64,000 nt of DNA from Gemmatimonadota bacterium (GCA_016873995.1 VGVR01000011.1:1-64000); one strand, 5' to 3'; positions 1 through 64,000 are shown, counted from the first letter of the stretch. Numbers and translations are program-made. The notes: a model not told the origin generated them from the letters alone.

Positions 1-149
1 TGCCGCGCCTCGCGGCCCGCGCCGGCGGCGCGGCCGGCAGCGGGGCCTTCCGGACGAACTTGGGCCCCGACCTGGCCCGGGGAGGACAGGCCGAGCAGCG
101 CCCCCAAACAGAATAGGAGGGCAAGCGGTCGACGACGTCGTGGAGGCAT
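1..149 (-). CDS. Exported protein, N-terminal fragment (partial)
   Basis: The minus strand from an ATG at 149 stays open to the window edge (49 codons). It begins MPPRRRRPLALLF, an Arg-rich n-region followed by a hydrophobic core (LALLFCLGALLGL) and an AQ cleavage-like site near residue 30, which is a typical Sec signal peptide. What follows is a low-complexity Ala/Gly/Arg stretch, and the functional domain lies outside the window. The gene is divergent from the diguanylate cyclase and the two would share the 150-298 promoter region. No function can be assigned. The signal peptide is the main reason to prefer this reading over the plus-strand frame covering the same bases. Confidence 0.55.
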   Translation of the reverse strand, partial: MPPRRRRPLALLFCLGALLGLSSPGQVGAQVRPEGPAAGRAAGAGREAR

Positions 150-298
150 GGCCAGAGGGCTCGGGTCGGGAGCGAGCAACGCCAACATGGACCCGCGAAG
201 GTCGCCCCGCGCTGGGACGGGCTGGGCGCGGGCGTCACCTTGCCGCCGCCACCCCCGCCGCGCCACAATCACATTTCCCCCCCCCTCGTAGGCCCCCC

Positions 299-1258
299 TT
301 GAACACCGATTTCCGCGCGAAGTCCACGCTCGGCGTGGCGCTGGTCGGCGTACTGCTGCTCGCGCCGTTCGCGGTCAACCACGTCCGGCAGGAACGGATG
401 CTGCTCGCTCTGGGCACGGGCGTGATCGTGCTCACCCTCGCGGCGCTCGCCTGGCTCGGGCGGAAGGGGTACTACCACCCCTGGGTCACCTTCGCGGGAC
501 TCACGCCGCCCATGCTCCTATTCTTGGGCGTCTCGATCTGGGAGCTGGGGGTCATCGGCGCGCTCTGGTGCTTTCCGGCGATCCTGATCTTCTACTTCAT
601 GTTGCCCGAGAAGCTGGCGTGGCTGTCCAACGCGCTCCTGTACGCGATCGAGGTGCCGCTGGCGTGGACGGTGGTGGAGACTCCGGTCGCTGTCAGGGTG
701 GCGGCCACCCTGCTCGGCGTGAGCGTCATGGCCGCGATCTTCGTGCGGGTCATGAGCCAACAACAGCAGGCGCTGGAGGTGCGCGCGTTCAGCGACGCCC
801 TCACCGGGCTGCACAACCGCGCTTTGCTCGAGTCGACGCTGGAGCAAGCGATGGAGCAGGCGCGCCGCACCGGTCTCCCCATGACTCTCCTCGCGCTCGA
901 CCTGGACTGGTTCAAGTAGATCAACGACGGGCACGGGCATCAGGCTGGGGATGCTGCGCTACGCGGCGTAGCGGACATCTTGCGCACCCGCATACGCAGG
1001 AGCGACAAGGCGTTCCGGCTCGGCGGTGAGGAATTCCTCGCCTTCCTGTACGGGACCGACCAGGAGCACGGCAGGCAGGTCGCAGAAGACCTCCGGCAGA
1101 CGGTGGCAGCGAAGCCCCTGATTCCCGGACGGTCGATCACGGTGAGCATCGGCGTCGCCTCCTACTCGGGCAACCGGGACTGGGAGGAATGGCTGCGCCG
1201 CTGCGACCAGAACCTGTGCGGCGCCAAGGCCAAGGGGCGGAACGCGGTCGTTGGCTAG
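299..1258 (+). pseudogene. Membrane diguanylate cyclase (GGDEF), interrupted by an in-frame amber codon
   Basis: Several hydrophobic segments span roughly residues 10-160, followed by a GGDEF domain that would synthesise c-di-GMP at the inner membrane. The domain reads ...LTGLHNR...LDLDWFK, then TAG at 917-919, then in the same frame INDGHGHQAGD ... RRSDKAFRLGGEEF ... SIGVA to TAG at 1256-1258. The signature GGEEF, the RxxD product-inhibition site and the metal-binding Asp are all present, so only one codon is abnormal; CAG or AAG is expected where TAG stands. The TTG at 299 is preferred as start because the longer frame from 140 encodes a Pro/Arg-rich stretch and overlaps the divergent signal-peptide gene. 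The stop could be real, a base-call error, or suppressed. Confidence 0.75.
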
Positions 1259-2288
1259 GGAGCGCCCCCGCCCCACCCACCACCTCCCCGGCGGACGCTT
1301 CCGCAATCCGTGGCCCGAGGCCGCGGACGACGATCGCATCCGGGGTGAGTTCAGGAAGGTCGCCTGGGAGTGGCTCACGAAGTCGATCCCGCCCGATCCG
1401 CAGCCAGACGCGCTTCCGGTGGCGACGGCGGACATGGCGCACCCGCGGTGCGACGACGCCGAGACGCGGATCACCTGGGTCGGTCATGCGACGCATTTCG
1501 TCCAGCTACCGGGACTCAACCTCCTCACCGATCCCATGTGGTCGCCGCGAGCGTCGCCTGTAGCCTCGGTCGGGAGGGCACGCTTCGTAGCGGCCGCACC
1601 GGGTCTGGAGGCGCTTCCGCACGTCGACGCCGTGCTGCTCTCACACGATCACTACGACCATCCCGATCGACCCACGGTGCTGCGCCTGCGCGAGCGCTTC
1701 GGCGCCGACCTGCCCTGGTTCACACCCCTCGGCTACAAGCGGTGGTTCGCGTCGCTCGACGTCAGGAACGTGGCCGAACTCGATTGGTGGGAAGGGTGCG
1801 ACCTGCCCCAGGGCTATCGATTGGTGGCGACGCCTGCACGCCACTGGACGCGGCGCACTCCCTGGAGCACGAATCAGCGTCTATGGTGCTCGTGGGCGGT
1901 CACGTCACTCGGGGCGGCGGGACCGCGCTTGTACTGGGGCGCCGACTCGGCGTACGCATCGCATTTCAAAGAGATCTACGCGCGACTCGGACCGTTCGAC
2001 GCCTGCGTCCTCCCGATCGGCGCATACGACCCTCGTTGGTTCATGAGCGCCTCGCACATGAACCCCGAGGAGGCCGTAACGGCCTACGAGGACCTGGGCC
2101 GCTCCGGCGCGTTTCTGCCGAGCCACTGGGGCACGTTCCGTCTGACGTTCGAGGACCCACTCGAGCCGCCGGTACGTCTGCGCGCAGCGTGGGAGGCGCG
2201 GGGGCTGGACGAAGGGCTCCTGCATGTGCCGCGGCACGGTGAGACGGTGCAGCTGCGGTCGGGAGGGAGCACCTCGGCGAAGGGATAG
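1251..2288 (+). CDS. MBL-fold hydrolase, NAPE-PLD/UlaG-like
   Basis: This 345-aa metallo-beta-lactamase-fold protein resembles the N-acyl-phosphatidylethanolamine phospholipase D/RomA group. The metal-binding motif HDHYDH lies at residues 132-137. Further ligands in the family order are H198 (TPARHW), D232 (GADS) and H292 (SHWGT), and GHAT at 78-81 is also typical. There is no signal peptide, so it is probably cytosolic. The TTG start at 1251 overlaps the end of the diguanylate cyclase frame by 8 nt, suggesting translational coupling. A phospholipase D-type phosphodiesterase role is inferred from the family, and the substrate cannot be read from the sequence. Confidence 0.8.
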   Translation: MARERPRPTHHLPGGRFRNPWPEAADDDRIRGEFRKVAWEWLTKSIPPDPQPDALPVATADMAHPRCDDAETRITWVGHATHFVQLPGLNLLTDPMWSPRASPVASVGRARFVAAAPGLEALPHVDAVLLSHDHYDHPDRPTVLRLRERFGADLPWFTPLGYKRWFASLDVRNVAELDWWEGCDLPQGYRLVATPARHWTRRTPWSTNQRLWCSWAVTSLGAAGPRLYWGADSAYASHFKEIYARLGPFDACVLPIGAYDPRWFMSASHMNPEEAVTAYEDLGRSGAFLPSHWGTFRLTFEDPLEPPVRLRAAWEARGLDEGLLHVPRHGETVQLRSGGSTSAKG

Positions 2289-2411
2289 GCGCCCCGGTAC
2301 CAAGAAGCTTCTCCCCGGCGCTCGGGAACGTACATTCCCTCCCCCACGCCAGCGCACCTCCCGCCTGGTTCTGACCGCAGCGCCCTCCCGCAAGTCCGAG
2401 AACGAAAGCTG

Positions 2412-3485
2412 ATGTTCCGCCGCACCGACGACCTCCGCATCCAGGATCTCCGGCCTCTCATCTCGCCCGCGATCCTCATGGAGGACCTGCCGATCACGGA
2501 GGCCGCCTCTGCGACGGTGGCACAGGCGCGCGAGGAGATCGCTGCCGAGCTGTGGGGGAAGAGCGACAGGCTTCTGGTCGTCGTTGGTCCGTGCTCCATC
2601 CACGACCCGGACGCGGGGCTGGAGTACGCGCGCCTTCTGGCTGCGAAGCGGGCCGAGCATGCCGACACGCTCCAGATCGTGATGCGGGTCTATTTCGAGA
2701 AGCCGCGTACGACCGTCGGATGGAAGGGGCTCATCAACGACCCCAGCCTCGACGGCAGCTTCGCCATCAATCAGGGGCTGCGAGCGTCCCGTCGATTCTT
2801 GCTGGACGTAGTCGATCTCGGGCTTCCGGCCGGAACCGAGTTCCTCGATCCGATCACGCCCCAGTTCTATGCGGACTTGGTGTCGTGGGGCGCCATCGGC
2901 GCGCGCACGGCGGAGAGCCAGGTGCACCGCGAGCTGGCGTCCGGCCTCTCCATGCCCGTCGGGTTCAAGAACGGCACCGAAGGCAGCGTCGGGGTCGCGG
3001 TCGACGGCATCTTGTCCGCCAAGAACCCGCATCACTTCCTGTCGGTCACCAAGCAGGGCGTCGCCGCGATCGTCGCGACGAAGGGCAACGCCGACTGCCA
3101 CGTCATCCTTCGGGGCGGACGCCATGGTCCCAACTACTCCGCCGATCAGGTAGCCGAAGTGGTGACGCTACTCCGGCGACATCATCTGGCCCCACGGCTC
3201 ATGGTGGACTGCAGCCACGCCAACAGCGGCAAGGACCACCTCAAGCAGCTGGTCGTCGCCGAGGACCTCGCCAAGCAGATCGGCGGGGGGAGCGGCGCGA
3301 TCTTCGGCGTGATGCTCGAGAGCTTTCTTGTGGACGGCGCTCAGAAGCACGACGAGGGCTCGCCCCGCGAGAAGCTCGTGCGCGGGCAGAGCATCACGGA
3401 TGCCTGCCTGGGGTGGGAGCGCACGGCCCCGGTGCTCGACCGGCTGGCCGATGCGGTGCGGGCGAGGCGGAAAGCCGGGGCGTAA
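2412..3485 (+). CDS. 3-deoxy-7-phosphoheptulonate (DAHP) synthase, class I
   Basis: The 357-aa enzyme condenses phosphoenolpyruvate with erythrose 4-phosphate, the first step of the shikimate pathway for aromatic amino acids, in the cytosol. The AroF/G/H-type signatures are clear: GPCSIHD at 59-65, KPRTTVGWKG at 97-106, then a TEFLDPITPQ segment, a KNGT segment and a DCSHANS segment. Length matches the family (about 350 aa). The ATG at 2412 has a purine-rich region (GAGAACGAAAG) just upstream. The isozyme, and so which amino acid inhibits it, cannot be assigned by eye, and no symbol is given. It ends convergent to the aldolase gene. Confidence 0.93.
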   Translation: MFRRTDDLRIQDLRPLISPAILMEDLPITEAASATVAQAREEIAAELWGKSDRLLVVVGPCSIHDPDAGLEYARLLAAKRAEHADTLQIVMRVYFEKPRTTVGWKGLINDPSLDGSFAINQGLRASRRFLLDVVDLGLPAGTEFLDPITPQFYADLVSWGAIGARTAESQVHRELASGLSMPVGFKNGTEGSVGVAVDGILSAKNPHHFLSVTKQGVAAIVATKGNADCHVILRGGRHGPNYSADQVAEVVTLLRRHHLAPRLMVDCSHANSGKDHLKQLVVAEDLAKQIGGGSGAIFGVMLESFLVDGAQKHDEGSPREKLVRGQSITDACLGWERTAPVLDRLADAVRARRKAGA

Positions 3486-3497
3486 GTCGACCGGCCC

Positions 3498-3517
3498 GAG
3501 TCCGCGGCGCCGGACTC
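3498..3517. terminator. GC hairpin between convergent genes
   Basis: An inverted repeat (GAGTCCG / CGGACTC, 7 bp, 6-nt loop) lies just after the DAHP synthase stop, in the 116-nt gap to the convergent aldolase gene. There is no T-tract on either side, so it is only a weak or factor-assisted terminator candidate. Confidence 0.3.
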
Positions 3518-3601
3518 CGCGCCTAGGCACCCACAGCCGTCGTCCGGGGCTGTTACAATCGACCTCTCGGCGTGGCGTAGTGCGTGGGCACGTTCGGGAG
3601 G

Positions 3602-4546
3602 TCAGTCCCCGCCTCCGCCGCCCCTCCCGCCCGGGCGCACCCAACCGTCGTTGGCGGGACCGTTCTGGTGCGCGCGAGAGTCGGCGCTGAGCGGGTTTCC
3701 CGTCGCATTCCCGAACGCCGCGTTCGCCCAGAACTTGCCTGCCTGGTAGACGGCGTTCCGCGTGCGGATCTGCAGGTCGTGATACTCGCGGCTGTCCGGC
3801 GCAAACCCCGAGAAGCTGGCCAGGTCGGCGTTCCCGAGCAGCACCACGTCGACGCCCGGTACCGAGGCGATCTCGAGCGCGTTGTCCACGCCCTCGGGCG
3901 TCTCGATCATGACGATGACCAGCATGTTGTCGTTGGCCGACTGGCGGAAGTTCGACCCTGCAGGCACGAACGGCGTCCAAATCCCGGTCCCCTGACCCCC
4001 TCCGGTGCTTCTGCGCGCCGTCGGCGGGAAGCGGGAGTAGCGAGCGGCTTCTCTCGCCTCGAGCGCGTCGTCCACGGTCGGCACGATGATCCCCAGCATC
4101 CCCATGTCCATGGCCTTCTGAACGTTCCCCTCGAGGGCATCGGGTAAGCGTAAGATCGGCGTGGCCCCGACATTCGGGCACGCCGCAAGCATCGCCTCCA
4201 CCTGGTCGAAGCGCATCGTGCTGTGCTGCATCTCGAACCAGGTGAAGTCGTAATGGGGCGCCTCCTCGCAGTACCGCTGGATGTCGAAGGCAGCGATGGT
4301 GTGGCTGAAGATCTGCTGTCCGTTGAGCAGCTTCTGCTTGGCGCGGTTGAAGAGCGGCCGCGTCGGCTCGTCCATGAACTCGCGCACCGCCCAGCCCCAG
4401 GGGCGGCCGGGGTCGACGGCATCGATGGCGACGGCACCCGTTCCCCAGCCGGCCGAGCTAGTTTGGGCGTGGGTGGCGAGCGGGAATGTCGCGGCTGCGG
4501 CCATCACCAGGGCGGCGACGAGCATCGATTGGTCGAGTCGCTTCAC
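3602..4546 (-). CDS. Exported HpcH/HpaI-family aldolase
   Basis: This 314-aa member of the HpcH/HpaI aldolase/citrate lyase superfamily would cleave or form a C-C bond in 2-keto-acid-type substrates using a divalent metal. Family features seen are FSHT near residue 80, EMQHST carrying the catalytic-type His, TPILRLP carrying the substrate Arg, IETPEGVDN with the metal-ligand Glu, and LGNADLA with the metal-ligand Asp. Residues 1-28 form a clear Sec signal peptide ending THAQ, which is unusual because characterised members are cytosolic. The C-terminus is Gly-rich. It diverges from the sigma factor gene across about 140 nt. Family call is firm; substrate is unknown. Confidence 0.82.
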   Translation of the reverse strand: MKRLDQSMLVAALVMAAAATFPLATHAQTSSAGWGTGAVAIDAVDPGRPWGWAVREFMDEPTRPLFNRAKQKLLNGQQIFSHTIAAFDIQRYCEEAPHYDFTWFEMQHSTMRFDQVEAMLAACPNVGATPILRLPDALEGNVQKAMDMGMLGIIVPTVDDALEAREAARYSRFPPTARRSTGGGQGTGIWTPFVPAGSNFRQSANDNMLVIVMIETPEGVDNALEIASVPGVDVVLLGNADLASFSGFAPDSREYHDLQIRTRNAVYQAGKFWANAAFGNATGNPLSADSRAHQNGPANDGWVRPGGRGGGGGD

Positions 4547-4686
4547 GGTCTACTCCTTGTCACAGGGCGGCCGAGCCGTGCGCGGGGGCACCGGCTGGGT
4601 CCGACGAATCTACTGTCCTCGGGGAACGGCCGCCGGACCCTGCCAGCATCCTTGCAACCGTTCCCGAACGGGTCGTGTCCCACCTA

Positions 4687-5703
4687 ATGCCAGGAAATCC
4701 GAACGACCACCACGAGCCCTCGTTGAGTGATCTAGAGCTGGTAGAGAGGGCCAAAGGAGGAGACACGGACGCGTTCCGTGCGCTCTACGATATGCACGTC
4801 GACCGCATCTATAGACTTGCCACCCGCATGGCCGGGGACGACGAGCTGGCTCGGGACTTCACGCAAGACACTTTCGTGCGGGCCTGGGAGCGCCTCGACG
4901 GGTTCCGCGGGGACTCGGCGTTCTCGACCTGGCTCCACTCGATCGCCGTGTCGGTGAGCCTCAACGGCCTTCGGCGCGTCGACCGCCACCGCAAGCGGGA
5001 GTCCCCGCTGGAGGAGGCGGCCACCGTCTCACGGGCCGCCCGCCGCATGGAGCCCGACGTCAGGGATCGCCTGCACCGCGCGCTCGACGGCCTCTCCGAG
5101 ATCTACAGGACGGTGTTCCTGATGCACGACCTGGAGGGCTACAACCACGACGAGATCGCGGATGCCCTCGGCATCGCGCAGGGCACGTCGAAAGCGCGGC
5201 TCTTCCGCGCGCGGTCGAAGCTGCGCGAGGCGCTCGGAGACGCGATGAGGGAGGATGACGACGATGCGCTTTACGAAGAACGGGATGTGGATGGCGGCCC
5301 TCGGGGTCGCGCTCGCCGCAGAGGCGGCGGCGGCCGCGCAGTCGGCGCCGATCGCGGTGACGGCCGAGCCGTCCGTGAGGGTGACCGCCCCCGCGCCGTG
5401 GCTCCAGGAGGATCCGGCGGCACGCGAGTACGCCGCGGCACGGCAAGCACTCAACGAGGGGCGTTATCAGGCCGCCGCGGACGGGTTCGCGGCGCTGCGC
5501 CGCACACGCCCCCAGTCAGGGTACGTGCCCGACTCGTTCTACTTCGAGGCGTTCGCGCTGAACAGACTCGGAGAGCGCACGCAGTTGACGAGAGCCGTGA
5601 GCCTGCTCGACGAGCAGCTCCAGCGCTTCCCGGAGGCGGCGACCCGCGCCGACGCCGACGCGCTCCGCGTGCGCATCGAATCGCAGTTGGCTCAGCGCGG
5701 TGA
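4687..5703 (+). CDS. ECF-type RNA polymerase sigma factor (frame overruns its expected end)
   Basis: The protein from ATG 4687 has sigma-70 region 2 (FRALYDMHVDRIYRLATRMAG ... DFTQDTFVRAWERLDGFRG ... FSTWLHSIA) and region 4 (LSEIYRTVFLMHDLEGYNHDEIADALGI ... SKARLFRARSKLREAL), ending near base 5235. That is a complete ECF sigma factor of about 185 residues. The frame nevertheless stays open to 5703, adding about 150 Arg/Gly-rich residues that overlap the following HEAT gene out of frame. That tail looks like non-coding shadow. Adding one base upstream of 5255 would end the protein at TGA 5256-5258 in an ATGA overlap with the next gene, so a one-base deletion is likely. No anti-sigma gene follows. 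The partner genes are two secreted HEAT-repeat proteins. Confidence 0.85.
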   Translation: MPGNPNDHHEPSLSDLELVERAKGGDTDAFRALYDMHVDRIYRLATRMAGDDELARDFTQDTFVRAWERLDGFRGDSAFSTWLHSIAVSVSLNGLRRVDRHRKRESPLEEAATVSRAARRMEPDVRDRLHRALDGLSEIYRTVFLMHDLEGYNHDEIADALGIAQGTSKARLFRARSKLREALGDAMREDDDDALYEERDVDGGPRGRARRRGGGGRAVGADRGDGRAVREGDRPRAVAPGGSGGTRVRRGTASTQRGALSGRRGRVRGAAPHTPPVRVRARLVLLRGVRAEQTRRAHAVDESREPARRAAPALPGGGDPRRRRRAPRAHRIAVGSAR

Positions 5704-6760
5704 CGCGCGTGCGGCGAGGAACGTCATCCGGCAGGCCAACCCCACGCCGCCGAGTCCAGCCCCAGCGCCGAGTCCCACGTCAGCGCCGAGTCCCTCGCCG
5801 GCGCCGAGCCCGGCGTCTCCGGTGTCGCCGGCGCGTCCTGTTTCGTCGAGCGCCCCGCGAGCCCAGGCGACCTGCCCCAATCAGGAAGCACGCCTCGCGG
5901 CCCTCTCGGCTCTGCTCAACATGAACGCCGAGCGCGCCGTGCCCATTCTCCAGGAAGTGCTCCGCAGCCGCGACGAGTGCTCGGTGGAGCTGCGCCGCCA
6001 AGCCGTTTTCCTGGTGTCCCAGCACATGAACGCAGAGTCGGTGGAGATCTTGCTCGACCTGGCTCACAGGAATCCCGATCCCGACGCGGAGGTCCGCGAG
6101 CAGGCGGTCTTCTGGCTGTCGCAGGTGCGCAGCGACGAGGCCATGGACGCGCTCGAGGCCATCCTGCGTGAGAGCACGGACCCCGAGCTGCGCGAGAACG
6201 CCGTCTTCGCCATCTCGCAGCAAGGAGGCGAGCGGGCCGTGCGCGCCCTGCGCGACCTGGCGGAGCGGTCCGACGTGCCCACCGAGCTACGCGAGAACGC
6301 CATCTTCTGGATCGGGCAGACCCCTGGTGCCGGCGGAGCGCGCTACCTCATGGATCTCTTCGACCGGCTCGACGACGAGGAGCTGAAGGAGAACGTCCTC
6401 TTCGGTGTTGCCCAGTCGAACGACGCCGAGGCGCTTCGCTGGCTGGTCGAGCGCGCCCTGGACACGTCTGAGTCGGTGGAGGTGCGCAACAACGCCCTCT
6501 TCTGGGCCGGGCAGTCGGGTGCGCTCGGCCTCACCGAGCTGCGCTCGCTCTACTCCTCGCTCGGTGCCGACGAGCAGGAGCTCAAGGAGCAGGTCATCTT
6601 CGTCGCCTCGCAGGAGAACGACGCGGAGTCCGTCGACTTCATGATGGAGATCGCGCGCACCGAGCAGGACGAGGAGCTACGCGAGAACGCCATCTTCTGG
6701 CTCGGCCAGAGCAACGACCCTCGCGTGCCCGAGTTCCTCTTGCAGCTGATCCGCGGATGA
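5264..6760 (+). CDS. Exported HEAT-repeat protein with Pro/Ala/Ser linker
   Basis: A signal peptide (MWMAALGVALAAEAAAAAQ) is followed by a TPR-like helical segment (AAREYAAARQALNEGRYQAA...), a Pro/Ala/Ser-rich linker and about seven HEAT-like repeats of 31-37 residues. Each repeat carries a variant of the signature LRENAIFWLGQ. The ATG at 5264 is preferred over 5255 because GGGAGG sits 9 nt upstream of it. Such repeats form protein-interaction solenoids, here most likely periplasmic. The gene follows the sigma factor and overlaps the next HEAT gene by 4 nt (ATGA), so all three probably form one operon. Whether the HEAT protein senses a signal for the sigma factor is inference only. Confidence 0.82.
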   Translation: MRFTKNGMWMAALGVALAAEAAAAAQSAPIAVTAEPSVRVTAPAPWLQEDPAAREYAAARQALNEGRYQAAADGFAALRRTRPQSGYVPDSFYFEAFALNRLGERTQLTRAVSLLDEQLQRFPEAATRADADALRVRIESQLAQRGDARAARNVIRQANPTPPSPAPAPSPTSAPSPSPAPSPASPVSPARPVSSSAPRAQATCPNQEARLAALSALLNMNAERAVPILQEVLRSRDECSVELRRQAVFLVSQHMNAESVEILLDLAHRNPDPDAEVREQAVFWLSQVRSDEAMDALEAILRESTDPELRENAVFAISQQGGERAVRALRDLAERSDVPTELRENAIFWIGQTPGAGGARYLMDLFDRLDDEELKENVLFGVAQSNDAEALRWLVERALDTSESVEVRNNALFWAGQSGALGLTELRSLYSSLGADEQELKEQVIFVASQENDAESVDFMMEIARTEQDEELRENAIFWLGQSNDPRVPEFLLQLIRG

Positions 6761-7536
6761 GGGCGGGGGGCGCGTGCTTCGCGGCCGCCGCGATCGCCCT
6801 CGTGCCCGGCTGGCTCACCGGCCAAGAACTGGCCGCCCGCGTGGCGGCGGTCGGAGACAGCGCCTTGCACGTGAGTTACGCGCTGCGGCCGGGCGCGGAG
6901 ATCTGTGACCGCGGTGTTCGGTACGGGGAGAACTCCGTTTCGTGGCGCCGCGGTCGCGGTAGGGGACGCTGCACGACCGGGCCTTTGACCGTCGAGCTGA
7001 CGGTCCGGCAGGGCGCCGTGCGTGACGTCGAGGTGCTCGAGCTGGACGAGCCGGGTGTACCGGGAGCCGCTGACCTCGGCGAGGTCGCCGCCTCCGACGC
7101 CGCGACGCATCTGCTGTCGCTCGCGCGAGGCGGTCCCGCGCAACCGCCGCTCGAAGACGCTGTCTTGGCGGCGGCGCTCGCCGACGTCCCCGAGCTCTGG
7201 CGCGACCTGCTCTCGCTCGCGCGCGACCGCGACGTCGAACCCGACGCGCGGAAGAGCGCCATCTTCTGGGTTGGCCAGGACGCCGCCGGCGCCGCCACTG
7301 CGGGCATCGCGGCGGTCGCGGCCGACGAGCGGGAGGACCAGGACGTGCGGGAGTCGGCCATCTTCGCCCTTTCGCAGCGCCCGGTGGAGCAGAGCATTCC
7401 GTTGCTCATGGAGATCGCCCGCTCGGCCCGCGAGGCGGAGACGCGCAAGACCGCGATGTTCTGGCTCGCGGAGTCGGACGACGAGCGCGTCCTCGCATTT
7501 TTCGAGGAAATCCTGCTGGGGCGCCCGCCTCGCTGA
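6757..7536 (+). CDS. Exported HEAT-repeat protein
   Basis: This 259-aa protein has an N-terminal signal peptide (ACFAAAAIALVPGWLTGQ), a middle segment without recognisable homology, and three or four HEAT-like repeats at the C-terminus. Their signatures (ARKSAIFWVGQ, VRESAIFALSQ, TRKTAMFWLAE) match those of the preceding protein, so the two are related, probably by duplication. It starts in an ATGA overlap with the upstream gene. Exported scaffold or sensor protein is as far as the sequence allows. Confidence 0.78.
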   Translation: MRAGGACFAAAAIALVPGWLTGQELAARVAAVGDSALHVSYALRPGAEICDRGVRYGENSVSWRRGRGRGRCTTGPLTVELTVRQGAVRDVEVLELDEPGVPGAADLGEVAASDAATHLLSLARGGPAQPPLEDAVLAAALADVPELWRDLLSLARDRDVEPDARKSAIFWVGQDAAGAATAGIAAVAADEREDQDVRESAIFALSQRPVEQSIPLLMEIARSAREAETRKTAMFWLAESDDERVLAFFEEILLGRPPR

Positions 7537-7643
7537 GCGGTCCGAGGTCCCCACCCTGGCGGCCGCAGGGCAGCGGCGCGTACCATTAGCGTCCTGAAGC
7601 CACGGCGGTTCTGCGTGGCCCCCTGCAAATTCCAGGAGGGACC

Positions 7644-8849
7644 GTGTCGTCTCCGAGGACGCGTGTAGTTGCGAAACTGCTGCTCACCGCGGTGTTGACC
7701 GCCTGCCAGCCCGGTGCCGAGGCCTCCGGTGGGGCAGGCAGCATGGTGCGCATGCCTGCGGACGCGTCCGGGCCGGGCGTCCCCGAGGGCGTGGCCCAGT
7801 TCGCGGTCGACCCGTTCTGGCCGAAGCCGCTCCCGAACAACTGGATTCTCGGCCAGGTGGCGGGGCTGTCCATCGATCCGGCCAATGACCATGTCTGGAT
7901 CATCCACCGTCCCTGGACCGTCCAGGCGACCAACGCCGGCGCGACGCCCGTGACGACCGTGCGTGACAACACGTGGGGATCCAATCCGCTGCAAGCGATG
8001 TGCTGCGTGACCGCCCCCGCGGTGCTCGAGTTCGACCCGGAGGGCAATGTCGTCCGCAGCTGGGGCGCAGGTGGCCAGGGGTACGAGTGGTTCAACAGCG
8101 AGCACGGGATCCACGTCGACTTCAACGGCAACGTGTGGGTGTCCGGTAACGGGGTCGACGACCACCAGATCCTGAAGTTCACTCAGGACGGCCGCCACCT
8201 CGGCACCATCGGCGGCATCGGCGTCAGCACGGGCAGCAACGACACCAACTCCGTGAACCGCTCGGCCATCTTCGAGGTCGATCCGGAGACGAACGAGTTG
8301 TACGTGGCCGACGGCTACGGCAACCGCCGTGTGATCGTGTTCGATGCCGAGACGCTGGCCTACCGTCGCCACTGGGGCGCCTACGGTGAGCCGCCCGTCG
8401 ACCAGGACCCGGGCCCGTGGGATCCGAACGCCCCGCCCAGCCGCACGTGGCGGACGCCGGTGCACGGCATCGCCATCTCGAACGACGACCTCGTCTACGT
8501 GACCGACCGCCCGAGCAACCGGATCCAGGTCTTCCAGAAGGACGGCACCTACGTGAAGGAGGCCGTGCTGGCCCCGCTCACCTACGGCCCCGGCTCGACG
8601 TGGGAGGTCACGTTCGATCCGTTCGACACGGAGCAGCGTTTCATCTACGTGCCCGACGGCACCAACAAAAAGGTCTGGACGCTCGATCGCGAGACGCTTC
8701 AGCCCGTGTACTCATGGGGCCGCGGTGGCCACGCGCCGGGCGAGTTCGACTGGCTGCACAACCTGGAGTTCGACTCCCAGGGCAACATCTTCACCGCCGA
8801 GGTGCAGACGGGCCACATCGTCCAGAAGTTCGCGCGCCTGCCGAACTGA
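7644..8849 (+). CDS. NHL-repeat beta-propeller lipoprotein
   Basis: The 401-aa protein starts at GTG 7644, with AGGAGG 5-10 nt upstream. A hydrophobic signal ends in the lipobox LTAC (C21), so it is probably lipid-anchored in the envelope. The remainder is a series of NHL-type blades: HGIHVDFNGNVWVSGN, NELYVADGYGNRRVIVFD, HGIAISNDDLVYVTDRPSNRIQVF, WLHNLEFDSQGNIFTAEV. This is the architecture of six-bladed NHL propellers, including the lyase domain of peptide-amidating enzymes, but catalytic residues were not verified. A perfect hairpin terminator follows 24 nt downstream, and the upstream HEAT operon ends 107 nt before it. Confidence 0.83.
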   Translation: MSSPRTRVVAKLLLTAVLTACQPGAEASGGAGSMVRMPADASGPGVPEGVAQFAVDPFWPKPLPNNWILGQVAGLSIDPANDHVWIIHRPWTVQATNAGATPVTTVRDNTWGSNPLQAMCCVTAPAVLEFDPEGNVVRSWGAGGQGYEWFNSEHGIHVDFNGNVWVSGNGVDDHQILKFTQDGRHLGTIGGIGVSTGSNDTNSVNRSAIFEVDPETNELYVADGYGNRRVIVFDAETLAYRRHWGAYGEPPVDQDPGPWDPNAPPSRTWRTPVHGIAISNDDLVYVTDRPSNRIQVFQKDGTYVKEAVLAPLTYGPGSTWEVTFDPFDTEQRFIYVPDGTNKKVWTLDRETLQPVYSWGRGGHAPGEFDWLHNLEFDSQGNIFTAEVQTGHIVQKFARLPN

Positions 8850-8872
8850 CGCGCTCAGCTGCCAGAGACGTC

Positions 8873-8908
8873 GAGGGCCGCCGCTTTCGCGGCGGCCCTC
8901 TTCGTTTT
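8873..8908 (+). terminator. Strong intrinsic terminator
   Basis: A perfect 12-bp stem, GAGGGCCGCCGC (8873-8884) with GCGGCGGCCCTC (8889-8900), has a TTTC loop and is followed by TTCGTTTT. It lies 24 nt after the NHL-lipoprotein stop and is the clearest rho-independent terminator on this side of the window. Confidence 0.88.
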
Positions 8909-8972
8909 CGCGCCATCCTGCAGCCTTGCCCGCGAGCCACCGGTGCCGGGGCACCGCTTACGCCACCAACCG

Positions 8973-9590
8973 CTAGTGGTGCACCATACCCGGTGGCGCA
9001 TCCGGCGGCATGATCATCGGCATGCTGAATGCGTGGTGCTCGCAACTCGCGGCGGGGTTGTAGGCCGCGAACATGCCGCTCGGGTTCTCCATGAAGAGCC
9101 AGACGTGCAAGTCGTAATGCGCCGGGAATCCTGTCCCCGGATTGTCGGGCGCAAACGCGAAGGGCACATCGCCGAACGTAGGCGGACGCCGATGCCCGGC
9201 CGCCTCCCATGCGGCCGCGGATACGGTGTTCGAGATGGCCACGAGCACCAGGGAGCTGTCTGGCTGGGGCTCGTAGACGAGCACCGCCGGCTGGAGGAAG
9301 TCCGTGTGCGTCCCCGTCGCGTCCAGCCGCGTCGCATCCTCGTCGATCCCGAGCAGGTCTAGACGGAGATAGTGCACGCCCATGACGCCGAGGTTCTCGA
9401 AGATCCCCAAGCTGTAGGGCGTCTCGCACACATCCAAGGGATCTCGCACATACCCATCGGCGAGCGCGACCTCCACGTTTCGATACCGCTCGGTTGCGGC
9501 CCGCACCTCATCGAGGGTGGGCGCGTCGGGTGTGCAGGCGTGCAGCGCCGTGAGGCAGACGGCCATCGCGATGGTCTTGGGGTCACGCAT
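8973..9590 (-). CDS. Lipoprotein of unknown function
   Basis: From the ATG at 9590 the protein begins MRDPKTIAMAVCLTALHAC, a short signal with an acceptable lipobox (LHAC). An in-frame ATG at 9626 adds 12 residues and cannot be excluded. The mature part (about 185 residues) begins with a segment ATERYRNVEVALADGYVRD and contains GVHYLR, PAVLVYEPQPD, HYDLHVWLF and CEHH. The His-rich ending (MIMPPDAPPGMVHH) and HxHxW-like patches suggest possible metal binding, but no family was recognised with certainty. It is transcribed toward the terminator that ends the NHL gene. Confidence 0.7.
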   Translation of the reverse strand: MRDPKTIAMAVCLTALHACTPDAPTLDEVRAATERYRNVEVALADGYVRDPLDVCETPYSLGIFENLGVMGVHYLRLDLLGIDEDATRLDATGTHTDFLQPAVLVYEPQPDSSLVLVAISNTVSAAAWEAAGHRRPPTFGDVPFAFAPDNPGTGFPAHYDLHVWLFMENPSGMFAAYNPAASCEHHAFSMPMIMPPDAPPGMVHH

Positions 9591-9701
9591 GCGGGCAAGT
9601 GCGTTGTGGCGGATCATGCCCGACATGGTACCACGGCTCCGTCGCCCGGGATACATTGCCCTCCTCGGTCACGCACCTCACCTCGTCCCCGCCCGAGCCC
9701 G

Positions 9702-10328
9702 ATGCGTCTCGCCCCGACCCTCCTCGCCCTCCTCATGGCCTCCGGCGCGGAGCTCAGCGCCCAAGCCACCGCACAGGCCCACATCGCGCACGTGCTGACC
9801 GCGTTCCCCGGCGCGCCCAACGGGGCGGCGCTGCTGGCCGTCGCCGAGGCGGACGCCGCGCTCGCGGTCGAGCACGCCCGCCTGGCAGGCTCAAACCAGA
9901 CGGACGTCGGACCGATGGTCACGCACTCCCGCCACCTCCTGCGCATCCTCGACGGCAGCGCCGCCCCCAGGGGGCCCGGAAGCGGTATGGGCGTCGGCCC
10001 GGCCGCCGACGCGATCGCGCAGCATATCGACATGGCAGCCGGGGCCGAAGGCGCGACCGACCTGGTGCGCACGCACGCGGCGCACGTGGCGACCTCCGCC
10101 CGAGCCGTGTCGGCCCGCACGGCCGAGATGCGCACGCTGGCCAACCGCGTCATCGCGGAGTCCGACTACGTGCGCGCCTACGAGCTCGTCCGCCAGCTCC
10201 AACGGCTGGCGGGTCAGCTGGTGCCTGGCGCGGACGCGTCGGGCGACGGCACGATCACGCTCTCCGAAGGAGGCCTCGCGCACGTGCGCACGCACATGGG
10301 CCTCATGACCGGCGCGACTGCGCGGTAG
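9702..10328 (+). CDS. Exported protein with one EF-hand-like loop
   Basis: This 208-aa protein has a signal peptide (PTLLALLMASGAELSAQ) and an Ala-rich helical body. Near the C-terminus, residues 178-189 (DASGDGTITLSE) match a 12-residue EF-hand/dockerin-type calcium loop: D178, S180, D182, G183, I185 and E189 at loop positions 1, 3, 5, 6, 8 and 12. A calcium-stabilised periplasmic protein is plausible, but the family was not recognised. It diverges from the lipoprotein gene. The ATG at 9702 was chosen because the signal peptide begins there. Confidence 0.7.
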   Translation: MRLAPTLLALLMASGAELSAQATAQAHIAHVLTAFPGAPNGAALLAVAEADAALAVEHARLAGSNQTDVGPMVTHSRHLLRILDGSAAPRGPGSGMGVGPAADAIAQHIDMAAGAEGATDLVRTHAAHVATSARAVSARTAEMRTLANRVIAESDYVRAYELVRQLQRLAGQLVPGADASGDGTITLSEGGLAHVRTHMGLMTGATAR

Positions 10329-10457
10329 GAGGCGGCGCAGCAGGCGGTCCGGGCCGTGGGCGCGGCAGCATCAGCCCAGTAACGGGTCGCCGGCGCGGCG
10401 CACCTCAGCGCTCACCTAGTCAGAGTCGGTGCGCGTCGACAGCGCGCGCATCCACGC

Positions 10458-11774
10458 CTATACCAGGATCGGCAGTATCCGCGGCTCGCCGAGCAGTGCG
10501 CCCGGGTGGTTCGCCTGAATATCGCGCACGGCCCACTCGACCTGCGCGCGCGTGCACGACATGGTGGCGATGGCGAACTCGGCGTGGTCGACCTGGTGCC
10601 GATTGTGGCTGACCGTGTCGATGTTGATGCGCTGGCGCCCGATCGCGGTGGTGACGATGCCGGTCATGCCGGGCATGTCGGCGGTCTCGAAGACGATGTT
10701 GTAGGGGAGCTCCAGCTCGCCCAGGGGCCGCAGGTCGAAGTCCGTCGTGGCCACCTTCGGCAGCGCGTGCTCGCCGTGGCGCGCGAGGAAGACGATGTCG
10801 GAGACGATCGCGCTCCCGGTCTCGAGCGACCCCGCGCCCTGACCGATCAGGACGATCTCGCCCGCGTACCGGCCCATCACGCGGATCGCGTTGGTGGCGC
10901 CGTCGATCTTGGAGAGCAGGTTCGTATGCTTGACGATCATGGGGCACACCGCGGCGTGCACGGCGTCGCCGACGCGTTGCGCATGGCAGATGAGCTTGAT
11001 CACGCCCTGCATCTCGTGCGCGAACGCGACGTCCCCGGCTGTTACGGTGTCGATGCCCTGCCGCGGCAGGTCCTCGAAGGCGAGCTCGAGGCCGAACGCC
11101 AGCCGCAGGACGAGGGTGAGCTTGTGGCCCGCGTCGCCGCCGTTGATGTCCAGGGTGGGATCCGCCTCTGCGTATCCTTTGGCCTGCGCGTCGCGCAGCG
11201 CATCCGCGAAGCCCTCTCCCTCCGCCGTCATCTTGGACAGGATGTAGTTGCTGGTCCCGTTCATGATGCCGGAGATGGATTGGATCTCGTCCCCGGTCAG
11301 GCACTCGTTCAACCCCTTGATGATGGGGATGGCGGCGCTCACCGCCGCCTCGAAGCCCACGCCCTTGCCGTTCTTCCGAGCCGCGGTGAGGAGATCCGCG
11401 CTGTGCTTGGCGAGAAGCGCCTTGTTCGCAGTGACGAGGTGCTTGCCGGCCTCGAGCACCCCGCGCGCGACGGCGAGGATCTCCGGGCCGCTGCCTCCGA
11501 TCGTCTCGACGACGAGGTCGATGTTCGGATCCTGGAGGACCTTCTTGATTTCGGCGTCCGCCTGGGCGGGCGTCAGCTCGGCGCCATCACCCGCGTAGAA
11601 CTTCCGCGGAATCGAGTGGCGCTTGGCCGATGCATCCGGCATGAGGTCCACGATGCGCGCGAGCACGACTTCGCGCCCCGCGCGCTCGCCCAGCGCCTCG
11701 CGCTGCTCCAGTAGGATGCGTGCGACACCACCCCCCACCGTCCCGCACCCCAAGATCGCCACCCGGAATTGCAT
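10458..11774 (-). CDS. hom: Homoserine dehydrogenase
   Basis: The 438-aa enzyme reduces aspartate semialdehyde to homoserine with NAD(P)H, feeding threonine and methionine synthesis. The N-terminal Rossmann motif ILGCGTVGGG covers residues 6-15. NKALLAKH, GIMNGTSNYIL and a segment with EADPTLDINGGDAGHKL (substrate site) follow, and the C-terminal 80 residues form an ACT regulatory domain (YNIVFETADMPGMTGIVTTAIG). The start at 11774 was chosen because GAGG lies about 10 nt upstream and homology begins there; the open frame extends a further 96 codons without homology. Length is normal for the ACT-containing form. Confidence 0.94.
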   Translation of the reverse strand: MQFRVAILGCGTVGGGVARILLEQREALGERAGREVVLARIVDLMPDASAKRHSIPRKFYAGDGAELTPAQADAEIKKVLQDPNIDLVVETIGGSGPEILAVARGVLEAGKHLVTANKALLAKHSADLLTAARKNGKGVGFEAAVSAAIPIIKGLNECLTGDEIQSISGIMNGTSNYILSKMTAEGEGFADALRDAQAKGYAEADPTLDINGGDAGHKLTLVLRLAFGLELAFEDLPRQGIDTVTAGDVAFAHEMQGVIKLICHAQRVGDAVHAAVCPMIVKHTNLLSKIDGATNAIRVMGRYAGEIVLIGQGAGSLETGSAIVSDIVFLARHGEHALPKVATTDFDLRPLGELELPYNIVFETADMPGMTGIVTTAIGRQRINIDTVSHNRHQVDHAEFAIATMSCTRAQVEWAVRDIQANHPGALLGEPRILPILV

Positions 11775-11922
11775 GCCGTCGTCCTCGGATTCTTCGGTCT
11801 GAGTGGGGGTATGGATATGGCATCCGAGCGGGCCACGGAAGTGATTGCTCGCCGAAAGTCCCCGTGTCCCGAAGCGGGCCCCCGTGCTATCCTCGGACTC
11901 CGCTCGCACACGAGGAACCCAG

Positions 11923-12318
11923 ATGAGACTGTCGAAGACCCTGCTCACTTCTTTGGCGGCAGCCGTGATTGCCGCCGCTTTCGCGTCCCCTGCGGCCGCG
12001 CAGCAGCTTCCGTACGGAGGCTGGACCGGGACGATGACCCCTCCGGGGGGCGAGCCGATCACCGTCAGCTACGAGGTGGGGGAGCTCGACGGTGCGCTCG
12101 CCATCGTGATGCGCGCCATCATGGTGCAGGAAGTGATCCCGTTCCACGACATTCGCGTGGAGGGCGACGCCCTGACCTTCTGGTGGGAGCCAGGGGTCCG
12201 TGTCGATTGCAGGCTCGAGCGGACGACGACTGGAAGCTACGAGGGCCCCTGCTCCGCCGCGGGAGACAGCGCCGCCGGAAGGCTCACGATGGTGCCACCG
12301 GTCGGCGGGCAGGAGTAG
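11923..12318 (+). CDS. Small exported protein of unknown function
   Basis: The 131-aa product starts at ATG 11923 with GAGGAA 6-11 nt upstream. A classical signal peptide ends near AAAQQ at residues 25-28. The mature part, about 100 residues rich in beta-strand-forming sequence (WTGTMTPPGGEPITVSYEVGELDG, LTFWWEPGVRVDCRLER), looks like a single small beta domain containing two Cys. No family was recognised. It diverges from hom. Confidence 0.72.
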   Translation: MRLSKTLLTSLAAAVIAAAFASPAAAQQLPYGGWTGTMTPPGGEPITVSYEVGELDGALAIVMRAIMVQEVIPFHDIRVEGDALTFWWEPGVRVDCRLERTTTGSYEGPCSAAGDSAAGRLTMVPPVGGQE

Positions 12319-12343
12319 GTAGCGCCAGCTCGATGGCAGTTCG

Positions 12344-12697
12344 TCAGGGGCAAACCCGCAGGTTCCCGTCGACGTTGGCGTAGTCGAGGACGACGCCGTA
12401 CCCGAACGTCACGCTGGAGCGACCGTAGAGCCAGTCGCCGAAGGCGATCGAATCCGGCTCACCCAGGATCGCACGCACCTCTTCCCGCGAGGTGCCGCCG
12501 CGGATGCAACGGAGCCCCTGGGTGGTGTCCGAAGGCCCCGGGGCGGCCAGCGTACTTGGAGCGGTCGAGGCAGGTTCGTGCTCGCCGGGGGGCGGAGCCG
12601 CCCCGTCCTCGGCCGACCCGCACGCGAGCCCCAGCGACATCGCCAGCGCCAGGGTCAGCGGCACCCCGACGAAGAGCCCGCGTGGCCGGAGCTTCAT
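12344..12697 (-). CDS. Small lipoprotein with SmpA/BamE-like C-terminal domain
   Basis: From ATG 12697 the protein has a signal with a lipobox-like site (LGLAC), a Pro/Ala/Ser spacer, and a 55-residue domain reading GGTSREEVRAILGEPDSI ... WLYGRSSVTF ... YGVVLDYAN. This pattern (SxxEVxxxLGxPD ... W-YG-S-x-V-x-F) is typical of the SmpA/OmlA (BamE-like) fold, a small outer-membrane-associated domain. It is not necessarily BamE itself. The sequence just upstream reads CCTCCT rather than a purine-rich ribosome site. Confidence 0.65.
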   Translation of the reverse strand: MKLRPRGLFVGVPLTLALAMSLGLACGSAEDGAAPPPGEHEPASTAPSTLAAPGPSDTTQGLRCIRGGTSREEVRAILGEPDSIAFGDWLYGRSSVTFGYGVVLDYANVDGNLRVCP

Positions 12698-12828
12698 AGG
12701 AGGTAATCCATGAGGCGCTTGAGTTAGGTGCAGACCCCCTGCCCACGCCAGACTCGTGCCCGCCGCCCGGGTTGCGCGGGGCCCCGCCGACGGCATGTTG
12801 TCGTTCCCGCACACCGTCGGGAGATCTC

Positions 12829-13883
12829 ATGGCCAAATACAAGAACATCCTCGAGACGGTCGGCAACACGCCGGTCGTGCGCATCAACCGCCTCGCCCCT
12901 CCGGGCGTCGACCTCTACGTGAAGGTCGAAGCCTTCAACCCGCTCGGCTCCGTGAAGGACCGGCTCGCGCTGGGCGTCATCGAGGCCGCCGAGGCCTCGG
13001 GTGAGCCGAATCCGGGTCAGACCGTCATCGAAGCCACCAGCGGCAACACGGGAATCGGCGTAGCAATGGTGTGCGCCGCGAAGGGATATCCCTGCGTCCT
13101 GGTGATGGCCGAGCAGTTCAGCGTCGAGCGCCGACGCCTCATGCGCTTCTTGGGCGCCAAGGTCGTGCTCACTCCCATGGCCGAGCGCGCCGTCGGCATG
13201 ATCAAGAAGACGGTCGAGCTGGCCGAGGCGCACGGCTGGTTCATGACCCGCCAGTTCGAGAACGAGGCCAACGCGGACTACCACTCTCGCACGACGGCGC
13301 GCGAGATCATCCGGGACTTCGACGGCGAGCGGCTGGATTACTGGGTGACGGATACGGGACGGGCGGCACGCTCAAGGGGGTGGCGCGCGTGCTCCGGAAC
13401 GAGCGGCCGCAGACGAGGGTGGTGGTGTGCGAGCCCGAGGACGCTCAGCTGATCGCCAGCGGCGTCGAGCAGAAGCGGAAGTCGGACGGCTCGCCTGCAG
13501 CACCGCACCCCGCGTTCAAGCCCCATCCGCTCCAGGGATGGACACCCGACTTCATTCCGAAGCTCACGGGCGACGCCTTCGACCTGAAGCTGGCGGATAG
13601 AGTGCTGGCGATTCCCGCGCCCGAGGCGCTGGCCTGCAGCAAGCAGCTCGCGGCCAAGGAAGGGATCTTCGTGGGCATCACGTCGGGCGCGACGTTCGCC
13701 GGTGCGCTCCGCGTCGCGCGCGAGGCCGAAAAGGGCACGAGCATCTTGGCCATGCTCCCCGACACGGGCGAGCGCTACCTGAGCACCCCGCTCTTCGCCG
13801 ACGTGCCGGTCGAGATGAACGACGACGAGTGGAAGATCTCGCGCTCGACGCCGTCGGCGCAGTTCCCGGTCGCGACCTCCTGA
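12829..13883 (+). CDS. cysK: Cysteine synthase A (O-acetylserine sulfhydrylase), frameshifted
   Basis: This PLP enzyme makes cysteine from O-acetylserine and sulfide. The first frame (12829 to about 13350) has NTPVVRINRL, NPLGSVKDR with the PLP lysine, and EATSGNTGIGVA. The second frame (about 13351-13883) has YGTGGTLKGVARVL, GWTPDFIPKL and GITSGATFAGAL. At the junction the DNA reads GTGACGGATACGGG where GTGACGGGATACGGG would encode the expected VTGYGTGG, so one G is missing next to 13351. Reunited, the protein would be about 351 residues. GGGAGA precedes the ATG. A one-base sequencing deletion is more likely than decay because both halves are perfectly conserved. Confidence 0.88.
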
Positions 13884-13898
13884 TCAGCCGCTGGATAC

Positions 13899-13926
13899 GG
13901 CCGCCGCTGGCCCTCCGGCGGCGGCC
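13899..13926. terminator. GC-rich hairpin between convergent genes
   Basis: GGCCGCCGC (13899-13907) pairs perfectly with GCGGCGGCC (13918-13926) across a 10-nt loop, in the 62-nt gap between the convergent cysteine synthase and DUF5916 genes. There is no T-run, so this is a possible bidirectional terminator at modest confidence. Confidence 0.4.
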
Positions 13927-13945
13927 GCAGCTGTGACTCGAACCA

Positions 13946-16281
13946 CTAAGACCGGAACAGATACGAGAGCTTCACGAAGAAAGCGTCGCGGCTGCGCGTG
14001 AGATCGTCGAAGCGAAAGGCACGCTCCTCTTCGATTGTGCTCCCGTACCCCGCGAAGAGCACGGTGCCCGGACTCGGCTGATACGAGAAGAGCCAGTCGA
14101 GCTGGACGTCGTTGCGGTCCCATGATGCGACGGGCGCGTACATGCCGCTCTCGTCGTCGTAGGCAAGCAGCGGCCGGCCCGTGCGCCCGTCGTCTCGCAG
14201 GTCGTCCTGCTGCTGCGCCACGTACTGGCCGACGACTCTGACGAAGACGGACCGGAGGAGTTGATACTCCACCTTCAGCCGCGGTACGCGGTTGAGGCTC
14301 ACCACGCTCCAGTCCGTGGGGCGGGCGACGCGCGTCTCGCTGTACGTGCCCTCGACGCGCACCCGCTCGGTGGGCCGCCACGTGGCGCCCAGCTCCGCCC
14401 ACAGGAGGTAACCCGGTGCCCACTCGGCGAAGTTCTCGTCCCTTCCGAGTACGACGAAGCCACTGGCCGAGAAGGCGGGAAACTGTGGAGTGCCCACCGT
14501 AAGCACGAAATCATAGTTGTTGATCGTCGGCCGGCCGACGAAGGGCACGGTGTCGCTGCCGAGGTCGATCGCATATCCGTCGTACAAGCCGGGCGGCAGG
14601 CGGAACTGCTCGAGCAGGAACGAGGCCCCCAGGTTCCACCCGCCGCGGAAGACGAACGAGTTGTTGAAGTGGAGCTTGGCCTCGTCCGGCGAAGGCGCCA
14701 GAAAGCGGTCGTAGAGCCACAAACCACTCGCCGTGACATTCGCGCCCCAGCTCTCCAGGCGTGCACCCGGCGCGCCGAAGCGCGTGACGCGCGGCGTGAC
14801 GCTCAAGGTGGCGACCCTGCCACGGCTGATGAAGCCGCTTCCCGCGCGGAAATCGGGGGAAATGCCGGAGGCCGAGACCGAGAAGCCTCGCTCGCGCCCG
14901 GCGCGACTGAGCGAGAGACTCCACATGGGTCCGGCCGTCACGTCCCCGCCCGAGCGTGTGCGACTTCCGGCGAGTACGGCGCCGAGCGTGTAGGCACCTG
15001 AAACGAGCCGGCCGTCTGCCGACGCCACTCGATTGTAGTTGGACCCGTCGACCCGGTCCGTGTACGTGACGCCTATGGTCGATCGTTCACCGACGCCCCG
15101 GCGCAAGCGCAGGATATTGTAGATGGGTCGATCGTCGCCGCTGGTGGAGAAGGACTCGGCATCTGCCGCAGCGAGGAAGCCCACGTCGGTGCCTCCGACC
15201 TGACCCGCCAGCTTGGCTGCCGCGACCGGGTCCGCGATGCGGCGCGTGTAGATGAGCGCACCCGGCGCCGCGAACTGCTCTGCCCCCTCGAGGAAGAACG
15301 GTCGCTTCTCCGGAAAGGCGAGCGCGAGGCGCGGATCGAACTGAATCTGCGCGGCGTCGGACTCCACCTGCGAGAAATCCGGGTTGATCGAGCCGTTCAG
15401 GGTGAGGTCAGTGGTGATACCCCAACGAGCGTTCACGCCGAACTGGCTGGACTGACGGTCGTAGGTCCAGCCGCCCGTCGCGCCCGGGGCACCCATGGTC
15501 TGGCTGGTCACCACCGGGTTGAGGTCGAGGACCAGGCCGCGGCGAAGGCCATCGAGTCCTTCCAGCGTGCCCCCTTGGGCGAGAAGAGACGTCTCGCCGC
15601 GACGCACCTGCGTCCACGTCTGGGTCTGTCCCGCATGCTGGACGCGACGGAGCACGTTGATGCCCCAGGTCTGCGGCTGCTCCGAAGGAAAGCGCAGGCT
15701 CTTGAACGGGACGTGCATCTCGATCTCGTATCGACCCTCGAGAACGCGGCCCGCGGACGCGAAGAGATAGTCCGGACTCAGGTCGATGCGCGCGCTCGAC
15801 TCTTCGGCGCTGAACATGCCAGCTCGCGAGCGCTCCTCCTCACTCTGCGTGCCGTCTGCTTGCACCCCGAACGGGTTCACGGCGAAGACCAGCGCGCGCC
15901 GTCCGTCCCCGAAGGGGTCGAGCAGAATCTGCACGTAGTCGTCGCCGAAGATGCGATCCCGATCGGCGAGCGTCGCGTTCACGGGCGCGTGAGGCTCGAA
16001 GGCGCGGATCCCCAGGTACATCCCCTCCGGCGCGCACCAGACGAGGACTTCCGTCTCGTCTTCGGCCGGGAGGCCGTCCACGGGTTGGTACTGCGAGAAG
16101 CCCGCGAGCATGGCGGCCTGGGCCCAGACCACCTCGTCGAGGACACCGTCGACACGAGCTTCGGCGTCGAATCGAGGAACCTGAACCGCGACCGCGCCCT
16201 CCGTCCCCGGTACACCCCGGGGGAGGCCGGTACGGGCGGCACGCCCGCGGCGAGTTGGAATGGGAGGAGGAGTGTGAACAT
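13946..16281 (-). CDS. DUF5916 outer-membrane beta-barrel with N-terminal CBM9-like domain, frameshifted near its signal peptide
   Basis: The main frame holds an N-terminal carbohydrate-binding-family-9-like domain (VPRFDAEARVDGVLDEVVW ... YVQILLDPFGDGRRALVFAVNPFG) followed by a long DUF5916 barrel with the hallmark FPEKRPFFLEG, ending KLSYLFRS as barrels often do. No signal peptide exists in that frame. In a second frame, ATG 16281 begins MFTLLLPFQLAAGVPPVPA, a good signal peptide, which would join the main frame if one base were added in the C4/G5 run at 16215-16223. Without that repair the protein could not be exported. The domain is common in outer-membrane proteins of Bacteroidota, Gemmatimonadota and Acidobacteriota, with uncertain substrate. 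Confidence 0.8.
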
Positions 16282-16467
16282 TGCACGTTTCGACGCACGC
16301 GGAGCCCGTTCGGTTGCCGACACCAGGCTGTCCAGAGCGGCGGCTCCCGCCGCTCCAACCGGCCGAGACACCCGAACCTACACGGACCGGCGCGATGGCG
16401 GGTTGCGGCCCGGGCTTCATCTCACGAGCGTGCTCCCCCCGCGCCTTGAACCGGAAAAGGCTCCCAC

Positions 16468-17649
16468 GTGTCGCTCTCCAAGCGCGTCCGCGCCGCCGAC
16501 GTGGCGTTCGCGCCCGTCAACGACTTCTACAACGCCTCGCGGTACTCGGTGGCGCGCTTCGATGCGGACGTCTGCGACTTCACGTTCGGCAATCCCCACG
16601 AGATGCCGCTCGGCGGACTGGTGTCCGCGATCCGCGAGCGGGCGATCCCGCACGACAAGAACTGGTTCGCGTACAAGTCGTCCGAGAAAGAGCCGGCGGA
16701 GTTCGTGGCGGAGCGCCTGGGCGCAGAGATCTCGCTTCCGTTCGAGCCGGCTGACATCGCCCTGACGGCGGGCGCATTCGCGGCGATCCTGGTGGCATTC
16801 CGGCTCGTGCTCGACGTGGGTGACGAGGCCATCATCAACGAGCCCGCGTGGTTCTGCTACGAGCCCATGCTGCTCGCCGGCGACTGCGTGCCCCGGAAGG
16901 TACGGCTCACGGGTCCGCGCTTCGACCTCGACCTCGCGGCCATCGACGCCGCCATCGGGCCGCGCACGCGCCTCGTCATCGTCAACACGCCGCACAACCC
17001 CACCGGGCGCATCTACGACGAGCGCACGCTCCGGGAGCTCGCGGAGCTGCTCGAGCGGGCGTCGCAGCGCATCGGCCATCGCGTGTACCTGCTTTCGGAC
17101 GAGCCGTATCGACGGCTCCGCTTCGACGGCCGGGGCTTCGTGAGCCCCGCCGCGATCTATCCCTGGACGTTCATCTCCTACAGCTACGGCAAGGTGCTGC
17201 TCGCGCCCGGCCAGCGGGTCGGCTACCTGGCCATCTCGCCGCTCATGCCGGAGCCCGAACGCCGTGCGTTCCAGAGCGCGCTCTTCTCGGCGCAGATGGC
17301 GATGGGGTGGTGCTTCCCCAACGCGGTCATGCAGTACGCCGTGCCCGATCTCGAGAACATGTCGATCGATCGAGCCGCACTCGCCCGCCGACGGGATAAG
17401 CTGCTGGCGACGCTCGGGCCAGCCGGGTACGCCGTCGTGCCGCCCGAAGGGACGTTCTACCTCTGGGGGCGCTGGCCGGCCGGTGACCCCGACCGGCTCT
17501 GGAACGCGCTCGCGGACCGGAAGGTGTTCGTGATGCCGGGGAGCGTGCTGGGCTCGCGCGACTCGTTCCGCATCAGCCTCACCGCCTCCGACGATATGGT
17601 CGAGCGCTCGCTGCCTCACTTCGTGGAGGTCGCGCGCACCGCGCGTTGA
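16468..17649 (+). CDS. PLP-dependent class I/II aminotransferase
   Basis: This 393-aa fold-type I aminotransferase contains NTPHNPTG at 173-180, the cofactor Asp/Tyr segment SDEPY around 210-214, and SYSYGK, whose K242 is the PLP-binding lysine. RVGYL follows. It moves an amino group between an amino acid and a 2-oxo acid in the cytosol, and the substrate is not predictable by eye. The GTG start at 16468 was chosen because the protein begins there with normal family spacing. It ends abutting the convergent gene at 17650. Confidence 0.88.
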   Translation: MSLSKRVRAADVAFAPVNDFYNASRYSVARFDADVCDFTFGNPHEMPLGGLVSAIRERAIPHDKNWFAYKSSEKEPAEFVAERLGAEISLPFEPADIALTAGAFAAILVAFRLVLDVGDEAIINEPAWFCYEPMLLAGDCVPRKVRLTGPRFDLDLAAIDAAIGPRTRLVIVNTPHNPTGRIYDERTLRELAELLERASQRIGHRVYLLSDEPYRRLRFDGRGFVSPAAIYPWTFISYSYGKVLLAPGQRVGYLAISPLMPEPERRAFQSALFSAQMAMGWCFPNAVMQYAVPDLENMSIDRAALARRRDKLLATLGPAGYAVVPPEGTFYLWGRWPAGDPDRLWNALADRKVFVMPGSVLGSRDSFRISLTASDDMVERSLPHFVEVARTAR

Positions 17650-18072
17650 CTACGGCAGCGCGAGCTCCAGCTCGACAGGCTGCACCGACGTGCGGATGAT
17701 GACGCCGATGCGGCCGCGCACGTCCGGCGGCGGAAACGAGGCGATGATCTCCGCCTCCTGGCCCGGTTGCACGACGATGGGGCTACCACTCGGCGCCCAC
17801 CGCTCCGTGCGGTCGCCCAGGCGGATCTCGACGCCGTCGACGGTGAGCGGCCCCGTGCCGCGGTTCTCGGCTATCGCGTCGAAGCGCCCCGTCTGGCGGA
17901 TCAGGCCCCACACCGTGAGGTGGAGCGGGCCGAAGTCGCGCTCGTAGCCACCGGACGGCCCGGTCGGCCAATCCACCGGATCGTAGCGGCGCAGCACCGA
18001 GCCGCACACGCCGCCCAGGTGGAGGAGGGCGAGGAACGTCGCGGCGGCGGCAACGGCGGTGCGGCGGTTCAT
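17650..18072 (-). CDS. Exported or membrane-anchored protein of unknown function
   Basis: The 140-aa product starts with an N-terminal hydrophobic signal (AVAAAATFLALLHLGGVCG); the Cys at its end is not in a standard lipobox. The remainder looks like a single beta-sandwich of about 110 residues: LHLTVWGLIRQTGRFDAIAENRGTGPLTVDGVEIRL ... IVVQPGQEAEIIASFPPPD. This resembles Ig-like or intermediate-filament-tail-like extracellular domains, but the family is unknown. Its stop abuts the aminotransferase stop on the other strand. Confidence 0.65.
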   Translation of the reverse strand: MNRRTAVAAAATFLALLHLGGVCGSVLRRYDPVDWPTGPSGGYERDFGPLHLTVWGLIRQTGRFDAIAENRGTGPLTVDGVEIRLGDRTERWAPSGSPIVVQPGQEAEIIASFPPPDVRGRIGVIIRTSVQPVELELALP

Positions 18073-18220
18073 GTCGGATGATACTCCGGCTCGTCCGACG
18101 AGGGCCACCGGCCGTTCGCGCTCCCGCAGGCGCAGTCGCCAATTTTCGCGTCGCCGAGACGTCCGCACCGCGCTATGATGTCGTTCGATGGCCGGCACCA
18201 ACCGATCGGGAGCAGACACC

Positions 18221-19378
18221 ATGGGACGCACGACCTTCCGCCACGCTGGCGCGACGCTCGCCGCCAGCCTTCTGGTGACCACCCTCGGTGCCGAGCTCGG
18301 AACAGCCCAAGGAACGCCGCTCTCCGTCGATCACTACGTGCGCGTGGTCTCCAAGGCCCCCTCGATGGAGGGGCAGCTCGCGCAGATCTACGTGCGGGAG
18401 CGCGTGCTGGCCGGAACGGCGCTGCGCTCCCGCGGTCTCGAGGGCCGCGTCGTCGTCTTCGTGCACGGCGCGGGCACGCCCGCCGAGGTCTCGTTCGATC
18501 CACCGGGCGCCAGCTGGATGGCGTTTCTCGCCGAGGCCGGCTACGACGTCTTCTCGGTGGACATGACCGGGTACGGCCGCTCGACCAGGCCGCCCGCCAT
18601 GAACGACCCCTGCAACCTCTCGGAAGCGCAGCAGGCCGAGTTCGTGCCGACGCTGATCCCGGCACCGTGTCCGGCAACCTTCGCGTTCGCCGCCACCACC
18701 ATCGAGTCCGATTGGCACGATCTCGACGCGGTGGTCGAGTACGTGCGCGCGCTCCGGGGCGTCGACCGCGTACACCTCGCCGCCTGGTCGCTCGGCGGCC
18801 CCCGGGCCGGCGGATACTCCGCGCGCTTTCCCGACAAAGTCGCCAGCCTCATCCTGCTGTCGCCGGCGTACGGTCGTGGCCGGTCGACCGGGGCGCCGGC
18901 GCGCCTGCCCGCTCCCGGCACGGCGATGACGAAGCAGTCGCGCGCGGACTTCGAGGCTCTCTGGAACCGGCAGGCCCCCTGCCCCGGCCAGTGGGAGCCG
19001 CGGGTGCGCGAGTCCGTCTGGACGGCCATGCTCGAGTCGGATCCCGTCGGTGCGACGTGGGGCACCGGAGTGCGACGCGCCCCGAACGTCACCACCTGGG
19101 GCTGGGGTCGGGTCGAGGTGTCGCGTCAGCAGACGCCGGTGCTGCTCGTCGCGCCGGCCACCGATGGGCAGGTGAACCCAGCGCGCGTGCGCGAGCTATA
19201 CGAGGACATCGGCTCGCCCAAGAAGGTCATCATCGACCTCGCCTGCTCGTCCCACAACGCCATGTGGGAGTCCAACCGCGAGCTCCTCTTCGAGGCGTCC
19301 CTCGAGTGGCTGCGGTCCGGGACGGTCGGGGGCGTTGGGACGGGAGAGGTCAAGCTGGGGTATGAGGACCCGTCGTAG
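18221..19378 (+). CDS. Exported alpha/beta hydrolase
   Basis: The ATG at 18221 has GGAG 8 nt upstream and begins a signal peptide ending GTAQ; the upstream in-frame ATG at 18188 lacks that spacing. The alpha/beta-hydrolase core shows VVVFVHGAGTPAE (oxyanion region), DMTGYGRS, the nucleophile elbow AWSLGGPRAG (Ser in WSLGG), an acid-loop region (LLVAPATDGQV) and a C-terminal SSHNAMWE carrying the catalytic-type His. It is a periplasmic esterase or lipase-like enzyme with unknown substrate. The mature protein has Cys pairs (DPCNLSE ... APCPAT) that could form disulfides. Confidence 0.85.
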   Translation: MGRTTFRHAGATLAASLLVTTLGAELGTAQGTPLSVDHYVRVVSKAPSMEGQLAQIYVRERVLAGTALRSRGLEGRVVVFVHGAGTPAEVSFDPPGASWMAFLAEAGYDVFSVDMTGYGRSTRPPAMNDPCNLSEAQQAEFVPTLIPAPCPATFAFAATTIESDWHDLDAVVEYVRALRGVDRVHLAAWSLGGPRAGGYSARFPDKVASLILLSPAYGRGRSTGAPARLPAPGTAMTKQSRADFEALWNRQAPCPGQWEPRVRESVWTAMLESDPVGATWGTGVRRAPNVTTWGWGRVEVSRQQTPVLLVAPATDGQVNPARVRELYEDIGSPKKVIIDLACSSHNAMWESNRELLFEASLEWLRSGTVGGVGTGEVKLGYEDPS

Positions 19379-19451
19379 GCGGCTGCGTCAGGCATTTGAC
19401 CGTCACGCCGGCCTCCCCCTAAGGTCTGTCATGTCATCATTCGGAGGAATC

Positions 19452-21107
19452 ATGAGCTTCCCGCCCCGGATACCGGGTGTTTGGCGGCGTCTCGCCGACG
19501 TCCCAGTCGCTGTCCTCGTCCTCATCGGCTTCGCCGCCGCGCCCCTGACCGTGCTCGCTCAGGTCGACCACGGCCACGACTCGCCCGAGGCGGTGGTCCC
19601 CCCGGAGGTGCCGCTGCTCGAGTCGGTCTTGGGCGACTTCACCCGCCCGATCGATACGGAGGTCCCGATCGCGCAGCGGTACTTCGATCAGGGCATGCAG
19701 ATGGTCTACGCGTTCACCTATCCGGTGGCGATCCGTTCCTTCCAGGAGGCGCAGCGGCAAGACCCGAACTGCGCCATGTGCTGGTGGGGCGAAGCGCAGG
19801 CGCGCGGGCCGTTCCTGAACAGCCGCATGACCGATTCGAATGCGCGTCCCGCATACGATGCGGCGCAGCGGGCGCTCTCCATGCTGGACCACACCGATGA
19901 CCCGGTCGAGAGGGCGCTCATCCAGGCCATGTCGATCCGCTACGCCGAGGAGCACGTCCAGGCGCAGCGGGCCTCGCTCGACAGTGCGTACAGCCAGGCG
20001 ATGGCCGAGGTCTATCGCGCATACCCGAACGACCTCGACGTCGGCGCGCTCTACGCCGAGTCGCTCATGCTCCTCAACACGGAGCGGGCCTTCTATCGCA
20101 GTGACGACCCGTTCGTGCAGGGCTTCCACGGCGTGCTCGAGAACGTGCTGGCCCAGGACATCAACCACATCGGCGCGTGCCACCTCTACATCCACGCCAC
20201 GGAAGCGACCGACGTCGCCTTCAAGGCGGAGTCGTGCGCCGACCGGCTCATGACCGCGGTGCCGGGCGCGAGCCATCTCAACCACATGCCCTCGCACACG
20301 TACAACGTGATCGGGCGGTGGGGGAAGGCAGTGCGCGCGAACGCGCTGGCGTGGCGCTCCGACGACCTCACGGCTTCAGGCCAGGGCGTCTCGTACGCGG
20401 GCACGCACAACCTGCACATGCTCTTCTACGCGGGCTCCATGGACGGCCAGGGCCAGGTGTCGGCCGCCGCGGCCGAGGAGTACGCGCGCCAAGTGAACGG
20501 CGGCTCGTTCTACCACTCGCTCGTGCTCTTCCGCTTCGGCGACTGGCAAAAGGTGCTCGGCCTCACCGAGATGCCCGGGCAGCCGATCCAGCAGGGCCTG
20601 TGGGAGTTCTCGCGGGGATACGCGCTCCTGCGCACGGGCCACCCGGACAGCGCCGCGGTCTACCTCGCGCGCGTGGATCAGAAGCGCGATACCGTGCCCA
20701 CCACCGTACAGATGCGGAACCACACGGCGCCCGATCTCCTTTCCATCACGGGCGACATCCTGCGGGGCGAGATGCTGCGCGCCGAAGGCAAGCTCGCCGA
20801 GGCGATCCCCGTATTCGAACGTTCGGTGGCCACGCACGACGGACTCCGCTACGACGAGCCCGAGCCGCTCAACTTCTCGCCGCGCCACTGGCTGGGCGCC
20901 GCGCTCCTCGAGGCCGAGCGGTACGCCGACGCCGAGCGCGTCTACCAGGCCGCGCTCGAGCAGCACCCCGACAACGGCTGGTCGTACTTCGGGATGGAGC
21001 GGGCGCTGCGAGCGCAGGGCAAGAACACGGAGGCGGACGCGGCCAGGGCCAACTTCGAGCGCGTCTGGTCACGGTCGGACGTCATCATCACGTCGTCGCG
21101 CTTCTAG
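19452..21107 (+). CDS. Exported tetratricopeptide-repeat protein
   Basis: The ATG at 19452 has GGAGG 5-9 nt upstream. The protein (551 aa) has a signal peptide ending VLAQ, then helical TPR-like repeats, most clearly YPVAIRSFQEAQRQDPNCAMCWWG, LAEAIPVFERSVATHDG and YADAERVYQAALEQHPDNGWSYFGM. CHLYIHATEA and MPSHTYNVIGRW are conserved-looking His-rich patches between the repeats, which suggests more than a scaffold, but no enzyme family was recognised. The downstream cytochrome c lipoprotein begins 24 nt later on the same strand. Confidence 0.82.
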   Translation: MSFPPRIPGVWRRLADVPVAVLVLIGFAAAPLTVLAQVDHGHDSPEAVVPPEVPLLESVLGDFTRPIDTEVPIAQRYFDQGMQMVYAFTYPVAIRSFQEAQRQDPNCAMCWWGEAQARGPFLNSRMTDSNARPAYDAAQRALSMLDHTDDPVERALIQAMSIRYAEEHVQAQRASLDSAYSQAMAEVYRAYPNDLDVGALYAESLMLLNTERAFYRSDDPFVQGFHGVLENVLAQDINHIGACHLYIHATEATDVAFKAESCADRLMTAVPGASHLNHMPSHTYNVIGRWGKAVRANALAWRSDDLTASGQGVSYAGTHNLHMLFYAGSMDGQGQVSAAAAEEYARQVNGGSFYHSLVLFRFGDWQKVLGLTEMPGQPIQQGLWEFSRGYALLRTGHPDSAAVYLARVDQKRDTVPTTVQMRNHTAPDLLSITGDILRGEMLRAEGKLAEAIPVFERSVATHDGLRYDEPEPLNFSPRHWLGAALLEAERYADAERVYQAALEQHPDNGWSYFGMERALRAQGKNTEADAARANFERVWSRSDVIITSSRF

Positions 21108-21131
21108 GGTACGCTTCGTGGCGTACCGCCC

Positions 21132-21587
21132 ATGACGGCCACGTTTTGGAAGGGCCGGGCGGCCACCGCCCGGCTCTTCGCGTTTGTCGCCGCGGCGTCC
21201 CTGTCCGCGTGCGCGACGGCCTCGCCCGAGGCGCCCGCGTCCACGCCGACGCCCCCGGCGACCTCGACGACCGCATCCGAGCCGCTCACCCCCGTGTACA
21301 CTGCCGGTCAAGCGACGCGTGGCCAGGGCACGTTCGCGGGCGTCTGCTCGACGTGCCACAGTCGCAACGAGTTCGCGGGACCGATCTTCGCGATCACGTG
21401 GAGGGCGGAGCCGCTCAGCGGCCTCTACCAGCAGATCAGCACGAACATGCCCCAGGACCGCCCCGGGAGCCTGACGCCTCAGCAGTACGTCGACGTGCTC
21501 GCGTACATCCTGCAGCTCAACGGCATCCAGCCGGGAAACCAGGAGCTGGTGGCGGACCCTACGACGCTCGCGCGGATGGACTGGTGA
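21132..21587 (+). CDS. Monoheme cytochrome c lipoprotein
   Basis: This 151-aa protein has a lipobox LSAC (C27), a Pro/Thr/Ala-rich tether (about residues 30-55) and a single class I cytochrome c domain. CSTCH at 72-76 binds haem c covalently. M106 (STNMP) is the likely distal ligand. The C-terminal helix YVDVLAYILQLNG is typical. It probably shuttles electrons at the periplasmic face of a membrane. The PQQ alcohol dehydrogenase encoded about 2 kb away lacks its own haem domain, so this is a candidate electron acceptor for it; that link is inference. Its stop overlaps the next gene's GTG. Confidence 0.88.
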   Translation: MTATFWKGRAATARLFAFVAAASLSACATASPEAPASTPTPPATSTTASEPLTPVYTAGQATRGQGTFAGVCSTCHSRNEFAGPIFAITWRAEPLSGLYQQISTNMPQDRPGSLTPQQYVDVLAYILQLNGIQPGNQELVADPTTLARMDW

Positions 21588-22480
21588 CGGCACACATCCA
21601 GGGGGTGGAGCGGTCGTCGCTGCCGCTCCTCGCGGCGCTCTCGTCTTTCGCACTCGCGTGTTCCGCGCCCGCAGCGGAAGCCCAAGCGCCAGCGACCGCG
21701 CACCGCACCGGCGAGTTCCAAGCGATCCTCACCCAGCGCGCGCCCGAGTCCGATCCACGTCGGTGGAGCGAGCGCTTCCAGTTCCGGGGGGATCTCGACG
21801 ACTGGAACTACCACCTGGCCACCGAGAGCTTCAGCCTCTATGTGCCGCCTTCCTACGAGCCCGACGGTGAGCCGTTCGGCGTCGTCGTGTGGGTGTCGGC
21901 GTTCGACCGAGGCGACATCCCAGCGGAACTCCGTGCCGTCCTCGACGAGCGCCGCCTCATCTGGGTCGGCCCGAACAACGCCGGCAACCGCCGCCATCTC
22001 TTCCCTCGGATGGGCCTCGCGCTGGATGCGGTCCGCAATGTGACCGAGCTGTACGACGTCGACGCCGATCGGATCTACGTATCCGGGCTGTCAGGAGGCG
22101 GGAAGGTGGCGGCCATGCTGGCCGTTGCTTGGGCGGACGTGTTCACGGGCGGGCTCCCTATCATCGGCATGACCACGTACCTGCGCGTGCCTGTCGCGTC
22201 GAGTCCCGGCCAGACGGTGTATCGCTTCGCGACGCCGCCGCCGGACGTACTCGCCCTCGCCAAGCAGCACCCGATCGTCATCATGACCGGCAGCGGAGAC
22301 TTCAACCGTGAGGAGTGCCGTCTCACCGCCGCGGCATACCAACGGGAAGGGTTCACCGACCTGCACCTCGTGGACATCGACGGCATGGGACACGAGATGC
22401 CTTCTGCCGAGAACTTCGGGCGCAGGTTGGACCTGCTGCTCGCCTCGTCCGCGGCTGCGAGGAATGCCGCGGCTAACTAG
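21584..22480 (+). CDS. Exported alpha/beta-hydrolase esterase (PHB-depolymerase-like)
   Basis: The GTG at 21584 forms a GTGA overlap with the cytochrome c gene. The protein (298 aa) has a signal-like hydrophobic stretch ending LACSAP, possibly lipidated. It contains SLYVPPSYEPDGEPFGVVVWVSA, the nucleophile elbow YVSGLSGGGKVAAML (Ser in GLSGGG) and a late GMGHEMP carrying the catalytic His. The pattern is that of secreted feruloyl-esterase or PHB-depolymerase-like hydrolases. Its stop overlaps the stop of the convergent hydrolase at 22477-22480. Confidence 0.8.
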   Translation: MTAHIQGVERSSLPLLAALSSFALACSAPAAEAQAPATAHRTGEFQAILTQRAPESDPRRWSERFQFRGDLDDWNYHLATESFSLYVPPSYEPDGEPFGVVVWVSAFDRGDIPAELRAVLDERRLIWVGPNNAGNRRHLFPRMGLALDAVRNVTELYDVDADRIYVSGLSGGGKVAAMLAVAWADVFTGGLPIIGMTTYLRVPVASSPGQTVYRFATPPPDVLALAKQHPIVIMTGSGDFNREECRLTAAAYQREGFTDLHLVDIDGMGHEMPSAENFGRRLDLLLASSAAARNAAAN

Positions 22481-23256
22481 CGGACCTCGGCTCCCCAGCG
22501 CTCCAACATCCAGCGACCGGCGACGCGAAGCACGGGCACGTAGGCCCCCATCATGTAGTGACCCGCTCCGGGCAGCACCCGCATCTCCACGGGATGACCG
22601 CGAGCCGCGAGCGCCGCGTACGCCTCTTCCGCTGGCCCGAACGGAACCACCTCGTCGTCCGGACTGTGGATGATGAAGAGCGGGATGCGCAGGCCCGCGA
22701 TCTCGGGGGCGCCCGGTGAGCCGGCCATGACGATCGCCCCCGTAAATACATCGCCGTGGCGCGCAGCGATGTACCACGTGCCGCGCCCACCCATGCTGAA
22801 CCCGGTGACGAGGACGCGCGCGCGATCGATGGCGTGCTCCGCCATGACGTGCTCGACCAACGCCAGCACGGCATGCTCCGAGCGGGCGGTCGCCCAACTC
22901 CGGTCGGGGACGTCGGGTGCCACGATCACCGCACCCCAGGAGCGCAGCGCCGGCTCGACGATCCCCTGCATGAACTCGCTGCCGTAGAACTCGCCGCGGC
23001 CGCCGGGATGCAGCGCGAGCACGAGCGGTCGCGGAGCGCCGCGGGAGCGGTCGTAACCCGCTGGCAGCCCGAGGCCGTAGCGGATCGATGTGCCATCGCC
23101 GAGTGCGAGCGAGGTCTCCTCGATGGTCGGCGGCTGTGGGGCCTGCGCCAGCGCGTGACCGGGCGCGGCCGCCGAAAGGAGTATCACCGTGGCGAACCCC
23201 GCCAGCAGCGTCACACCCGCGAACATCGACGACGAGTGAGCAAGCCGTCGCCTCAT
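22477..23256 (-). CDS. Exported alpha/beta hydrolase (esterase/PHB-depolymerase-like)
   Basis: This 259-aa protein has a signal peptide ending HALAQ and an esterase core: PRPLVLALHPGGRGEF (oxyanion segment), VLVTGFSMGGRGTWYIA (nucleophile Ser in GFSMGG), IIHSPDDEVVPF (acid) and LPGAGHYMMG (His). It starts in an ATGA overlap with the upstream lipocalin-like gene, which itself follows the PQQ dehydrogenase by 8 nt, so the three form a minus-strand operon. It is periplasmic with unknown substrate. Confidence 0.85.
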   Translation of the reverse strand: MRRRLAHSSSMFAGVTLLAGFATVILLSAAAPGHALAQAPQPPTIEETSLALGDGTSIRYGLGLPAGYDRSRGAPRPLVLALHPGGRGEFYGSEFMQGIVEPALRSWGAVIVAPDVPDRSWATARSEHAVLALVEHVMAEHAIDRARVLVTGFSMGGRGTWYIAARHGDVFTGAIVMAGSPGAPEIAGLRIPLFIIHSPDDEVVPFGPAEEAYAALAARGHPVEMRVLPGAGHYMMGAYVPVLRVAGRWMLERWGAEVR

Positions 23257-23738
23257 CGCACGCGCAGCAGGCGGACGGTGGACGGGTTTCGCACCGGACC
23301 GCCCTCCGTCGCAGTCGTCGTCATCCACAGCGTATCGGCACTCAAGTGGAACGAGTACTCGTTGAAGGCGCCGGGTGCCATCGCGTCCGGATTCTTGGCC
23401 ACGATGGGGCGGCGGGTCATCGTGCTCCCCGACACCTCGAACGTCCCGGCGTTCGCGGTGAACGGATTCCATACGGTCGCCAGGATCTCCGCAGTCGCCG
23501 GCCCCGGAGGCAGAGGCGGGCGGGGCGTGTCGCTGGTCACGAACGTGTAGCTGTAGTGCCGCCCCGTGAACAGCAGCAGGCCCGGCTGTGGCGACTCGAC
23601 CGTGCGCGCACCCGGCCCGCTGACCTCGATCTCCACCACCCTCCAGGCGCCTTGGAGGCCGGGCGGAGCCGCCTGCGCGTCGACGCCCCGCGCCGCGGCC
23701 ATCGCGGCGACACACATCGCGAGCGCGAGACCTCTCAC
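23253..23738 (-). CDS. Exported lipocalin-like domain protein
   Basis: From GTG 23738 the protein (161 aa) has a signal peptide ending VDAQ and one domain opening GAWRVVEIEVSGPGARTVESPQPGLLLFTGRHYSYTF and ending FNEYSFHLSADTLWMT. This matches the lipocalin-like (Lipocalin_5-type) pattern of a GxW opening followed by beta strands. It may bind a small hydrophobic molecule. It begins 8 nt after the PQQ dehydrogenase stop and overlaps the next gene by ATGA. An ATG eight codons further in is an alternative start. Confidence 0.7.
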   Translation of the reverse strand: MRGLALAMCVAAMAAARGVDAQAAPPGLQGAWRVVEIEVSGPGARTVESPQPGLLLFTGRHYSYTFVTSDTPRPPLPPGPATAEILATVWNPFTANAGTFEVSGSTMTRRPIVAKNPDAMAPGAFNEYSFHLSADTLWMTTTATEGGPVRNPSTVRLLRVR

Positions 23739-23746
23739 TCGAGGCG

Positions 23747-25426
23747 TCAGGGAAGTACGAACGTGTGCACGCTGGGCGGAGCGTTCCCACCCATGATCGT
23801 CACGTACTGGCGGCCGTCGAGCTCGTAGGTCACGGGCGTGGAGGGCTGATCGCCGACGGGTGCCTCCCAGAGGAGCCGGCCCGCAGCCGCGTCGAGCGCG
23901 ACGATGCGGTTGCGCGAACCCCAGAACACCAGGCCTCCCCCAGTCGAGAGGGCACCGCCGTTCTGGCCGTCGGTCTCGAAGCGCCACACCTCGCGGTTGG
24001 CCACCGGGTCCCACGCCTTGAGCGCACCGGCTGGCCCGCGCAGGGGCGGCGGGTCCGGCCGCACGACGTCGGCGCCCCGGGCAACGCCCAAGTTGCGCTG
24101 CCCCTGTCGGTAGTTCACCTGCACCATCTCGTACCATGATTGGTTGTTCTGCATGGGCAGGTAGACGAGCTGCGTCTGCGGATTCCATGCGAACGGCCGC
24201 CAGTTCGCCGCACCCCCGGGTCCGGGCGAAAGCCAGGCACCGCGCCCGTTCATCCCGTAGCGCGCTTCGGGCGTCTCGATCGGGCGGCCGGTCTCCGGGT
24301 CCACGCCGGACGCCCACGTAACTTCGTCGGCGAACGCAGACGCAGAGATGAACTCGCCGTTGATGCGATCGATCACGTAGAAGAACCCGTTCTTCGGCGC
24401 CTGTACGACGACGGCACGCTGGCGCCCCTCGATGGTCAGGTCGAGGAGCATCATGGGCTGCACGGCCGTGTAGTCCCAGTCGTCGCCCGGCGTATTCTGA
24501 TAGTGCCACACGTACTCGCCCGTCTCGGCGCGGAGGGCCACGATCGACGCGAGGTACAGGTTGTCGCCGCCGCCGGGGCTGCGTTGATCGCGACTCCACG
24601 GCGCGCCGTTACCCGTGCCGACGTACAGCAGGCCGAGGCGCGGATCGTAGGCGAGCGCATCCCAAACCGTGCCGCCGCCACCTACCACCCACCACTCCCC
24701 GCTCCACGTCTCCGCCGCTCGCCGCATCGCCTCGTTCTCGAACCCGAGGGCCGGGTTGCCGGGGACGGTGTGCCACCGCCAGGAGAGCTCGCCCGTCTCC
24801 GCGTCGTACGCAGACACGTAGCCCCGCACGCCGAACTCGGCCCCCGAGTTGCCGATGATCACGTTCCCCGCCACCACGCGCGGTGCCTGCGTGATGCTGT
24901 AGTCGCTGTCCCGCGGCGTGGTCTGCACGGCCCAGCGAACGATGCCCGTCGCGCGGTCGAGCGCCACGAGGCGCCCGTCCAGCACACCCACGTAGACCTT
25001 GTCGCCGAACACGGCGACGCCTCGGTTCACGTTGCCGCAGCATACGCTCGGTCCCCCCTGCTCCTCCTCGGGGATGCCCGGGTCCCAGTGCCAGAGCAGC
25101 TCACCCGTGCGCGCGTCGAGCGCGAACACGTAGCTGTACGGTCCGGTGGCGTAGATCACGCCGTCGACTACGAGCGGCGTCGCCTCGGGCCGGGCCCCCG
25201 TCTTGGGGAGCGTCCAGCTCCACGCCGGGCGGAGTTGGCCCACGTTCGCGGTGGTGATGTCCGACAGCGGGCTATAGTGCGTCTCCGCATAGTCGCGACC
25301 GTAGGTCAACCACTCGGCGGGGTCGGCGCGGGCGATACGCGCCTCGTCGACCTGCGCCGCCGCCGACGCCACGGAAACACACAGAAGGAGAGTCGACGCG
25401 AAGACGGCCAGGGAGCGGGGGGTCAT
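23747..25426 (-). CDS. PQQ-dependent alcohol dehydrogenase (quinoprotein)
   Basis: The ATG at 25426 has AGGAGG 5-10 nt upstream; the open frame beyond it lacks homology. The 559-aa protein has a signal peptide ending AAAQ and an eight-bladed quinoprotein propeller with repeated W-docking motifs (GELLWHWDPG, TGIVRWAVQT, TGELSWRWHT, TGEYVWHYQNTPGDDWDYTAVQ). Adjacent cysteines C129-C130 match the vicinal disulfide next to PQQ in this family. It oxidises an alcohol or similar substrate in the periplasm. There is no C-terminal cytochrome domain, so electrons must go to a separate carrier, possibly the cytochrome c lipoprotein at 21132. PQQ synthesis genes are not in the window. Confidence 0.9.
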   Translation of the reverse strand: MTPRSLAVFASTLLLCVSVASAAAQVDEARIARADPAEWLTYGRDYAETHYSPLSDITTANVGQLRPAWSWTLPKTGARPEATPLVVDGVIYATGPYSYVFALDARTGELLWHWDPGIPEEEQGGPSVCCGNVNRGVAVFGDKVYVGVLDGRLVALDRATGIVRWAVQTTPRDSDYSITQAPRVVAGNVIIGNSGAEFGVRGYVSAYDAETGELSWRWHTVPGNPALGFENEAMRRAAETWSGEWWVVGGGGTVWDALAYDPRLGLLYVGTGNGAPWSRDQRSPGGGDNLYLASIVALRAETGEYVWHYQNTPGDDWDYTAVQPMMLLDLTIEGRQRAVVVQAPKNGFFYVIDRINGEFISASAFADEVTWASGVDPETGRPIETPEARYGMNGRGAWLSPGPGGAANWRPFAWNPQTQLVYLPMQNNQSWYEMVQVNYRQGQRNLGVARGADVVRPDPPPLRGPAGALKAWDPVANREVWRFETDGQNGGALSTGGGLVFWGSRNRIVALDAAAGRLLWEAPVGDQPSTPVTYELDGRQYVTIMGGNAPPSVHTFVLP

Positions 25427-25974
25427 GAAGCCTCCTGAGAGCGGTCGGTCGCGCTGAGTATCGGCGATCGGCCCGCACCTCCGCCAGTGAGCGGCCGAGG
25501 TCCAGGTGGTTCCCTCCCCCGAAATCGACCACGGCCGCACACGACTCGTCGTGAGCGGCTGTGGGTCGCTCCGGCCTACCTCTCCAGGCGCCGATGAGCT
25601 TCCTGGCGCCGCAGCCCACCCACTTCCAAGTGGAGACGTCGGCCAAAATACGCCCAACCTTCTGTCTCCATTGCACTTACACGTTCCGCCCGCCCCCGAA
25701 GGGGCCTCGGCAGCGGCTCCGAATCGGGATACGTGCACCCTTTCGGTGCGTGTATTGGATACCGGCGCCCGGTCCTCCCGTGGCCGCCGCTCGCCTACCA
25801 TCATGGGCCGGCAGAGTAGTGGCCTCGGAAAGCCGCGCAGTGGACGTCGGGTTGTTCAAATCGCCCCTTCACGGGACATTCCTTCCCCGAACGAACCGGC
25901 CCTGCCGCGGGAGCCATAGCGGACGAGTGGCCGAGGGTTCACCGAATCCAGGCGAACGAGCTTCCGAAGAGACC
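25427..25974. other. 548-nt divergent intergenic region with a hairpin
   Basis: This region separates the divergent PQQ dehydrogenase and Bat operons and is somewhat less GC-rich than its surroundings. No convincing coding frame with signal or homology was seen. It contains an imperfect 10-bp hairpin at 25730-25754 (TACGTGCACC / GGTGCGTGTA with two G-T pairs, 5-nt loop) and a short CCCC-GAA-GGGG hairpin near 25694-25704. It probably holds two divergent promoters, but clear -35/-10 pairs could not be picked out. Confidence 0.4.
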
Positions 25975-27000
25975 ATGCAGCCGGGCACACCGAGTCGCCG
26001 GAGGGGCACTCTCATGGGGCTCCTCGTGCTGTGCCTCTTCAGCCGAAGCGTCTCGGCCCAAACGGCCGAGCCCGTTGCGACGCTCTCCCTGGACAGCGTC
26101 GCGATCGCACAGGTCTTCGAGCTGCGCGTCCGCGTGCACGTGCCACCGGGAATCGTCGTGTACTTTCCGGACACCATCCCCGCGACGGAGGAGATCGAGA
26201 GCTTCGGGTCCGTGAGCTGGCAGTCGCGAAGGGCGCCGGACGGCGGCGCAGAGCTCACACTCGTCTACCCGCTCATCCCCTTCGGTGCCGGCACGACCAG
26301 CGTCCCTGGGGTGGACATCGTCACGACTCCCCTCTCGGCAGGAGCACCCGGCGAGTCGATCGCGGACGGCTCCCGAGTGGGTGCGTGGAGCGACGTGCCC
26401 CGCGGCCTCGCCCCAGGCATCACCCGGGTTCGCACGCCCGACCTGACCGTGCGGGTGCGCCCGCTCCAGACTGCCGAAGACATCGTGGCGGGCGTGTCCC
26501 CTCGCGGGCCCGACGACGTGATGGGGATCGGCTGGAGTCCCTGGACCATACTGTTTCTTTCGGTATTCACTGCGCTATTCGTGGTGGCGTGCGCCCCGTG
26601 GGTGCGGAGCCTACTCGCTGCGATTCCCCATCGCCTCCACGTGCCGGATACCAGACCGATGACCGCGGAGGAGGCACGCATCGCGGCGCTCGCAGAGCTC
26701 GAGCGCATCGCAGCGACGCCCTATCTGGTGGAGGCTGAGCGCAGTCTCTACGGCGCCACGAGCGGTGCGGTCCGCGGGTACGTCCAGCGGCTGGATCCCG
26801 AATGGGGGCCCGGCCTCACGAGTACGGAGCTCATGGACGGACTGGGAGCAAGCGAAGCCAACGGCGCTGGGCTCGCCGAGGAGATGTTCGTCGCGGAACG
26901 CGTCAAGTTCGGTCGACACCGCACCGGCGGCTCGGCCTTCGCCGCTCACCTCGGGGCGTTGAGGGACTGGCTCTCCACCAAGGGCTCGGGTCACCTGTGA
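25975..27000 (+). CDS. BatD-like membrane protein
   Basis: The 341-aa protein has a signal peptide ending SVSAQ, an Ig-like periplasmic domain (LDSVAIAQVFELRVRVHVPPGIVVYFPDT), one transmembrane segment around residue 190 (WTILFLSVFTALFVVACAPWV) and a cytoplasmic helical tail (MTAEEARIAALAELERI). This architecture, together with position before two von Willebrand factor A proteins, matches the BatD component of Bat (aerotolerance-type) operons. ATG 25975 has GAAGAGA upstream. It overlaps the next gene by GTGA. Bat proteins are thought to act as an envelope chaperone or stress complex; the precise role is unknown. Confidence 0.72.
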   Translation: MQPGTPSRRRGTLMGLLVLCLFSRSVSAQTAEPVATLSLDSVAIAQVFELRVRVHVPPGIVVYFPDTIPATEEIESFGSVSWQSRRAPDGGAELTLVYPLIPFGAGTTSVPGVDIVTTPLSAGAPGESIADGSRVGAWSDVPRGLAPGITRVRTPDLTVRVRPLQTAEDIVAGVSPRGPDDVMGIGWSPWTILFLSVFTALFVVACAPWVRSLLAAIPHRLHVPDTRPMTAEEARIAALAELERIAATPYLVEAERSLYGATSGAVRGYVQRLDPEWGPGLTSTELMDGLGASEANGAGLAEEMFVAERVKFGRHRTGGSAFAAHLGALRDWLSTKGSGHL

Positions 27001-27947
27001 GCCTGGAATTCACCCGCCCGCTCTGGCTGGTCCTGCTCGCTGCTCTGCCGTTCTGGTACTGGTGGATCCGGCCGCGCGAGCGATGGGGCCTTCTGGTTGC
27101 ACGCGGGGACGAGGCCGGCGAAGCCGCGCTGAGCCTCTGGCTGGCGCGCTGCCTGGAGCTGCTTCCACCGCTCCTGCGCGGCGGGGGCGTGGCGTGCCTC
27201 ATGGTCGTTCTCGCCGACCCGCAGCTCGTCCGCACGTACGAGGAGCCCCTGACGGAAGGGGTGGCCATTGCGGTGGCCATCGACCTTTCGACGTCCATGG
27301 GCGCGCGAGACATATCTGCCAGGGCGTCCCGGCTCCAGGCCGCCAAGGGCACGGTACTCGACTTTCTCGAGGGCCGCTCCGACGATGTCGCGGTGGTGGC
27401 GTTCGGGGGAGAGGCCCTGACTCGGATGCCCCTCACGCGCGATCACTACGTCGTCCGGGAAGTGGTGAACGACCTCGATTCGCGCCTGCTGCTGGACGGC
27501 ACGGACCTCGCCGCGGCCATCACGGCCGGCGCCGGCCTGCTGCGCGATGCGCCGCACCGGTCGAAGATGCTGATCCTTCTCACGGACGGCGCCCACAACG
27601 GCGAGGGGATCACGCCCGCACTCGCGGCCCGAGCCGCAGCTGCTTTCGACGTGCGCATCTACCCGATCGCGATCGGCACGGACTACATGCTCGCCCGTGA
27701 CATCGACGAGATGGAGACGGTGCTCACCCAGGCCGCCGTCATCACCAACGGCCGCTATTTCCGCGCAACGGACGTGGAAGCGCTCGAGCTGATCTACGAA
27801 GAGATCGATCGGCTCGCCGCACCCTCCGAGGAGGTCGTCGTCCGCACCGAGTTCACACCACTCGCGCGCTGGTTCCTGCTCGCGTCGGTGCCGCTGCTGC
27901 TTCTCGGAGCGTTGCTCCGGGGCTCGCGCTGGGGCGTGCTGCCATGA
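26997..27947 (+). CDS. batA: BatA-like von Willebrand factor A membrane protein
   Basis: This 316-aa protein has two N-terminal transmembrane segments (LWLVLLAALPFWYWW and the segment before VVLADPQLV), a vWA domain with an intact MIDAS metal site (DLSTS, then GTDL and LTDG), and a C-terminal transmembrane segment. That layout is typical of BatA. The GTG start is in a 4-nt overlap with the BatD-like gene and its stop overlaps the next start by ATGA. The vWA domain probably binds partner proteins through a divalent metal in the periplasm. Confidence 0.82.
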   Translation: MSLEFTRPLWLVLLAALPFWYWWIRPRERWGLLVARGDEAGEAALSLWLARCLELLPPLLRGGGVACLMVVLADPQLVRTYEEPLTEGVAIAVAIDLSTSMGARDISARASRLQAAKGTVLDFLEGRSDDVAVVAFGGEALTRMPLTRDHYVVREVVNDLDSRLLLDGTDLAAAITAGAGLLRDAPHRSKMLILLTDGAHNGEGITPALAARAAAAFDVRIYPIAIGTDYMLARDIDEMETVLTQAAVITNGRYFRATDVEALELIYEEIDRLAAPSEEVVVRTEFTPLARWFLLASVPLLLLGALLRGSRWGVLP

Positions 27948-28951
27948 CGCTGCGCTACCCCGAGTTGGCAGCGCTGGCGCCGTTCATGGCGCTGGTCCTC
28001 GCGCTCGCGCTCGGCACGCAGTGGCGTCGCCGCAAGCGACTCGCGCAGGCGTACGACACCTTGGCGACGGGACGACTGCTCCCCTCGACACCGAACCGCT
28101 ACCCGCGAGCGCGGCTCGCCTGCCTGGTCACGGCAGGCCTGGCGGTCGGGCTCGCCTCCGCCGGACCGGCCTGGGTCGACTCCGACGATTCACCGCCTCC
28201 TCCACTCGACCTCGCTCTGGTGGTGGACCTCTCCCTATCCATGGGTGCGACAGACGCACTGCCGAGCCGGATCGCTCGGGCCCGCGACGTGGTCGTGCGA
28301 CTCACGGAGGAGCTCCCATCCGCGCGCTTCTCACTCGTCACGTTCGCGGGCTGGCCGTACGCGCTCCTGCCCGCGACAGACGACGCGAACCTCGTGCGCT
28401 ACTTTACGGATTCGCTCCGCGTCGAGCTGGTGCGTGAGCTCGACCGGGGAAGCGCCCTCGGTGAGGCGCTGTACCTCGCCAGCGCAACCGCAGAGGCGCG
28501 CGCTCGGCCGGACGCGCGACGCGTGGTACTCGTCCTCTCGGATGGTGACGTTCAGGACGAGACGAGCGTCGCGGACGTAGCTTCGGAGCTGTCTGCCGCA
28601 GGGGTCGAGATCTGGGCTGCCGGAATCGGATCGGAGCGCGGTGCCACAGTCTTCGCGGGAACCGAGCCCGTCATGGACGGCGATACACCCGTCGTAGCGG
28701 CCATGAATGCTGATTTGCTGCGCGCGCTTGCCGACGCCGGGGGCGGCACCTACGAAGACGGGACCGACGAGGGGGGCCTGGAAGCGCTCGTGGCGGAAAT
28801 GCAGGCCATCAGCGGAGACGCGCGCGGATCGGGCCCGCCCGTCGATGCCACCTTCCTCCTCGTACTGCTCGCGGTACCGCTCCTCCTCTGGGATGGCGCA
28901 GCAGACGCGGGACGGGGAACGATCGCCCTCGGTCCGAAGGCGCGCGCATGA
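27944..28951 (+). CDS. batB: BatB-like von Willebrand factor A membrane protein
   Basis: This 335-aa paralogue of the preceding protein has N-terminal hydrophobic segments, a vWA domain with MIDAS DLSLS and LSDGD, and a C-terminal hydrophobic helix (FLLVLLAVPLLLW). It starts and ends in ATGA overlaps. Paired BatA/BatB vWA proteins are usual in these operons. Confidence 0.8.
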   Translation: MTLRYPELAALAPFMALVLALALGTQWRRRKRLAQAYDTLATGRLLPSTPNRYPRARLACLVTAGLAVGLASAGPAWVDSDDSPPPPLDLALVVDLSLSMGATDALPSRIARARDVVVRLTEELPSARFSLVTFAGWPYALLPATDDANLVRYFTDSLRVELVRELDRGSALGEALYLASATAEARARPDARRVVLVLSDGDVQDETSVADVASELSAAGVEIWAAGIGSERGATVFAGTEPVMDGDTPVVAAMNADLLRALADAGGGTYEDGTDEGGLEALVAEMQAISGDARGSGPPVDATFLLVLLAVPLLLWDGAADAGRGTIALGPKARA

Positions 28952-29727
28952 ACGCGCCACGACTCGCGAGCGGGCGGCGTCGCCTGCTGCTCGTGCTGGT
29001 CTCCTTGTTGGGGATCGCCATCACGCTGCGGGCCGACCGGGCCAGCGAAGCGCGAGCGAACCGTCTCCACCGTGGAGATCGGCTCGCGGAAGCGCGGGCC
29101 ACCTACGAGGCGCGCCTGAGCGCGGAGCCCGGCTCGGTGCGGCTGCGGTACAACTTGGGCACGACGCTGCTCCGCACGGACGAGCCGGAGACGTTCGCGG
29201 AGCTGGCCACCGCCAGTGGCACCGCGGACGAAGAGTTGCGCGTGCGGGCGTTCTACAATCTCGGCCTGTGGAGCCTCATCCGCGCCATCGTCGCGGTCTC
29301 GGCCGACTCGGCGCTCTTCCACGCAGCCAACTCCGTGGAGGCGAACAAGAGCGCGCTCCGGATGGAGCCGGAGCACACGAACGCCTCGTGGAACCTGTGG
29401 CTCGCGCAGCGGATCCTGGCCACGGCCGCGCCCGAGCTGGGTATGAACGACCCCGGCGACATCAACGGACCGGACAACATCGGCGAGCGTCTGGAGTCAC
29501 CGAACCCGATGGACCCGTCGCAGACGGAAGGTGTCGACGACGCGGGCGCACCCGCCGAAGACGAGGCGCTCGCAGGCGAGGACGAGGGGCCGCTCGCGCC
29601 GCGTGAGGCCGAACAGATCCTCGGCTCGGGCCACCGGAACCCGTCGACCATGATCGACAAGCTGCTCTATCGCGAGGGGCGGAACCGCCGCCGACAGGGG
29701 TCCTTCGTTGACGGGCCGCCCTGGTAG
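28948..29727 (+). CDS. TPR protein of the Bat operon (BatC-like)
   Basis: The 259-aa protein has an N-terminal membrane anchor (LLLVLVSLLGIAITL) and TPR-like repeats (RLAEARATYEARLSAEPGSVRLRYNLGTTLL, then NASWNLWLAQRIL). An acidic Pro/Glu/Asp-rich stretch and a basic C-terminus (REGRNRRRQG) follow, as in BatC/BatE-type proteins. It is the last gene of the four-gene operon and is followed by a strong hairpin. It probably forms an envelope complex with the vWA proteins. Confidence 0.75.
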   Translation: MNAPRLASGRRRLLLVLVSLLGIAITLRADRASEARANRLHRGDRLAEARATYEARLSAEPGSVRLRYNLGTTLLRTDEPETFAELATASGTADEELRVRAFYNLGLWSLIRAIVAVSADSALFHAANSVEANKSALRMEPEHTNASWNLWLAQRILATAAPELGMNDPGDINGPDNIGERLESPNPMDPSQTEGVDDAGAPAEDEALAGEDEGPLAPREAEQILGSGHRNPSTMIDKLLYREGRNRRRQGSFVDGPPW

Positions 29728-29735
29728 ACCGACGC

Positions 29736-29760
29736 GGCGGACCGTCGTGTACGGTCCGCC
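29736..29760. terminator. Perfect hairpin between convergent Bat and ggt genes
   Basis: GGCGGACCGT (29736-29745) and ACGGTCCGCC (29751-29760) form a perfect 10-bp stem with a 5-nt loop in the 62-nt gap between two convergent genes. No U-tract follows on either strand, but position and stem strength suggest a shared bidirectional terminator. Confidence 0.5.
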
Positions 29761-29789
29761 GTCAGGCTCCCGCGCGACCTCGGACGCGG

Positions 29790-31634
29790 CTACCAGCCCG
29801 CAGCCTGCCCGTCCTTGCGATGGTCCGACCCCGCACGGTACACGCCGTTCACGGGGTGATCCTCGGCCACGCTCTCAAGACCGAAAGAAGGAGCCGGTAG
29901 TGTGGGGTCGCGGGTGAACAGGATGCCCTGAAAGCCACCGACCGCTCCACCATCCACTGCACGCACCTCGTGCCCCTTGGCCTGGAGCGCAGGCCCCACC
30001 AAGTGGAAGAGATCGGTCTCGAGGGAGAGCACGTTCGACCCTTGGCTGTGCGTGAAGCGCGCCGCGTCGGTGGTCATCTGCACATTCATGCCGTGGTCGA
30101 TGACGTTGACCATGTGCTGCACGTGCGTCTCGGGCTGCACGCTCCCGCCCATGTTGCCGAACGTCATGAGCGGCTGACGGTCCTTCATGACGAAGCCGGC
30201 GATGATCGAGTGGAAGGGCCGCTTGCGGGGAGCGACGAGGTTCGGGCTCGCCGGATTCAGCGAGAACGCGCTGCCGCGGTTGTGCAGGACGATGCCGTAC
30301 GGCGGGACGGTGGCTGCGCTCCCGTACACCGAGAACACGCTGTGGACGAACGAGACCATGTTGCCCCACCGGTCCGCCGTGGTGAGGTAGATGGTCCCGC
30401 CGTCGAGCCCACCTGTGACCGACGGCTCGGCGGCTCGTGCCATGTCAATGCGACTGCACAGCGTACGCGCGTAGTCCTTCGACAGCAGTCGATCCACCGG
30501 CACGTGCTCGAACTTCGGGTCGCCGTTGTAGGCCTGCAGGTCCGAGTAGGCCAGCTTCTTGGCCTCGACCATGAAGTGCCAGTAGTCGGGATGCGTGGGG
30601 CCGAGATCCGCGAGCACGAGGCCGTGCACCGGCGCGCACACCTCGAGGATGTTGAGCATCTCCAGGGCCGCGAATCCCTGACCCGGGGGCGGCAACTGGA
30701 AGATGTCGTAGCCGTGATAGTTGGTCGTGATCGGCTCGACCCACTCCGACTCGTACTCCGCGAGGTCGGCGTTCGTCATCACGCCGCCGCCCGCGCGAAC
30801 TTTGGCTACGATGGCGTCGGCGATGGGCCCTCGGTAGAACGCGTCTCGCCCGTCGCGCTGGATGAGCCTGAGCGCGGCCGCCAGCTCCGGATTGCGAATG
30901 AGGCTGTAGAGCGGCGGAGCCTCTCCGTTCACCAGGAACGTCCGGTTCGAGTCGGCGTCGCGGCGTAGACGCCCCTCGGCGGACAGGATGTCCGCGTGAC
31001 GCCGCTCCGCCTGCCCCCACCCCTCCTCGGCGATGCGCGCTGCCCGCTCGAACGTCTCGCGGAAGCCCATCGTGCCGAAACGCTCGAGCAGCGCATCGTA
31101 CCCCGAGATGGCACCCGGCACCGTCGCCGCGTTCACACCGGAGCCGGGCATCCGCTCCACACCGAGTTGGTTACGGAAGAACTCGGGGGTCCACCCTGCC
31201 GGCGCCCACCCTGCGGACGAGAGCCCATACAGCTTCTGCTCCCGCGCGACCCAGACCAGCGCGAAGAGGTCGCCGCCGATGCCGGTGTCGTTTTGCGAGG
31301 TGACGTCGAGCACCGCACCCGCAGCGACGGCCGCGTCGATCGCGTTGCCGCCGTTGCGGAGAATCTCGAGCCCCGCCTGCACCGCCAGCGGATCGCTGGT
31401 GGCCACCATGCCGTGCCGCGCCAATACCTCGGAGCGGCCCTGACCCTGCCACCCCTGGGCTCGCGATCCGCCCACCGCCGCGATGGTCGCGGCCGGGTTC
31501 GGCTCGTCCGCCGTAGGCGCGCCGAACGGATGGCTCGACTGGGCAGACGCGGCCGCGGCGAAGACGAGGAGGCCGACCGCCGACGGCGTGACGCCGACCA
31601 GCCGGCCACGGATAGAGCAGAGACTCGTGCGCAT
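29790..31634 (-). CDS. ggt: Gamma-glutamyltransferase (glutathione hydrolase)
   Basis: The ATG at 31634 has GAGGAGG about 8 nt upstream. The 614-aa preproprotein has a signal peptide ending ASAQ, then the gamma-GT fold: GMVATSDPLAVQAGLEILRNGGNAIDAAVA, NDTGIGGDLF, and the autoprocessing site before T414 (GG|TIYLTTADRWGN), where the nucleophilic Thr starts the small subunit. GNMGGS and related loops follow. It hydrolyses or transfers gamma-glutamyl groups from glutathione and similar peptides in the periplasm. The residues after the Thr differ from E. coli (TIY instead of TTH), within family variation. It diverges from qhpG; no functional link is evident. Confidence 0.92.
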   Translation of the reverse strand: MRTSLCSIRGRLVGVTPSAVGLLVFAAAASAQSSHPFGAPTADEPNPAATIAAVGGSRAQGWQGQGRSEVLARHGMVATSDPLAVQAGLEILRNGGNAIDAAVAAGAVLDVTSQNDTGIGGDLFALVWVAREQKLYGLSSAGWAPAGWTPEFFRNQLGVERMPGSGVNAATVPGAISGYDALLERFGTMGFRETFERAARIAEEGWGQAERRHADILSAEGRLRRDADSNRTFLVNGEAPPLYSLIRNPELAAALRLIQRDGRDAFYRGPIADAIVAKVRAGGGVMTNADLAEYESEWVEPITTNYHGYDIFQLPPPGQGFAALEMLNILEVCAPVHGLVLADLGPTHPDYWHFMVEAKKLAYSDLQAYNGDPKFEHVPVDRLLSKDYARTLCSRIDMARAAEPSVTGGLDGGTIYLTTADRWGNMVSFVHSVFSVYGSAATVPPYGIVLHNRGSAFSLNPASPNLVAPRKRPFHSIIAGFVMKDRQPLMTFGNMGGSVQPETHVQHMVNVIDHGMNVQMTTDAARFTHSQGSNVLSLETDLFHLVGPALQAKGHEVRAVDGGAVGGFQGILFTRDPTLPAPSFGLESVAEDHPVNGVYRAGSDHRKDGQAAGW

Positions 31635-31824
31635 GGGCACCTCCTCTCGGGCAAAGACCTGCAACCGCAGTGCGGCCAATGTAGGACGTACGGTCGCGGC
31701 CCGGATAGGCTGCCCCGACGCCTCCGCCTGGTATCCTGATTCGGAGGTTCGTCTGCATCCTCGGGCCGCCGCATCCGACTCGGGACACTAGCTTTCGGGA
31801 GCGGGCCGTCGGGCCGACTCACCC

Positions 31825-33351
31825 ATGAACCGGAGCCGTGTGACCCCTCGTCCGCGTGCCCAGTACGACGTCATCGTCCTCGGGAGCGGTCCCGCAGGAT
31901 GCGCTGCGGCTACCTTGCTCGCCCGCGAGGGTCATGCGGTGGCTTTGGTTCGCCCCGGCACTCCTGCAGCGGCCGCGCTGGGCGAGTCGATCCCACCCTC
32001 GGCCCGGCGCATTCTGGCCGAGCTGGACTTCTTGGCGCCGCTCGAGCGCGCGGCCTTGCATGCCAACCGGGGCAACGTGGTGTGGTGGAGCGGCGAGGAG
32101 GCCCGCAGCGAGACGTTTCCCGACGGACAGCTCGGCTTCCACACCGATCGGGCGAGCCTCGAGGCCGTCCTGCTCGGAACCGCCGAGCGCGCCGGCGTCA
32201 GCGTACTCGACCATGCCACCGCGCGGTCCGCCGCGGAAACCCCCGAAGGCTGGCGTGTAGTCTGCGAGCGCGAGGGCGGACCGAGTCTCGAGGTCTGGGG
32301 CGACTGGGTCGTCGACGCGACCGGGCGTCACGGCCTGGTCGCTCGCACCGAAGGCCGCCGGCCTGACCGTGGAACCTCGACGCTCGCGCTGGTTCGGCGG
32401 TGGCGCCGCACGGATGGGTGGCCCGACGAGCACGCGCATCGCACGCTGATCGAGAGCTACGCCGACGGGTGGGCTTGGTCCGTGCCCCTCGACGACGGCG
32501 TGCGCTGCGTCGCAGCGATGATCGGCGGCCGCAGAGTGCGCAGAGGACGGGCGGGCGTGGCCGCGACGCTCGAGGCCGAGCTGACCAAGACGCGCCATCT
32601 GAAGCAGGCTCTCGAGGGTGCCACGACCGAAGGGGAGGCATGGGCGTGTTCGGCCTCGCTCTACACGGCTGGACGATTCGCCCGTCCAGGGTTGCTCCTC
32701 GCCGGGGACGCGGGCTCGTTCATCGATCCCCTCTCGTCGTTCGGGGTGAAGAAGGCGCTCTCGTCCGGATGGCTCGCCGGTATCGCCGCGCATACGGCGC
32801 TCGTCGACTCCCAGTCCACGAGTGCGGCGATCGAGTTCTTCGATCGACGGGAGGCCGACGTCTACCGGCGCTATCGCAACTTGTCGGCCCCGTTCTTCGA
32901 GCGTGCGGCGGCCGTGTACGCGACACCGTACTGGGAGGTGCGCGCACGTGCCGCCCGTCGAGCCGGAGGCGAAGGGCCGGACTCGGCCGCTGACCCCGAT
33001 CGCACCGCAACCGAGCTTCCCGAAACCGAGGTGCGCGCCGCGTACGAGGTGATTCGCGCCCGACCCACCCTGGACGCGGTCGTCAGCGCCGCGCTACGCC
33101 GAGTGGATCGACCCGCCATCGAAGGTCACCGCATCGTCCTGCAGGAGCATCTGGCGAGCGTCCGGTGCCCCGAAGGCATCAGGCACGTGCGCGGCGTGGA
33201 CCTCCGTCAGCTCGTCGCGAGCGCGCCCGGCCACGGCGAAGTGCCCGACGCCTGGGCCGCATACAACGGCGCTGCGCCGCCGGTCACCCTTCCCGACTAC
33301 CTCACGGCGCTGGCGACGGCGTTCGCCGCGGGCTTCCTCCAGCACGGCTAA
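31825..33351 (+). CDS. qhpG: QhpG-like FAD-dependent monooxygenase for the QHNDH cofactor
   Basis: This 508-aa flavoprotein resembles flavin-dependent halogenases/monooxygenases. It has an N-terminal FAD motif (VLGSGPAGCAAA), the halogenase-type motif GWAWSVP, and the FAD-binding GDAGSFIDPLSSFGVKKAL. It is the first gene of the quinohemoprotein amine dehydrogenase operon. In that system the QhpG flavoprotein hydroxylates the gamma-subunit tryptophan that becomes the quinone of CTQ. The assignment rests on the family plus the unmistakable neighbours. There is no signal peptide, as expected for an enzyme acting on cytosolic QhpC. The gap to qhpA is 197 nt. Confidence 0.78.
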   Translation: MNRSRVTPRPRAQYDVIVLGSGPAGCAAATLLAREGHAVALVRPGTPAAAALGESIPPSARRILAELDFLAPLERAALHANRGNVVWWSGEEARSETFPDGQLGFHTDRASLEAVLLGTAERAGVSVLDHATARSAAETPEGWRVVCEREGGPSLEVWGDWVVDATGRHGLVARTEGRRPDRGTSTLALVRRWRRTDGWPDEHAHRTLIESYADGWAWSVPLDDGVRCVAAMIGGRRVRRGRAGVAATLEAELTKTRHLKQALEGATTEGEAWACSASLYTAGRFARPGLLLAGDAGSFIDPLSSFGVKKALSSGWLAGIAAHTALVDSQSTSAAIEFFDRREADVYRRYRNLSAPFFERAAAVYATPYWEVRARAARRAGGEGPDSAADPDRTATELPETEVRAAYEVIRARPTLDAVVSAALRRVDRPAIEGHRIVLQEHLASVRCPEGIRHVRGVDLRQLVASAPGHGEVPDAWAAYNGAAPPVTLPDYLTALATAFAAGFLQHG

Positions 33352-33548
33352 CCGCGCCCCGGGCTCCGAGGCCCGTGGCCAGCCACCGCCTCGTAACACC
33401 GGGAGCGCGGGAACGCCCGAGTGGCGGGCCGCAACGCCGGGCGCCGCGCACGTGCTGGGCCTCCGCAGCCTGGCGGCCGGCCTCCCACGTCGGCAAAATG
33501 TCGCGAGTCGCTCACCGCCCGCGATTTCCTCGAACCCCAAGGGAGCCC

Positions 33549-35246
33549 ATGGCGCCTGGTCGTGCGGTGCTCCGGGTCGCCGCTCCGCTGGCCCTCGGTG
33601 TCGCGGTCGCCTGCACCCCGGCCTGGGCGCAGTCAAGGAGCGCGGACGAAGCCGCTGGGTTCGCCATCGAGAACGCGGCCACGGTCGCGCGCTGCTCGCG
33701 CTGCCACCGGCAGGACGACGACGGCCGCATGTCGCGGATCTCGTTTCTGCGGAAGACACCAGAAGGTTGGCAGACCTCGATCCGCAGGATGGTCGCTCTG
33801 CACGGCGCGCGCCTCAGTCAGGACGAAGCTCGGGAGATCGCTCGCTACCTCTCCAATGAGCAGGGCCTCGCCCCCGAAGAGCTGCGGCCTGGACTCTTCG
33901 AGGTCGAGCGCCGCCTGATCGACCACGACTGGGACGGCGATTCCGGCGTCGAGTTCACATGCATCCAGTGCCACTCGATGGGGCGTGTGATGACGCAGCG
34001 CCGCACCGAAGAAGAGTGGGGCTTGCTGCTCGCCACCCACCGTGCGCTCTACCCCCTCGTCGACTTCCAGGCCTTCCGTCGAGCCGGCCCCCCGCCCGAA
34101 GAGGGCGAGCGCCGTCACCCCATGGACGTCGCGATCGCCGAGCTCTCGGAGGCCTACCCGCTCGAGACGGACGAGTGGTCGGCATGGGCCGCGACGAAGC
34201 GCCCGCCCCGTCTCGCTGGACAGTGGGCGTTGTCCGGCGTGGAGCCCGGACGGGGGCCGATCCACGGCACCGTGACCGTCGCCGGAGACGCGAGCAGTCC
34301 CGACGAGTTCACCACCACAACCGAGTACGTGTACGCCGAGACGGGCCAGCGCGTGCGGCGCACGGGCGACGCAATGGTCTACACCGGCTACCAGTGGCGC
34401 GGCCGCTCCAACCCCGGCGCCGACGACGAGCTCCGCGAGGTGATGTTCGTCGAGCGGGACCAGCAGAGCATGAGCGGGCGCTGGTACCGGGGTGCGTACG
34501 ACGAGCTCGGGCCGGACGTCACGCTCCGGCGTGTCGGCGCTCCGGTGGTCACGGGCGTCTTCCCCTCCGCCGTGCAGCGCGGATCGACGGTCGACGTGCG
34601 CGTCTTCGGAGGCGGCATCAATGCGGCCTCCCCCGCGGACCTGGACTTCGGGGCGGGCGTCACCGTGATCTCGGTGACAGGCCCCACCAACGGAGCCCTC
34701 ACCGCGAGGCTCCGGGTCGACGCAGCCGCGACCGTCGGCGCGCGGGACCTCTTCGCTTACGGAGCCCTACTCCAAGGCGCCCTGGTGGTGCACGACGGCA
34801 TCGACCGCATCGAGGTGACTCCCGGCAGAGGCATGGCGCGCGTGGGCGGCGCGAACTTCCCCAAGGGATACCAGGTGTTCGAGGCGCACGGCTTCGACGA
34901 CGGCCCCGACGGCGAGCCGGACACGGACGACGACCTCGACCTGGGCCGCGTGAGCGTGGAGTGGCGCCTCGAAGAGTACGCCGCGATCTACGGAGACGAC
35001 GACATCGACTTCGTGGGCACGCTCGGCCAGGATGGCATCTTCGTTCCGGCAGAAGACGGCCCCAACCCGAATCGGTCGGGAAGCAGGAACAACGTCGGAG
35101 ACGTGTGGGCCGTGGCGACGCATACACCCCCCGGCGGACAGGCCCTGAGCGCGCGAGCGCACCTGATCGTGACGGTGCCGCTCTACATGCGCTTCGATCC
35201 GTGGGGCCCGATCGAGGACCCCCGCGCGCTGGGGGCGAGCCGGTGA
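33549..35246 (+). CDS. qhpA: Quinohemoprotein amine dehydrogenase, alpha subunit (diheme)
   Basis: The ATG at 33549 has GGGAG upstream. The 565-aa protein has a signal peptide ending AWAQ, then a diheme cytochrome c domain with CSRCH at 49-53 and CIQCH at 138-142, then beta-rich Ig-like domains (YVYAETGQRVRRTGDAMVYTGYQWRG ... VTGVFPSAVQRGSTVDVRVFGGGI). This is the known architecture of the QHNDH alpha subunit, which carries electrons from the CTQ-containing gamma subunit to a periplasmic acceptor. It overlaps qhpD by GTGA. Length fits the family. Confidence 0.92.
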   Translation: MAPGRAVLRVAAPLALGVAVACTPAWAQSRSADEAAGFAIENAATVARCSRCHRQDDDGRMSRISFLRKTPEGWQTSIRRMVALHGARLSQDEAREIARYLSNEQGLAPEELRPGLFEVERRLIDHDWDGDSGVEFTCIQCHSMGRVMTQRRTEEEWGLLLATHRALYPLVDFQAFRRAGPPPEEGERRHPMDVAIAELSEAYPLETDEWSAWAATKRPPRLAGQWALSGVEPGRGPIHGTVTVAGDASSPDEFTTTTEYVYAETGQRVRRTGDAMVYTGYQWRGRSNPGADDELREVMFVERDQQSMSGRWYRGAYDELGPDVTLRRVGAPVVTGVFPSAVQRGSTVDVRVFGGGINAASPADLDFGAGVTVISVTGPTNGALTARLRVDAAATVGARDLFAYGALLQGALVVHDGIDRIEVTPGRGMARVGGANFPKGYQVFEAHGFDDGPDGEPDTDDDLDLGRVSVEWRLEEYAAIYGDDDIDFVGTLGQDGIFVPAEDGPNPNRSGSRNNVGDVWAVATHTPPGGQALSARAHLIVTVPLYMRFDPWGPIEDPRALGASR

Positions 35247-36718
35247 GCCCACCCGTCGCAGCTTTGTCGCCGACGCGGACCGTACGCAACGACCGCACCT
35301 TGGCGCTCCGCGAGTTCCATCCCTTCGAGGCGTTCGGGGCGCGCTTCCTCTACATGGTGCCCTCGGCCGGCATCTTCCGGCTGGACTCGACCGGCGCCGC
35401 CATCCTCGACGCGCTCGCGGCCGGCCCGTGCGAGCCCGACGCGCTGGTCGAATCACTCAGCGGCGAATACGAGATCGATCGGATCCTCGAGACCATCCAC
35501 GAGCTGACCGAGATCCGCGCGATAGGCGATCCGTCCGCGCCCAAGGAGCAGGTTCCCAACGACCTGCCTCCCGCGGACTTCCCGCTCAACACGATGGTCC
35601 TCAACGTCACGAACAAGTGCAACCTGGCGTGCACCTACTGTTACGAGTACGGCGAGGACAAGATCGTCGACACCCGGTACGGCAAGCAGCCCAAGTTCAT
35701 GAGCGAGGAGACCGCCGAGGAGAGCGTGGACTTCCTGCTGGCCGAGTCCAAGGGGCAGCAGGTCGCCCGACTCACCTTCTTCGGCGGCGAGACGCTGCTG
35801 AACTTCCCGGTGCTCCAGAAGACGGTGGCGTACGCGCGCCGGCGTGCACAAGAGCAGGGCAAGCGCGTCGAGTTCAGTTTCACCACCAATGCCACGCTGC
35901 TCCGGCCCGACATCATCCAGTGGCTCGCCGACAACCAGATCGGCGTGACCATCTCCATCGACGGCCCGAAGGCGGTGCAGGACGGGCTCAGGGTCTTCAG
36001 CAACGGGCGCGGCTCTTACGACGTGGTGCTGCCGAAGATCAAGGAGCTCCTGCAGGTGCACCGCAGCCGCCCGATCGGCGCGCGGGTGACCCTCACGCAA
36101 AAGCACCTGAACGTCCTCGAGATCTTCCGCCATCTCACGCAGGAAGTCGGGTTCTGGGAGGTCGGGCTCGCGCCGGTGACGACGCAGGACCACCGCGACT
36201 ACGCGATCACACCGGAGGGAAAGGACGAGATGCTCCGTCAGTTCGAGCAGCTCGCCTGGGAGTGGCTCGAGTGCGCGCTGCGCGACGAGCACCACGGGTT
36301 CTCGAATGCCCGCGACACCATCGAGGAGATCCACAAGGGCGTCAGCAAGGCATACGGCTGCGGTGCGGGGCTCGGCCTCATGGGCGTCGCGACCGACGGG
36401 AACGTGTCGCTCTGCCATCGCTTCGCGGGCTCGCCCGAGCACACGCTCGGTCACGTGTCGAGTGGCGTCGATCGCGTGAAGCAGCAGAGCTTCCTGGTGG
36501 ATCACCACATCGCCGCGAAGACGGACTGCCATACGTGCTGGGCGCGCCCGATCTGCTCGGGCGGATGTTACCACGAGGCCCACGTGCGCTACGGCGACTC
36601 CTCACACGCCAACTTGCACTACTGCACGTGGGTGCGGAGCTGGACGCACACGTGCCTCGAGATCTACGGCGCGTTGGCCGAGAAGAACCCCAAATTCCTG
36701 GAGCGCTTCGACGCGTGA
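35243..36718 (+). CDS. qhpD: Radical SAM/SPASM maturase of QHNDH gamma subunit
   Basis: GTG 35243 lies in a GTGA overlap with qhpA. The 491-aa protein opens with a PqqD-like recognition region (IFRLDSTGAAILDALAAG ... LVESLSGEYEIDRIL), then the radical SAM motif CNLACTYC (C126, C130, C133) and FFGGETLLNF. A Cys-rich SPASM region follows (YGCGAG, LCHRF, DCHTC, PICSGGC, YCTW). QhpD installs the intra-peptide Cys-to-Asp/Glu thioether cross-links in QhpC. Its substrate gene follows 31 nt downstream. This is among the most confident calls in the window. Confidence 0.93.
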   Translation: MSPPVAALSPTRTVRNDRTLALREFHPFEAFGARFLYMVPSAGIFRLDSTGAAILDALAAGPCEPDALVESLSGEYEIDRILETIHELTEIRAIGDPSAPKEQVPNDLPPADFPLNTMVLNVTNKCNLACTYCYEYGEDKIVDTRYGKQPKFMSEETAEESVDFLLAESKGQQVARLTFFGGETLLNFPVLQKTVAYARRRAQEQGKRVEFSFTTNATLLRPDIIQWLADNQIGVTISIDGPKAVQDGLRVFSNGRGSYDVVLPKIKELLQVHRSRPIGARVTLTQKHLNVLEIFRHLTQEVGFWEVGLAPVTTQDHRDYAITPEGKDEMLRQFEQLAWEWLECALRDEHHGFSNARDTIEEIHKGVSKAYGCGAGLGLMGVATDGNVSLCHRFAGSPEHTLGHVSSGVDRVKQQSFLVDHHIAAKTDCHTCWARPICSGGCYHEAHVRYGDSSHANLHYCTWVRSWTHTCLEIYGALAEKNPKFLERFDA

Positions 36719-36749
36719 GCGTCTGGGCACGGAAGAAGGAGCGATCCGA

Positions 36750-37112
36750 ATGAAGCACCTGAAGCCGATCAATCAGAAGGCGGTGCGCATCGAGGCGTAC
36801 GTGGCCCGCGAGGCGGCAAGCACGTCCGCGCCCGAGCGCGACGTCGTCGGTCTGCGCCGGCCGCCGCACGAGCAGACGGGCCCACACTTCCCGCTGGGCT
36901 GCTCCTTGGTGTTCTCGCCGGGGTGGGAGGTCGATTCGGACGGCGGCACCGCCGGGCTCTGCCAACCCGTCGAGCGGGACATCTTCGACTGCCACCTCTC
37001 CTGCTTCTGGCCGGCCCACGTCCCGGATCAGCTGAACCACGCGCTCGACTGGACCGGCAAGTGCGCGTCGGCCCAGAAGGACTGGCGCAACCTCGACCTC
37101 ATCTTCCCGTGA
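36750..37112 (+). CDS. qhpC: QHNDH gamma subunit precursor (CTQ and thioether cross-links)
   Basis: This 120-aa precursor is preceded by AAGGAGCG. A leader of about 44 residues is followed by a core whose residues match the cross-links known for proteobacterial QHNDH in number and spacing. C51-E60, C71-D77 and C85-D93 correspond to thioethers Cys7-Glu16, Cys27-Asp33 and Cys41-Asp49. C81 and W87 correspond to Cys37 and Trp43 of cysteine tryptophylquinone. Flanking PGWEVD and DWRNL are also conserved. C105 is an extra cysteine without an obvious role. The peptide lacks a Sec signal, which fits maturation in the cytosol and export by a dedicated ABC transporter. Confidence 0.93.
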   Translation: MKHLKPINQKAVRIEAYVAREAASTSAPERDVVGLRRPPHEQTGPHFPLGCSLVFSPGWEVDSDGGTAGLCQPVERDIFDCHLSCFWPAHVPDQLNHALDWTGKCASAQKDWRNLDLIFP

Positions 37113-38269
37113 TCGCTTTCGTGCAGAGGCATTCCTTCGCGCGCACGGTGCTCGACGCCCTCGCGGACGCCGCGCTCGTGGCGTTCGTTGCGCTCGTAGA
37201 CACCGCGCTCGTGGTGCTCGCAGGCGCCGCCGCGGCGGCCGCGTCACCAGCCTCCGCCCAGACCGCGACGTGGTACATCTCGACCTACGCGCGCGACATC
37301 GCGATCTGGGATGAGGCGACCGAACGCATAACCGGCCGCATCGACATGGGCGGCCTGCTGCCGACGGACATCCAGGTGAACGAGGCGAGGACCCGACTCT
37401 ACGTCGAGGAGGCGTCCGGTCAGCGCATCTCGGTGGTCGACCTGGCGATCAGGCGCGTCGTGGACGAGATCGCCCTCTCCCACGACAGCGTCGTGGTGCG
37501 CATCGACGGCTTCGCCCCCCACCCCTCCGATCGACGCGCCGCGCTGGTCGTGAAGAAGTACACCAAGCGCATCGATCGGTACGTGGTGGAGGGGCCGTTC
37601 CTGCTCGAGTACGACCTGACGACCAAGCAGGTCACCGACACGCTACCCTGGCCCGACGACGAGCCGCGCGACCGCGGCCTGGGATTCAACTACTCACCGG
37701 ACGGCGAGACACTCTACATGTCCGCCGAGGACATCATCGCGCTGGATGCGGATACGTTCGAGGAGGTCGATCGGTGGGAGATCTCCCGCCCGCTCGAGCC
37801 CGGACTCGGACAGACGAATCCGCCCACGTTCTCGGGCACCTACGACGAGCCCGGCGTCGCCACGGGGCTCTACCGTATGACGGACCCGGCGCAGAACCGG
37901 AGCATGATGGGCATCGCCCAGGTCCGGCTCTCCGAGAAGTCGGTCGATTTCTACATGCTCGGTCCCGCCGAGCCCGTCAGGTTCTTCGCGCTGGCACCTG
38001 GAGGCCGCAAGGGCTACGCGCTCTACTCCGAGGTGGGGCGCTATGAGTTCTGGGAATTCGATCTCGAGGGGCGGCGCGTCGCCCGCAAACAGCCCTTCGC
38101 CGGAAGGCCCCGCATGGGACTCCGGGTCAGCGCCGACGCCCGCAAGCTCTACGTCTACGTGGCCGGCGCGACCATCGATGTCTACGATGCCGCGACGTTC
38201 GAGCTCCTGCGCACCGTGGAGCTCGGAGCGGACATGCTCGGGTCGGCAGTGATTCCGGGCACCCGGTAG
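37109..38269 (+). CDS. qhpB: Quinohemoprotein amine dehydrogenase, beta subunit (beta-propeller)
   Basis: GTG 37109 is in a GTGA overlap with qhpC. The 386-aa protein has an unusually long N-terminal region with a hydrophobic stretch (VAFVALVDTALVVLAGAAAAAA) and a signal cleavage-like AQ near residue 50. WYISTYARDIAIWDEATERITGRIDMGG and repeated YVTN-like propeller blades (TRLYVEEASGQRISVVDL, GETLYMSAEDIIALDADTFEEV, RKLYVYVAGATIDVYDAATFELLRTVEL) follow. This is the beta subunit that, with QhpC, forms the amine-binding site in the periplasm. Confidence 0.9.
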   Translation: MIAFVQRHSFARTVLDALADAALVAFVALVDTALVVLAGAAAAAASPASAQTATWYISTYARDIAIWDEATERITGRIDMGGLLPTDIQVNEARTRLYVEEASGQRISVVDLAIRRVVDEIALSHDSVVVRIDGFAPHPSDRRAALVVKKYTKRIDRYVVEGPFLLEYDLTTKQVTDTLPWPDDEPRDRGLGFNYSPDGETLYMSAEDIIALDADTFEEVDRWEISRPLEPGLGQTNPPTFSGTYDEPGVATGLYRMTDPAQNRSMMGIAQVRLSEKSVDFYMLGPAEPVRFFALAPGGRKGYALYSEVGRYEFWEFDLEGRRVARKQPFAGRPRMGLRVSADARKLYVYVAGATIDVYDAATFELLRTVELGADMLGSAVIPGTR

Positions 38270-38316
38270 CCGGCAGCGCTGCTGGCAGGCGACCGGCTGC
38301 GCTCGGTATTCCACTG

Positions 38317-40046
38317 ATGGCGATGCTCGATCCCCACCTGCGACGGGCGCTCGCTCACGTCCGGCCGTATGCCTGGCGACTAGCTCCTGTCCTCGCGCTC
38401 TCCCTCGTGGGGACTGCGGTGGGTCTCGTGCTACCCTACCTGTCGAGGCTCATCGTCGACGACGGCATCGTCCCCGGGGACTTCGCTGCGCTCCTGCGGA
38501 CGGTCGGACTCTTCGCGGCGCTCACCGTGCTGTCGTTCGGCCTGAACGTCGTCGCCGGCCTCCGCTACACGCGGGTGTCCGCCGACATCCTCTTCGACAT
38601 GCGGCTCGCGCTGTTCGAGCATCTGCAGCGCCTGTCTCCCCGCTTCTACGCACGTACGCCGCTAGGCGACATCGTGTCCCGCATCAATGGGGACATCGGC
38701 GAGATCCAGCGCGTCACGGCGGAGGCGACACTGGCTTGGCTCGGGCAGACGGTCGCGTTGGTGGGGGCGACCGCGATGCTCGTCTACCTCGACTGGCGGA
38801 TGTTCCTCGTCAGCTCCGTGGTCATGCCTCCCGCCCTCTGGGCGCTGATGCGCTACCGAGGTCAGCTCGAGGATCGGGTGCGGGTGCTGCGGGAGCGCAG
38901 CGCCGACATCGGCACGTTCCTCATCGAGTCGATCCAGGGCATGACCACCGTGGTCGGCGCGAACGCCCAAACGCGGGAGGTGGCACGCTTTCGTGCGCGC
39001 AACGACTCGTTCGTCGACGCGCTCCTGTCGATGCGCAGGTTCACCTACCTGGCGGGGGGGCTTCCGGGGCTCCTGCTCTCGGCCGGCACGGCGGTGGTGT
39101 TCGTGTACGGTGGATACCGAGTCATCCAGGGCGATACGACGCTGGGGACGTTCGTCGCGTTCATGGCCTACCAGGCGCGACTCATGGCTCCCGTGCAGGG
39201 GCTCATGGGGATCTATACGAACCTCGCCACCGCGCGCGCCTCACTGGTGAGGGTGCACGCCCTGCTCGACACGCGCCCCGACGTCGAGGAGACCACCACG
39301 CCCATCCCCCTCGAGCGCGCAGCGGGCCGCGTCGTCTTCGAGGGGGTGAGCATCGCGTACGGAAGAGGGGCGGAAGGGCTTCGCGACATCGACTTCGAGG
39401 TTCAGACGGCGAAGTCGTGGCGATCGTCGGGGCGAGCGGAAGCGGCAAGTCCACGCTGGCCGACCTGCTCACGCGCAGGCTGGACCCGGACGCGGGACGC
39501 ATTCTGCTGGACGGACACGACCTGCGCTCGCTCCGCCTCGCGGACCTGAGGGAGAGCGTCGCGCTCGTCGAAGCGGACCCTTTCCTCTTCCACACCACCC
39601 TGCACGACAACGTGCGCTACGCGCGGCCGGAAGCGACCGATGCCGACGTCGAACGAGCGCTACGTGCCGCCGGCCTCGGCGAGCTGGTGGCATCCATGCC
39701 CGCCCGCGGCGCCACCGTGGTGGGTGAGCGCGGCAAACAGCTCTCGACCGGTGAGCGACAACGGCTCGCCTTGGCGAGAGCGTTCCTCGCCGATCCCGCG
39801 GTTCTGATCCTCGATGAGGCCACCGGCGCCCTCGACCCTGCGACCGAAGCGGGCGTGCTCGATGCGCTCGAGCACCTCATGACGGGGCGCACGACACTGC
39901 TCATCACGCATCGACTCGACCTCGCACGCCGCGCGGGCAGGGTCGCCGTGCTCGAGCAAGGCGCGATCGGCGAGATGGGGCCGCCCGAGACACTGGCACG
40001 CGAGGGCTCCGCGTTCCGGAGCCTTTTTCCCGAGGCGGGCAGGTGA
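38317..40046 (+). CDS. qhpF: ABC transporter (exporter, TMD-NBD fusion) of QHNDH operon, frameshifted
   Basis: The first frame (38317 to about 39405) encodes a six-helix ABC exporter transmembrane domain (VRPYAWRLAPVLALSLVGTAVG ...). The second frame (about 39405-40046) encodes the ATPase with Walker A GASGSGKST, signature STGERQRLALARA and Walker B VLILDEAT. At the junction the DNA reads GTTCAGACGGCGAAG, where one extra G would give VQDGEVVAIVG, the expected continuation. A one-base deletion near 39405 therefore splits the gene. Joined, it is about 576 residues. In QHNDH systems this transporter is thought to move QhpC outward. Its end overlaps qhpE by GTGA. Confidence 0.88.
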
Positions 40047-40714
40047 ATCGAATCTCGGTCGCCGTCATCGACAGCGGCGTGAACGTGCCGCACCCGCACC
40101 TCCCTGCGGTGGCGGGCGGTATCGCCTTCGACCTCGAGGGGAACGAGCACAGCGACATCGTCGACCGGCTGGGCCACGGCACCGCTGCCGCCGCAGCGAT
40201 CCGCGAGAAAGCGCCCGAGGCGGAGCTCTTCGTCGTGAAGGTCTTCGACCGCGAGTTGGCCACCACAGTGCCCACGCTCGTCCGCGCCATCGACTGGGCT
40301 TCTGAGCGCGGCATTCGGCTCATCAACCTCAGCCTCGGCACGCCGAACGAGTTCAGGGTGCCGGAGCTTGCGCCGGCGGTGGAGAGGGCCGTCGCTGTCG
40401 GATCCATCATCGTATCCGCACACGAGCTCGATGGGCGGGTTTGGTTCCCGGGCTCCATGGAGGGAGCGATCGGCGTGGTCGTGGACGCCGCGCACCCGCG
40501 CGAAGACGTCGCCGTCGCGGAGTCGACCTCGGGGACCGTGCTGCGCGCATCACCGTATCCGCGCCCCATCCCCGGAGTGCCGCCAGAGCGGAACCTGAAC
40601 GGGATCAGCTTCGCGGTGGCCAACGCGACCGGCGTGCTCGCCCGACGTCTGGGTGAACACCCGGAGGTCAGGTCCGCGGAGCACGCCATGGAGCTGCTGC
40701 GGCGGCCCGGCTGA
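40043..40714 (+). CDS. qhpE: Subtilisin-like protease for QhpC leader removal
   Basis: GTG 40043 overlaps the qhpF stop. The 223-aa protein is a compact subtilase with catalytic triad D10 (VIDSGVN), H45 (GHGTA) and S189 (NGISFAVAN); the usual GTSMA is replaced by GISFA. It has no signal peptide or prodomain, like the characterised QhpE, which removes the QhpC leader. It closes the operon and is convergent with the diguanylate cyclase 6 nt away. Confidence 0.88.
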   Translation: MNRISVAVIDSGVNVPHPHLPAVAGGIAFDLEGNEHSDIVDRLGHGTAAAAAIREKAPEAELFVVKVFDRELATTVPTLVRAIDWASERGIRLINLSLGTPNEFRVPELAPAVERAVAVGSIIVSAHELDGRVWFPGSMEGAIGVVVDAAHPREDVAVAESTSGTVLRASPYPRPIPGVPPERNLNGISFAVANATGVLARRLGEHPEVRSAEHAMELLRRPG

Positions 40715-40720
40715 CTGCGC

Positions 40721-41971
40721 TCAGCTCCCTCCGGTCGCCTGCTGCAGGGGCGCCGCGACCACGGTGCGGTTGCGTCCCTGATGCTTGGCATCGTAGAGGG
40801 CGCGGTCGGCGATCTCCACCATGGCCTCGAGCGTGCTAGCGGACTCGGGCAGGCCGGCGACACCCAGGCTGACGGTCAAGCGCAACGGAATCGGCGGCTC
40901 GTCGTCCTCCGGGTCCACGACGAAGGTGTGCTCTTCGATCGAGCTGCGTATACGCTCAGCCACCAGCCGTGCCTCGGCCACCGAAGTCTCCGGCATCATC
41001 ACGAAGAACTCCTCGCCTCCGTAGCGCGCGGGCTTGTCGATCGAGCGCAGCTTCTCGGTCAGTAGGCGGGCGAGCTCTCGCAGCACGGTGTCCCCCGCAC
41101 GGTGCCCGTACGTGTCGTTGATCTTCTTGAAGTGATCGGCGTCGGCCATGAGAATCGACAACGGCCGGCCGTGCCTGAGTGCTCGGGCCACTTCGTCGGC
41201 GAGCATCTGCTCCAGGGCGCGCCGATTCGCCAGACCTGTGAGCTCGTCCTGGAGCGCCAGTTCCCGCGTGCGCATCAGCTCCAAACGAACGTGCGCGCGT
41301 TCGTCCTCGAGCCTACGTCGCTCCACGGCCGCCAGAGCCAACGCGGCCTGGTCGGCGAGGGCACCCGCGAACTCCATCTCCGCGGCCGTCCAGGTGCGTC
41401 GCTCCCCGACGTGCTCGAGGCAGACCACACCGACCACGCTGCCGTCACTGCGAATCGCGGCGTCCATCATCGAGGTGATGCCGAGTGGGGTGAGGTACGG
41501 GCCGCTGAACTCGCTCGGGCGCGAGTCTCGGCGGGCGTCGTGCCCGTCGATGGCTCGGCCCAGCTTCAGCGCATCGAAGTAGCGCGGATAGTCCGTGGCC
41601 CGGAGCACCGCGCCCCGGGTGTGTCGGTCTTGCGTGCGCTCGTAGAGCTCCTCGCAGCGCAGCTCCGTGCCGTCCTGGCTCATCAACCACACGCTCGCCC
41701 GCTCGACGCCGATGATCTCCGAAGCTATCCGCGTGAGCTCCTCGTGAATCATCGTGAGCCCCCCTTCGTCCGGGCGCATGCCCGCCAAACGAACGAGCGC
41801 CTGCTGCTGCCGGAGCGCCATGTCCTGGAAGGCGGACGCGCTTGGGCGCAGCTCGTGGCGAGCTTCCTCGAGCTCGAGCGCCGCCTGTTCGCTACGCGCG
41901 TCGGCCTCGGCGCGAGCGGCACGCTCGCGGGCCAGCTCTTGCTGCAGTCGCTCGATGTCGGAAGCCGTCAT
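40721..41971 (-). CDS. Diguanylate cyclase with GAF domain
   Basis: The 416-aa soluble protein has an N-terminal coiled coil (residues 5-60), a GAF sensor domain (about 70-215, EIIGVERASVWLM ... VVGVVCLEHVG) and an intact GGDEF domain: MADADHFKKINDTYGHRAGD, then GGEEF at 318-322. An RxxD product-inhibition site is present (R309, D312). It should synthesise c-di-GMP in response to a ligand or redox signal sensed by GAF. Unlike the first cyclase in this window it has no interruption. ATG 41971 is the natural start. Confidence 0.92.
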   Translation of the reverse strand: MTASDIERLQQELARERAARAEADARSEQAALELEEARHELRPSASAFQDMALRQQQALVRLAGMRPDEGGLTMIHEELTRIASEIIGVERASVWLMSQDGTELRCEELYERTQDRHTRGAVLRATDYPRYFDALKLGRAIDGHDARRDSRPSEFSGPYLTPLGITSMMDAAIRSDGSVVGVVCLEHVGERRTWTAAEMEFAGALADQAALALAAVERRRLEDERAHVRLELMRTRELALQDELTGLANRRALEQMLADEVARALRHGRPLSILMADADHFKKINDTYGHRAGDTVLRELARLLTEKLRSIDKPARYGGEEFFVMMPETSVAEARLVAERIRSSIEEHTFVVDPEDDEPPIPLRLTVSLGVAGLPESASTLEAMVEIADRALYDAKHQGRNRTVVAAPLQQATGGS

Positions 41972-42079
41972 GATCCACCCGAGAGGTGGCGGATACCTTG
42001 GGTCGGTATAGTTGCCGCGTCAAGCGAATGCGGCGATCGGCGGCGGGGGCGGTCGCCCCGCCCCCGCCCGCGCCATCGC

Positions 42080-42607
42080 TCAACGATCGCCTTCGTCCTC
42101 CCCGCCCTCCTCCTCACCCTCACCACCCTGCATCATCGGCATGCCGGAAGCCGACCCGCTCACGTAGGCCTGCGCGGCCCCGTGCTCGTAGACCAGTCGG
42201 CCTCCCGCGGCGCCCACTTGGATGCCCGCGGCGAGCACGGCCAGCGTGCCCACCGAAGCGACTAGGCGTGCTGCTCGACCAGCCACTCCGGAGAGCAGCC
42301 CGACGCCAGCGACCAACGCCAGAACGCCGGAGAAGACCAGGAAGCGTTCGGCCGCTTCCTCGTGCTCGTTGATGGCAGCCTCGCTGACGAACGCCTCGAC
42401 CTTCTCCTCCTCGGCCTCACCGGTCTCGAGCGCTACCCAAGCGCTGCCAGCAAGCGCGACCGCGAACGCGGCGGGAATCGCCCAGCCCTTCAGAGGCGCG
42501 GCGCCACGCCGAATTGCCCACAGGGCGATGGCGGCGGAGATTGGCAGAAGTACCACGAAGACCATCGGGAAATGCACCACGATCGGGTGCAGGGGCTCCG
42601 GAAGCAT
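42080..42607 (-). CDS. DUF2231-type membrane protein
   Basis: The ATG at 42607 has AAGGAGG 6 nt upstream. The 175-aa protein starts MLPEPLHPIVVHFPMVFVVLLPI, the typical HPIxVHFP opening of DUF2231 membrane proteins, with four hydrophobic helices and an acidic Glu/Gly-rich C-terminal tail. DUF2231 proteins are small inner-membrane proteins, sometimes redox- or heme-linked; function is unknown. It diverges from the LuxR-type gene at 42682 across 74 nt, suggesting a shared control region. Confidence 0.78.
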   Translation of the reverse strand: MLPEPLHPIVVHFPMVFVVLLPISAAIALWAIRRGAAPLKGWAIPAAFAVALAGSAWVALETGEAEEEKVEAFVSEAAINEHEEAAERFLVFSGVLALVAGVGLLSGVAGRAARLVASVGTLAVLAAGIQVGAAGGRLVYEHGAAQAYVSGSASGMPMMQGGEGEEEGGEDEGDR

Positions 42608-42681
42608 CGGTCCTCCTTTCTGAGAGACGCCTGAACGATGCCCCCACCGCGGAGCCCGCAGTATCGAACAGGGGTATCGGT

Positions 42682-43284
42682 GTGCCCCGGAATTGGCCCA
42701 CCAGAAGCCACCTATCACATCTGTTGGATGCCGGCTTGGACCAAGAGCACGAGAGCCAGGAGAAGCTGAGAGTCATCCTCGTCGTCGCCCTCGTGTCGAT
42801 TATCGTCGGGGGCAGCATCGACTTGGCCATGGATCAACCGCAGGACTGGCTGAGCTTCCACGTTATCTTCGAGACGACGATGATCGCGGGGGCCTTGGTC
42901 ATGGCCACCACCCTCTGGCTGGGCTGGGCGCGCACCGCCCGCTCGGTCGAGGAGCTGCGCCGCTCGCTCGAGGCTCGCAAGGTGGAGCGTGACGCGTGGC
43001 GGAGCAGTGCCGAGCACGCGCTCGAAGGCATGGGGCGCGCCATCGACGCCCAGTTCGGCCTCTGGCACCTCACTCCCGCGGAGCGCGACGTCGCGCTCAT
43101 GCTCCTCAAGGGCTACAGCCACAAATCGATCGCCAAGGAGACCGGACGCAGCCCGCAGACCGTGCGTCAGCACGCCGCCGCCGTGTACCGGAAGGCGGAC
43201 CTCGCGGGCCGCGCCGAGCTGTCGGCCTACTTCCTGGAGGACCTCATGCTGCCGAAGGGCGAGGCGAGCGAGAGAGCACCCTAG
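42682..43284 (+). CDS. Membrane-bound LuxR-type transcription regulator
   Basis: From GTG 42682 the protein (200 aa) has two transmembrane segments (VILVVALVSIIVGGSIDLAM and a second near residues 57-77), a short coiled region (ARSVEELRRSLEARKVERDAW), and a C-terminal LuxR-type helix-turn-helix: LTPAERDVALMLLKGYSHKSIAKETGRSPQTVRQHAAAVYRKADLAGRAEL. The N-terminal membrane anchor instead of a receiver domain is uncommon for LuxR proteins. It likely controls nearby genes, the divergent DUF2231 gene first. The GTG was chosen for its position after AGGGG; TTG codons further in are alternatives. Confidence 0.75.
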   Translation: MPRNWPTRSHLSHLLDAGLDQEHESQEKLRVILVVALVSIIVGGSIDLAMDQPQDWLSFHVIFETTMIAGALVMATTLWLGWARTARSVEELRRSLEARKVERDAWRSSAEHALEGMGRAIDAQFGLWHLTPAERDVALMLLKGYSHKSIAKETGRSPQTVRQHAAAVYRKADLAGRAELSAYFLEDLMLPKGEASERAP

Positions 43285-43334
43285 CGCGGGCCCTGGCACG
43301 GGAACACCGGCCAGCGCCCGCGTCTAGACTGTTC

Positions 43335-44231
43335 TCACGGCGAGACGACGACGGTCACGTCCTCGTAGTCGATGAGCCCGCCGTCGTGTGCCAAGCCGCG
43401 CACCACATAGGTGCCCGGAGCAGAGAACGTTGCCCGCGCCGCCCAGCGATTCTCGGGCGGCACCGCGGGCGGTCGCCAGCCTGCTGACCAAGGCGCATTG
43501 CCCCCGTCACGTCGATCCTCCCAGACCTTGATCTGCGGGGGATCGAAGGTCACAGCGCCCGGTCCACGGTAGTGGTACCACGAGAACCGCAGTCCGGTCG
43601 CCGAATTCGGAACCTCCTGGCTCTGCCCGACGCGGTACGAGTTCGGGCGGGCCGACGGCTTGCCGTCGTCCGTCGCAACCGCGCTCAGCGAGACGGGCTC
43701 ACCAACACGTGCACGCAGAGTGCGCTCGCTCTCGAGCGTGACGCGCGGTCCCACGTTGCCGACGAGCGCCGGGTTGAAGCCCGAACGACCGCCGGCGCCG
43801 AAGTTCGCGCTCATGACGATGTCATCCACCGCATACAGAGGATGCAGCGTGCCGTACGCGCGCTCCGTGACCCCGTTCGTGGTCAGCGTCCACACCACCT
43901 CGCCGTCCCCGAAGCTCGCGGGCACGTCCACCCCGAACACGAACTGGTTGCGCCGCGGGAAGAAGTGCGTGGGCTGCCCTCGGTCCGGACCGGCGGGCTC
44001 GATCCGGTTGTCGGGGCCGACGGGCACGTCGAACTCGCGGTCCCAGTTCCGGTTGTAGTAACCGAACCAGAGCCGGAACGAACCATCGGGGTTGGTCGAG
44101 AAACCCTCGTAGGCCAGCGCCACGTTGTTGTCTTCGGGGCCGCCTTGGGCGTTCAGCGCCGTCGGTTCGAGCGCCGCGACCGCGATGTTCACGACGGCCG
44201 CTGTCCACAGCTTCGTGCCGGAGATGAGCAT
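43335..44231 (-). CDS. Secreted partner protein of cytochrome c-copper monooxygenase (copy 1)
   Basis: The 298-aa protein (ATG 44231 after GAGGGGAG) has a signal peptide ending ALNAQ and two or three beta-rich domains: FSTNPDGSFRLWFGYYNRNWDREFDVPVG, DRGQPTHFFPRRNQFVFGVDVP and FGDGEVVWTLTTNG at the front, and an Ig/PKD-like C-terminal domain (APGTYVVRGLAHDGGL). It lies 9 nt after the stop of the monooxygenase gene on the same strand. A clear paralogue occupies the same place at 49365-50324. No function is known; constant pairing suggests a subunit or substrate-binding partner. Confidence 0.75.
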   Translation of the reverse strand: MLISGTKLWTAAVVNIAVAALEPTALNAQGGPEDNNVALAYEGFSTNPDGSFRLWFGYYNRNWDREFDVPVGPDNRIEPAGPDRGQPTHFFPRRNQFVFGVDVPASFGDGEVVWTLTTNGVTERAYGTLHPLYAVDDIVMSANFGAGGRSGFNPALVGNVGPRVTLESERTLRARVGEPVSLSAVATDDGKPSARPNSYRVGQSQEVPNSATGLRFSWYHYRGPGAVTFDPPQIKVWEDRRDGGNAPWSAGWRPPAVPPENRWAARATFSAPGTYVVRGLAHDGGLIDYEDVTVVVSP

Positions 44232-44239
44232 GGCTCCCC

Positions 44240-45610
44240 TCACTGTTGCACGGCAGGAACGGTGGCGTACCCGCACAACGGGCACCCGAGCATCGCCTCG
44301 CCCTCCGCGAGCCCGTGCACCTGACGGCGCCGCGCGATCTCCGCGGCGAACTCCTCATCGGTCAGCGTAATCCCGGGGAGGAACGTGATCGCCATGTTGT
44401 CGATCGAGCGGTGTCCGAGCCCCTGCCAGTTGCGCGGATCGACCACGTTCTCGTTGTCCTCCGTCGTGTCGAAGTACGCGATCATGTGCACCAGCGTGCC
44501 GGCCGGGAGGAGCGGCGCGTGGTCAGGGTCGTAGCTGTAGACCTTCACCCAGTCGTGGTCGTACCCCACACAGTTGAGCGTCTCGGTGCGGCCTGCCCAG
44601 ATCGCCTCGAAGCACATGCGCACACCCGACGCGTGCATGTGCGGCTCGAACGACGTGACCTTCATGTTCTGCTCGAGCGTGTGATAGAGGTGGATCTCCT
44701 GCCCCTTCCGCATCGGCGCGAGATCGATCTCACCGTTGCCGAACGTCAGCATCAGCTCCGACTTGCTCGGCTGATAGCCACGCGGATGGAACTTGAATCC
44801 GAGCCGCAGGTGCGCAGTGGTGGTGACGTCGTTCGAGTGCATGTGCGCGCTCGAGATGAAGAACGCGGAGCCAGCGCGGAGCAGCGGTGACGCCTCCGGG
44901 TCGAAGTGCTGAGCGTTGCGCCCGACCTCGTGCACCGGCCAGAACGGCCCGCCGCCTCGCCCGCCCGGCACCGTCGACGTGAGGATGGCGTGGTGGAATA
45001 TGAACTTGCCGCCCATTCCCCCTTCCGCATCGCTGATCTCGAGCACCTGCATGGCGGCGACGTGGCGGTCCTCCGTGAGCCCCGTCGCAGCGCGGTCGAT
45101 GACGCCCCACCAGTCGGGCGCGTTCGCTTCCATGGTGAACGAGGGCAGATCGACGACCAGGTCGGGCTCGCCGATGTCCCACGACGGGCTGCTCGGCCAA
45201 ACCAGCGGCGCGGGGAGGTCGGCGCGATTCCCCTCGGGCGCACCGCTGTCAGCCCAGGCGGCGATGAGTCCGATCTCGTGCTCCGAGAGCGCCTCGTCGT
45301 TCGCGAAGTGCTGTATGCCGACGTCGCGCTCGACGAACCAGGGGGGCATGACACCCGACTGGTCACGGAGCTGCGTGCGCTCCTTGATGCGTGACGCCCA
45401 GCGGCGCGCCTCCTGGTACGACTGCAGAGACATGGGCGCGAGCGAGCTGGCCCGGTGGCAGCGCTCGCAGCTCCGCTGCAGGATCGGCGCGATGTCGCGC
45501 GCGTACGTGACCTGGGCGGCCTGCTGCGCGGTGGCGGGCGACGGGGCGAGCCAGGCGGCCCCGAGCAGAGTGGCGAGCATCGCGCCGGCGACGGCGTTCG
45601 TCGACCTCAT
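44240..45610 (-). CDS. Cytochrome c-PHM-like copper type II monooxygenase fusion (copy 1)
   Basis: The 456-aa exported protein (AGGAGG 6 nt before ATG) has a signal ending ATAQ, a cytochrome c domain with CERCH at 48-52 and likely Met ligand GVMPP, then a copper monooxygenase region laid out like peptidylglycine hydroxylating monooxygenase. Candidate ligands are HH 206-207, HMH 256-258, HMH 324-326 and a Met (M406) in RSIDNM, matching PHM's His-His, HxH and Met sites in order. It ends with a conserved CPLC (443-446). The haem domain could supply electrons in place of ascorbate. Substrate is unknown; a paralogue is at 50348-51838. Confidence 0.82.
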   Translation of the reverse strand: MRSTNAVAGAMLATLLGAAWLAPSPATAQQAAQVTYARDIAPILQRSCERCHRASSLAPMSLQSYQEARRWASRIKERTQLRDQSGVMPPWFVERDVGIQHFANDEALSEHEIGLIAAWADSGAPEGNRADLPAPLVWPSSPSWDIGEPDLVVDLPSFTMEANAPDWWGVIDRAATGLTEDRHVAAMQVLEISDAEGGMGGKFIFHHAILTSTVPGGRGGGPFWPVHEVGRNAQHFDPEASPLLRAGSAFFISSAHMHSNDVTTTAHLRLGFKFHPRGYQPSKSELMLTFGNGEIDLAPMRKGQEIHLYHTLEQNMKVTSFEPHMHASGVRMCFEAIWAGRTETLNCVGYDHDWVKVYSYDPDHAPLLPAGTLVHMIAYFDTTEDNENVVDPRNWQGLGHRSIDNMAITFLPGITLTDEEFAAEIARRRQVHGLAEGEAMLGCPLCGYATVPAVQQ

Positions 45611-45644
45611 GCGGTCCTCCTGGACAGGGAGTCGGACTGGCCTA

Positions 45645-45673
45645 CCGATAACTCTAGCGGCCCCGAATTTCAA
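45645..45673 (-). promoter_or_regulatory. Predicted promoter for monooxygenase copy 1
   Basis: On the minus strand TTGAAA (45673-45668) and TATCGG (45650-45645) are separated by 17 nt, a sigma-70-like arrangement in the only AT-rich patch upstream of the monooxygenase gene. It lies about 35 nt before the ATG at 45610. Predicted by eye only. Confidence 0.4.
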
Positions 45674-45756
45674 ATAAATTGCGGGCAAGTGTCGGAGTGT
45701 TGCAGGCGGCGGAGCGGGCGCCTCCGCGCCTCGCCCACCCGGGCCCCTATTCGACC

Positions 45757-47064
45757 CTACTCCCGTCCGCCCATCCCCTCCACGGCGAGTAAGGCCAGCG
45801 CCATCGCGGCCGTCACGGCGGCGAGCGTCCCTCCGTGCACGCCCCGGGGGTCGTCACCCGGCACGTGAAACCACGGGTTGCTGCCGCTCACGATCCCCAT
45901 GCCGCGGTAGCCGTGCTCCACGAGGTCGCGGAACTCCCCGATGCGGGTGTCGGTGCGCAACGTGAACGTCGGCAAGTGGGCGAACGCCTGGCGCAGCGCC
46001 GGGGCCAACTCCTCCGTGGCCTGTAGGGTGCCGGTCGTGACACGGTCGGTCGGCAGCAAGCGACCGTCGACCTCCTCCCAGGGAGGCGTCGCGATCTGAG
46101 CACCCAGGTGGACCCATGCACGCGTACGCTCCGGGGGCGGCGCGAGCTGGGCCTCGTGAAAGAGGCGCGCGCCGAGATAGTCGAGCTCGTGTCCCGAGGT
46201 GGCCACGAAGAGATAGTTGAGGCCGTCACGCCGCGTGCTCACCCACTCGGCCAGCGCAAGCAGCATCGCAATCCCTGGACCGCGCTCGCCTGCCACGGTG
46301 AACCACCCGCTCGACGGTGTCGACACGACGATCCAGTCCGCCTCGGGATCCACGACGTGCGTCGCGTACGTCGTCGTCGCGCGCGCCTCCTCGACCATGC
46401 GCCCACGCAGAAGCACGGTGACGTCGCGGTCGATCGACTGCCGCAGGCGCGGCGTGTCCGCTGCACCGTAGATCAGTGTGGGCACGGGGCGTTCGACGTC
46501 GACGTACGCACGCTCCGCGTTGATCGCCTGCAGGAGCCCGAGGCCCGCGCCGTCGCTGGTCTCGACGAGGATCGCCGCAGCTCCCGCTTCGAGCGCCTTA
46601 CGGTCGAGTCGAGCACGCGCCGCCGCAGGCACACCCGGCTGCAGCCAGGCCACGGCGCCCCGTATCCGGTCGGCAGGCGTGCTCTCGCCGACGAGCACCA
46701 GCCGGCCCGTGACACCCTCGGCTGGCGTGGCGCGCGGCAGCCAGACCGGAAACGCCTCGATCTCCCCCCGCTCGTCCCGAACGCTCGCCTCGTCCAAGAA
46801 GAACTGGCGCAGCGCGAACGCGTGCGAAGAAGTCTCGAGGCCCAAGGTGCGGAAGCGCTCCGCGAGCCAGGCGCTGGTACGCACGTCGCCGGGGTGCGCG
46901 GTGCGATGCACGCCGAACCCGTAGTAGGTCCGAACGTCGGCGAGCAACCGCTCGGGATCGAATGCCGGCTCTTGGGCGCGCGCTTCCACGACACAACCGG
47001 GCCATCCGAAGCACAGGGCGACCACCGCGATGATGGTGCGCGCGTCCGTTCGCTCGAGTGCCAT
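45757..47064 (-). CDS. Exported M28-peptidase-like protein lacking metal ligands
   Basis: The 435-aa protein (ATG 47064, GGAGC upstream) has a signal-like N-terminus, then an M28-type opening (FGVHRTAHPGDVRTSAWLAERFRTLGLE), a PA-like insert (VGRLVLVGES... AAILVETSDGAG) and an M28-like core. However, the metal-binding HxD position reads STPSSGW and the Asp-Asn position reads ERGPGI; the later GHELDYLGARLFHE and HVPGDD segments remain. It is probably a non-catalytic or altered relative of zinc aminopeptidases, exported to the periplasm. A different metal arrangement cannot be excluded. Confidence 0.7.
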   Translation of the reverse strand: MALERTDARTIIAVVALCFGWPGCVVEARAQEPAFDPERLLADVRTYYGFGVHRTAHPGDVRTSAWLAERFRTLGLETSSHAFALRQFFLDEASVRDERGEIEAFPVWLPRATPAEGVTGRLVLVGESTPADRIRGAVAWLQPGVPAAARARLDRKALEAGAAAILVETSDGAGLGLLQAINAERAYVDVERPVPTLIYGAADTPRLRQSIDRDVTVLLRGRMVEEARATTTYATHVVDPEADWIVVSTPSSGWFTVAGERGPGIAMLLALAEWVSTRRDGLNYLFVATSGHELDYLGARLFHEAQLAPPPERTRAWVHLGAQIATPPWEEVDGRLLPTDRVTTGTLQATEELAPALRQAFAHLPTFTLRTDTRIGEFRDLVEHGYRGMGIVSGSNPWFHVPGDDPRGVHGGTLAAVTAAMALALLAVEGMGGRE

Positions 47065-47210
47065 GATCGGGCTCCTTCGCTCTGCCCCAGTAGACACACC
47101 CGCGTACGGCCACGCCAGCCCTCGCCTACGCCCTGCGAGGCGTTGCGCGCGCCCAGGCGGCCGGCCATCATGGCGCTCCTCGACGACCGGACCCCTCTGG
47201 AAAGCTGAAA

Positions 47211-48509
47211 ATGCATCAAGAGACGACGTCCGGACCCCCTCGGACCGGTGCGCGCAACACCCCCGCCCGCGTGCTGACTGCGAGCCTGGTCGGCACCACC
47301 ATCGAGTTCTTCGACTTCTACATCTACGCGACGGCCGCGGTACTGGTCTTCCCGCAGCTCTTCTTCCCGGCCTCCAGCCCCGGCGCCGCCAGGCTGGCCT
47401 CGCTCGCCACCTTCGGCCTCGCGTTCGTCGCGCGGCCGATCGGCTCGGCGGTTTTCGGCCACTTCGGCGACCGCATCGGCCGCAAGACCACGCTGGTCGC
47501 CGCGTTGCTCACCATGGGCATCTCGACGGTGGCGATCGGGCTGCTGCCGACCTACGCGGCGATCGGCATCGCCGCGCCCGCGCTGCTCGCGCTCTTCCGG
47601 TTCGGCCAAGGCTTCGGCCTCGGAGGTGAGTGGGCAGGTGCGGTGCTGCTCGCGGTCGAGAACGCCCCTCCGGGCAAGCGCGCCCTGTACGGGATGTTCC
47701 CGCAGCTCGGCGCACCCATTGGACTCTTCTTGTCGACGATCGTGTTCATCGCGCTCTCGCGCAGCTTCGACGACGATGCGTTCCTGTCGTACGGCTGGCG
47801 CATCCCGTTCCTGGCCAGTGCAGTGCTCGTGCTGGTCGGTCTCTACGTGCGTCTCACAATCAACGAGACGCCGGTGTTCGCGGAGTCGATGCGCCGACAG
47901 GAGCGCGTCGCGCTCCCCATGCTGGTGGTGGCGCGCGAGCACCCGCGCATGCTCGTGGCGGGCACGCTCGGCGCGCTCGCGACGTTCGTACTCTTCTACT
48001 TGATGACGGTCTTCACGCTCGCGTGGGGCACCGCCGAGCTCGGCTTCGAGCGGGAGGAGTTCCTCTACATCCAGCTCGTCGGCGTCGTCTGCTTCGGGGT
48101 GCTGATTCCGGTCTCGGCGGCGATCGCGGAGCGAGGACGGCGGCGTATGCTGCTCACCGCGACCGCCCTCATCGGCCTCTTCGGGCTGGTCATGGGCCCG
48201 CTCTTCCAGATGGGGACGCCGGGCGCCGTCGCGACGCTCGCCATCGGGCTCGGCCTCATGGGCCTCACCTACGGTCCGCTAGGCACCGCGCTCTCGGAGC
48301 TCTACCCGACCGCGGTCCGCTACACGGGGAGCTCCCTCTCGTTCAACCTCGCCGGCATCTTCGGCGCCTCGCTCGCGCCCTACATCGCCACGTGGCTCGC
48401 GGGGCGTTACGGCCTGAACTACGTGGGCTACTACCTCACCGGCGCGGCGATGCTCACGTGGCTCGGCCTCCTGGCCATCCGCGAGACGAAGGACGAGGAG
48501 CTGAGCTAA
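47211..48509 (+). CDS. MFS transporter, metabolite:H+ symporter (MHS) family
   Basis: This 432-aa inner-membrane protein with 12 predicted helices has the MHS-family opening SLVGTTIEFFDFYIYATAA and the loop GHFGDRIGRKTTL, then RFGQGFGLGGEWAGAVLLAVENAP, which is strongly typical of ProP/KgtP/ShiA-like symporters. It would import a small organic acid, betaine or similar compound with protons; the substrate cannot be assigned. A purine-rich GGAAAG precedes the ATG. It diverges from the M28-like gene. Confidence 0.88.
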   Translation: MHQETTSGPPRTGARNTPARVLTASLVGTTIEFFDFYIYATAAVLVFPQLFFPASSPGAARLASLATFGLAFVARPIGSAVFGHFGDRIGRKTTLVAALLTMGISTVAIGLLPTYAAIGIAAPALLALFRFGQGFGLGGEWAGAVLLAVENAPPGKRALYGMFPQLGAPIGLFLSTIVFIALSRSFDDDAFLSYGWRIPFLASAVLVLVGLYVRLTINETPVFAESMRRQERVALPMLVVAREHPRMLVAGTLGALATFVLFYLMTVFTLAWGTAELGFEREEFLYIQLVGVVCFGVLIPVSAAIAERGRRRMLLTATALIGLFGLVMGPLFQMGTPGAVATLAIGLGLMGLTYGPLGTALSELYPTAVRYTGSSLSFNLAGIFGASLAPYIATWLAGRYGLNYVGYYLTGAAMLTWLGLLAIRETKDEELS

Positions 48510-48572
48510 GACCGAACGGCCGGGACCCCGCGCGTTGGCGAGCCCCGGCCGGGAGAGTCGACTGCGGAAGAG

Positions 48573-49049
48573 CTAGCGCCGGCTGCCCAGGATCGAGCCC
48601 GTGAGCTCCTCGTACTCCATGTGGTAGCCGACGCACACGACCTCGCGGTCGTTGCGCTGCTTCCAGGAGCCCTCGCTCGGGTAGAGCGTCGTGTAGTCGA
48701 TCACCGAGTCCTCGTACCCTTTGCCGATCGCAGCCGCGAAGCGGTCGAGGCATCCCTCGTAGGCCAACTCCTCGACGCGCTCCTCGCCCGGCCACTCGCC
48801 CGCGATGTCGAACGTGGCATAGACCTCGTTGTCGTGCGGCTCCGAGCAGGGCACCGCGGGAAGTTCGCTGATCTCTGTGTTCTCGAAGGCCTCGTCGTTG
48901 AAGCAGTCGCCGACGTGCACCTCGAACACATCGACGGCACCGGCCGTGGTGATCTCGCCCGCGGCGTTGCGCTCCGCAGCGGCGTTGATGCCGATGACGG
49001 CGGCAATCGCCGCGCCCACTATTCCGGTGATGGAGCGTCCGTCAGCCAT
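48573..49049 (-). CDS. Membrane-anchored protein with septum-formation domain
   Basis: This 158-aa protein (GAGGAGG before the ATG) has a short N-terminal hydrophobic segment (ITGIVGAAIAAVIGINAA) and a domain reading VFEVHVGDCFND ... LPAVPCSEPHDNEVYATFDIAGEWPG ... GCLDRFA ... VVCVGYHME. The GDCF ... VPCxxPHxxEV pattern with four Cys is that of the septum-formation (PF13845-type) domain, mostly known from Actinobacteria. Function is poorly known. The cysteines probably form disulfides outside the cytosol. Confidence 0.75.
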   Translation of the reverse strand: MADGRSITGIVGAAIAAVIGINAAAERNAAGEITTAGAVDVFEVHVGDCFNDEAFENTEISELPAVPCSEPHDNEVYATFDIAGEWPGEERVEELAYEGCLDRFAAAIGKGYEDSVIDYTTLYPSEGSWKQRNDREVVCVGYHMEYEELTGSILGSRR

Positions 49050-49364
49050 GGGGATCCTCCTCTTGTGGCTCCTCGAGCCGTGTGCGATTGCTGAACCGGG
49101 GCGGGGAGTGGCAAGCCCGGTGCCATTCGGTCGGACACCGGGCGAACACCATGAGACGCGGGTTGTCGGGCCCTCCAGCGATCGGCGCGGGCCTTAGGGG
49201 GGAGTCGCAGCCTGCACGGAGTACCGGGCAGCGGCACGAATTGCCCGGGCGGCCGCGGGCCGTCCCCCGAAATGGCCTCGACGCGTCGCGCCCCGGAAAA
49301 GGAGTGGCCGGAAACCCCCGAAAGGCACTCGGGGTCCCCGGCCTAGACTGCGATCCTGCCAGGA
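49050..49364. other. 315-nt intergenic region
   Basis: The region lies between the septum-domain gene start and the end of the second partner-protein gene. Only GC-rich inverted repeats are visible, for example CCGGGCA / TGCCCGG around 49225-49250 and GGCCGG / CCGGCC near 49312-49343. The latter may help terminate the upstream minus-strand operon. No coding frame, RNA gene or clear promoter was seen. Confidence 0.4.
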
Positions 49365-50324
49365 CTACGAGATCGGCGGCCCCACGCGGACAGTGACGCG
49401 CGAGTCCGTGAACAACCCACCGTCGTCCGCTCTGCCCTGCAGGATGTACGTACCCGGCTGCGTGAACGTGACCTCGGTCACCCAGACGCCGTCCTCAGGA
49501 AGCTCCGGCGGCACCCAGAACGGCGCCCACGGGGAGTTGGAGAACGGGCGGGTGTCTTCCCAGGCCGCAACCTGCGGCGGGTTGAACGAGGTGACATCCT
49601 GCGAGTCCACACCCTGGGGCCCGCGGTAGACCGACCAGCTCATGTTCAGCCCGATGATCTTCTGCACCGTGATGCGAATCGGCGGCGAGATCAGCGCGCG
49701 CTCCAGGTCGAGCCCGCCGGAATCCGTCAGCGGAAGCCGGTTGCGGCTCCTGCGCGGAAGCCCGTCGTCCCCTACCCACGCCTCCAGCCGCACCGGCCTG
49801 CCGACCACCGCCTGGATCTCAGTCGGCGTCTGCATCCGCACCTCTGGGGGCGTGTGCGCGCGCAGCTCGGGGCTGCTCGTGCCCGCCCCGAGCGTGCCGG
49901 TCTCGGACATGATCACGACGTTGTCGATGTAGTAGTCCGGGCGGAGCGAGCCATGAGCCGACTCCGACTCGCCGTTGCGCTGGAGCGTCCAGGAGAGCTC
50001 CCGGTCGCCGAAGTCGGCCGGCACACGAACCTCGAACGTGAAGCGGTTCCGTCGCGGCAGGAAGTGCGTGGGCTGTCCGCGATCAGGCTCGCCCGGCGAG
50101 AAGAAGTTGGCCTCGCCGATCGGGAGGTCGGGCTGCTCCTCCCAGTTCCGATTCATGTAGCCGAACACCATGGAAAACGTCCCGTCGTGGTTGTCCCTCC
50201 ACCCCTCGAAGACGGGCGCCACGGTCTGGCCACTGCTGTACGTCAGGCCCTGCGCGTGCACGCCCGACGTCAAAACGAGCGTCGCCGCCGCGAACGTCGC
50301 GGCGGCGACCGTCATCGACTTCAT
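49365..50324 (-). CDS. Secreted partner protein of cytochrome c-copper monooxygenase (copy 2)
   Basis: This 319-aa paralogue of the 43335 protein starts at ATG 50324, chosen because GAGG lies about 9 nt upstream; an ATG at 50330 is too close to it. It has a signal peptide ending GVHAQ and shares FEGWRDNHDGTFSMVFGYMNRNWEEQ, DRGQPTHFLPRRNRF, FGDRELSWTLQRNG and a C-terminal FTQPGTYILQGRADDGGL segment with copy 1. It follows the monooxygenase copy 2 by 23 nt. It is likely the dedicated partner of that enzyme. Confidence 0.75.
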   Translation of the reverse strand: MKSMTVAAATFAAATLVLTSGVHAQGLTYSSGQTVAPVFEGWRDNHDGTFSMVFGYMNRNWEEQPDLPIGEANFFSPGEPDRGQPTHFLPRRNRFTFEVRVPADFGDRELSWTLQRNGESESAHGSLRPDYYIDNVVIMSETGTLGAGTSSPELRAHTPPEVRMQTPTEIQAVVGRPVRLEAWVGDDGLPRRSRNRLPLTDSGGLDLERALISPPIRITVQKIIGLNMSWSVYRGPQGVDSQDVTSFNPPQVAAWEDTRPFSNSPWAPFWVPPELPEDGVWVTEVTFTQPGTYILQGRADDGGLFTDSRVTVRVGPPIS

Positions 50325-50347
50325 TCTCATCCCTCGTAGCTCCGTGC

Positions 50348-51838
50348 TCAGTTGTCCTGTTGACCCTGCTGCGCCGACGCGAGCGGGCGCGCACCCGGGG
50401 TCGGAATGGCCGCTAGGCAGAGCGGGCAACCGATCATGTAGTCGTTCTTGGTCATCTGGAAGAACGCGGCGCGCTCCTCGACCTCCTTGGTGAACTGCTC
50501 CTCGGTCATCGTCACGCGCTCACCCAGGTCGATGAACATGTTTCCGACCGAGCGATTCCCCGCGCCCTGCCAGTTGCGCGAGTCAGGGACGTTGTGGTTC
50601 GTCTCGGAGTTGTTCATGTAGCCGCGGATGTGCAGGATCGCGCCCGGCGGCACCAGCGGTGCGTAGTTGTCCTCGAAGACGTACGTGCGCACCCAGTTGT
50701 GATCGTAACCCACGCACGACAGCGTCTCGGACTTGAAGCCCCAGATCATCTCGAGGCACATGCGCTCGCCCGGCGCGTGCAGGTGCGGCTCGAAGCTGAT
50801 GATCTTCGTGGGCCGCGTGACGACCGTGTAGGCGTCGAGTTCCTGACCAGCCTGGCCGCCGCGGATGTCGATGTCCGTCCCGTTGGCGAGCGAAGTGATA
50901 CCACCGCGATACATCGGCTCGTATCCCTCGGGGAAGAGCTCGAACGCGATCTCGAGGTTCGCTTTGGTCGTGCGTCCGTTCGAGTGCAGGTGCACCGACT
51001 CGGATGCGATGCGCGAGTTCGCGCGGAGCAACCGGCCCGCCCCCTCGGCGAACACGTCGGCATTGCGGCCGACCTCGTGCACCGGCCACTGCGTCTGCTG
51101 CGAGCCGTCCTCGAGCTCGGTGCGCCAGATCAGGTGGTGGACGATGTACTTGCCGCCCACCGTGGCGCGGTTGCCCGATCCGGTGGTCGGCACGTCGTTG
51201 ACCTCACGGATCTGGACCGCGCGTACGTAGCGATCCTGCGCGAGCGGGATCGGGATGCTCTCGATCTCGCCCCACCAGTCGGCGGCGTCGCCCTCGACCG
51301 TGATATCCGAGGAGCGCACGACGACGTCCGGACGGATCGTCCACTCGTCTCCATCGCTCCATAAGCGCGGCGCGGGCATGTCGGCCGGGTTGCCCTCGGG
51401 CGCGCCGTTGGCCACCCAAGCCTGGATCTTCGCGAGCTCCTCGTTCGTCAGCGACGGATCGTTCTTGTAGTGCTGGATGCCGATGTCCTTCTCGGAGTAC
51501 CACGGCGGCATGGAGCCCATGCGGTCGCGGATCGCCGTGCGATCGCGGATGCGGCTGGCATACCGACGCACGTCCTCGTAGGTGACCAGGGCCATGGGAC
51601 CCCCACCGTTCGGCCGGTGGCAGTTCTCGCAGCTACGCTGCAAGATCGGCGCGATGTCCTTGGAGAACGTCACCGTCGCTGGATCGATGCCGAAGTCACG
51701 GGCGTCGAAGAGATGCAGGCGCTGTCCCGAGGACGTCGATGCCATCGTGACCTGGGCGCTGAGCGCACCGGGCACGAGTGCGGCGACGGCGCCGCAGGCG
51801 AGGGCGAAACGGACGGAGGTCTTGACGAACACGGACAC
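50348..51838 (-). CDS. Cytochrome c-PHM-like copper type II monooxygenase fusion (copy 2)
   Basis: The 496-aa protein from GTG 51838 (GGGAG upstream) has a signal ending LSAQ, a cytochrome c domain (CENCH 70-74, GSMPP Met) and a PHM-like copper region: HH 234-235, HLH 283-285, HLH 352-354 and M434 in RSVGNM. The C-terminal CPLC is at 471-474. Order and spacing match copy 1, and neighbouring motifs (WPVHEVGRNA, CVGYDHxWV, RNWQGxG) are shared. The two copies are clearly homologous but diverged, suggesting different substrates. It is envelope-located. Confidence 0.82.
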   Translation of the reverse strand: MSVFVKTSVRFALACGAVAALVPGALSAQVTMASTSSGQRLHLFDARDFGIDPATVTFSKDIAPILQRSCENCHRPNGGGPMALVTYEDVRRYASRIRDRTAIRDRMGSMPPWYSEKDIGIQHYKNDPSLTNEELAKIQAWVANGAPEGNPADMPAPRLWSDGDEWTIRPDVVVRSSDITVEGDAADWWGEIESIPIPLAQDRYVRAVQIREVNDVPTTGSGNRATVGGKYIVHHLIWRTELEDGSQQTQWPVHEVGRNADVFAEGAGRLLRANSRIASESVHLHSNGRTTKANLEIAFELFPEGYEPMYRGGITSLANGTDIDIRGGQAGQELDAYTVVTRPTKIISFEPHLHAPGERMCLEMIWGFKSETLSCVGYDHNWVRTYVFEDNYAPLVPPGAILHIRGYMNNSETNHNVPDSRNWQGAGNRSVGNMFIDLGERVTMTEEQFTKEVEERAAFFQMTKNDYMIGCPLCLAAIPTPGARPLASAQQGQQDN

Positions 51839-52166
51839 GGCTATCTCCCGCGTGGGGGTCGGACGCTACGAGGCCGGCCTACGGTGACCGAACCGCATCA
51901 ATATTCGGTGAAATGGGGGGTCGCAAGCCAGGGGCCCCGAAGCTCAGGGCCCGGAACTGGCGGACCTGGGCCCACCGTTGTGGGCCGGGGGAAGCGGTTC
52001 CCTGGTCGCCTTTCGGGTGGGATGGCCGGTTCCCGTCGACTGCCCAGGTCGGGGCGTGTCATATACCGAGCCCGCCCGCGCCACCCATGGCGAAATCCTG
52101 TTTCGGCCCGTGCCGTCGCCTTATCGTGGCCGACGACGACCCTTACGCTCCGCGGAGGTCCTGAAC
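51839..52166. other. 328-nt divergent intergenic region
   Basis: The region contains the only AT-rich patch nearby (around 51896-51915), likely part of the promoter for the monooxygenase copy 2. It also has a 7-bp hairpin GGCCCAC-CGTT-GTGGGCC at 51969-51986, and a good ribosome site (CGGAGG) for the lipoprotein starting at 52167. No gene was seen within it. Confidence 0.4.
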
Positions 52167-52958
52167 ATGACCGCTGTCCGACCCCTCGCGTTCACCATCG
52201 TGTTCGGCCTTCTCATCGCCGGCTGCAGCGAAGGCACCGGTCCGGGAGGCTCGCCGCCTGTTCTACCTGCACCGGAATCGATGGAGTTCGACCTCAGCTT
52301 CTTCGGTGGCGGCTCACCTTCGGCAACCGCATCGGGCCCGAGTCGAGTAGCCGGCGTGAACTGGGTCGCCGCCGCTGCGAGCGTCGCTGCTGCCAACCTC
52401 GCAGTCGTGGTCCACACGGCGATCCCGCTCGCCACGTGGCGGGCCGCAGCGGCGCAGCGGCCGGTTTTCGAAGACGGCAAGTGGCACTGGCGGTTCACGA
52501 CCAACGTGTATGGGCAGCCTTTCAGCGGTGACCTCACCGGGTATGTCGAGGCCAACGAGCTGATCGCGGAGATGCGCATCACCGCGGCCTCGCTCGGCCT
52601 CACCAACTTTCTCTGGTACGTGGGGACCGCACCGGTCGGCGGGACCACCGGTTCATGGTCGTTCTACGACCCGGCTTCCCCCTCCACTGTCGTCGGCACG
52701 ATCGACTGGTCGCACCCCGGCACGCTCGTCTGGAACGTGAGCTTCATCGTGATAGCGGGCCCGAACATGGGCGACGAGCTCACCTACGACGTCAACGGCG
52801 CGGCCCGCTCCGTCTCCTTCACCGATGCCTCGGCCGGAACGACAGCCGTCATCGCGTGGAACGCCACCACGCAGGCAGGCTCCATCACCGCCCCCAACTT
52901 CAACGGCGGCGTGAAGGCCTGCTGGGACACCACGCTGGCGAACGTGGTTTGCCCGTAA
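52167..52958 (+). CDS. Lipoprotein of unknown function
   Basis: The 263-aa protein (CGGAGG before ATG) has a lipobox LIAGC at residues 17-21, a Gly/Pro spacer and a mostly beta-rich mature part (WHWRFTTNVYGQPFSGDLTGYVEANELIAEMRIT ... TGSWSFYDPASPSTVVGTIDWS). The pattern could be a small beta-barrel or lipocalin-like fold, but no family was recognised. It is followed within 15 nt by a strong terminator. Confidence 0.75.
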   Translation: MTAVRPLAFTIVFGLLIAGCSEGTGPGGSPPVLPAPESMEFDLSFFGGGSPSATASGPSRVAGVNWVAAAASVAAANLAVVVHTAIPLATWRAAAAQRPVFEDGKWHWRFTTNVYGQPFSGDLTGYVEANELIAEMRITAASLGLTNFLWYVGTAPVGGTTGSWSFYDPASPSTVVGTIDWSHPGTLVWNVSFIVIAGPNMGDELTYDVNGAARSVSFTDASAGTTAVIAWNATTQAGSITAPNFNGGVKACWDTTLANVVCP

Positions 52959-52972
52959 GCAGCGAGACCTGA

Positions 52973-53013
52973 GGAGGGCGGCCGCACGTCCGCGGCCGCC
53001 CTCCTTCCTTCTT
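52973..53013 (+). terminator. Strong intrinsic terminator
   Basis: GGAGGGCGGCCGC (52973-52985) and GCGGCCGCCCTCC (52992-53004) form a perfect 13-bp stem with a 6-nt loop, followed by TTCCTTCTT. It ends the lipoprotein gene and may also serve the convergent esterase gene. Confidence 0.88.
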
Positions 53014-53029
53014 CCCACCTGCCGCGACG

Positions 53030-54355
53030 TCAGCGCGCCGCGCCCAGCGTACCCGGATCGCCCTCGCGCAGCGGGTTGGTGAACGTCCGGCCGGCGTCCG
53101 CGAGGCTCGCCATCACGTCGTCTCCAGCCGGACGCGTGCCGCGCGTCACCCACGCCACGAGATCGTCGAACGCCCGGATCATCTCGGACTGACTGAATTG
53201 GCAGTGGCCGGGGATACGATAGATGCGCTGGACGAGCAGCTCGTCGCGTCCGGCCGCGTGCACAGCGTCCTTGAGGAGGCGTTGCAGGAAGATCGGCACG
53301 AAGAGGTCGCCCGTTCCGTGCATGGTCAGCAGTGGGCGCTCGATGGCGCCGTCGAACGCGCGCTGCTCCTCGTACGGACCGCCGTCGGGGCCGCGCACCG
53401 CAGCGTCCCCGGTCACGTCGCGGGCACGCTCGTTGAGTGTGGTGGCGGATAGGCCGAGCCCCGGCTCGATGCCGTAGACGACCCAGCGCGTGTCGATCGA
53501 GCGCGCGGAGCTCGTGGCGCCACCTGCGAGCGCGCCGCCGCTGATGTTGGAGAGGAAGCGCGACTCCAGCCCTTCCAGGGCGAAGGGGCGTATGCCGCCG
53601 CTTATCTCGATCTGCACACTGGCGAGTTGGCGGCCCATCTGCGTGTACGCGGGCGGCTCGCCGAGCAGGCTTGCGACCCGTGCGGTCTGCTCGCGCAGCC
53701 CGTCCTGGGTGAACTGCACGCCCGTGATCACCTCGGCTGCCGCACCCACCGCCGCATTGAAGTCGAAGAGCCCGGGGCCGGAGGGGCACATCGCGAGACC
53801 GCCCGCAAAGCTCGTCGGATACTCGTGCATCCCGAGCAGGGTGACGTGCCCGCCCATCGACGTCCCGGTCAGGTACACGCGCTCGGCTGCCCGCCCCGCG
53901 TTGAAGCCGGTGAAGAGATCGATCAGGGCCATCGAGTCCTCGAGCCCCTGCCCCGGCACGTACCCGTTGCAGCGGTAGCTCGACGCTGCCCAAGCGAAGC
54001 CCTGCTCGACGAGGCGCTCACGGATGGGGTGGTTCCCCACGCGCAGGACGGTTCCGTTCGCGCCGCCGGTGGTGCGGAACCCGTGCGCGAAGAGCACGAG
54101 GTCGCCGTTCCAGTTCGAGGGGATCTCGACGCGGTACAGGCCGCTCTCGGTGCGGCCGAAGAACGCGCGCGCGCCGGGGAGCGCCTCGAAGGCAGGGTCG
54201 TCATCGCGCCACTGGAGGTTCGGGCACGGCACCGGATCGATGGCGACGGCCCGCGGCGAGGTCGGCGAAGTCCGGCTCGTCGGCGTGAACCCCACCCCCA
54301 CCAGAACCCCGCAGGCGGTGACGAGCCAGCGCGCCAGCGAAGCGCGTCCAATCAT
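53030..54355 (-). CDS. Exported alpha/beta hydrolase (large esterase)
   Basis: The ATG at 54355 has GAGGAG about 7 nt upstream; the open frame continues upstream without homology. The 441-aa protein has a signal-like start (LARWLVTACGVLVGVGF). Its hydrolase core has GDLVLFAHGFRTTGG, the nucleophile elbow YLTGTSMGGHVTL (Ser in GTSMGG), the acid in MHGTGDLFVP and a His in IPGHCQFS. Length and the wide gap between nucleophile and acid resemble tannase/feruloyl-esterase-like enzymes. Substrate is unknown. Confidence 0.82.
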   Translation of the reverse strand: MIGRASLARWLVTACGVLVGVGFTPTSRTSPTSPRAVAIDPVPCPNLQWRDDDPAFEALPGARAFFGRTESGLYRVEIPSNWNGDLVLFAHGFRTTGGANGTVLRVGNHPIRERLVEQGFAWAASSYRCNGYVPGQGLEDSMALIDLFTGFNAGRAAERVYLTGTSMGGHVTLLGMHEYPTSFAGGLAMCPSGPGLFDFNAAVGAAAEVITGVQFTQDGLREQTARVASLLGEPPAYTQMGRQLASVQIEISGGIRPFALEGLESRFLSNISGGALAGGATSSARSIDTRWVVYGIEPGLGLSATTLNERARDVTGDAAVRGPDGGPYEEQRAFDGAIERPLLTMHGTGDLFVPIFLQRLLKDAVHAAGRDELLVQRIYRIPGHCQFSQSEMIRAFDDLVAWVTRGTRPAGDDVMASLADAGRTFTNPLREGDPGTLGAAR

Positions 54356-54491
54356 GGTTTTCTCCTCGGATTGGGAGTGCGTCCGCGAGAACCTATGTCT
54401 GGCCTCCCGGAAGGGCGAGGCGGCGGCTCTTGACAGCCGCGGGTACGACGTCGTAGCACCACGTGGTGGGCCATCTGACCAGGAGGGTGCC

Positions 54492-55106
54492 ATGAGCAGC
54501 CAGGGCAGGTCGCGGCGTTCGTTCCTCGTCGGCTCGGCATCGGGCCTGAGTGGGGCGTGGTTCTTGGCCAACTACCCCGGCATCCTCGCCGCCGAGGAGT
54601 TCGTGCTCGAAGCCGAACGCTCGGAGCAGCAGATAGGCTTCGCGTTCTTCACGCCCGAGCAGGCGGCCGAGGTCGAGGCGGTGGCCGCCCAGATCATCCC
54701 GACGGACGAGACACCCGGCGCCCGCGAGGCGCGCGTGGTGAGGTTCATCGATCGGGCGCTCGTGACGTTCGAGAAGGGTCGCCAGCCCGACTACACCCGC
54801 GGCATCGAGGAGCTCACAGCTGAGACTCGGCGACGCTTCCCGAGCCGCTCGCGCTTCTCGGAGCTGACGTTCGATCAGCAGATCGAGCTGCTCACGGCGA
54901 TCGAGACGACCCCGTTCTTCAACCTGGTCCGCACGCACACCATCACCGGGTTCTTCGCGAGCCCGGTGCACGGCGGCAACTACGGCAAAGTGGGCTGGGC
55001 GCTCATCGGCTTCGATGACGCGCTCCAGTTCGAGCCGCCGTTCGGATACTACGACGCGCTTCCCGTGCCGCCCGCGCCCAGACTCGGCGTAGGAGGTCAG
55101 CCATGA
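54492..55106 (+). CDS. Gluconate 2-dehydrogenase subunit 3-like protein (Tat-exported)
   Basis: This 204-aa protein (AGGAGG 6 nt before ATG) has a twin-arginine signal SRRSFLVGSASG. FFTPEQAAEVEAVAAQIIPTDETPGAREARVVRFIDRAL, the typical opening of the gluconate dehydrogenase gamma/subunit 3 family, follows. It overlaps the GMC oxidoreductase by ATGA. In such complexes this subunit provides the Tat signal by which the leaderless large subunit is exported with it, and helps it fold. The large subunit here indeed lacks a signal. Confidence 0.88.
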   Translation: MSSQGRSRRSFLVGSASGLSGAWFLANYPGILAAEEFVLEAERSEQQIGFAFFTPEQAAEVEAVAAQIIPTDETPGAREARVVRFIDRALVTFEKGRQPDYTRGIEELTAETRRRFPSRSRFSELTFDQQIELLTAIETTPFFNLVRTHTITGFFASPVHGGNYGKVGWALIGFDDALQFEPPFGYYDALPVPPAPRLGVGGQP

Positions 55107-56761
55107 GGACGTTCAGGCCGCAGGAGCAGGTCGATTTCGTGATCGTCGGCTCGGGCGCCGCCGGCGGCATCATGGCGAAGCAGCTCTCGACCGCAGGCTA
55201 TTCGGTCGTAGTGCTCGAACGCGGCGGCTGGGGCAAGTTCGGCCACGAGCAGGACTACACGAAGGACGAGCTGCTCAACAGCAATCCGAGCCAGGCCGAC
55301 ATGCTGATGAGCGACCCGGTCCGGATGCCGAACACGTTCCGTCGCACGGACCGGGACCGGACCGTGGCGGGCGTCCACTCCTATGGATGCTGCGTCGGTG
55401 GCGGCACCGTCACCTACGGGGGGAGCAGCTGGCGCCATCTCCCCTGGGAGTTCAACGAGGCGACCACGGTCGGCACGATCGCCGGCACGGGGCTGGCCGA
55501 CTGGCCGATCACGTACGAGGAGCTGGAGCCCTATTACACGCAGGCCGAGTGGGAGGTGGGCATCTCCGGGCTGCGCGTGGACTCGCCGTTCGTCGCACCG
55601 ATGTCGCGCGAGTATCCCGTGCCGCCCGTGCCGCTCAAGTCGTCGGGCGCGCTGCTCAAGACGGGCGCGGCCCGGCTCGGACTCACCGTCGTGCCCGGCC
55701 CGCTGGCCATCATCACCGAGCCCTATCAAGGGCGCTCGGGGTGCGTCAACTGCGGCATGTGCTCGGACTTCGGCTGTCACGTGCGCGCCCGCTCGAGCTC
55801 GGCGGTCACCGTGCTTCCGATCGCATTGGAGACGGGACGCTGCGAGATCCGCGCGAACGCCTACGTGCACGAGATTCCCGTCGACGCCCAAGGGCGCGTG
55901 ACGGGTGCGATCTACTTCAACGAGGCGAACGAGCAGGTCTTGCAGCGCGCGCGCGCCGTGGTGGTGTCGGCGAACGCGAGCGAGACCGCCCGGCTGCTCC
56001 TCATGTCGAAGTCGTCTCGGTTCCCCGACGGACTGGCCAACTCGAGCGGGCTCGTCGGGCGCTACCTCATGCTCGGCAACATCGCCAGCGCGAACGGGCT
56101 CTTCGAGCACCCGCTCAACGACTACAAGGGCGTGGTCTCGGGCGCTGCGGTCGTCGACTTCGTGCCCTCGGACGAGCGCCGCGGGTTCTACGGCGGTGGC
56201 CGCATGACATCCCGGGGCTACGCGACGCCCATCAGCCTCGGGCTGAGCGGGCTCGCGCCCGGGTCTCCCCGTTGGGGCGCAGGCTATAAGCAGGCGCTCC
56301 GGGAGCAGGCCCAGCACAAGATGACGATCACCTGCTTCACGACGCAGCTTCCGCTCGAGACCAACCGCGTCGACCTGGATCCCGACGTCAAGGACGCATG
56401 GGGGCTGCCCGCGATGCGCATCACTTCGCAGAGCCACCCCGACGACATGCGCAACCTGGAGTTCTTCCGGCAGAAGTCGATCGAGATCCTCGAGGCGGCC
56501 GGGGCCACCCAGGTCTGGGCGCCGCAGGCCGGCGACAGCCGCGGCAGCGCTCACAATCGCGGCACCTGCCGCATGGGTAACGACCCGGCAGCCTCGGTGG
56601 TGAACCGCTACCATCGAGCCCACGACGTGCCGAACCTCTTCGTCGTGGACGGGAGCAACCTCGTGACAGGCGGGCGTAACCACCCCACCATGACCATCCA
56701 GGCGCTCGCGTTCCGGGCTGCGGAGAACCTGGTGCGGGCGGCGCGAGCGGGAGAGGTGTAG
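55103..56761 (+). CDS. GMC-family FAD dehydrogenase with Cys cluster
   Basis: The 552-aa protein has an N-terminal FAD motif (FVIVGSGAAGGIMA), CCVGGGTVTYGG, a Cys cluster C214/C217/C220/C225 (CVNCGMCSDFGC) like the iron-sulfur-binding segment of FAD glucose/fructose dehydrogenases, and a C-terminal GTCRMG and GGRNHPTMT carrying the active-site His. It oxidises a sugar or alcohol and passes electrons out. No multiheme cytochrome subunit follows, so the electron acceptor is missing from this locus. It pairs with the Tat-carrying subunit 3 upstream. Confidence 0.9.
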   Translation: MRTFRPQEQVDFVIVGSGAAGGIMAKQLSTAGYSVVVLERGGWGKFGHEQDYTKDELLNSNPSQADMLMSDPVRMPNTFRRTDRDRTVAGVHSYGCCVGGGTVTYGGSSWRHLPWEFNEATTVGTIAGTGLADWPITYEELEPYYTQAEWEVGISGLRVDSPFVAPMSREYPVPPVPLKSSGALLKTGAARLGLTVVPGPLAIITEPYQGRSGCVNCGMCSDFGCHVRARSSSAVTVLPIALETGRCEIRANAYVHEIPVDAQGRVTGAIYFNEANEQVLQRARAVVVSANASETARLLLMSKSSRFPDGLANSSGLVGRYLMLGNIASANGLFEHPLNDYKGVVSGAAVVDFVPSDERRGFYGGGRMTSRGYATPISLGLSGLAPGSPRWGAGYKQALREQAQHKMTITCFTTQLPLETNRVDLDPDVKDAWGLPAMRITSQSHPDDMRNLEFFRQKSIEILEAAGATQVWAPQAGDSRGSAHNRGTCRMGNDPAASVVNRYHRAHDVPNLFVVDGSNLVTGGRNHPTMTIQALAFRAAENLVRAARAGEV

Positions 56762-56795
56762 CGGTCGCCACCGCCCTAGCAGACACAGGACCAGG

Positions 56796-58409
56796 ATGAG
56801 ACGACGCGACTTCATCGTCCGCGGTGCGGTCGCCGGCGGCGCGCTATCGATGCTCGACCTGCGCGCGCTGCTTGCCCAGCCAGCCCGTCGTGACGACTTC
56901 GAGTTCGATGCCCAGGAGCGGGAGCTGGCCTTCCGCGCGCTGGACGCCGCGCGCGCGGCCGGGGCGACCTACGCCGACGTGCGCGTGAACCGCAACCGCA
57001 GCCAGAGCGTGTCGACGCGCGAGCAGCAGATCACGGGCATCTCGGACAACGAGACCATGGGCATGGGCGTCCGCGTCATCGCGGCCGGCTCGTGGGGCTT
57101 CGCAGCCACCAACGCGCTCACGAGCGACGAGGTGGCACGCGCGGCGAGGCAGGCCGTGGCGCAGGCGCGCGCGAACGCGCTCACGCAGCTCCGGCCGGTC
57201 GAGCTCGCGCCGGCCGAAGTCACCCCGAACGGGCAGTGGAGCAGCCCGATCGCCGTCGACCCCTTCGAGATCGCCATCGAGGACAAGGTGAGCGTTCTCT
57301 TCGGCGCCAATCGAGCGGCGCAGGGCGTGCGCGGTGCACGCTTCGTGTCGTCCTTCTTCTCGTTCCTGCGCGAGGACAAGTTCTTCGCGAACACGGAAGG
57401 AACGGTCACCAACCAGACCATCTACCGCACCACGCCGAGCGTGAGCGTGACGGCAGTGGCCTCGGACGGCTCCGACTTCCAGTCGCGCGAATCCACGGAC
57501 CTGTCGCCCCGAGGCCTCGGTTGGGAATACGTCCTCGACTCGGACCTCGGAGGCAACGCCGAGCGATGGGCCGAGGAGGCCGTCGAGAAGCTCTCGGCGC
57601 GGCCGGTCACAGCGGGGCGGTACGATCTCGTGCTGCTGCCGACGAACCTGTGGCTCACGCTGCACGAGTCGATCGCGCATCCCACGGAGCTCGACCGCAT
57701 TTTCGGCTTCGAGGCCAACTATGCGGGCACCAGCTTCATCTACCCACCTGCGGACTTCCTCGGCCGGTTTCGCTACGGACCCGAGATCATGAACATCCAG
57801 GGGGAGCGCAGCTCTCGGGGCGGCCTCTCCACCGTCGGCTACGACGACGAGGGCGTGCGCCCGCGCGACTACCTCATCGTGCGCGACGGCGTGCTCAACG
57901 ATCTCCAGACCACGCGCGAGCAGGCGCCTTGGCTGTCCGACTGGTACGGGCAGAGCGGACAGGCAGTGCGCTCGCATGGCTGTTCCTATGCGCAGTCGTG
58001 GTCCGACGTCCAGTTCCAGCGCATGCCGAACGTCAACCTCCTCCCCCACCCCGACCGCGACGTCCCGCTCGACGAGCTCGTCGACGGTGTGGAAAACGGC
58101 ATTCTCATCGACGGCAATAGTTCGTTCTCGATCGATCAGCAGCGCTACAACGCACAGTTCAGCGGTCAGGTGTTCCGCGAGATTCGTAACGGCCGGGTCG
58201 GCGGCATGCTCAAGGACGTCGCGTATCAGCTGCGCACGCCGGAGTTCTGGAACTCCATGGACCTGATCGGCGGGCGGAGCACCTACTGGGTCGGAGGCGC
58301 CAACAACGACGGCAAGGGGCAGCCGTCCCAGATCAACGCGGTGAGTCACGGCTGCGTGCCGAGCCGCTTCCGGCAGGTGAACGTGATCAACACCGGCCGG
58401 GGCGCCTGA
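56796..58409 (+). CDS. tldD: Tat-exported TldD-family metalloprotease-like protein
   Basis: This 537-aa TldD homologue contains the HExxxH motif HESIAH at 290-295. It starts with a twin-arginine signal (MRRRDFIVRGAVAGGAL), unlike characterised TldD proteins, which are cytosolic. The segment that in E. coli TldD carries a metal-ligand Cys (CGKEGQ) reads DGKGQ here (D505), although C520 lies nearby in SHGC. TldD works with TldE as a heterodimeric zinc protease on modified or unfolded peptides. The next gene is TldE. The exported location and ligand change make activity uncertain. Confidence 0.85.
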   Translation: MRRRDFIVRGAVAGGALSMLDLRALLAQPARRDDFEFDAQERELAFRALDAARAAGATYADVRVNRNRSQSVSTREQQITGISDNETMGMGVRVIAAGSWGFAATNALTSDEVARAARQAVAQARANALTQLRPVELAPAEVTPNGQWSSPIAVDPFEIAIEDKVSVLFGANRAAQGVRGARFVSSFFSFLREDKFFANTEGTVTNQTIYRTTPSVSVTAVASDGSDFQSRESTDLSPRGLGWEYVLDSDLGGNAERWAEEAVEKLSARPVTAGRYDLVLLPTNLWLTLHESIAHPTELDRIFGFEANYAGTSFIYPPADFLGRFRYGPEIMNIQGERSSRGGLSTVGYDDEGVRPRDYLIVRDGVLNDLQTTREQAPWLSDWYGQSGQAVRSHGCSYAQSWSDVQFQRMPNVNLLPHPDRDVPLDELVDGVENGILIDGNSSFSIDQQRYNAQFSGQVFREIRNGRVGGMLKDVAYQLRTPEFWNSMDLIGGRSTYWVGGANNDGKGQPSQINAVSHGCVPSRFRQVNVINTGRGA

Positions 58410-58410
58410 C

Positions 58411-59754
58411 GTGGCCTACCTGTCGCGTGACGAGGCCCGAGCCCTCGCGGGGCGCGTGCTCGGCATGTCGCGGGCCGAGCAGGCGCGGGTGAACATCATC
58501 AGCGGGGCGACCGGCAATACGCGCTTCGCCGCCAACCAGGTGAGCACCTCGGGAGACGTGACCGACACGTCCGTCACCATCACGAGCGCGTTCGGCCGCC
58601 GCGTCGCCTCCTCGACCACGAACATGCTCGACGACGCTTCGCTTCGCACGGCCGTTCAGGTCAGCGAGCGGCTCGCACCGCTGGCGCCGGAGGACCCCGA
58701 GTACCCCGGCGAGCTCGGCGCCATGACCGTCCCCGAGCGCAACGCCGTGTTCGCCAGCACGGCCGAGCTGACCCCCGAGGCGCGGGCCCGCGCAGCGGCC
58801 GAGGTGACCACGCTCGCGGCGGCGCGCGGGCTGGTCGCCACCGGTTACGTCGAGCACCGCACGGGCTCGACCGCGGTCATGACCACGCGGGGCCAGTTCG
58901 CCTACCAGGCCTCGTCCAACGCGAACTTCTCGACCACGGTGCGCACGCCCGAAGGAACCGGCTCCGGATGGGCCGGTGCCGGCTTGTTCGACTGGAACGA
59001 ACTGAACGCGCGCGAAATCGCCGAGCGGGCGATCGAGAAGGCGGAGCTCTCCCGAGGGGCGCGCGACGTCGAGCCCGGTCGCTGGGTGACGATCCTGGAG
59101 CCCACCGCGGTGGCGAACATGGTCGGGCTCATGACCGGGAGCCTCGGCGCGCGGTCGGCGGACGAGGGGCGGTCGTACTTCTCCCGCCCTGGAGGAGGCA
59201 ACCGCATCGGCGAGCGCTTCCTCGACGGGCGCGTGACGATCTGGTCCGACCCCACGGATCCGCGCGTCCTCTCGACCCCCTTCTCCGGCCAAGGACTCCC
59301 CAACCGGCGTCAGGTCTGGGTCGAGAACGGCGTGCTCAGGTCGCTCACGTACGATCGCTTCTGGGCGCAGCGCCAGAACCGCGAGCCCACCGGCTTCGTG
59401 AACGGCTACTACATGGAGGGCGGCAACGCGACGCTCGACGACATGATCCGCTCCACCGAGCGCGGCTTGCTGCTCACGCGCCTCTGGTACATCCGCAGCG
59501 TCGACCCGCGCACCATCCTGTTCACGGGCCTCACCCGGGACGGGACGTTCATGATCGAAAACGGGCGCATCGCCTATCCCGTGAAGAACCTGCGCTGGAA
59601 CGAGTCTCCGGTGTTCATGCTCAACAACATCGAGATGATGGGACGCCCCGTGCGCGTCAGCCCATCCGAGTCGAGCGAGGTCTCTGCCGCGGTCGTGGTG
59701 CCGCCACTCAAGGTGCGCGACTTCACCTTCACTTCCGTATCCGACGCGGTGTGA
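58411..59754 (+). CDS. tldE: TldE/PmbA-family protein
   Basis: The 447-aa product starts at GTG 58411, one base after the tldD stop. It has the TldE-type fold (NIISGATGNTRFAANQVSTSGDVTDTSVTI ..., VNGYYMEGGNATLDDMIRSTERGLLLTRLWYI) and lacks HExxxH, as expected for the non-metal partner. It has no signal peptide, so if TldD is exported this partner would have to travel with it through Tat. It ends just before the sugar dehydrogenase. Confidence 0.88.
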   Translation: MAYLSRDEARALAGRVLGMSRAEQARVNIISGATGNTRFAANQVSTSGDVTDTSVTITSAFGRRVASSTTNMLDDASLRTAVQVSERLAPLAPEDPEYPGELGAMTVPERNAVFASTAELTPEARARAAAEVTTLAAARGLVATGYVEHRTGSTAVMTTRGQFAYQASSNANFSTTVRTPEGTGSGWAGAGLFDWNELNAREIAERAIEKAELSRGARDVEPGRWVTILEPTAVANMVGLMTGSLGARSADEGRSYFSRPGGGNRIGERFLDGRVTIWSDPTDPRVLSTPFSGQGLPNRRQVWVENGVLRSLTYDRFWAQRQNREPTGFVNGYYMEGGNATLDDMIRSTERGLLLTRLWYIRSVDPRTILFTGLTRDGTFMIENGRIAYPVKNLRWNESPVFMLNNIEMMGRPVRVSPSESSEVSAAVVVPPLKVRDFTFTSVSDAV

Positions 59755-59765
59755 GAGCGCGTACC

Positions 59766-60998
59766 ATGCGCGGGAGGATCCCGTTCGTGGTGAGAGCAAT
59801 CGTCATCGGCACCGCGGCCGCCGCGTGTGTGGCCGCCGGCGCACCCACGTCCGCGCAGGAGCCGCGACCTCGGTGGGACGGCGTGCCGCCGATCCGCTTG
59901 AGTGAAGGCGAGCTGCGTCTCCACACCGCGGACGAGCCCGACATCGTCGTGCGGGTGCTCACCACACAGCTCTCGCACCCCTGGAGCCTCGCGTTCCTTC
60001 CCGGTGGCGAGCTGCTCGTGACCGAGCGGGCAGGCCGCCTGCGCGTGATCCGCGATGGCGTGCTCGACCCCACGCCCATCGCGGGCGTACCGGAGGTGAG
60101 CCAGGCGGGCACGTTCACTGGGCTGCTCGAGGTGGCGCTCCATCCCCGTTTCGTGGAGAACCGCCAGCTCTATCTGACGTATCGGACTCCCGGCCCAGAT
60201 GCTCGCGTGGCGCTCGCCCGCGCGCGCTTCGACGGCCGAGCGCTCACCGATTTCCGCGTGCTCTTCCAGTCCGAGGGCGATCCGTTCACGACCTCGTCCG
60301 GCTCTCGTCTGCTCTTCGCGCCCGACGGTACGCTCTTCATGCCCGTCGGCGGCGCACCCAACGCGGGGGACAACGGCGCGAGAGCCCAGGACCCGACTAC
60401 CCACTCCGGCAAGATCCTCCGCCTCCGCGACGACGGGACAGCACCCGCGGACAACCCGTTCGTCGGGGAGCGCGCCTACCTCCCGGAGATCTTCTCGCTC
60501 GGGCATCGCAACCCGATGGGGCTCGCGCTCCATCCGGTGACCGGCGAGCTGTGGGCCGTCGAGCATGGGGCGCAGGGCGGCGACGAGGTCAACGTCGTGC
60601 AGGCCGGGCGCAACTACGGGTGGCCGTTGGTATCGCTCGGACGTGAGTACGCCGGCGCGCGCATCTCCGACAGGTGGTGGCGCGAGGGGATGGAGCCGCC
60701 GACCATCGCCTGGCTCCCCTCGATCGCTCCGTCTGGCCTGATGTTCTACACGGGCGACCGATTTCCCGGCTGGACCGGCGACCTGTTCGTCGGCGCGATG
60801 ATGGTGGGGCGCGTCGAGCGCACGGGACACATCGAGCGCGTGGTGCTGAACGACCGCGGCGAGGAAATCGGCCGTGAGGCCATCCTCTCGGAGCTCCGGC
60901 AGCGCATCCGCGACGTCCGCCAGGGCCCGGATGGCCTCATCTATGTGCTCACCGACGAGGACGAGGGGGCCCTGCTCCGCATCGAGCCCGGACGCTGA
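59766..60998 (+). CDS. PQQ-dependent aldose sugar dehydrogenase (YliI/soluble GDH-like)
   Basis: The 410-aa protein has a signal peptide ending TSAQ and a six-bladed propeller with the soluble glucose dehydrogenase motifs LSHPWSLAFLPGGELLVTERAGRLRVI, GLLEVALHPRF, FSLGHRNPMGLALHP and ELWAVEHGAQGGDEVNVVQAGRNYGWP. It oxidises aldose sugars in the periplasm with PQQ and calcium. The ATG lies 12 nt after the TldE stop, so it is likely co-transcribed with tldD/tldE. Confidence 0.9.
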   Translation: MRGRIPFVVRAIVIGTAAAACVAAGAPTSAQEPRPRWDGVPPIRLSEGELRLHTADEPDIVVRVLTTQLSHPWSLAFLPGGELLVTERAGRLRVIRDGVLDPTPIAGVPEVSQAGTFTGLLEVALHPRFVENRQLYLTYRTPGPDARVALARARFDGRALTDFRVLFQSEGDPFTTSSGSRLLFAPDGTLFMPVGGAPNAGDNGARAQDPTTHSGKILRLRDDGTAPADNPFVGERAYLPEIFSLGHRNPMGLALHPVTGELWAVEHGAQGGDEVNVVQAGRNYGWPLVSLGREYAGARISDRWWREGMEPPTIAWLPSIAPSGLMFYTGDRFPGWTGDLFVGAMMVGRVERTGHIERVVLNDRGEEIGREAILSELRQRIRDVRQGPDGLIYVLTDEDEGALLRIEPGR

Positions 60999-61115
60999 GG
61001 GAGCGGTTGGGTGACGAGGCCTGGCACCTCGAGCCGTTGCGGTCGGTCGCCCGGCACCTTCACTTACCGCCTCATCGGATTTCCCCTAGCTCGAGCGCAG
61101 CCGAGGAGACGGACC

Positions 61116-62570
61116 ATGACGGCACCGGGACCCCACATGCCCACCCCCGACCGCGACGAAAGCCGGAGGCGGTTCTTCAAGTTCCTGGCCGCGAGCCCGC
61201 TCGCCGCTCTGGCCTATGCGTCGTTGCCCCATGGATGGCTGGAGGAGCTGGCCGCCAAGGAGCCGGTGGATCCGTTCGTTCCGGGATCCTGGAGGGTGCC
61301 CGAGTGCGTGAGCTGCGGCGCGCCGATCCTGCCGCCGGCCGCGGCCCCCGCGAACGCGCACCTCAGCCTGCCGACGCGTCAGCAGGCGCCGCAGCAGATC
61401 CCACCGCAGAACGCGCAGGAGGAGCAGCTCACGGGCTCGCTGATCGCCTCCCCCGAGGACGCCGTGAACGTGTGGGACTTCGAGCGGGTGACCCACGAGA
61501 ACAACCTCGCCCAGCACTGGGACTACCTCCACATGGGCGTGGAGGACTACGAGACGCGCAGAGCGAATCGTGAGGGATTCAATCGCCTCGCCCTACGCAC
61601 CCGCAGGCTGTCCGCGGAACCGCCCAAGCGTCCCGACACCTCGATCGAGATTCTCGGCCAGCGGTTCAATTCGCCGCTCTTCCTCTGCCCGGTGGCCGCG
61701 CTGCAGGCGTACCACACACAAGGCGAGGCTGGCGCAGGACGAGCCGCACGGCGCCGCGGCATCCTACAGATCCAGTCGAATCAGAGCTCCATGTCGTACG
61801 AAGAGATCGCCGAAGCGCGGGGCGAGCCGCACTGGTTCCAGATCTACACCCAACCCGATTGGAACCGGAACAAGCGACTGATCGACCGCGTCGCCGCTGC
61901 AGGCTGCCCCACGCTCGTGTGGACCGTCGACCTCCTGGGCGGCAGCAACCGTGAGCTGGCGCGGCGCTCCGTCGTCGGGGAGGGCACGCAGGGCGCGCTC
62001 TGCCAGAACTGTCACAACCACCAGCAGGGGTACCAGCGCCCCATGAACCGGGACTCTGGACCTGCCGGTGAGCGCATCCCGTACACCTGGGACTGGGTCA
62101 GCCGGCTCAAGGACGCCAGCGACATGAACTTCGTCATCAAGGGCATCGTCACCGCCGAGGATGCCGAGATGGCGATCGAGCACGGCGCGGACGGAATCTT
62201 CGTGTCGAACCACGGTGGCCGGGCGGAGAACTCCCTGTGGGCCTCGATCGACTCGCTCCCCGAGGTCGTGGCTGCAGTACGCGGGCGCGTGCCGGTCATG
62301 ATCGACAGCGGCGTGCGGCGCGGCACCGACGTCTTCAAGGCGCTCGCGCTCGGCGCCGACGCGGTGGGCATCGGCAGGCCGTACGTCTGGGGCCTCGGAG
62401 CGTTCGGCGAGGACGGCGTGGACCGCGTCATCCAGCTGATCATGGCCGAGCTCGGCATCGTCATGGGACAGACGCAGACCACGTCAGTGGCCGAGATCAA
62501 TTCGCGGTTCGTCATGGAGCGGCCGAACCCGATCATGATGCGTCACAACGAACTCGGATTCGGCCTGTGA
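61116..62570 (+). CDS. Tat-exported FMN alpha-hydroxy-acid oxidase with extra CxxCH and CxxC motifs
   Basis: The ATG at 61116 has GAGGAG 8-13 nt upstream. The 484-aa protein has a Tat signal (ESRRRFFKFLAAS), then the FMN barrel of lactate oxidase/monooxygenase type: K342 (VIKG), SNHGGR at 364-369 with catalytic H366 and Arg, and a segment VPVMIDSGVRRGTDVFKALALGADAVGIGRP. It would oxidise an alpha-hydroxy acid in the periplasm. Unusually, the variable loop contains a haem-c-type motif CQNCH (296-300) and the N-terminal region has CVSCG (64-68). Most relatives lack these. Haem or metal attachment is possible but unproven. Confidence 0.88.
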   Translation: MTAPGPHMPTPDRDESRRRFFKFLAASPLAALAYASLPHGWLEELAAKEPVDPFVPGSWRVPECVSCGAPILPPAAAPANAHLSLPTRQQAPQQIPPQNAQEEQLTGSLIASPEDAVNVWDFERVTHENNLAQHWDYLHMGVEDYETRRANREGFNRLALRTRRLSAEPPKRPDTSIEILGQRFNSPLFLCPVAALQAYHTQGEAGAGRAARRRGILQIQSNQSSMSYEEIAEARGEPHWFQIYTQPDWNRNKRLIDRVAAAGCPTLVWTVDLLGGSNRELARRSVVGEGTQGALCQNCHNHQQGYQRPMNRDSGPAGERIPYTWDWVSRLKDASDMNFVIKGIVTAEDAEMAIEHGADGIFVSNHGGRAENSLWASIDSLPEVVAAVRGRVPVMIDSGVRRGTDVFKALALGADAVGIGRPYVWGLGAFGEDGVDRVIQLIMAELGIVMGQTQTTSVAEINSRFVMERPNPIMMRHNELGFGL

Positions 62571-62581
62571 GGGTGTCCGCG

Positions 62582-63154
62582 ATGAGGTATTCGGTTCGTG
62601 GCACCTTCCGCGTTCTATCCGCTGCGATGCTCGCGACGGCGCTTGCCTCCGCCACCGAGGTCGGAGCGCAGCAGAGCACGTTCGACTTCACCGTGTCGGG
62701 CAACTCGACCGTCCGGAGCTGGACGTGCACGGTGAGGGGCGCCGCTCAGGTCACGACGGGCTCGGGTGCCGCGGTGCGGGGCTTCGACAGCGGGGTCGCC
62801 GGGGTCGCACTCACCGTTCGGGTGAACGACTTCCAGTGCCCCGAAGACGAGATGCGCCAGCACCTCCTCGAGGCGATGCGTGCCACCGAGTATCCGACCA
62901 TCACGTTCCGGCTCGACAACTACCAGGCGAGCGCCCAGGGCGTGACGGCGAATGGCTCGCTCACCATCCAGGCCGCGACCAACCCGGTGAGCCTCCCGCT
63001 CACCGTGACTCCGGGCAGCTCAGGCGTGCAAATCGCCGGCGAGCTTCCGCTCGATATGACGGCTTATGGCGTGCAGCCGCCGGTCGTGATGCTCGGGCTG
63101 ATGCGGGTACGCCCGCAGATCCGCATCCAGTTCACGGGGACGGTGGGTCGGTAG
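62582..63154 (+). CDS. Exported YceI-like domain protein
   Basis: The 190-aa protein has a signal peptide ending VGAQ and a domain with STFDFTVSGNSTVRSWTC, MRQHLLEAMRATEYPTITFRLD, NGSLTIQAATNPVSLPLTV and a closing VRPQIRIQFTG, the pattern of YceI-type lipocalin-like periplasmic proteins that may bind long hydrophobic molecules such as isoprenoids. The ATG at 62582 follows the oxidase stop by 11 nt. It ends convergent to the metallo-beta-lactamase gene. Confidence 0.85.
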   Translation: MRYSVRGTFRVLSAAMLATALASATEVGAQQSTFDFTVSGNSTVRSWTCTVRGAAQVTTGSGAAVRGFDSGVAGVALTVRVNDFQCPEDEMRQHLLEAMRATEYPTITFRLDNYQASAQGVTANGSLTIQAATNPVSLPLTVTPGSSGVQIAGELPLDMTAYGVQPPVVMLGLMRVRPQIRIQFTGTVGR

Positions 63155-63156
63155 GC

Positions 63157-64000
63157 TCAGCGGGGCTGCGCAGCGGCCTCTCGCTCCTGCGCAGCCACCA
63201 CGTCGCGGAAGAGCCCCTCGACCGCGTCGAGCTCGGCCACGTACCCCGCCGGATCGATGAACGGGTTCGGCGTCTGTCCGAGCCGGGCGTACTTGGCATT
63301 CATGCCGTACATCGCCGGATGCGAGGCCAGCGGGATGTCCGGTTGGAGAGAGCGCAGCACGGCGAAGCCGCGCCGGTACTGGTCGGCGATCGTCGGATTC
63401 GTGGGGTTGTTGACGAACCGGAACCCCGGGTTGCTCCCCATGCTGCCGATGATCACCACGTCGTAGGACGGCCCACCTTCCTGAACCGTCAGCGTCCACG
63501 TCGTGCACCCCGGTGTGTGCCCCGGCGTGAGTCGAGCGACGAGCGTCGATCCGCCCAGCGTGACTTCGTCCCCGTCGCGCAGAACGCGATCGATCGGGTG
63601 GGGCTTATCGCCCGGCCGCATGCGCTCGAGCAGCGGGACGTCTTCCGCCATCGCCATGACGCGCGCACCGGTCAGCTGCTTCACCAGCGCATCGCCCTCC
63701 ATGTGATCACCGTGCGCGTGGCTGCCGAGAATGATCTCGATGTCCTCGAAATCGAAGCCGAGGTCTTCGACGGATCTCCGTAACGTCGGAACGGCGTTCT
63801 CGTAGTTCGTATTGATGAGGATGTGCCCCGCGGGCGTCGCGACCAGAAACGACGCGAGGCTCTCGGTCCCGACGTAGTAGAGGTTCCCGGCGATCTTGTG
63901 GGGCGGGAAGTAGGCGCGCTGCTGTTCCGAGGTGCCGACGTTGCGGCGGAACATCGCCTCCTGGCGCTCGAGGATCGGCGTCTGTGCCGCGGCCTCGAGC
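63157..64000 (-). CDS. Subclass B3-like metallo-beta-lactamase fold protein (5' end outside window)
   Basis: The minus-strand frame carries a B3-type MBL domain. Numbered from an internal ATG at 63954, HAHGDH is at 79-84, GHTPGCTTW supplies the next His and SHPAMYG the third His, the B3 ligand order. Upstream of that ATG the frame stays open to the window edge and reads AAAQTPILERQEA, which looks like the end of a signal peptide and mature N-terminus, so the true start is beyond 64000 and the protein is exported. It may hydrolyse beta-lactams or other substrates; family membership alone does not prove resistance. Confidence 0.82.
   Translation of the reverse strand, partial: LEAAAQTPILERQEAMFRRNVGTSEQQRAYFPPHKIAGNLYYVGTESLASFLVATPAGHILINTNYENAVPTLRRSVEDLGFDFEDIEIILGSHAHGDHMEGDALVKQLTGARVMAMAEDVPLLERMRPGDKPHPIDRVLRDGDEVTLGGSTLVARLTPGHTPGCTTWTLTVQEGGPSYDVVIIGSMGSNPGFRFVNNPTNPTIADQYRRGFAVLRSLQPDIPLASHPAMYGMNAKYARLGQTPNPFIDPAGYVAELDAVEGLFRDVVAAQEREAAAQPR

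Follow-up and report, generated by a model that had tools for sequence, protein, structure and literature searches.

The 64,000-nucleotide stretch of DNA analysed here (the window) carries a predicted quinohemoprotein amine dehydrogenase (QHNDH) operon at positions 31825-40714, which comprises seven plus-strand genes in the order qhpG-A-D-C-B-F-E. The locus very probably specifies a periplasmic QHNDH of a Gemmatimonadota bacterium that represents a separate branch of the family, with its activity assigned by analogy to characterised enzymes. This reading is founded on profile HMM matches, the retention of eight cross-link and cofactor residues, the fold of QhpB, a recurrent gene order, the QhpD tree, and the distribution pattern of a fifth cysteine in QhpC (C105). 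Judged by sequence comparison, the branch differs from characterised QHNDHs in this invariant cysteine, in a longer segment between the leader and the core of QhpC, and in a strongly diverged QhpB. A preliminary description of the locus was right in its main claim of a QHNDH operon, but it was wrong about completeness, and the taxonomy is less unusual than it supposed. The wide distribution of QHNDH was already known, whereas the five-cysteine branch, which was not seen at that stage, merits follow-up. The structures solved for QHNDH, like the studies of its maturation, derive from one branch.

Organization of the operon

Coordinates and reading frames bear out the gene order and single orientation that had been proposed, as well as the three overlaps of 4 nucleotides, each with the sequence GTGA, at qhpA/qhpD (35243-35246), qhpC/qhpB (37109-37112), and qhpF/qhpE (40043-40046). 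Membership in the QHNDH family likewise holds on the basis of curated HMMs and, for QhpB, of fold, with QhpG, QhpE, and QhpB scoring below the family cut-offs. The systems of Pseudomonas putida and Paracoccus denitrificans (qhpABCDEFGR; structures 1jmx and 1jju) share with the window the three structural subunits, QhpD, QhpE, QhpF, and QhpG, the four cross-link and CTQ cysteines with their partners, and two CXXCH hemes. The window differs from them in having the fifth cysteine and the longer pre-core QhpC segment, in lacking an AraC regulator, and in a QhpB that lies far below its cut-off. Identity to the P. nitroreducens proteins is 37% for QhpD, 30% for QhpA, 20% for QhpB, and 40% for QhpC.

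The first gene, qhpG (31825-33351), encodes a 508-residue predicted FAD monooxygenase that would serve as the peptidyl-Trp dihydroxylase. It scores 224 bits against NF049967, which is below the cut-off of 240 but twice the score of the next family. LodB and GoxB, which like QhpG are flavoprotein maturases of CTQ enzymes (in their case CTQ oxidases), are matched with 112 and 107 bits, and no LodA or GoxA gene was seen at the locus. QhpG can be aligned with 7ctq, the P. putida QhpG, but is matched with higher scores by halogenase structures. A halogenase-like WxWxxP motif is retained (DGWAWSVPLDDG, 32464-32499), where 7ctq has WAWMAR.

The qhpA gene (33549-35246) encodes the predicted alpha subunit with a signal peptide, and exceeds the cut-off of TIGR03908 (440 versus 274 bits). 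QhpA contains all four Pfam domains of the alpha subunit together with two c-type heme sites (CSRCH and CIQCH), and its structural matches are 1jmx_A and 1jju_A. The qhpD gene (35243-36718) begins with a GTG codon inside the overlap with qhpA and encodes a predicted radical SAM/SPASM thioether-forming maturase scoring 549 bits against TIGR03906 (cut-off 453). An alignment of 14 sequences shows no variation in the radical-SAM cysteine triad (CNLACTYC) or in the cysteines of the C-terminal cluster. PapB-type ranthipeptide maturases are likewise radical SAM/SPASM enzymes that make Cys-Asp thioethers, but their family (NF047865) gives a score of only 281 bits to QhpD, whose substrate, in contrast, is an enzyme subunit.

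The predicted gamma subunit precursor of 120 residues, which includes the CTQ site, is encoded by qhpC (36750-37112). It matches PF08992 and scores 120 bits against NF037958 (cut-off 50). A leader of 34 residues (36750-36851) is predicted, with cleavage placed between RDVVG and LRRPP because the leader of the published system has 28 residues (PMC7876137) and because this site aligns with EEVVA-MNSLVGC of Paracoccus.

The qhpB gene (37109-38269), whose GTG start codon is inside the overlap with qhpC, encodes a divergent beta-propeller protein that matches TIGR03907 with only 30 bits, far under the cut-off of 223. Its AlphaFold model (pLDDT 86) has 1jju_B and 1jmx_B as the top two fold matches in the PDB, at 17% identity, and both are also found by a profile built from Gemmatimonadota QhpB sequences alone. 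The modelled fold settles the protein as a predicted QHNDH-type beta subunit despite its sub-cut-off sequence score.

The ABC exporter gene qhpF (38317-40046) is frameshifted in the assembly. It is followed by qhpE (40043-40714), which starts with GTG inside the overlap with qhpF and encodes a predicted subtilisin-like leader protease that retains the catalytic Asp, His, and Ser motifs and scores 159 bits against NF049966, slightly under the cut-off of 165. For both QhpG and QhpE, the QHNDH family is the best match at a slightly sub-cut-off score, and the conserved gene order agrees with this assignment.

On the maturation scheme established for characterised enzymes, which involves thioether formation by QhpD, the action of QhpG, QhpE, and QhpF, and a periplasmic trimer (PMC7876137), QhpC would be synthesised with its leader and receive thioethers from QhpD at Cys51-Glu60, Cys71-Asp77, and Cys85-Asp93. 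QhpG would dihydroxylate Trp87, which together with Cys81 would give rise to the CTQ cofactor. QhpE would then cut off the leader, QhpF would export the peptide, and QhpC would assemble in the periplasm with di-heme QhpA and the propeller QhpB into an alpha-beta-gamma trimer. The assembled enzyme would oxidise primary amines and pass the electrons on via the hemes. All of the chemistry and export steps are carried over from proteobacterial experiments, the sequence itself giving only genes and residues. The window contains every gene and residue predicted to be needed, with the reservation that its qhpF is frameshifted.

A fifth cysteine in QhpC

The known links of the gamma subunit are Cys7-Glu16, Cys27-Asp33, and Cys41-Asp49, together with Cys37-Trp43 of CTQ (PMC8172795). 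In an alignment with 1jmx_G and 1jju_C, all eight of these residues are conserved in QhpC of the window, where they correspond to C51-E60, C71-D77, C85-D93, and C81-W87. Thus, QhpC has the residues of a QHNDH gamma subunit, and the links themselves are predicted from them.

In addition, QhpC carries a cysteine at residue 105 (codon 37062-37064) that is invariant in the branch and absent from characterised QHNDHs. All 80 distinct core sequences from the branch carry it, as against none of 14 sequences of the other type, and the position is not a cysteine in either 1jmx or 1jju. The same residue occurs in all 20 Acidobacteriota loci that were read, which had been sampled by phylum, independently of similarity to the window. 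Residue 116 (Asp in the window) is acidic in 80/80 branch sequences versus 1/14 of the four-cysteine type, whereas D111, found in 80/80 branch sequences, is also found in 12/14 of the four-cysteine type. Other diagnostic columns are V74, R76, and D80, each conserved in 80/80. Because only the four heme cysteines are conserved in Gemmatimonadota QhpA, and no cysteine is conserved in mature QhpB from this phylum, C105 has no evident disulfide partner. The AlphaFold model of QhpC (pLDDT 52) is too poor to place C105 or to give distances.

Two explanations for C105 can be weighed. The one we slightly favour, at somewhat better than even chances, is that C105 remains a thiol, free or buried, whose role is to pack the C-terminal helix or to contact another subunit, or else that it is disulfide-bonded with some other partner. 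This is the simplest reading of an invariant cysteine, and C105 falls inside a predicted helix (101-110) of the low-confidence model. However, strict invariance of a free thiol in the periplasm across two phyla would be unusual, and a conserved partner cysteine is lacking in Gemmatimonadota QhpA and QhpB. A more speculative proposal, which we consider rather unlikely, is that Gemmatimonadota, Acidobacteriota, and some Sphingomonadales possess a QHNDH of a second type, with QhpD adding a fourth Cys-Asp thioether from C105 to D111 or D116, giving five internal gamma-subunit links instead of four. The co-occurrence of C105, D111, and an acidic residue 116 across the branch speaks for such a link, as does the spacing from C105 to D111, which equals that of the known Cys27-Asp33 link. 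Moreover, the four other cysteines of QhpC are already committed, the Gemmatimonadota QhpA and QhpB cysteines offer no obvious alternative partner, and the QhpD homologue PapB forms Cys-Asp thioethers (PMC8172795). On the other hand, sequences that lack C105 conserve D111 almost as well, the gamma-subunit model is too poor for distance measurements, and the QhpB cysteines conserved in one subgroup are possible partners. A second branch with one more invariant cysteine, in a subunit where every other cysteine is cross-linked, offers a direct test of what sets the number of links made by a radical SAM enzyme in one protein.

The QhpB subgroup in question combines Acidobacteriota and Sphingomonadales loci (L081, L086, L096, L098-L101, L104, and L125). 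Its conserved cysteines lie in RCEFW and mostly also in PCRSR or a similar sequence, and they are absent from Gemmatimonadota QhpB.

Phylogenetic position of the branch

A carefully built tree of 57 QhpD sequences splits the proteobacterial four-cysteine set from the rest with 100/100 support. The window falls outside this set and has the fifth cysteine, and its operon and relatives are placed by these sequences in a branch apart from the characterised proteobacterial enzymes. Gemmatimonadota QhpD proteins form one clade (100/99), and the state of C105 changes once on the tree. The preliminary description had anticipated that QhpD and QhpC would cluster with known QHNDH families; they do so by HMM, but the separate branch in the QhpD tree was unforeseen. 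The window QhpD shares about 36-40% identity with homologues from Paracoccus, Pseudomonas, Leisingera, and Cupriavidus plasmids, and 50% with that of a Novosphingobium plasmid. Sphingomonadales QhpD proteins are nested among those of Acidobacteriota, which is consistent with transfer of the qhp genes to Sphingomonadales. The operons of other Gemmatimonadota and of Acidobacteriota and Sphingomonadales share the gene order of the window and a five-cysteine QhpC and form a single clade, but their qhpF genes are intact.

The frameshift in qhpF

All seven genes are there, but the operon is not complete as had been claimed. The membrane domain of QhpF (PF00664) is read in the frame that opens at 38317 and continues to a stop at 39549, whereas the ATPase domain (PF00005) is read in a different frame, with the switch at about 39403-39413. 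Within this interval, the window (plus strand) has 11 nucleotides where near relatives have 12, corresponding to a 1-nucleotide deletion. The gene has one open frame in 77 other loci, and a second close copy of qhpF was not found in the genome. Thus, the intact QhpF of the related systems is lacking in the window, and the frameshifted copy may not be able to export QhpC as it stands. Programmed frameshifting was rejected because the site lacks a slippery heptamer and relatives continue through it in one frame. Apparent breaks in qhpF in a few relatives (L103, L054/L020, L071, and L076) were also rejected, since these matches only overshot the normal stop.

Because complete relatives have one open frame, the lesion reflects either a fault of the assembly or a mutation that arose recently. 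If the base has truly been lost, the operon could be decaying in its host, with QHNDH export gone and the other genes on their way out. We hold this to be possible but not probable. The loss occurs here alone among the loci compared, no second close qhpF is available in the genome, and qhpC was not found in the other genomes of the same genus (0/4). Against decay, the reading frames of the six remaining genes are uninterrupted, with motifs and tight overlaps preserved, and the source genome is a draft assembly of 97 contigs with a second possible indel at about 5225-5260. These last two points make an assembly error at least as likely as decay.

The second candidate site concerns a sigma-70-like ORF (4486-5703) that enters a HEAT-repeat gene (5255-6760) by 450 nucleotides without a stop. 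The coding signal changes frame at about 5260, and a single-base indel in the assembly has possibly removed its stop codon.

Host, distribution and genomic context

The host contig belongs to the little-studied phylum Gemmatimonadota, and its placement outside Proteobacteria, as originally suggested, was borne out. It is taken as non-proteobacterial because genomes of the same GTDB family are named Gemmatimonadota, Gemmatimonadales, or Longimicrobiales and because its QhpD belongs to the Gemmatimonadota-only clade. A proteobacterial origin of the contig is very improbable, and so is its presence in a Gemmatimonadota genome as a binning contaminant. Two close loci are labelled as proteobacterial (L038, Rhodospirillaceae; L113, Gammaproteobacteria), but both fall inside Gemmatimonadota clades in the tree and their labels look misbinned. 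The well-supported position of the window QhpD, long DNA matches between the window and a same-genus genome, and an even GC content throughout the window also argue against contamination. A third locus, L056 (labelled Bifidobacterium breve), resembles L038 and L113 in that its qhp operon is nested in Gemmatimonadota or Acidobacteriota clades, and from their sequences the labels of all three look like misbinning.

Occurrence outside Proteobacteria is real but not exceptional. Genome samples drawn evenly from within each phylum gave qhpC in 63 of 298 genomes for Gemmatimonadota, 21 of 297 for Acidobacteriota, and 7 of 399 for Pseudomonadota, and the five-cysteine branch is commoner in the sampled Gemmatimonadota than in the Pseudomonadota genomes. 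This points to primary-amine oxidation as a common trait of Gemmatimonadota and Acidobacteriota. The order G-A-D-C-B-F-E recurs in >30 genomes. The spread of QHNDH genes was already published, with >1300 species mentioned (PMC7876137) and Gram-positive carriers attributed to Nakai 2014 as cited in PMC8172795. A literature search conducted mostly without subscription journals found no work on QHNDH enzymes of Gemmatimonadota or Acidobacteriota.

As previously described, neither the operon nor its immediate surroundings encode a dedicated regulator, whether of the AraC type or another, and the amine-responsive regulator QhpR is missing from the locus. The closest regulatory genes encode a GAF-GGDEF protein (40721-41971, minus strand) and a LuxR-type HTH protein (42514-43284). 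A whole-genome search with the AraC regulator encoded next to a Paracoccus qhp operon gave one weak AraC-domain match (37% over 82 residues) on another contig. Across about 86 loci, there is no conserved neighbour or regulator, with no non-qhp gene common to >9 of them.

A divergent gamma-glutamyltransferase gene (29790-31679; L178:10238-11996 in a second locus) adjoins the operon and shows about 80% identity within the genus. No clean empty site was obtained by comparison within the genus. In genome G003, the gamma-glutamyltransferase gene is in a different neighbourhood, flanked by the counterparts of window segments located at about 3.5 kb and 10.5 kb, and the region has therefore been rearranged between the window and G003.

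Several other loci depart from the usual arrangement. In L057 (same genome as L025), a single-contig Longimicrobiales genome has a split operon, in which qhpC and qhpB are not accompanied by qhpA or qhpD in the 10 kb upstream and qhpF lies about 7 kb downstream. On a Paracoccus contaminans plasmid (L153:5225-8803), peaA is shortened and two hypothetical fragments occupy the expected place of qhpB, and this operon is apparently degenerating. Finally, a Pseudomonadota genome (L151) retains a qhpC remnant that scores below threshold and is interrupted internally by a TAA stop.
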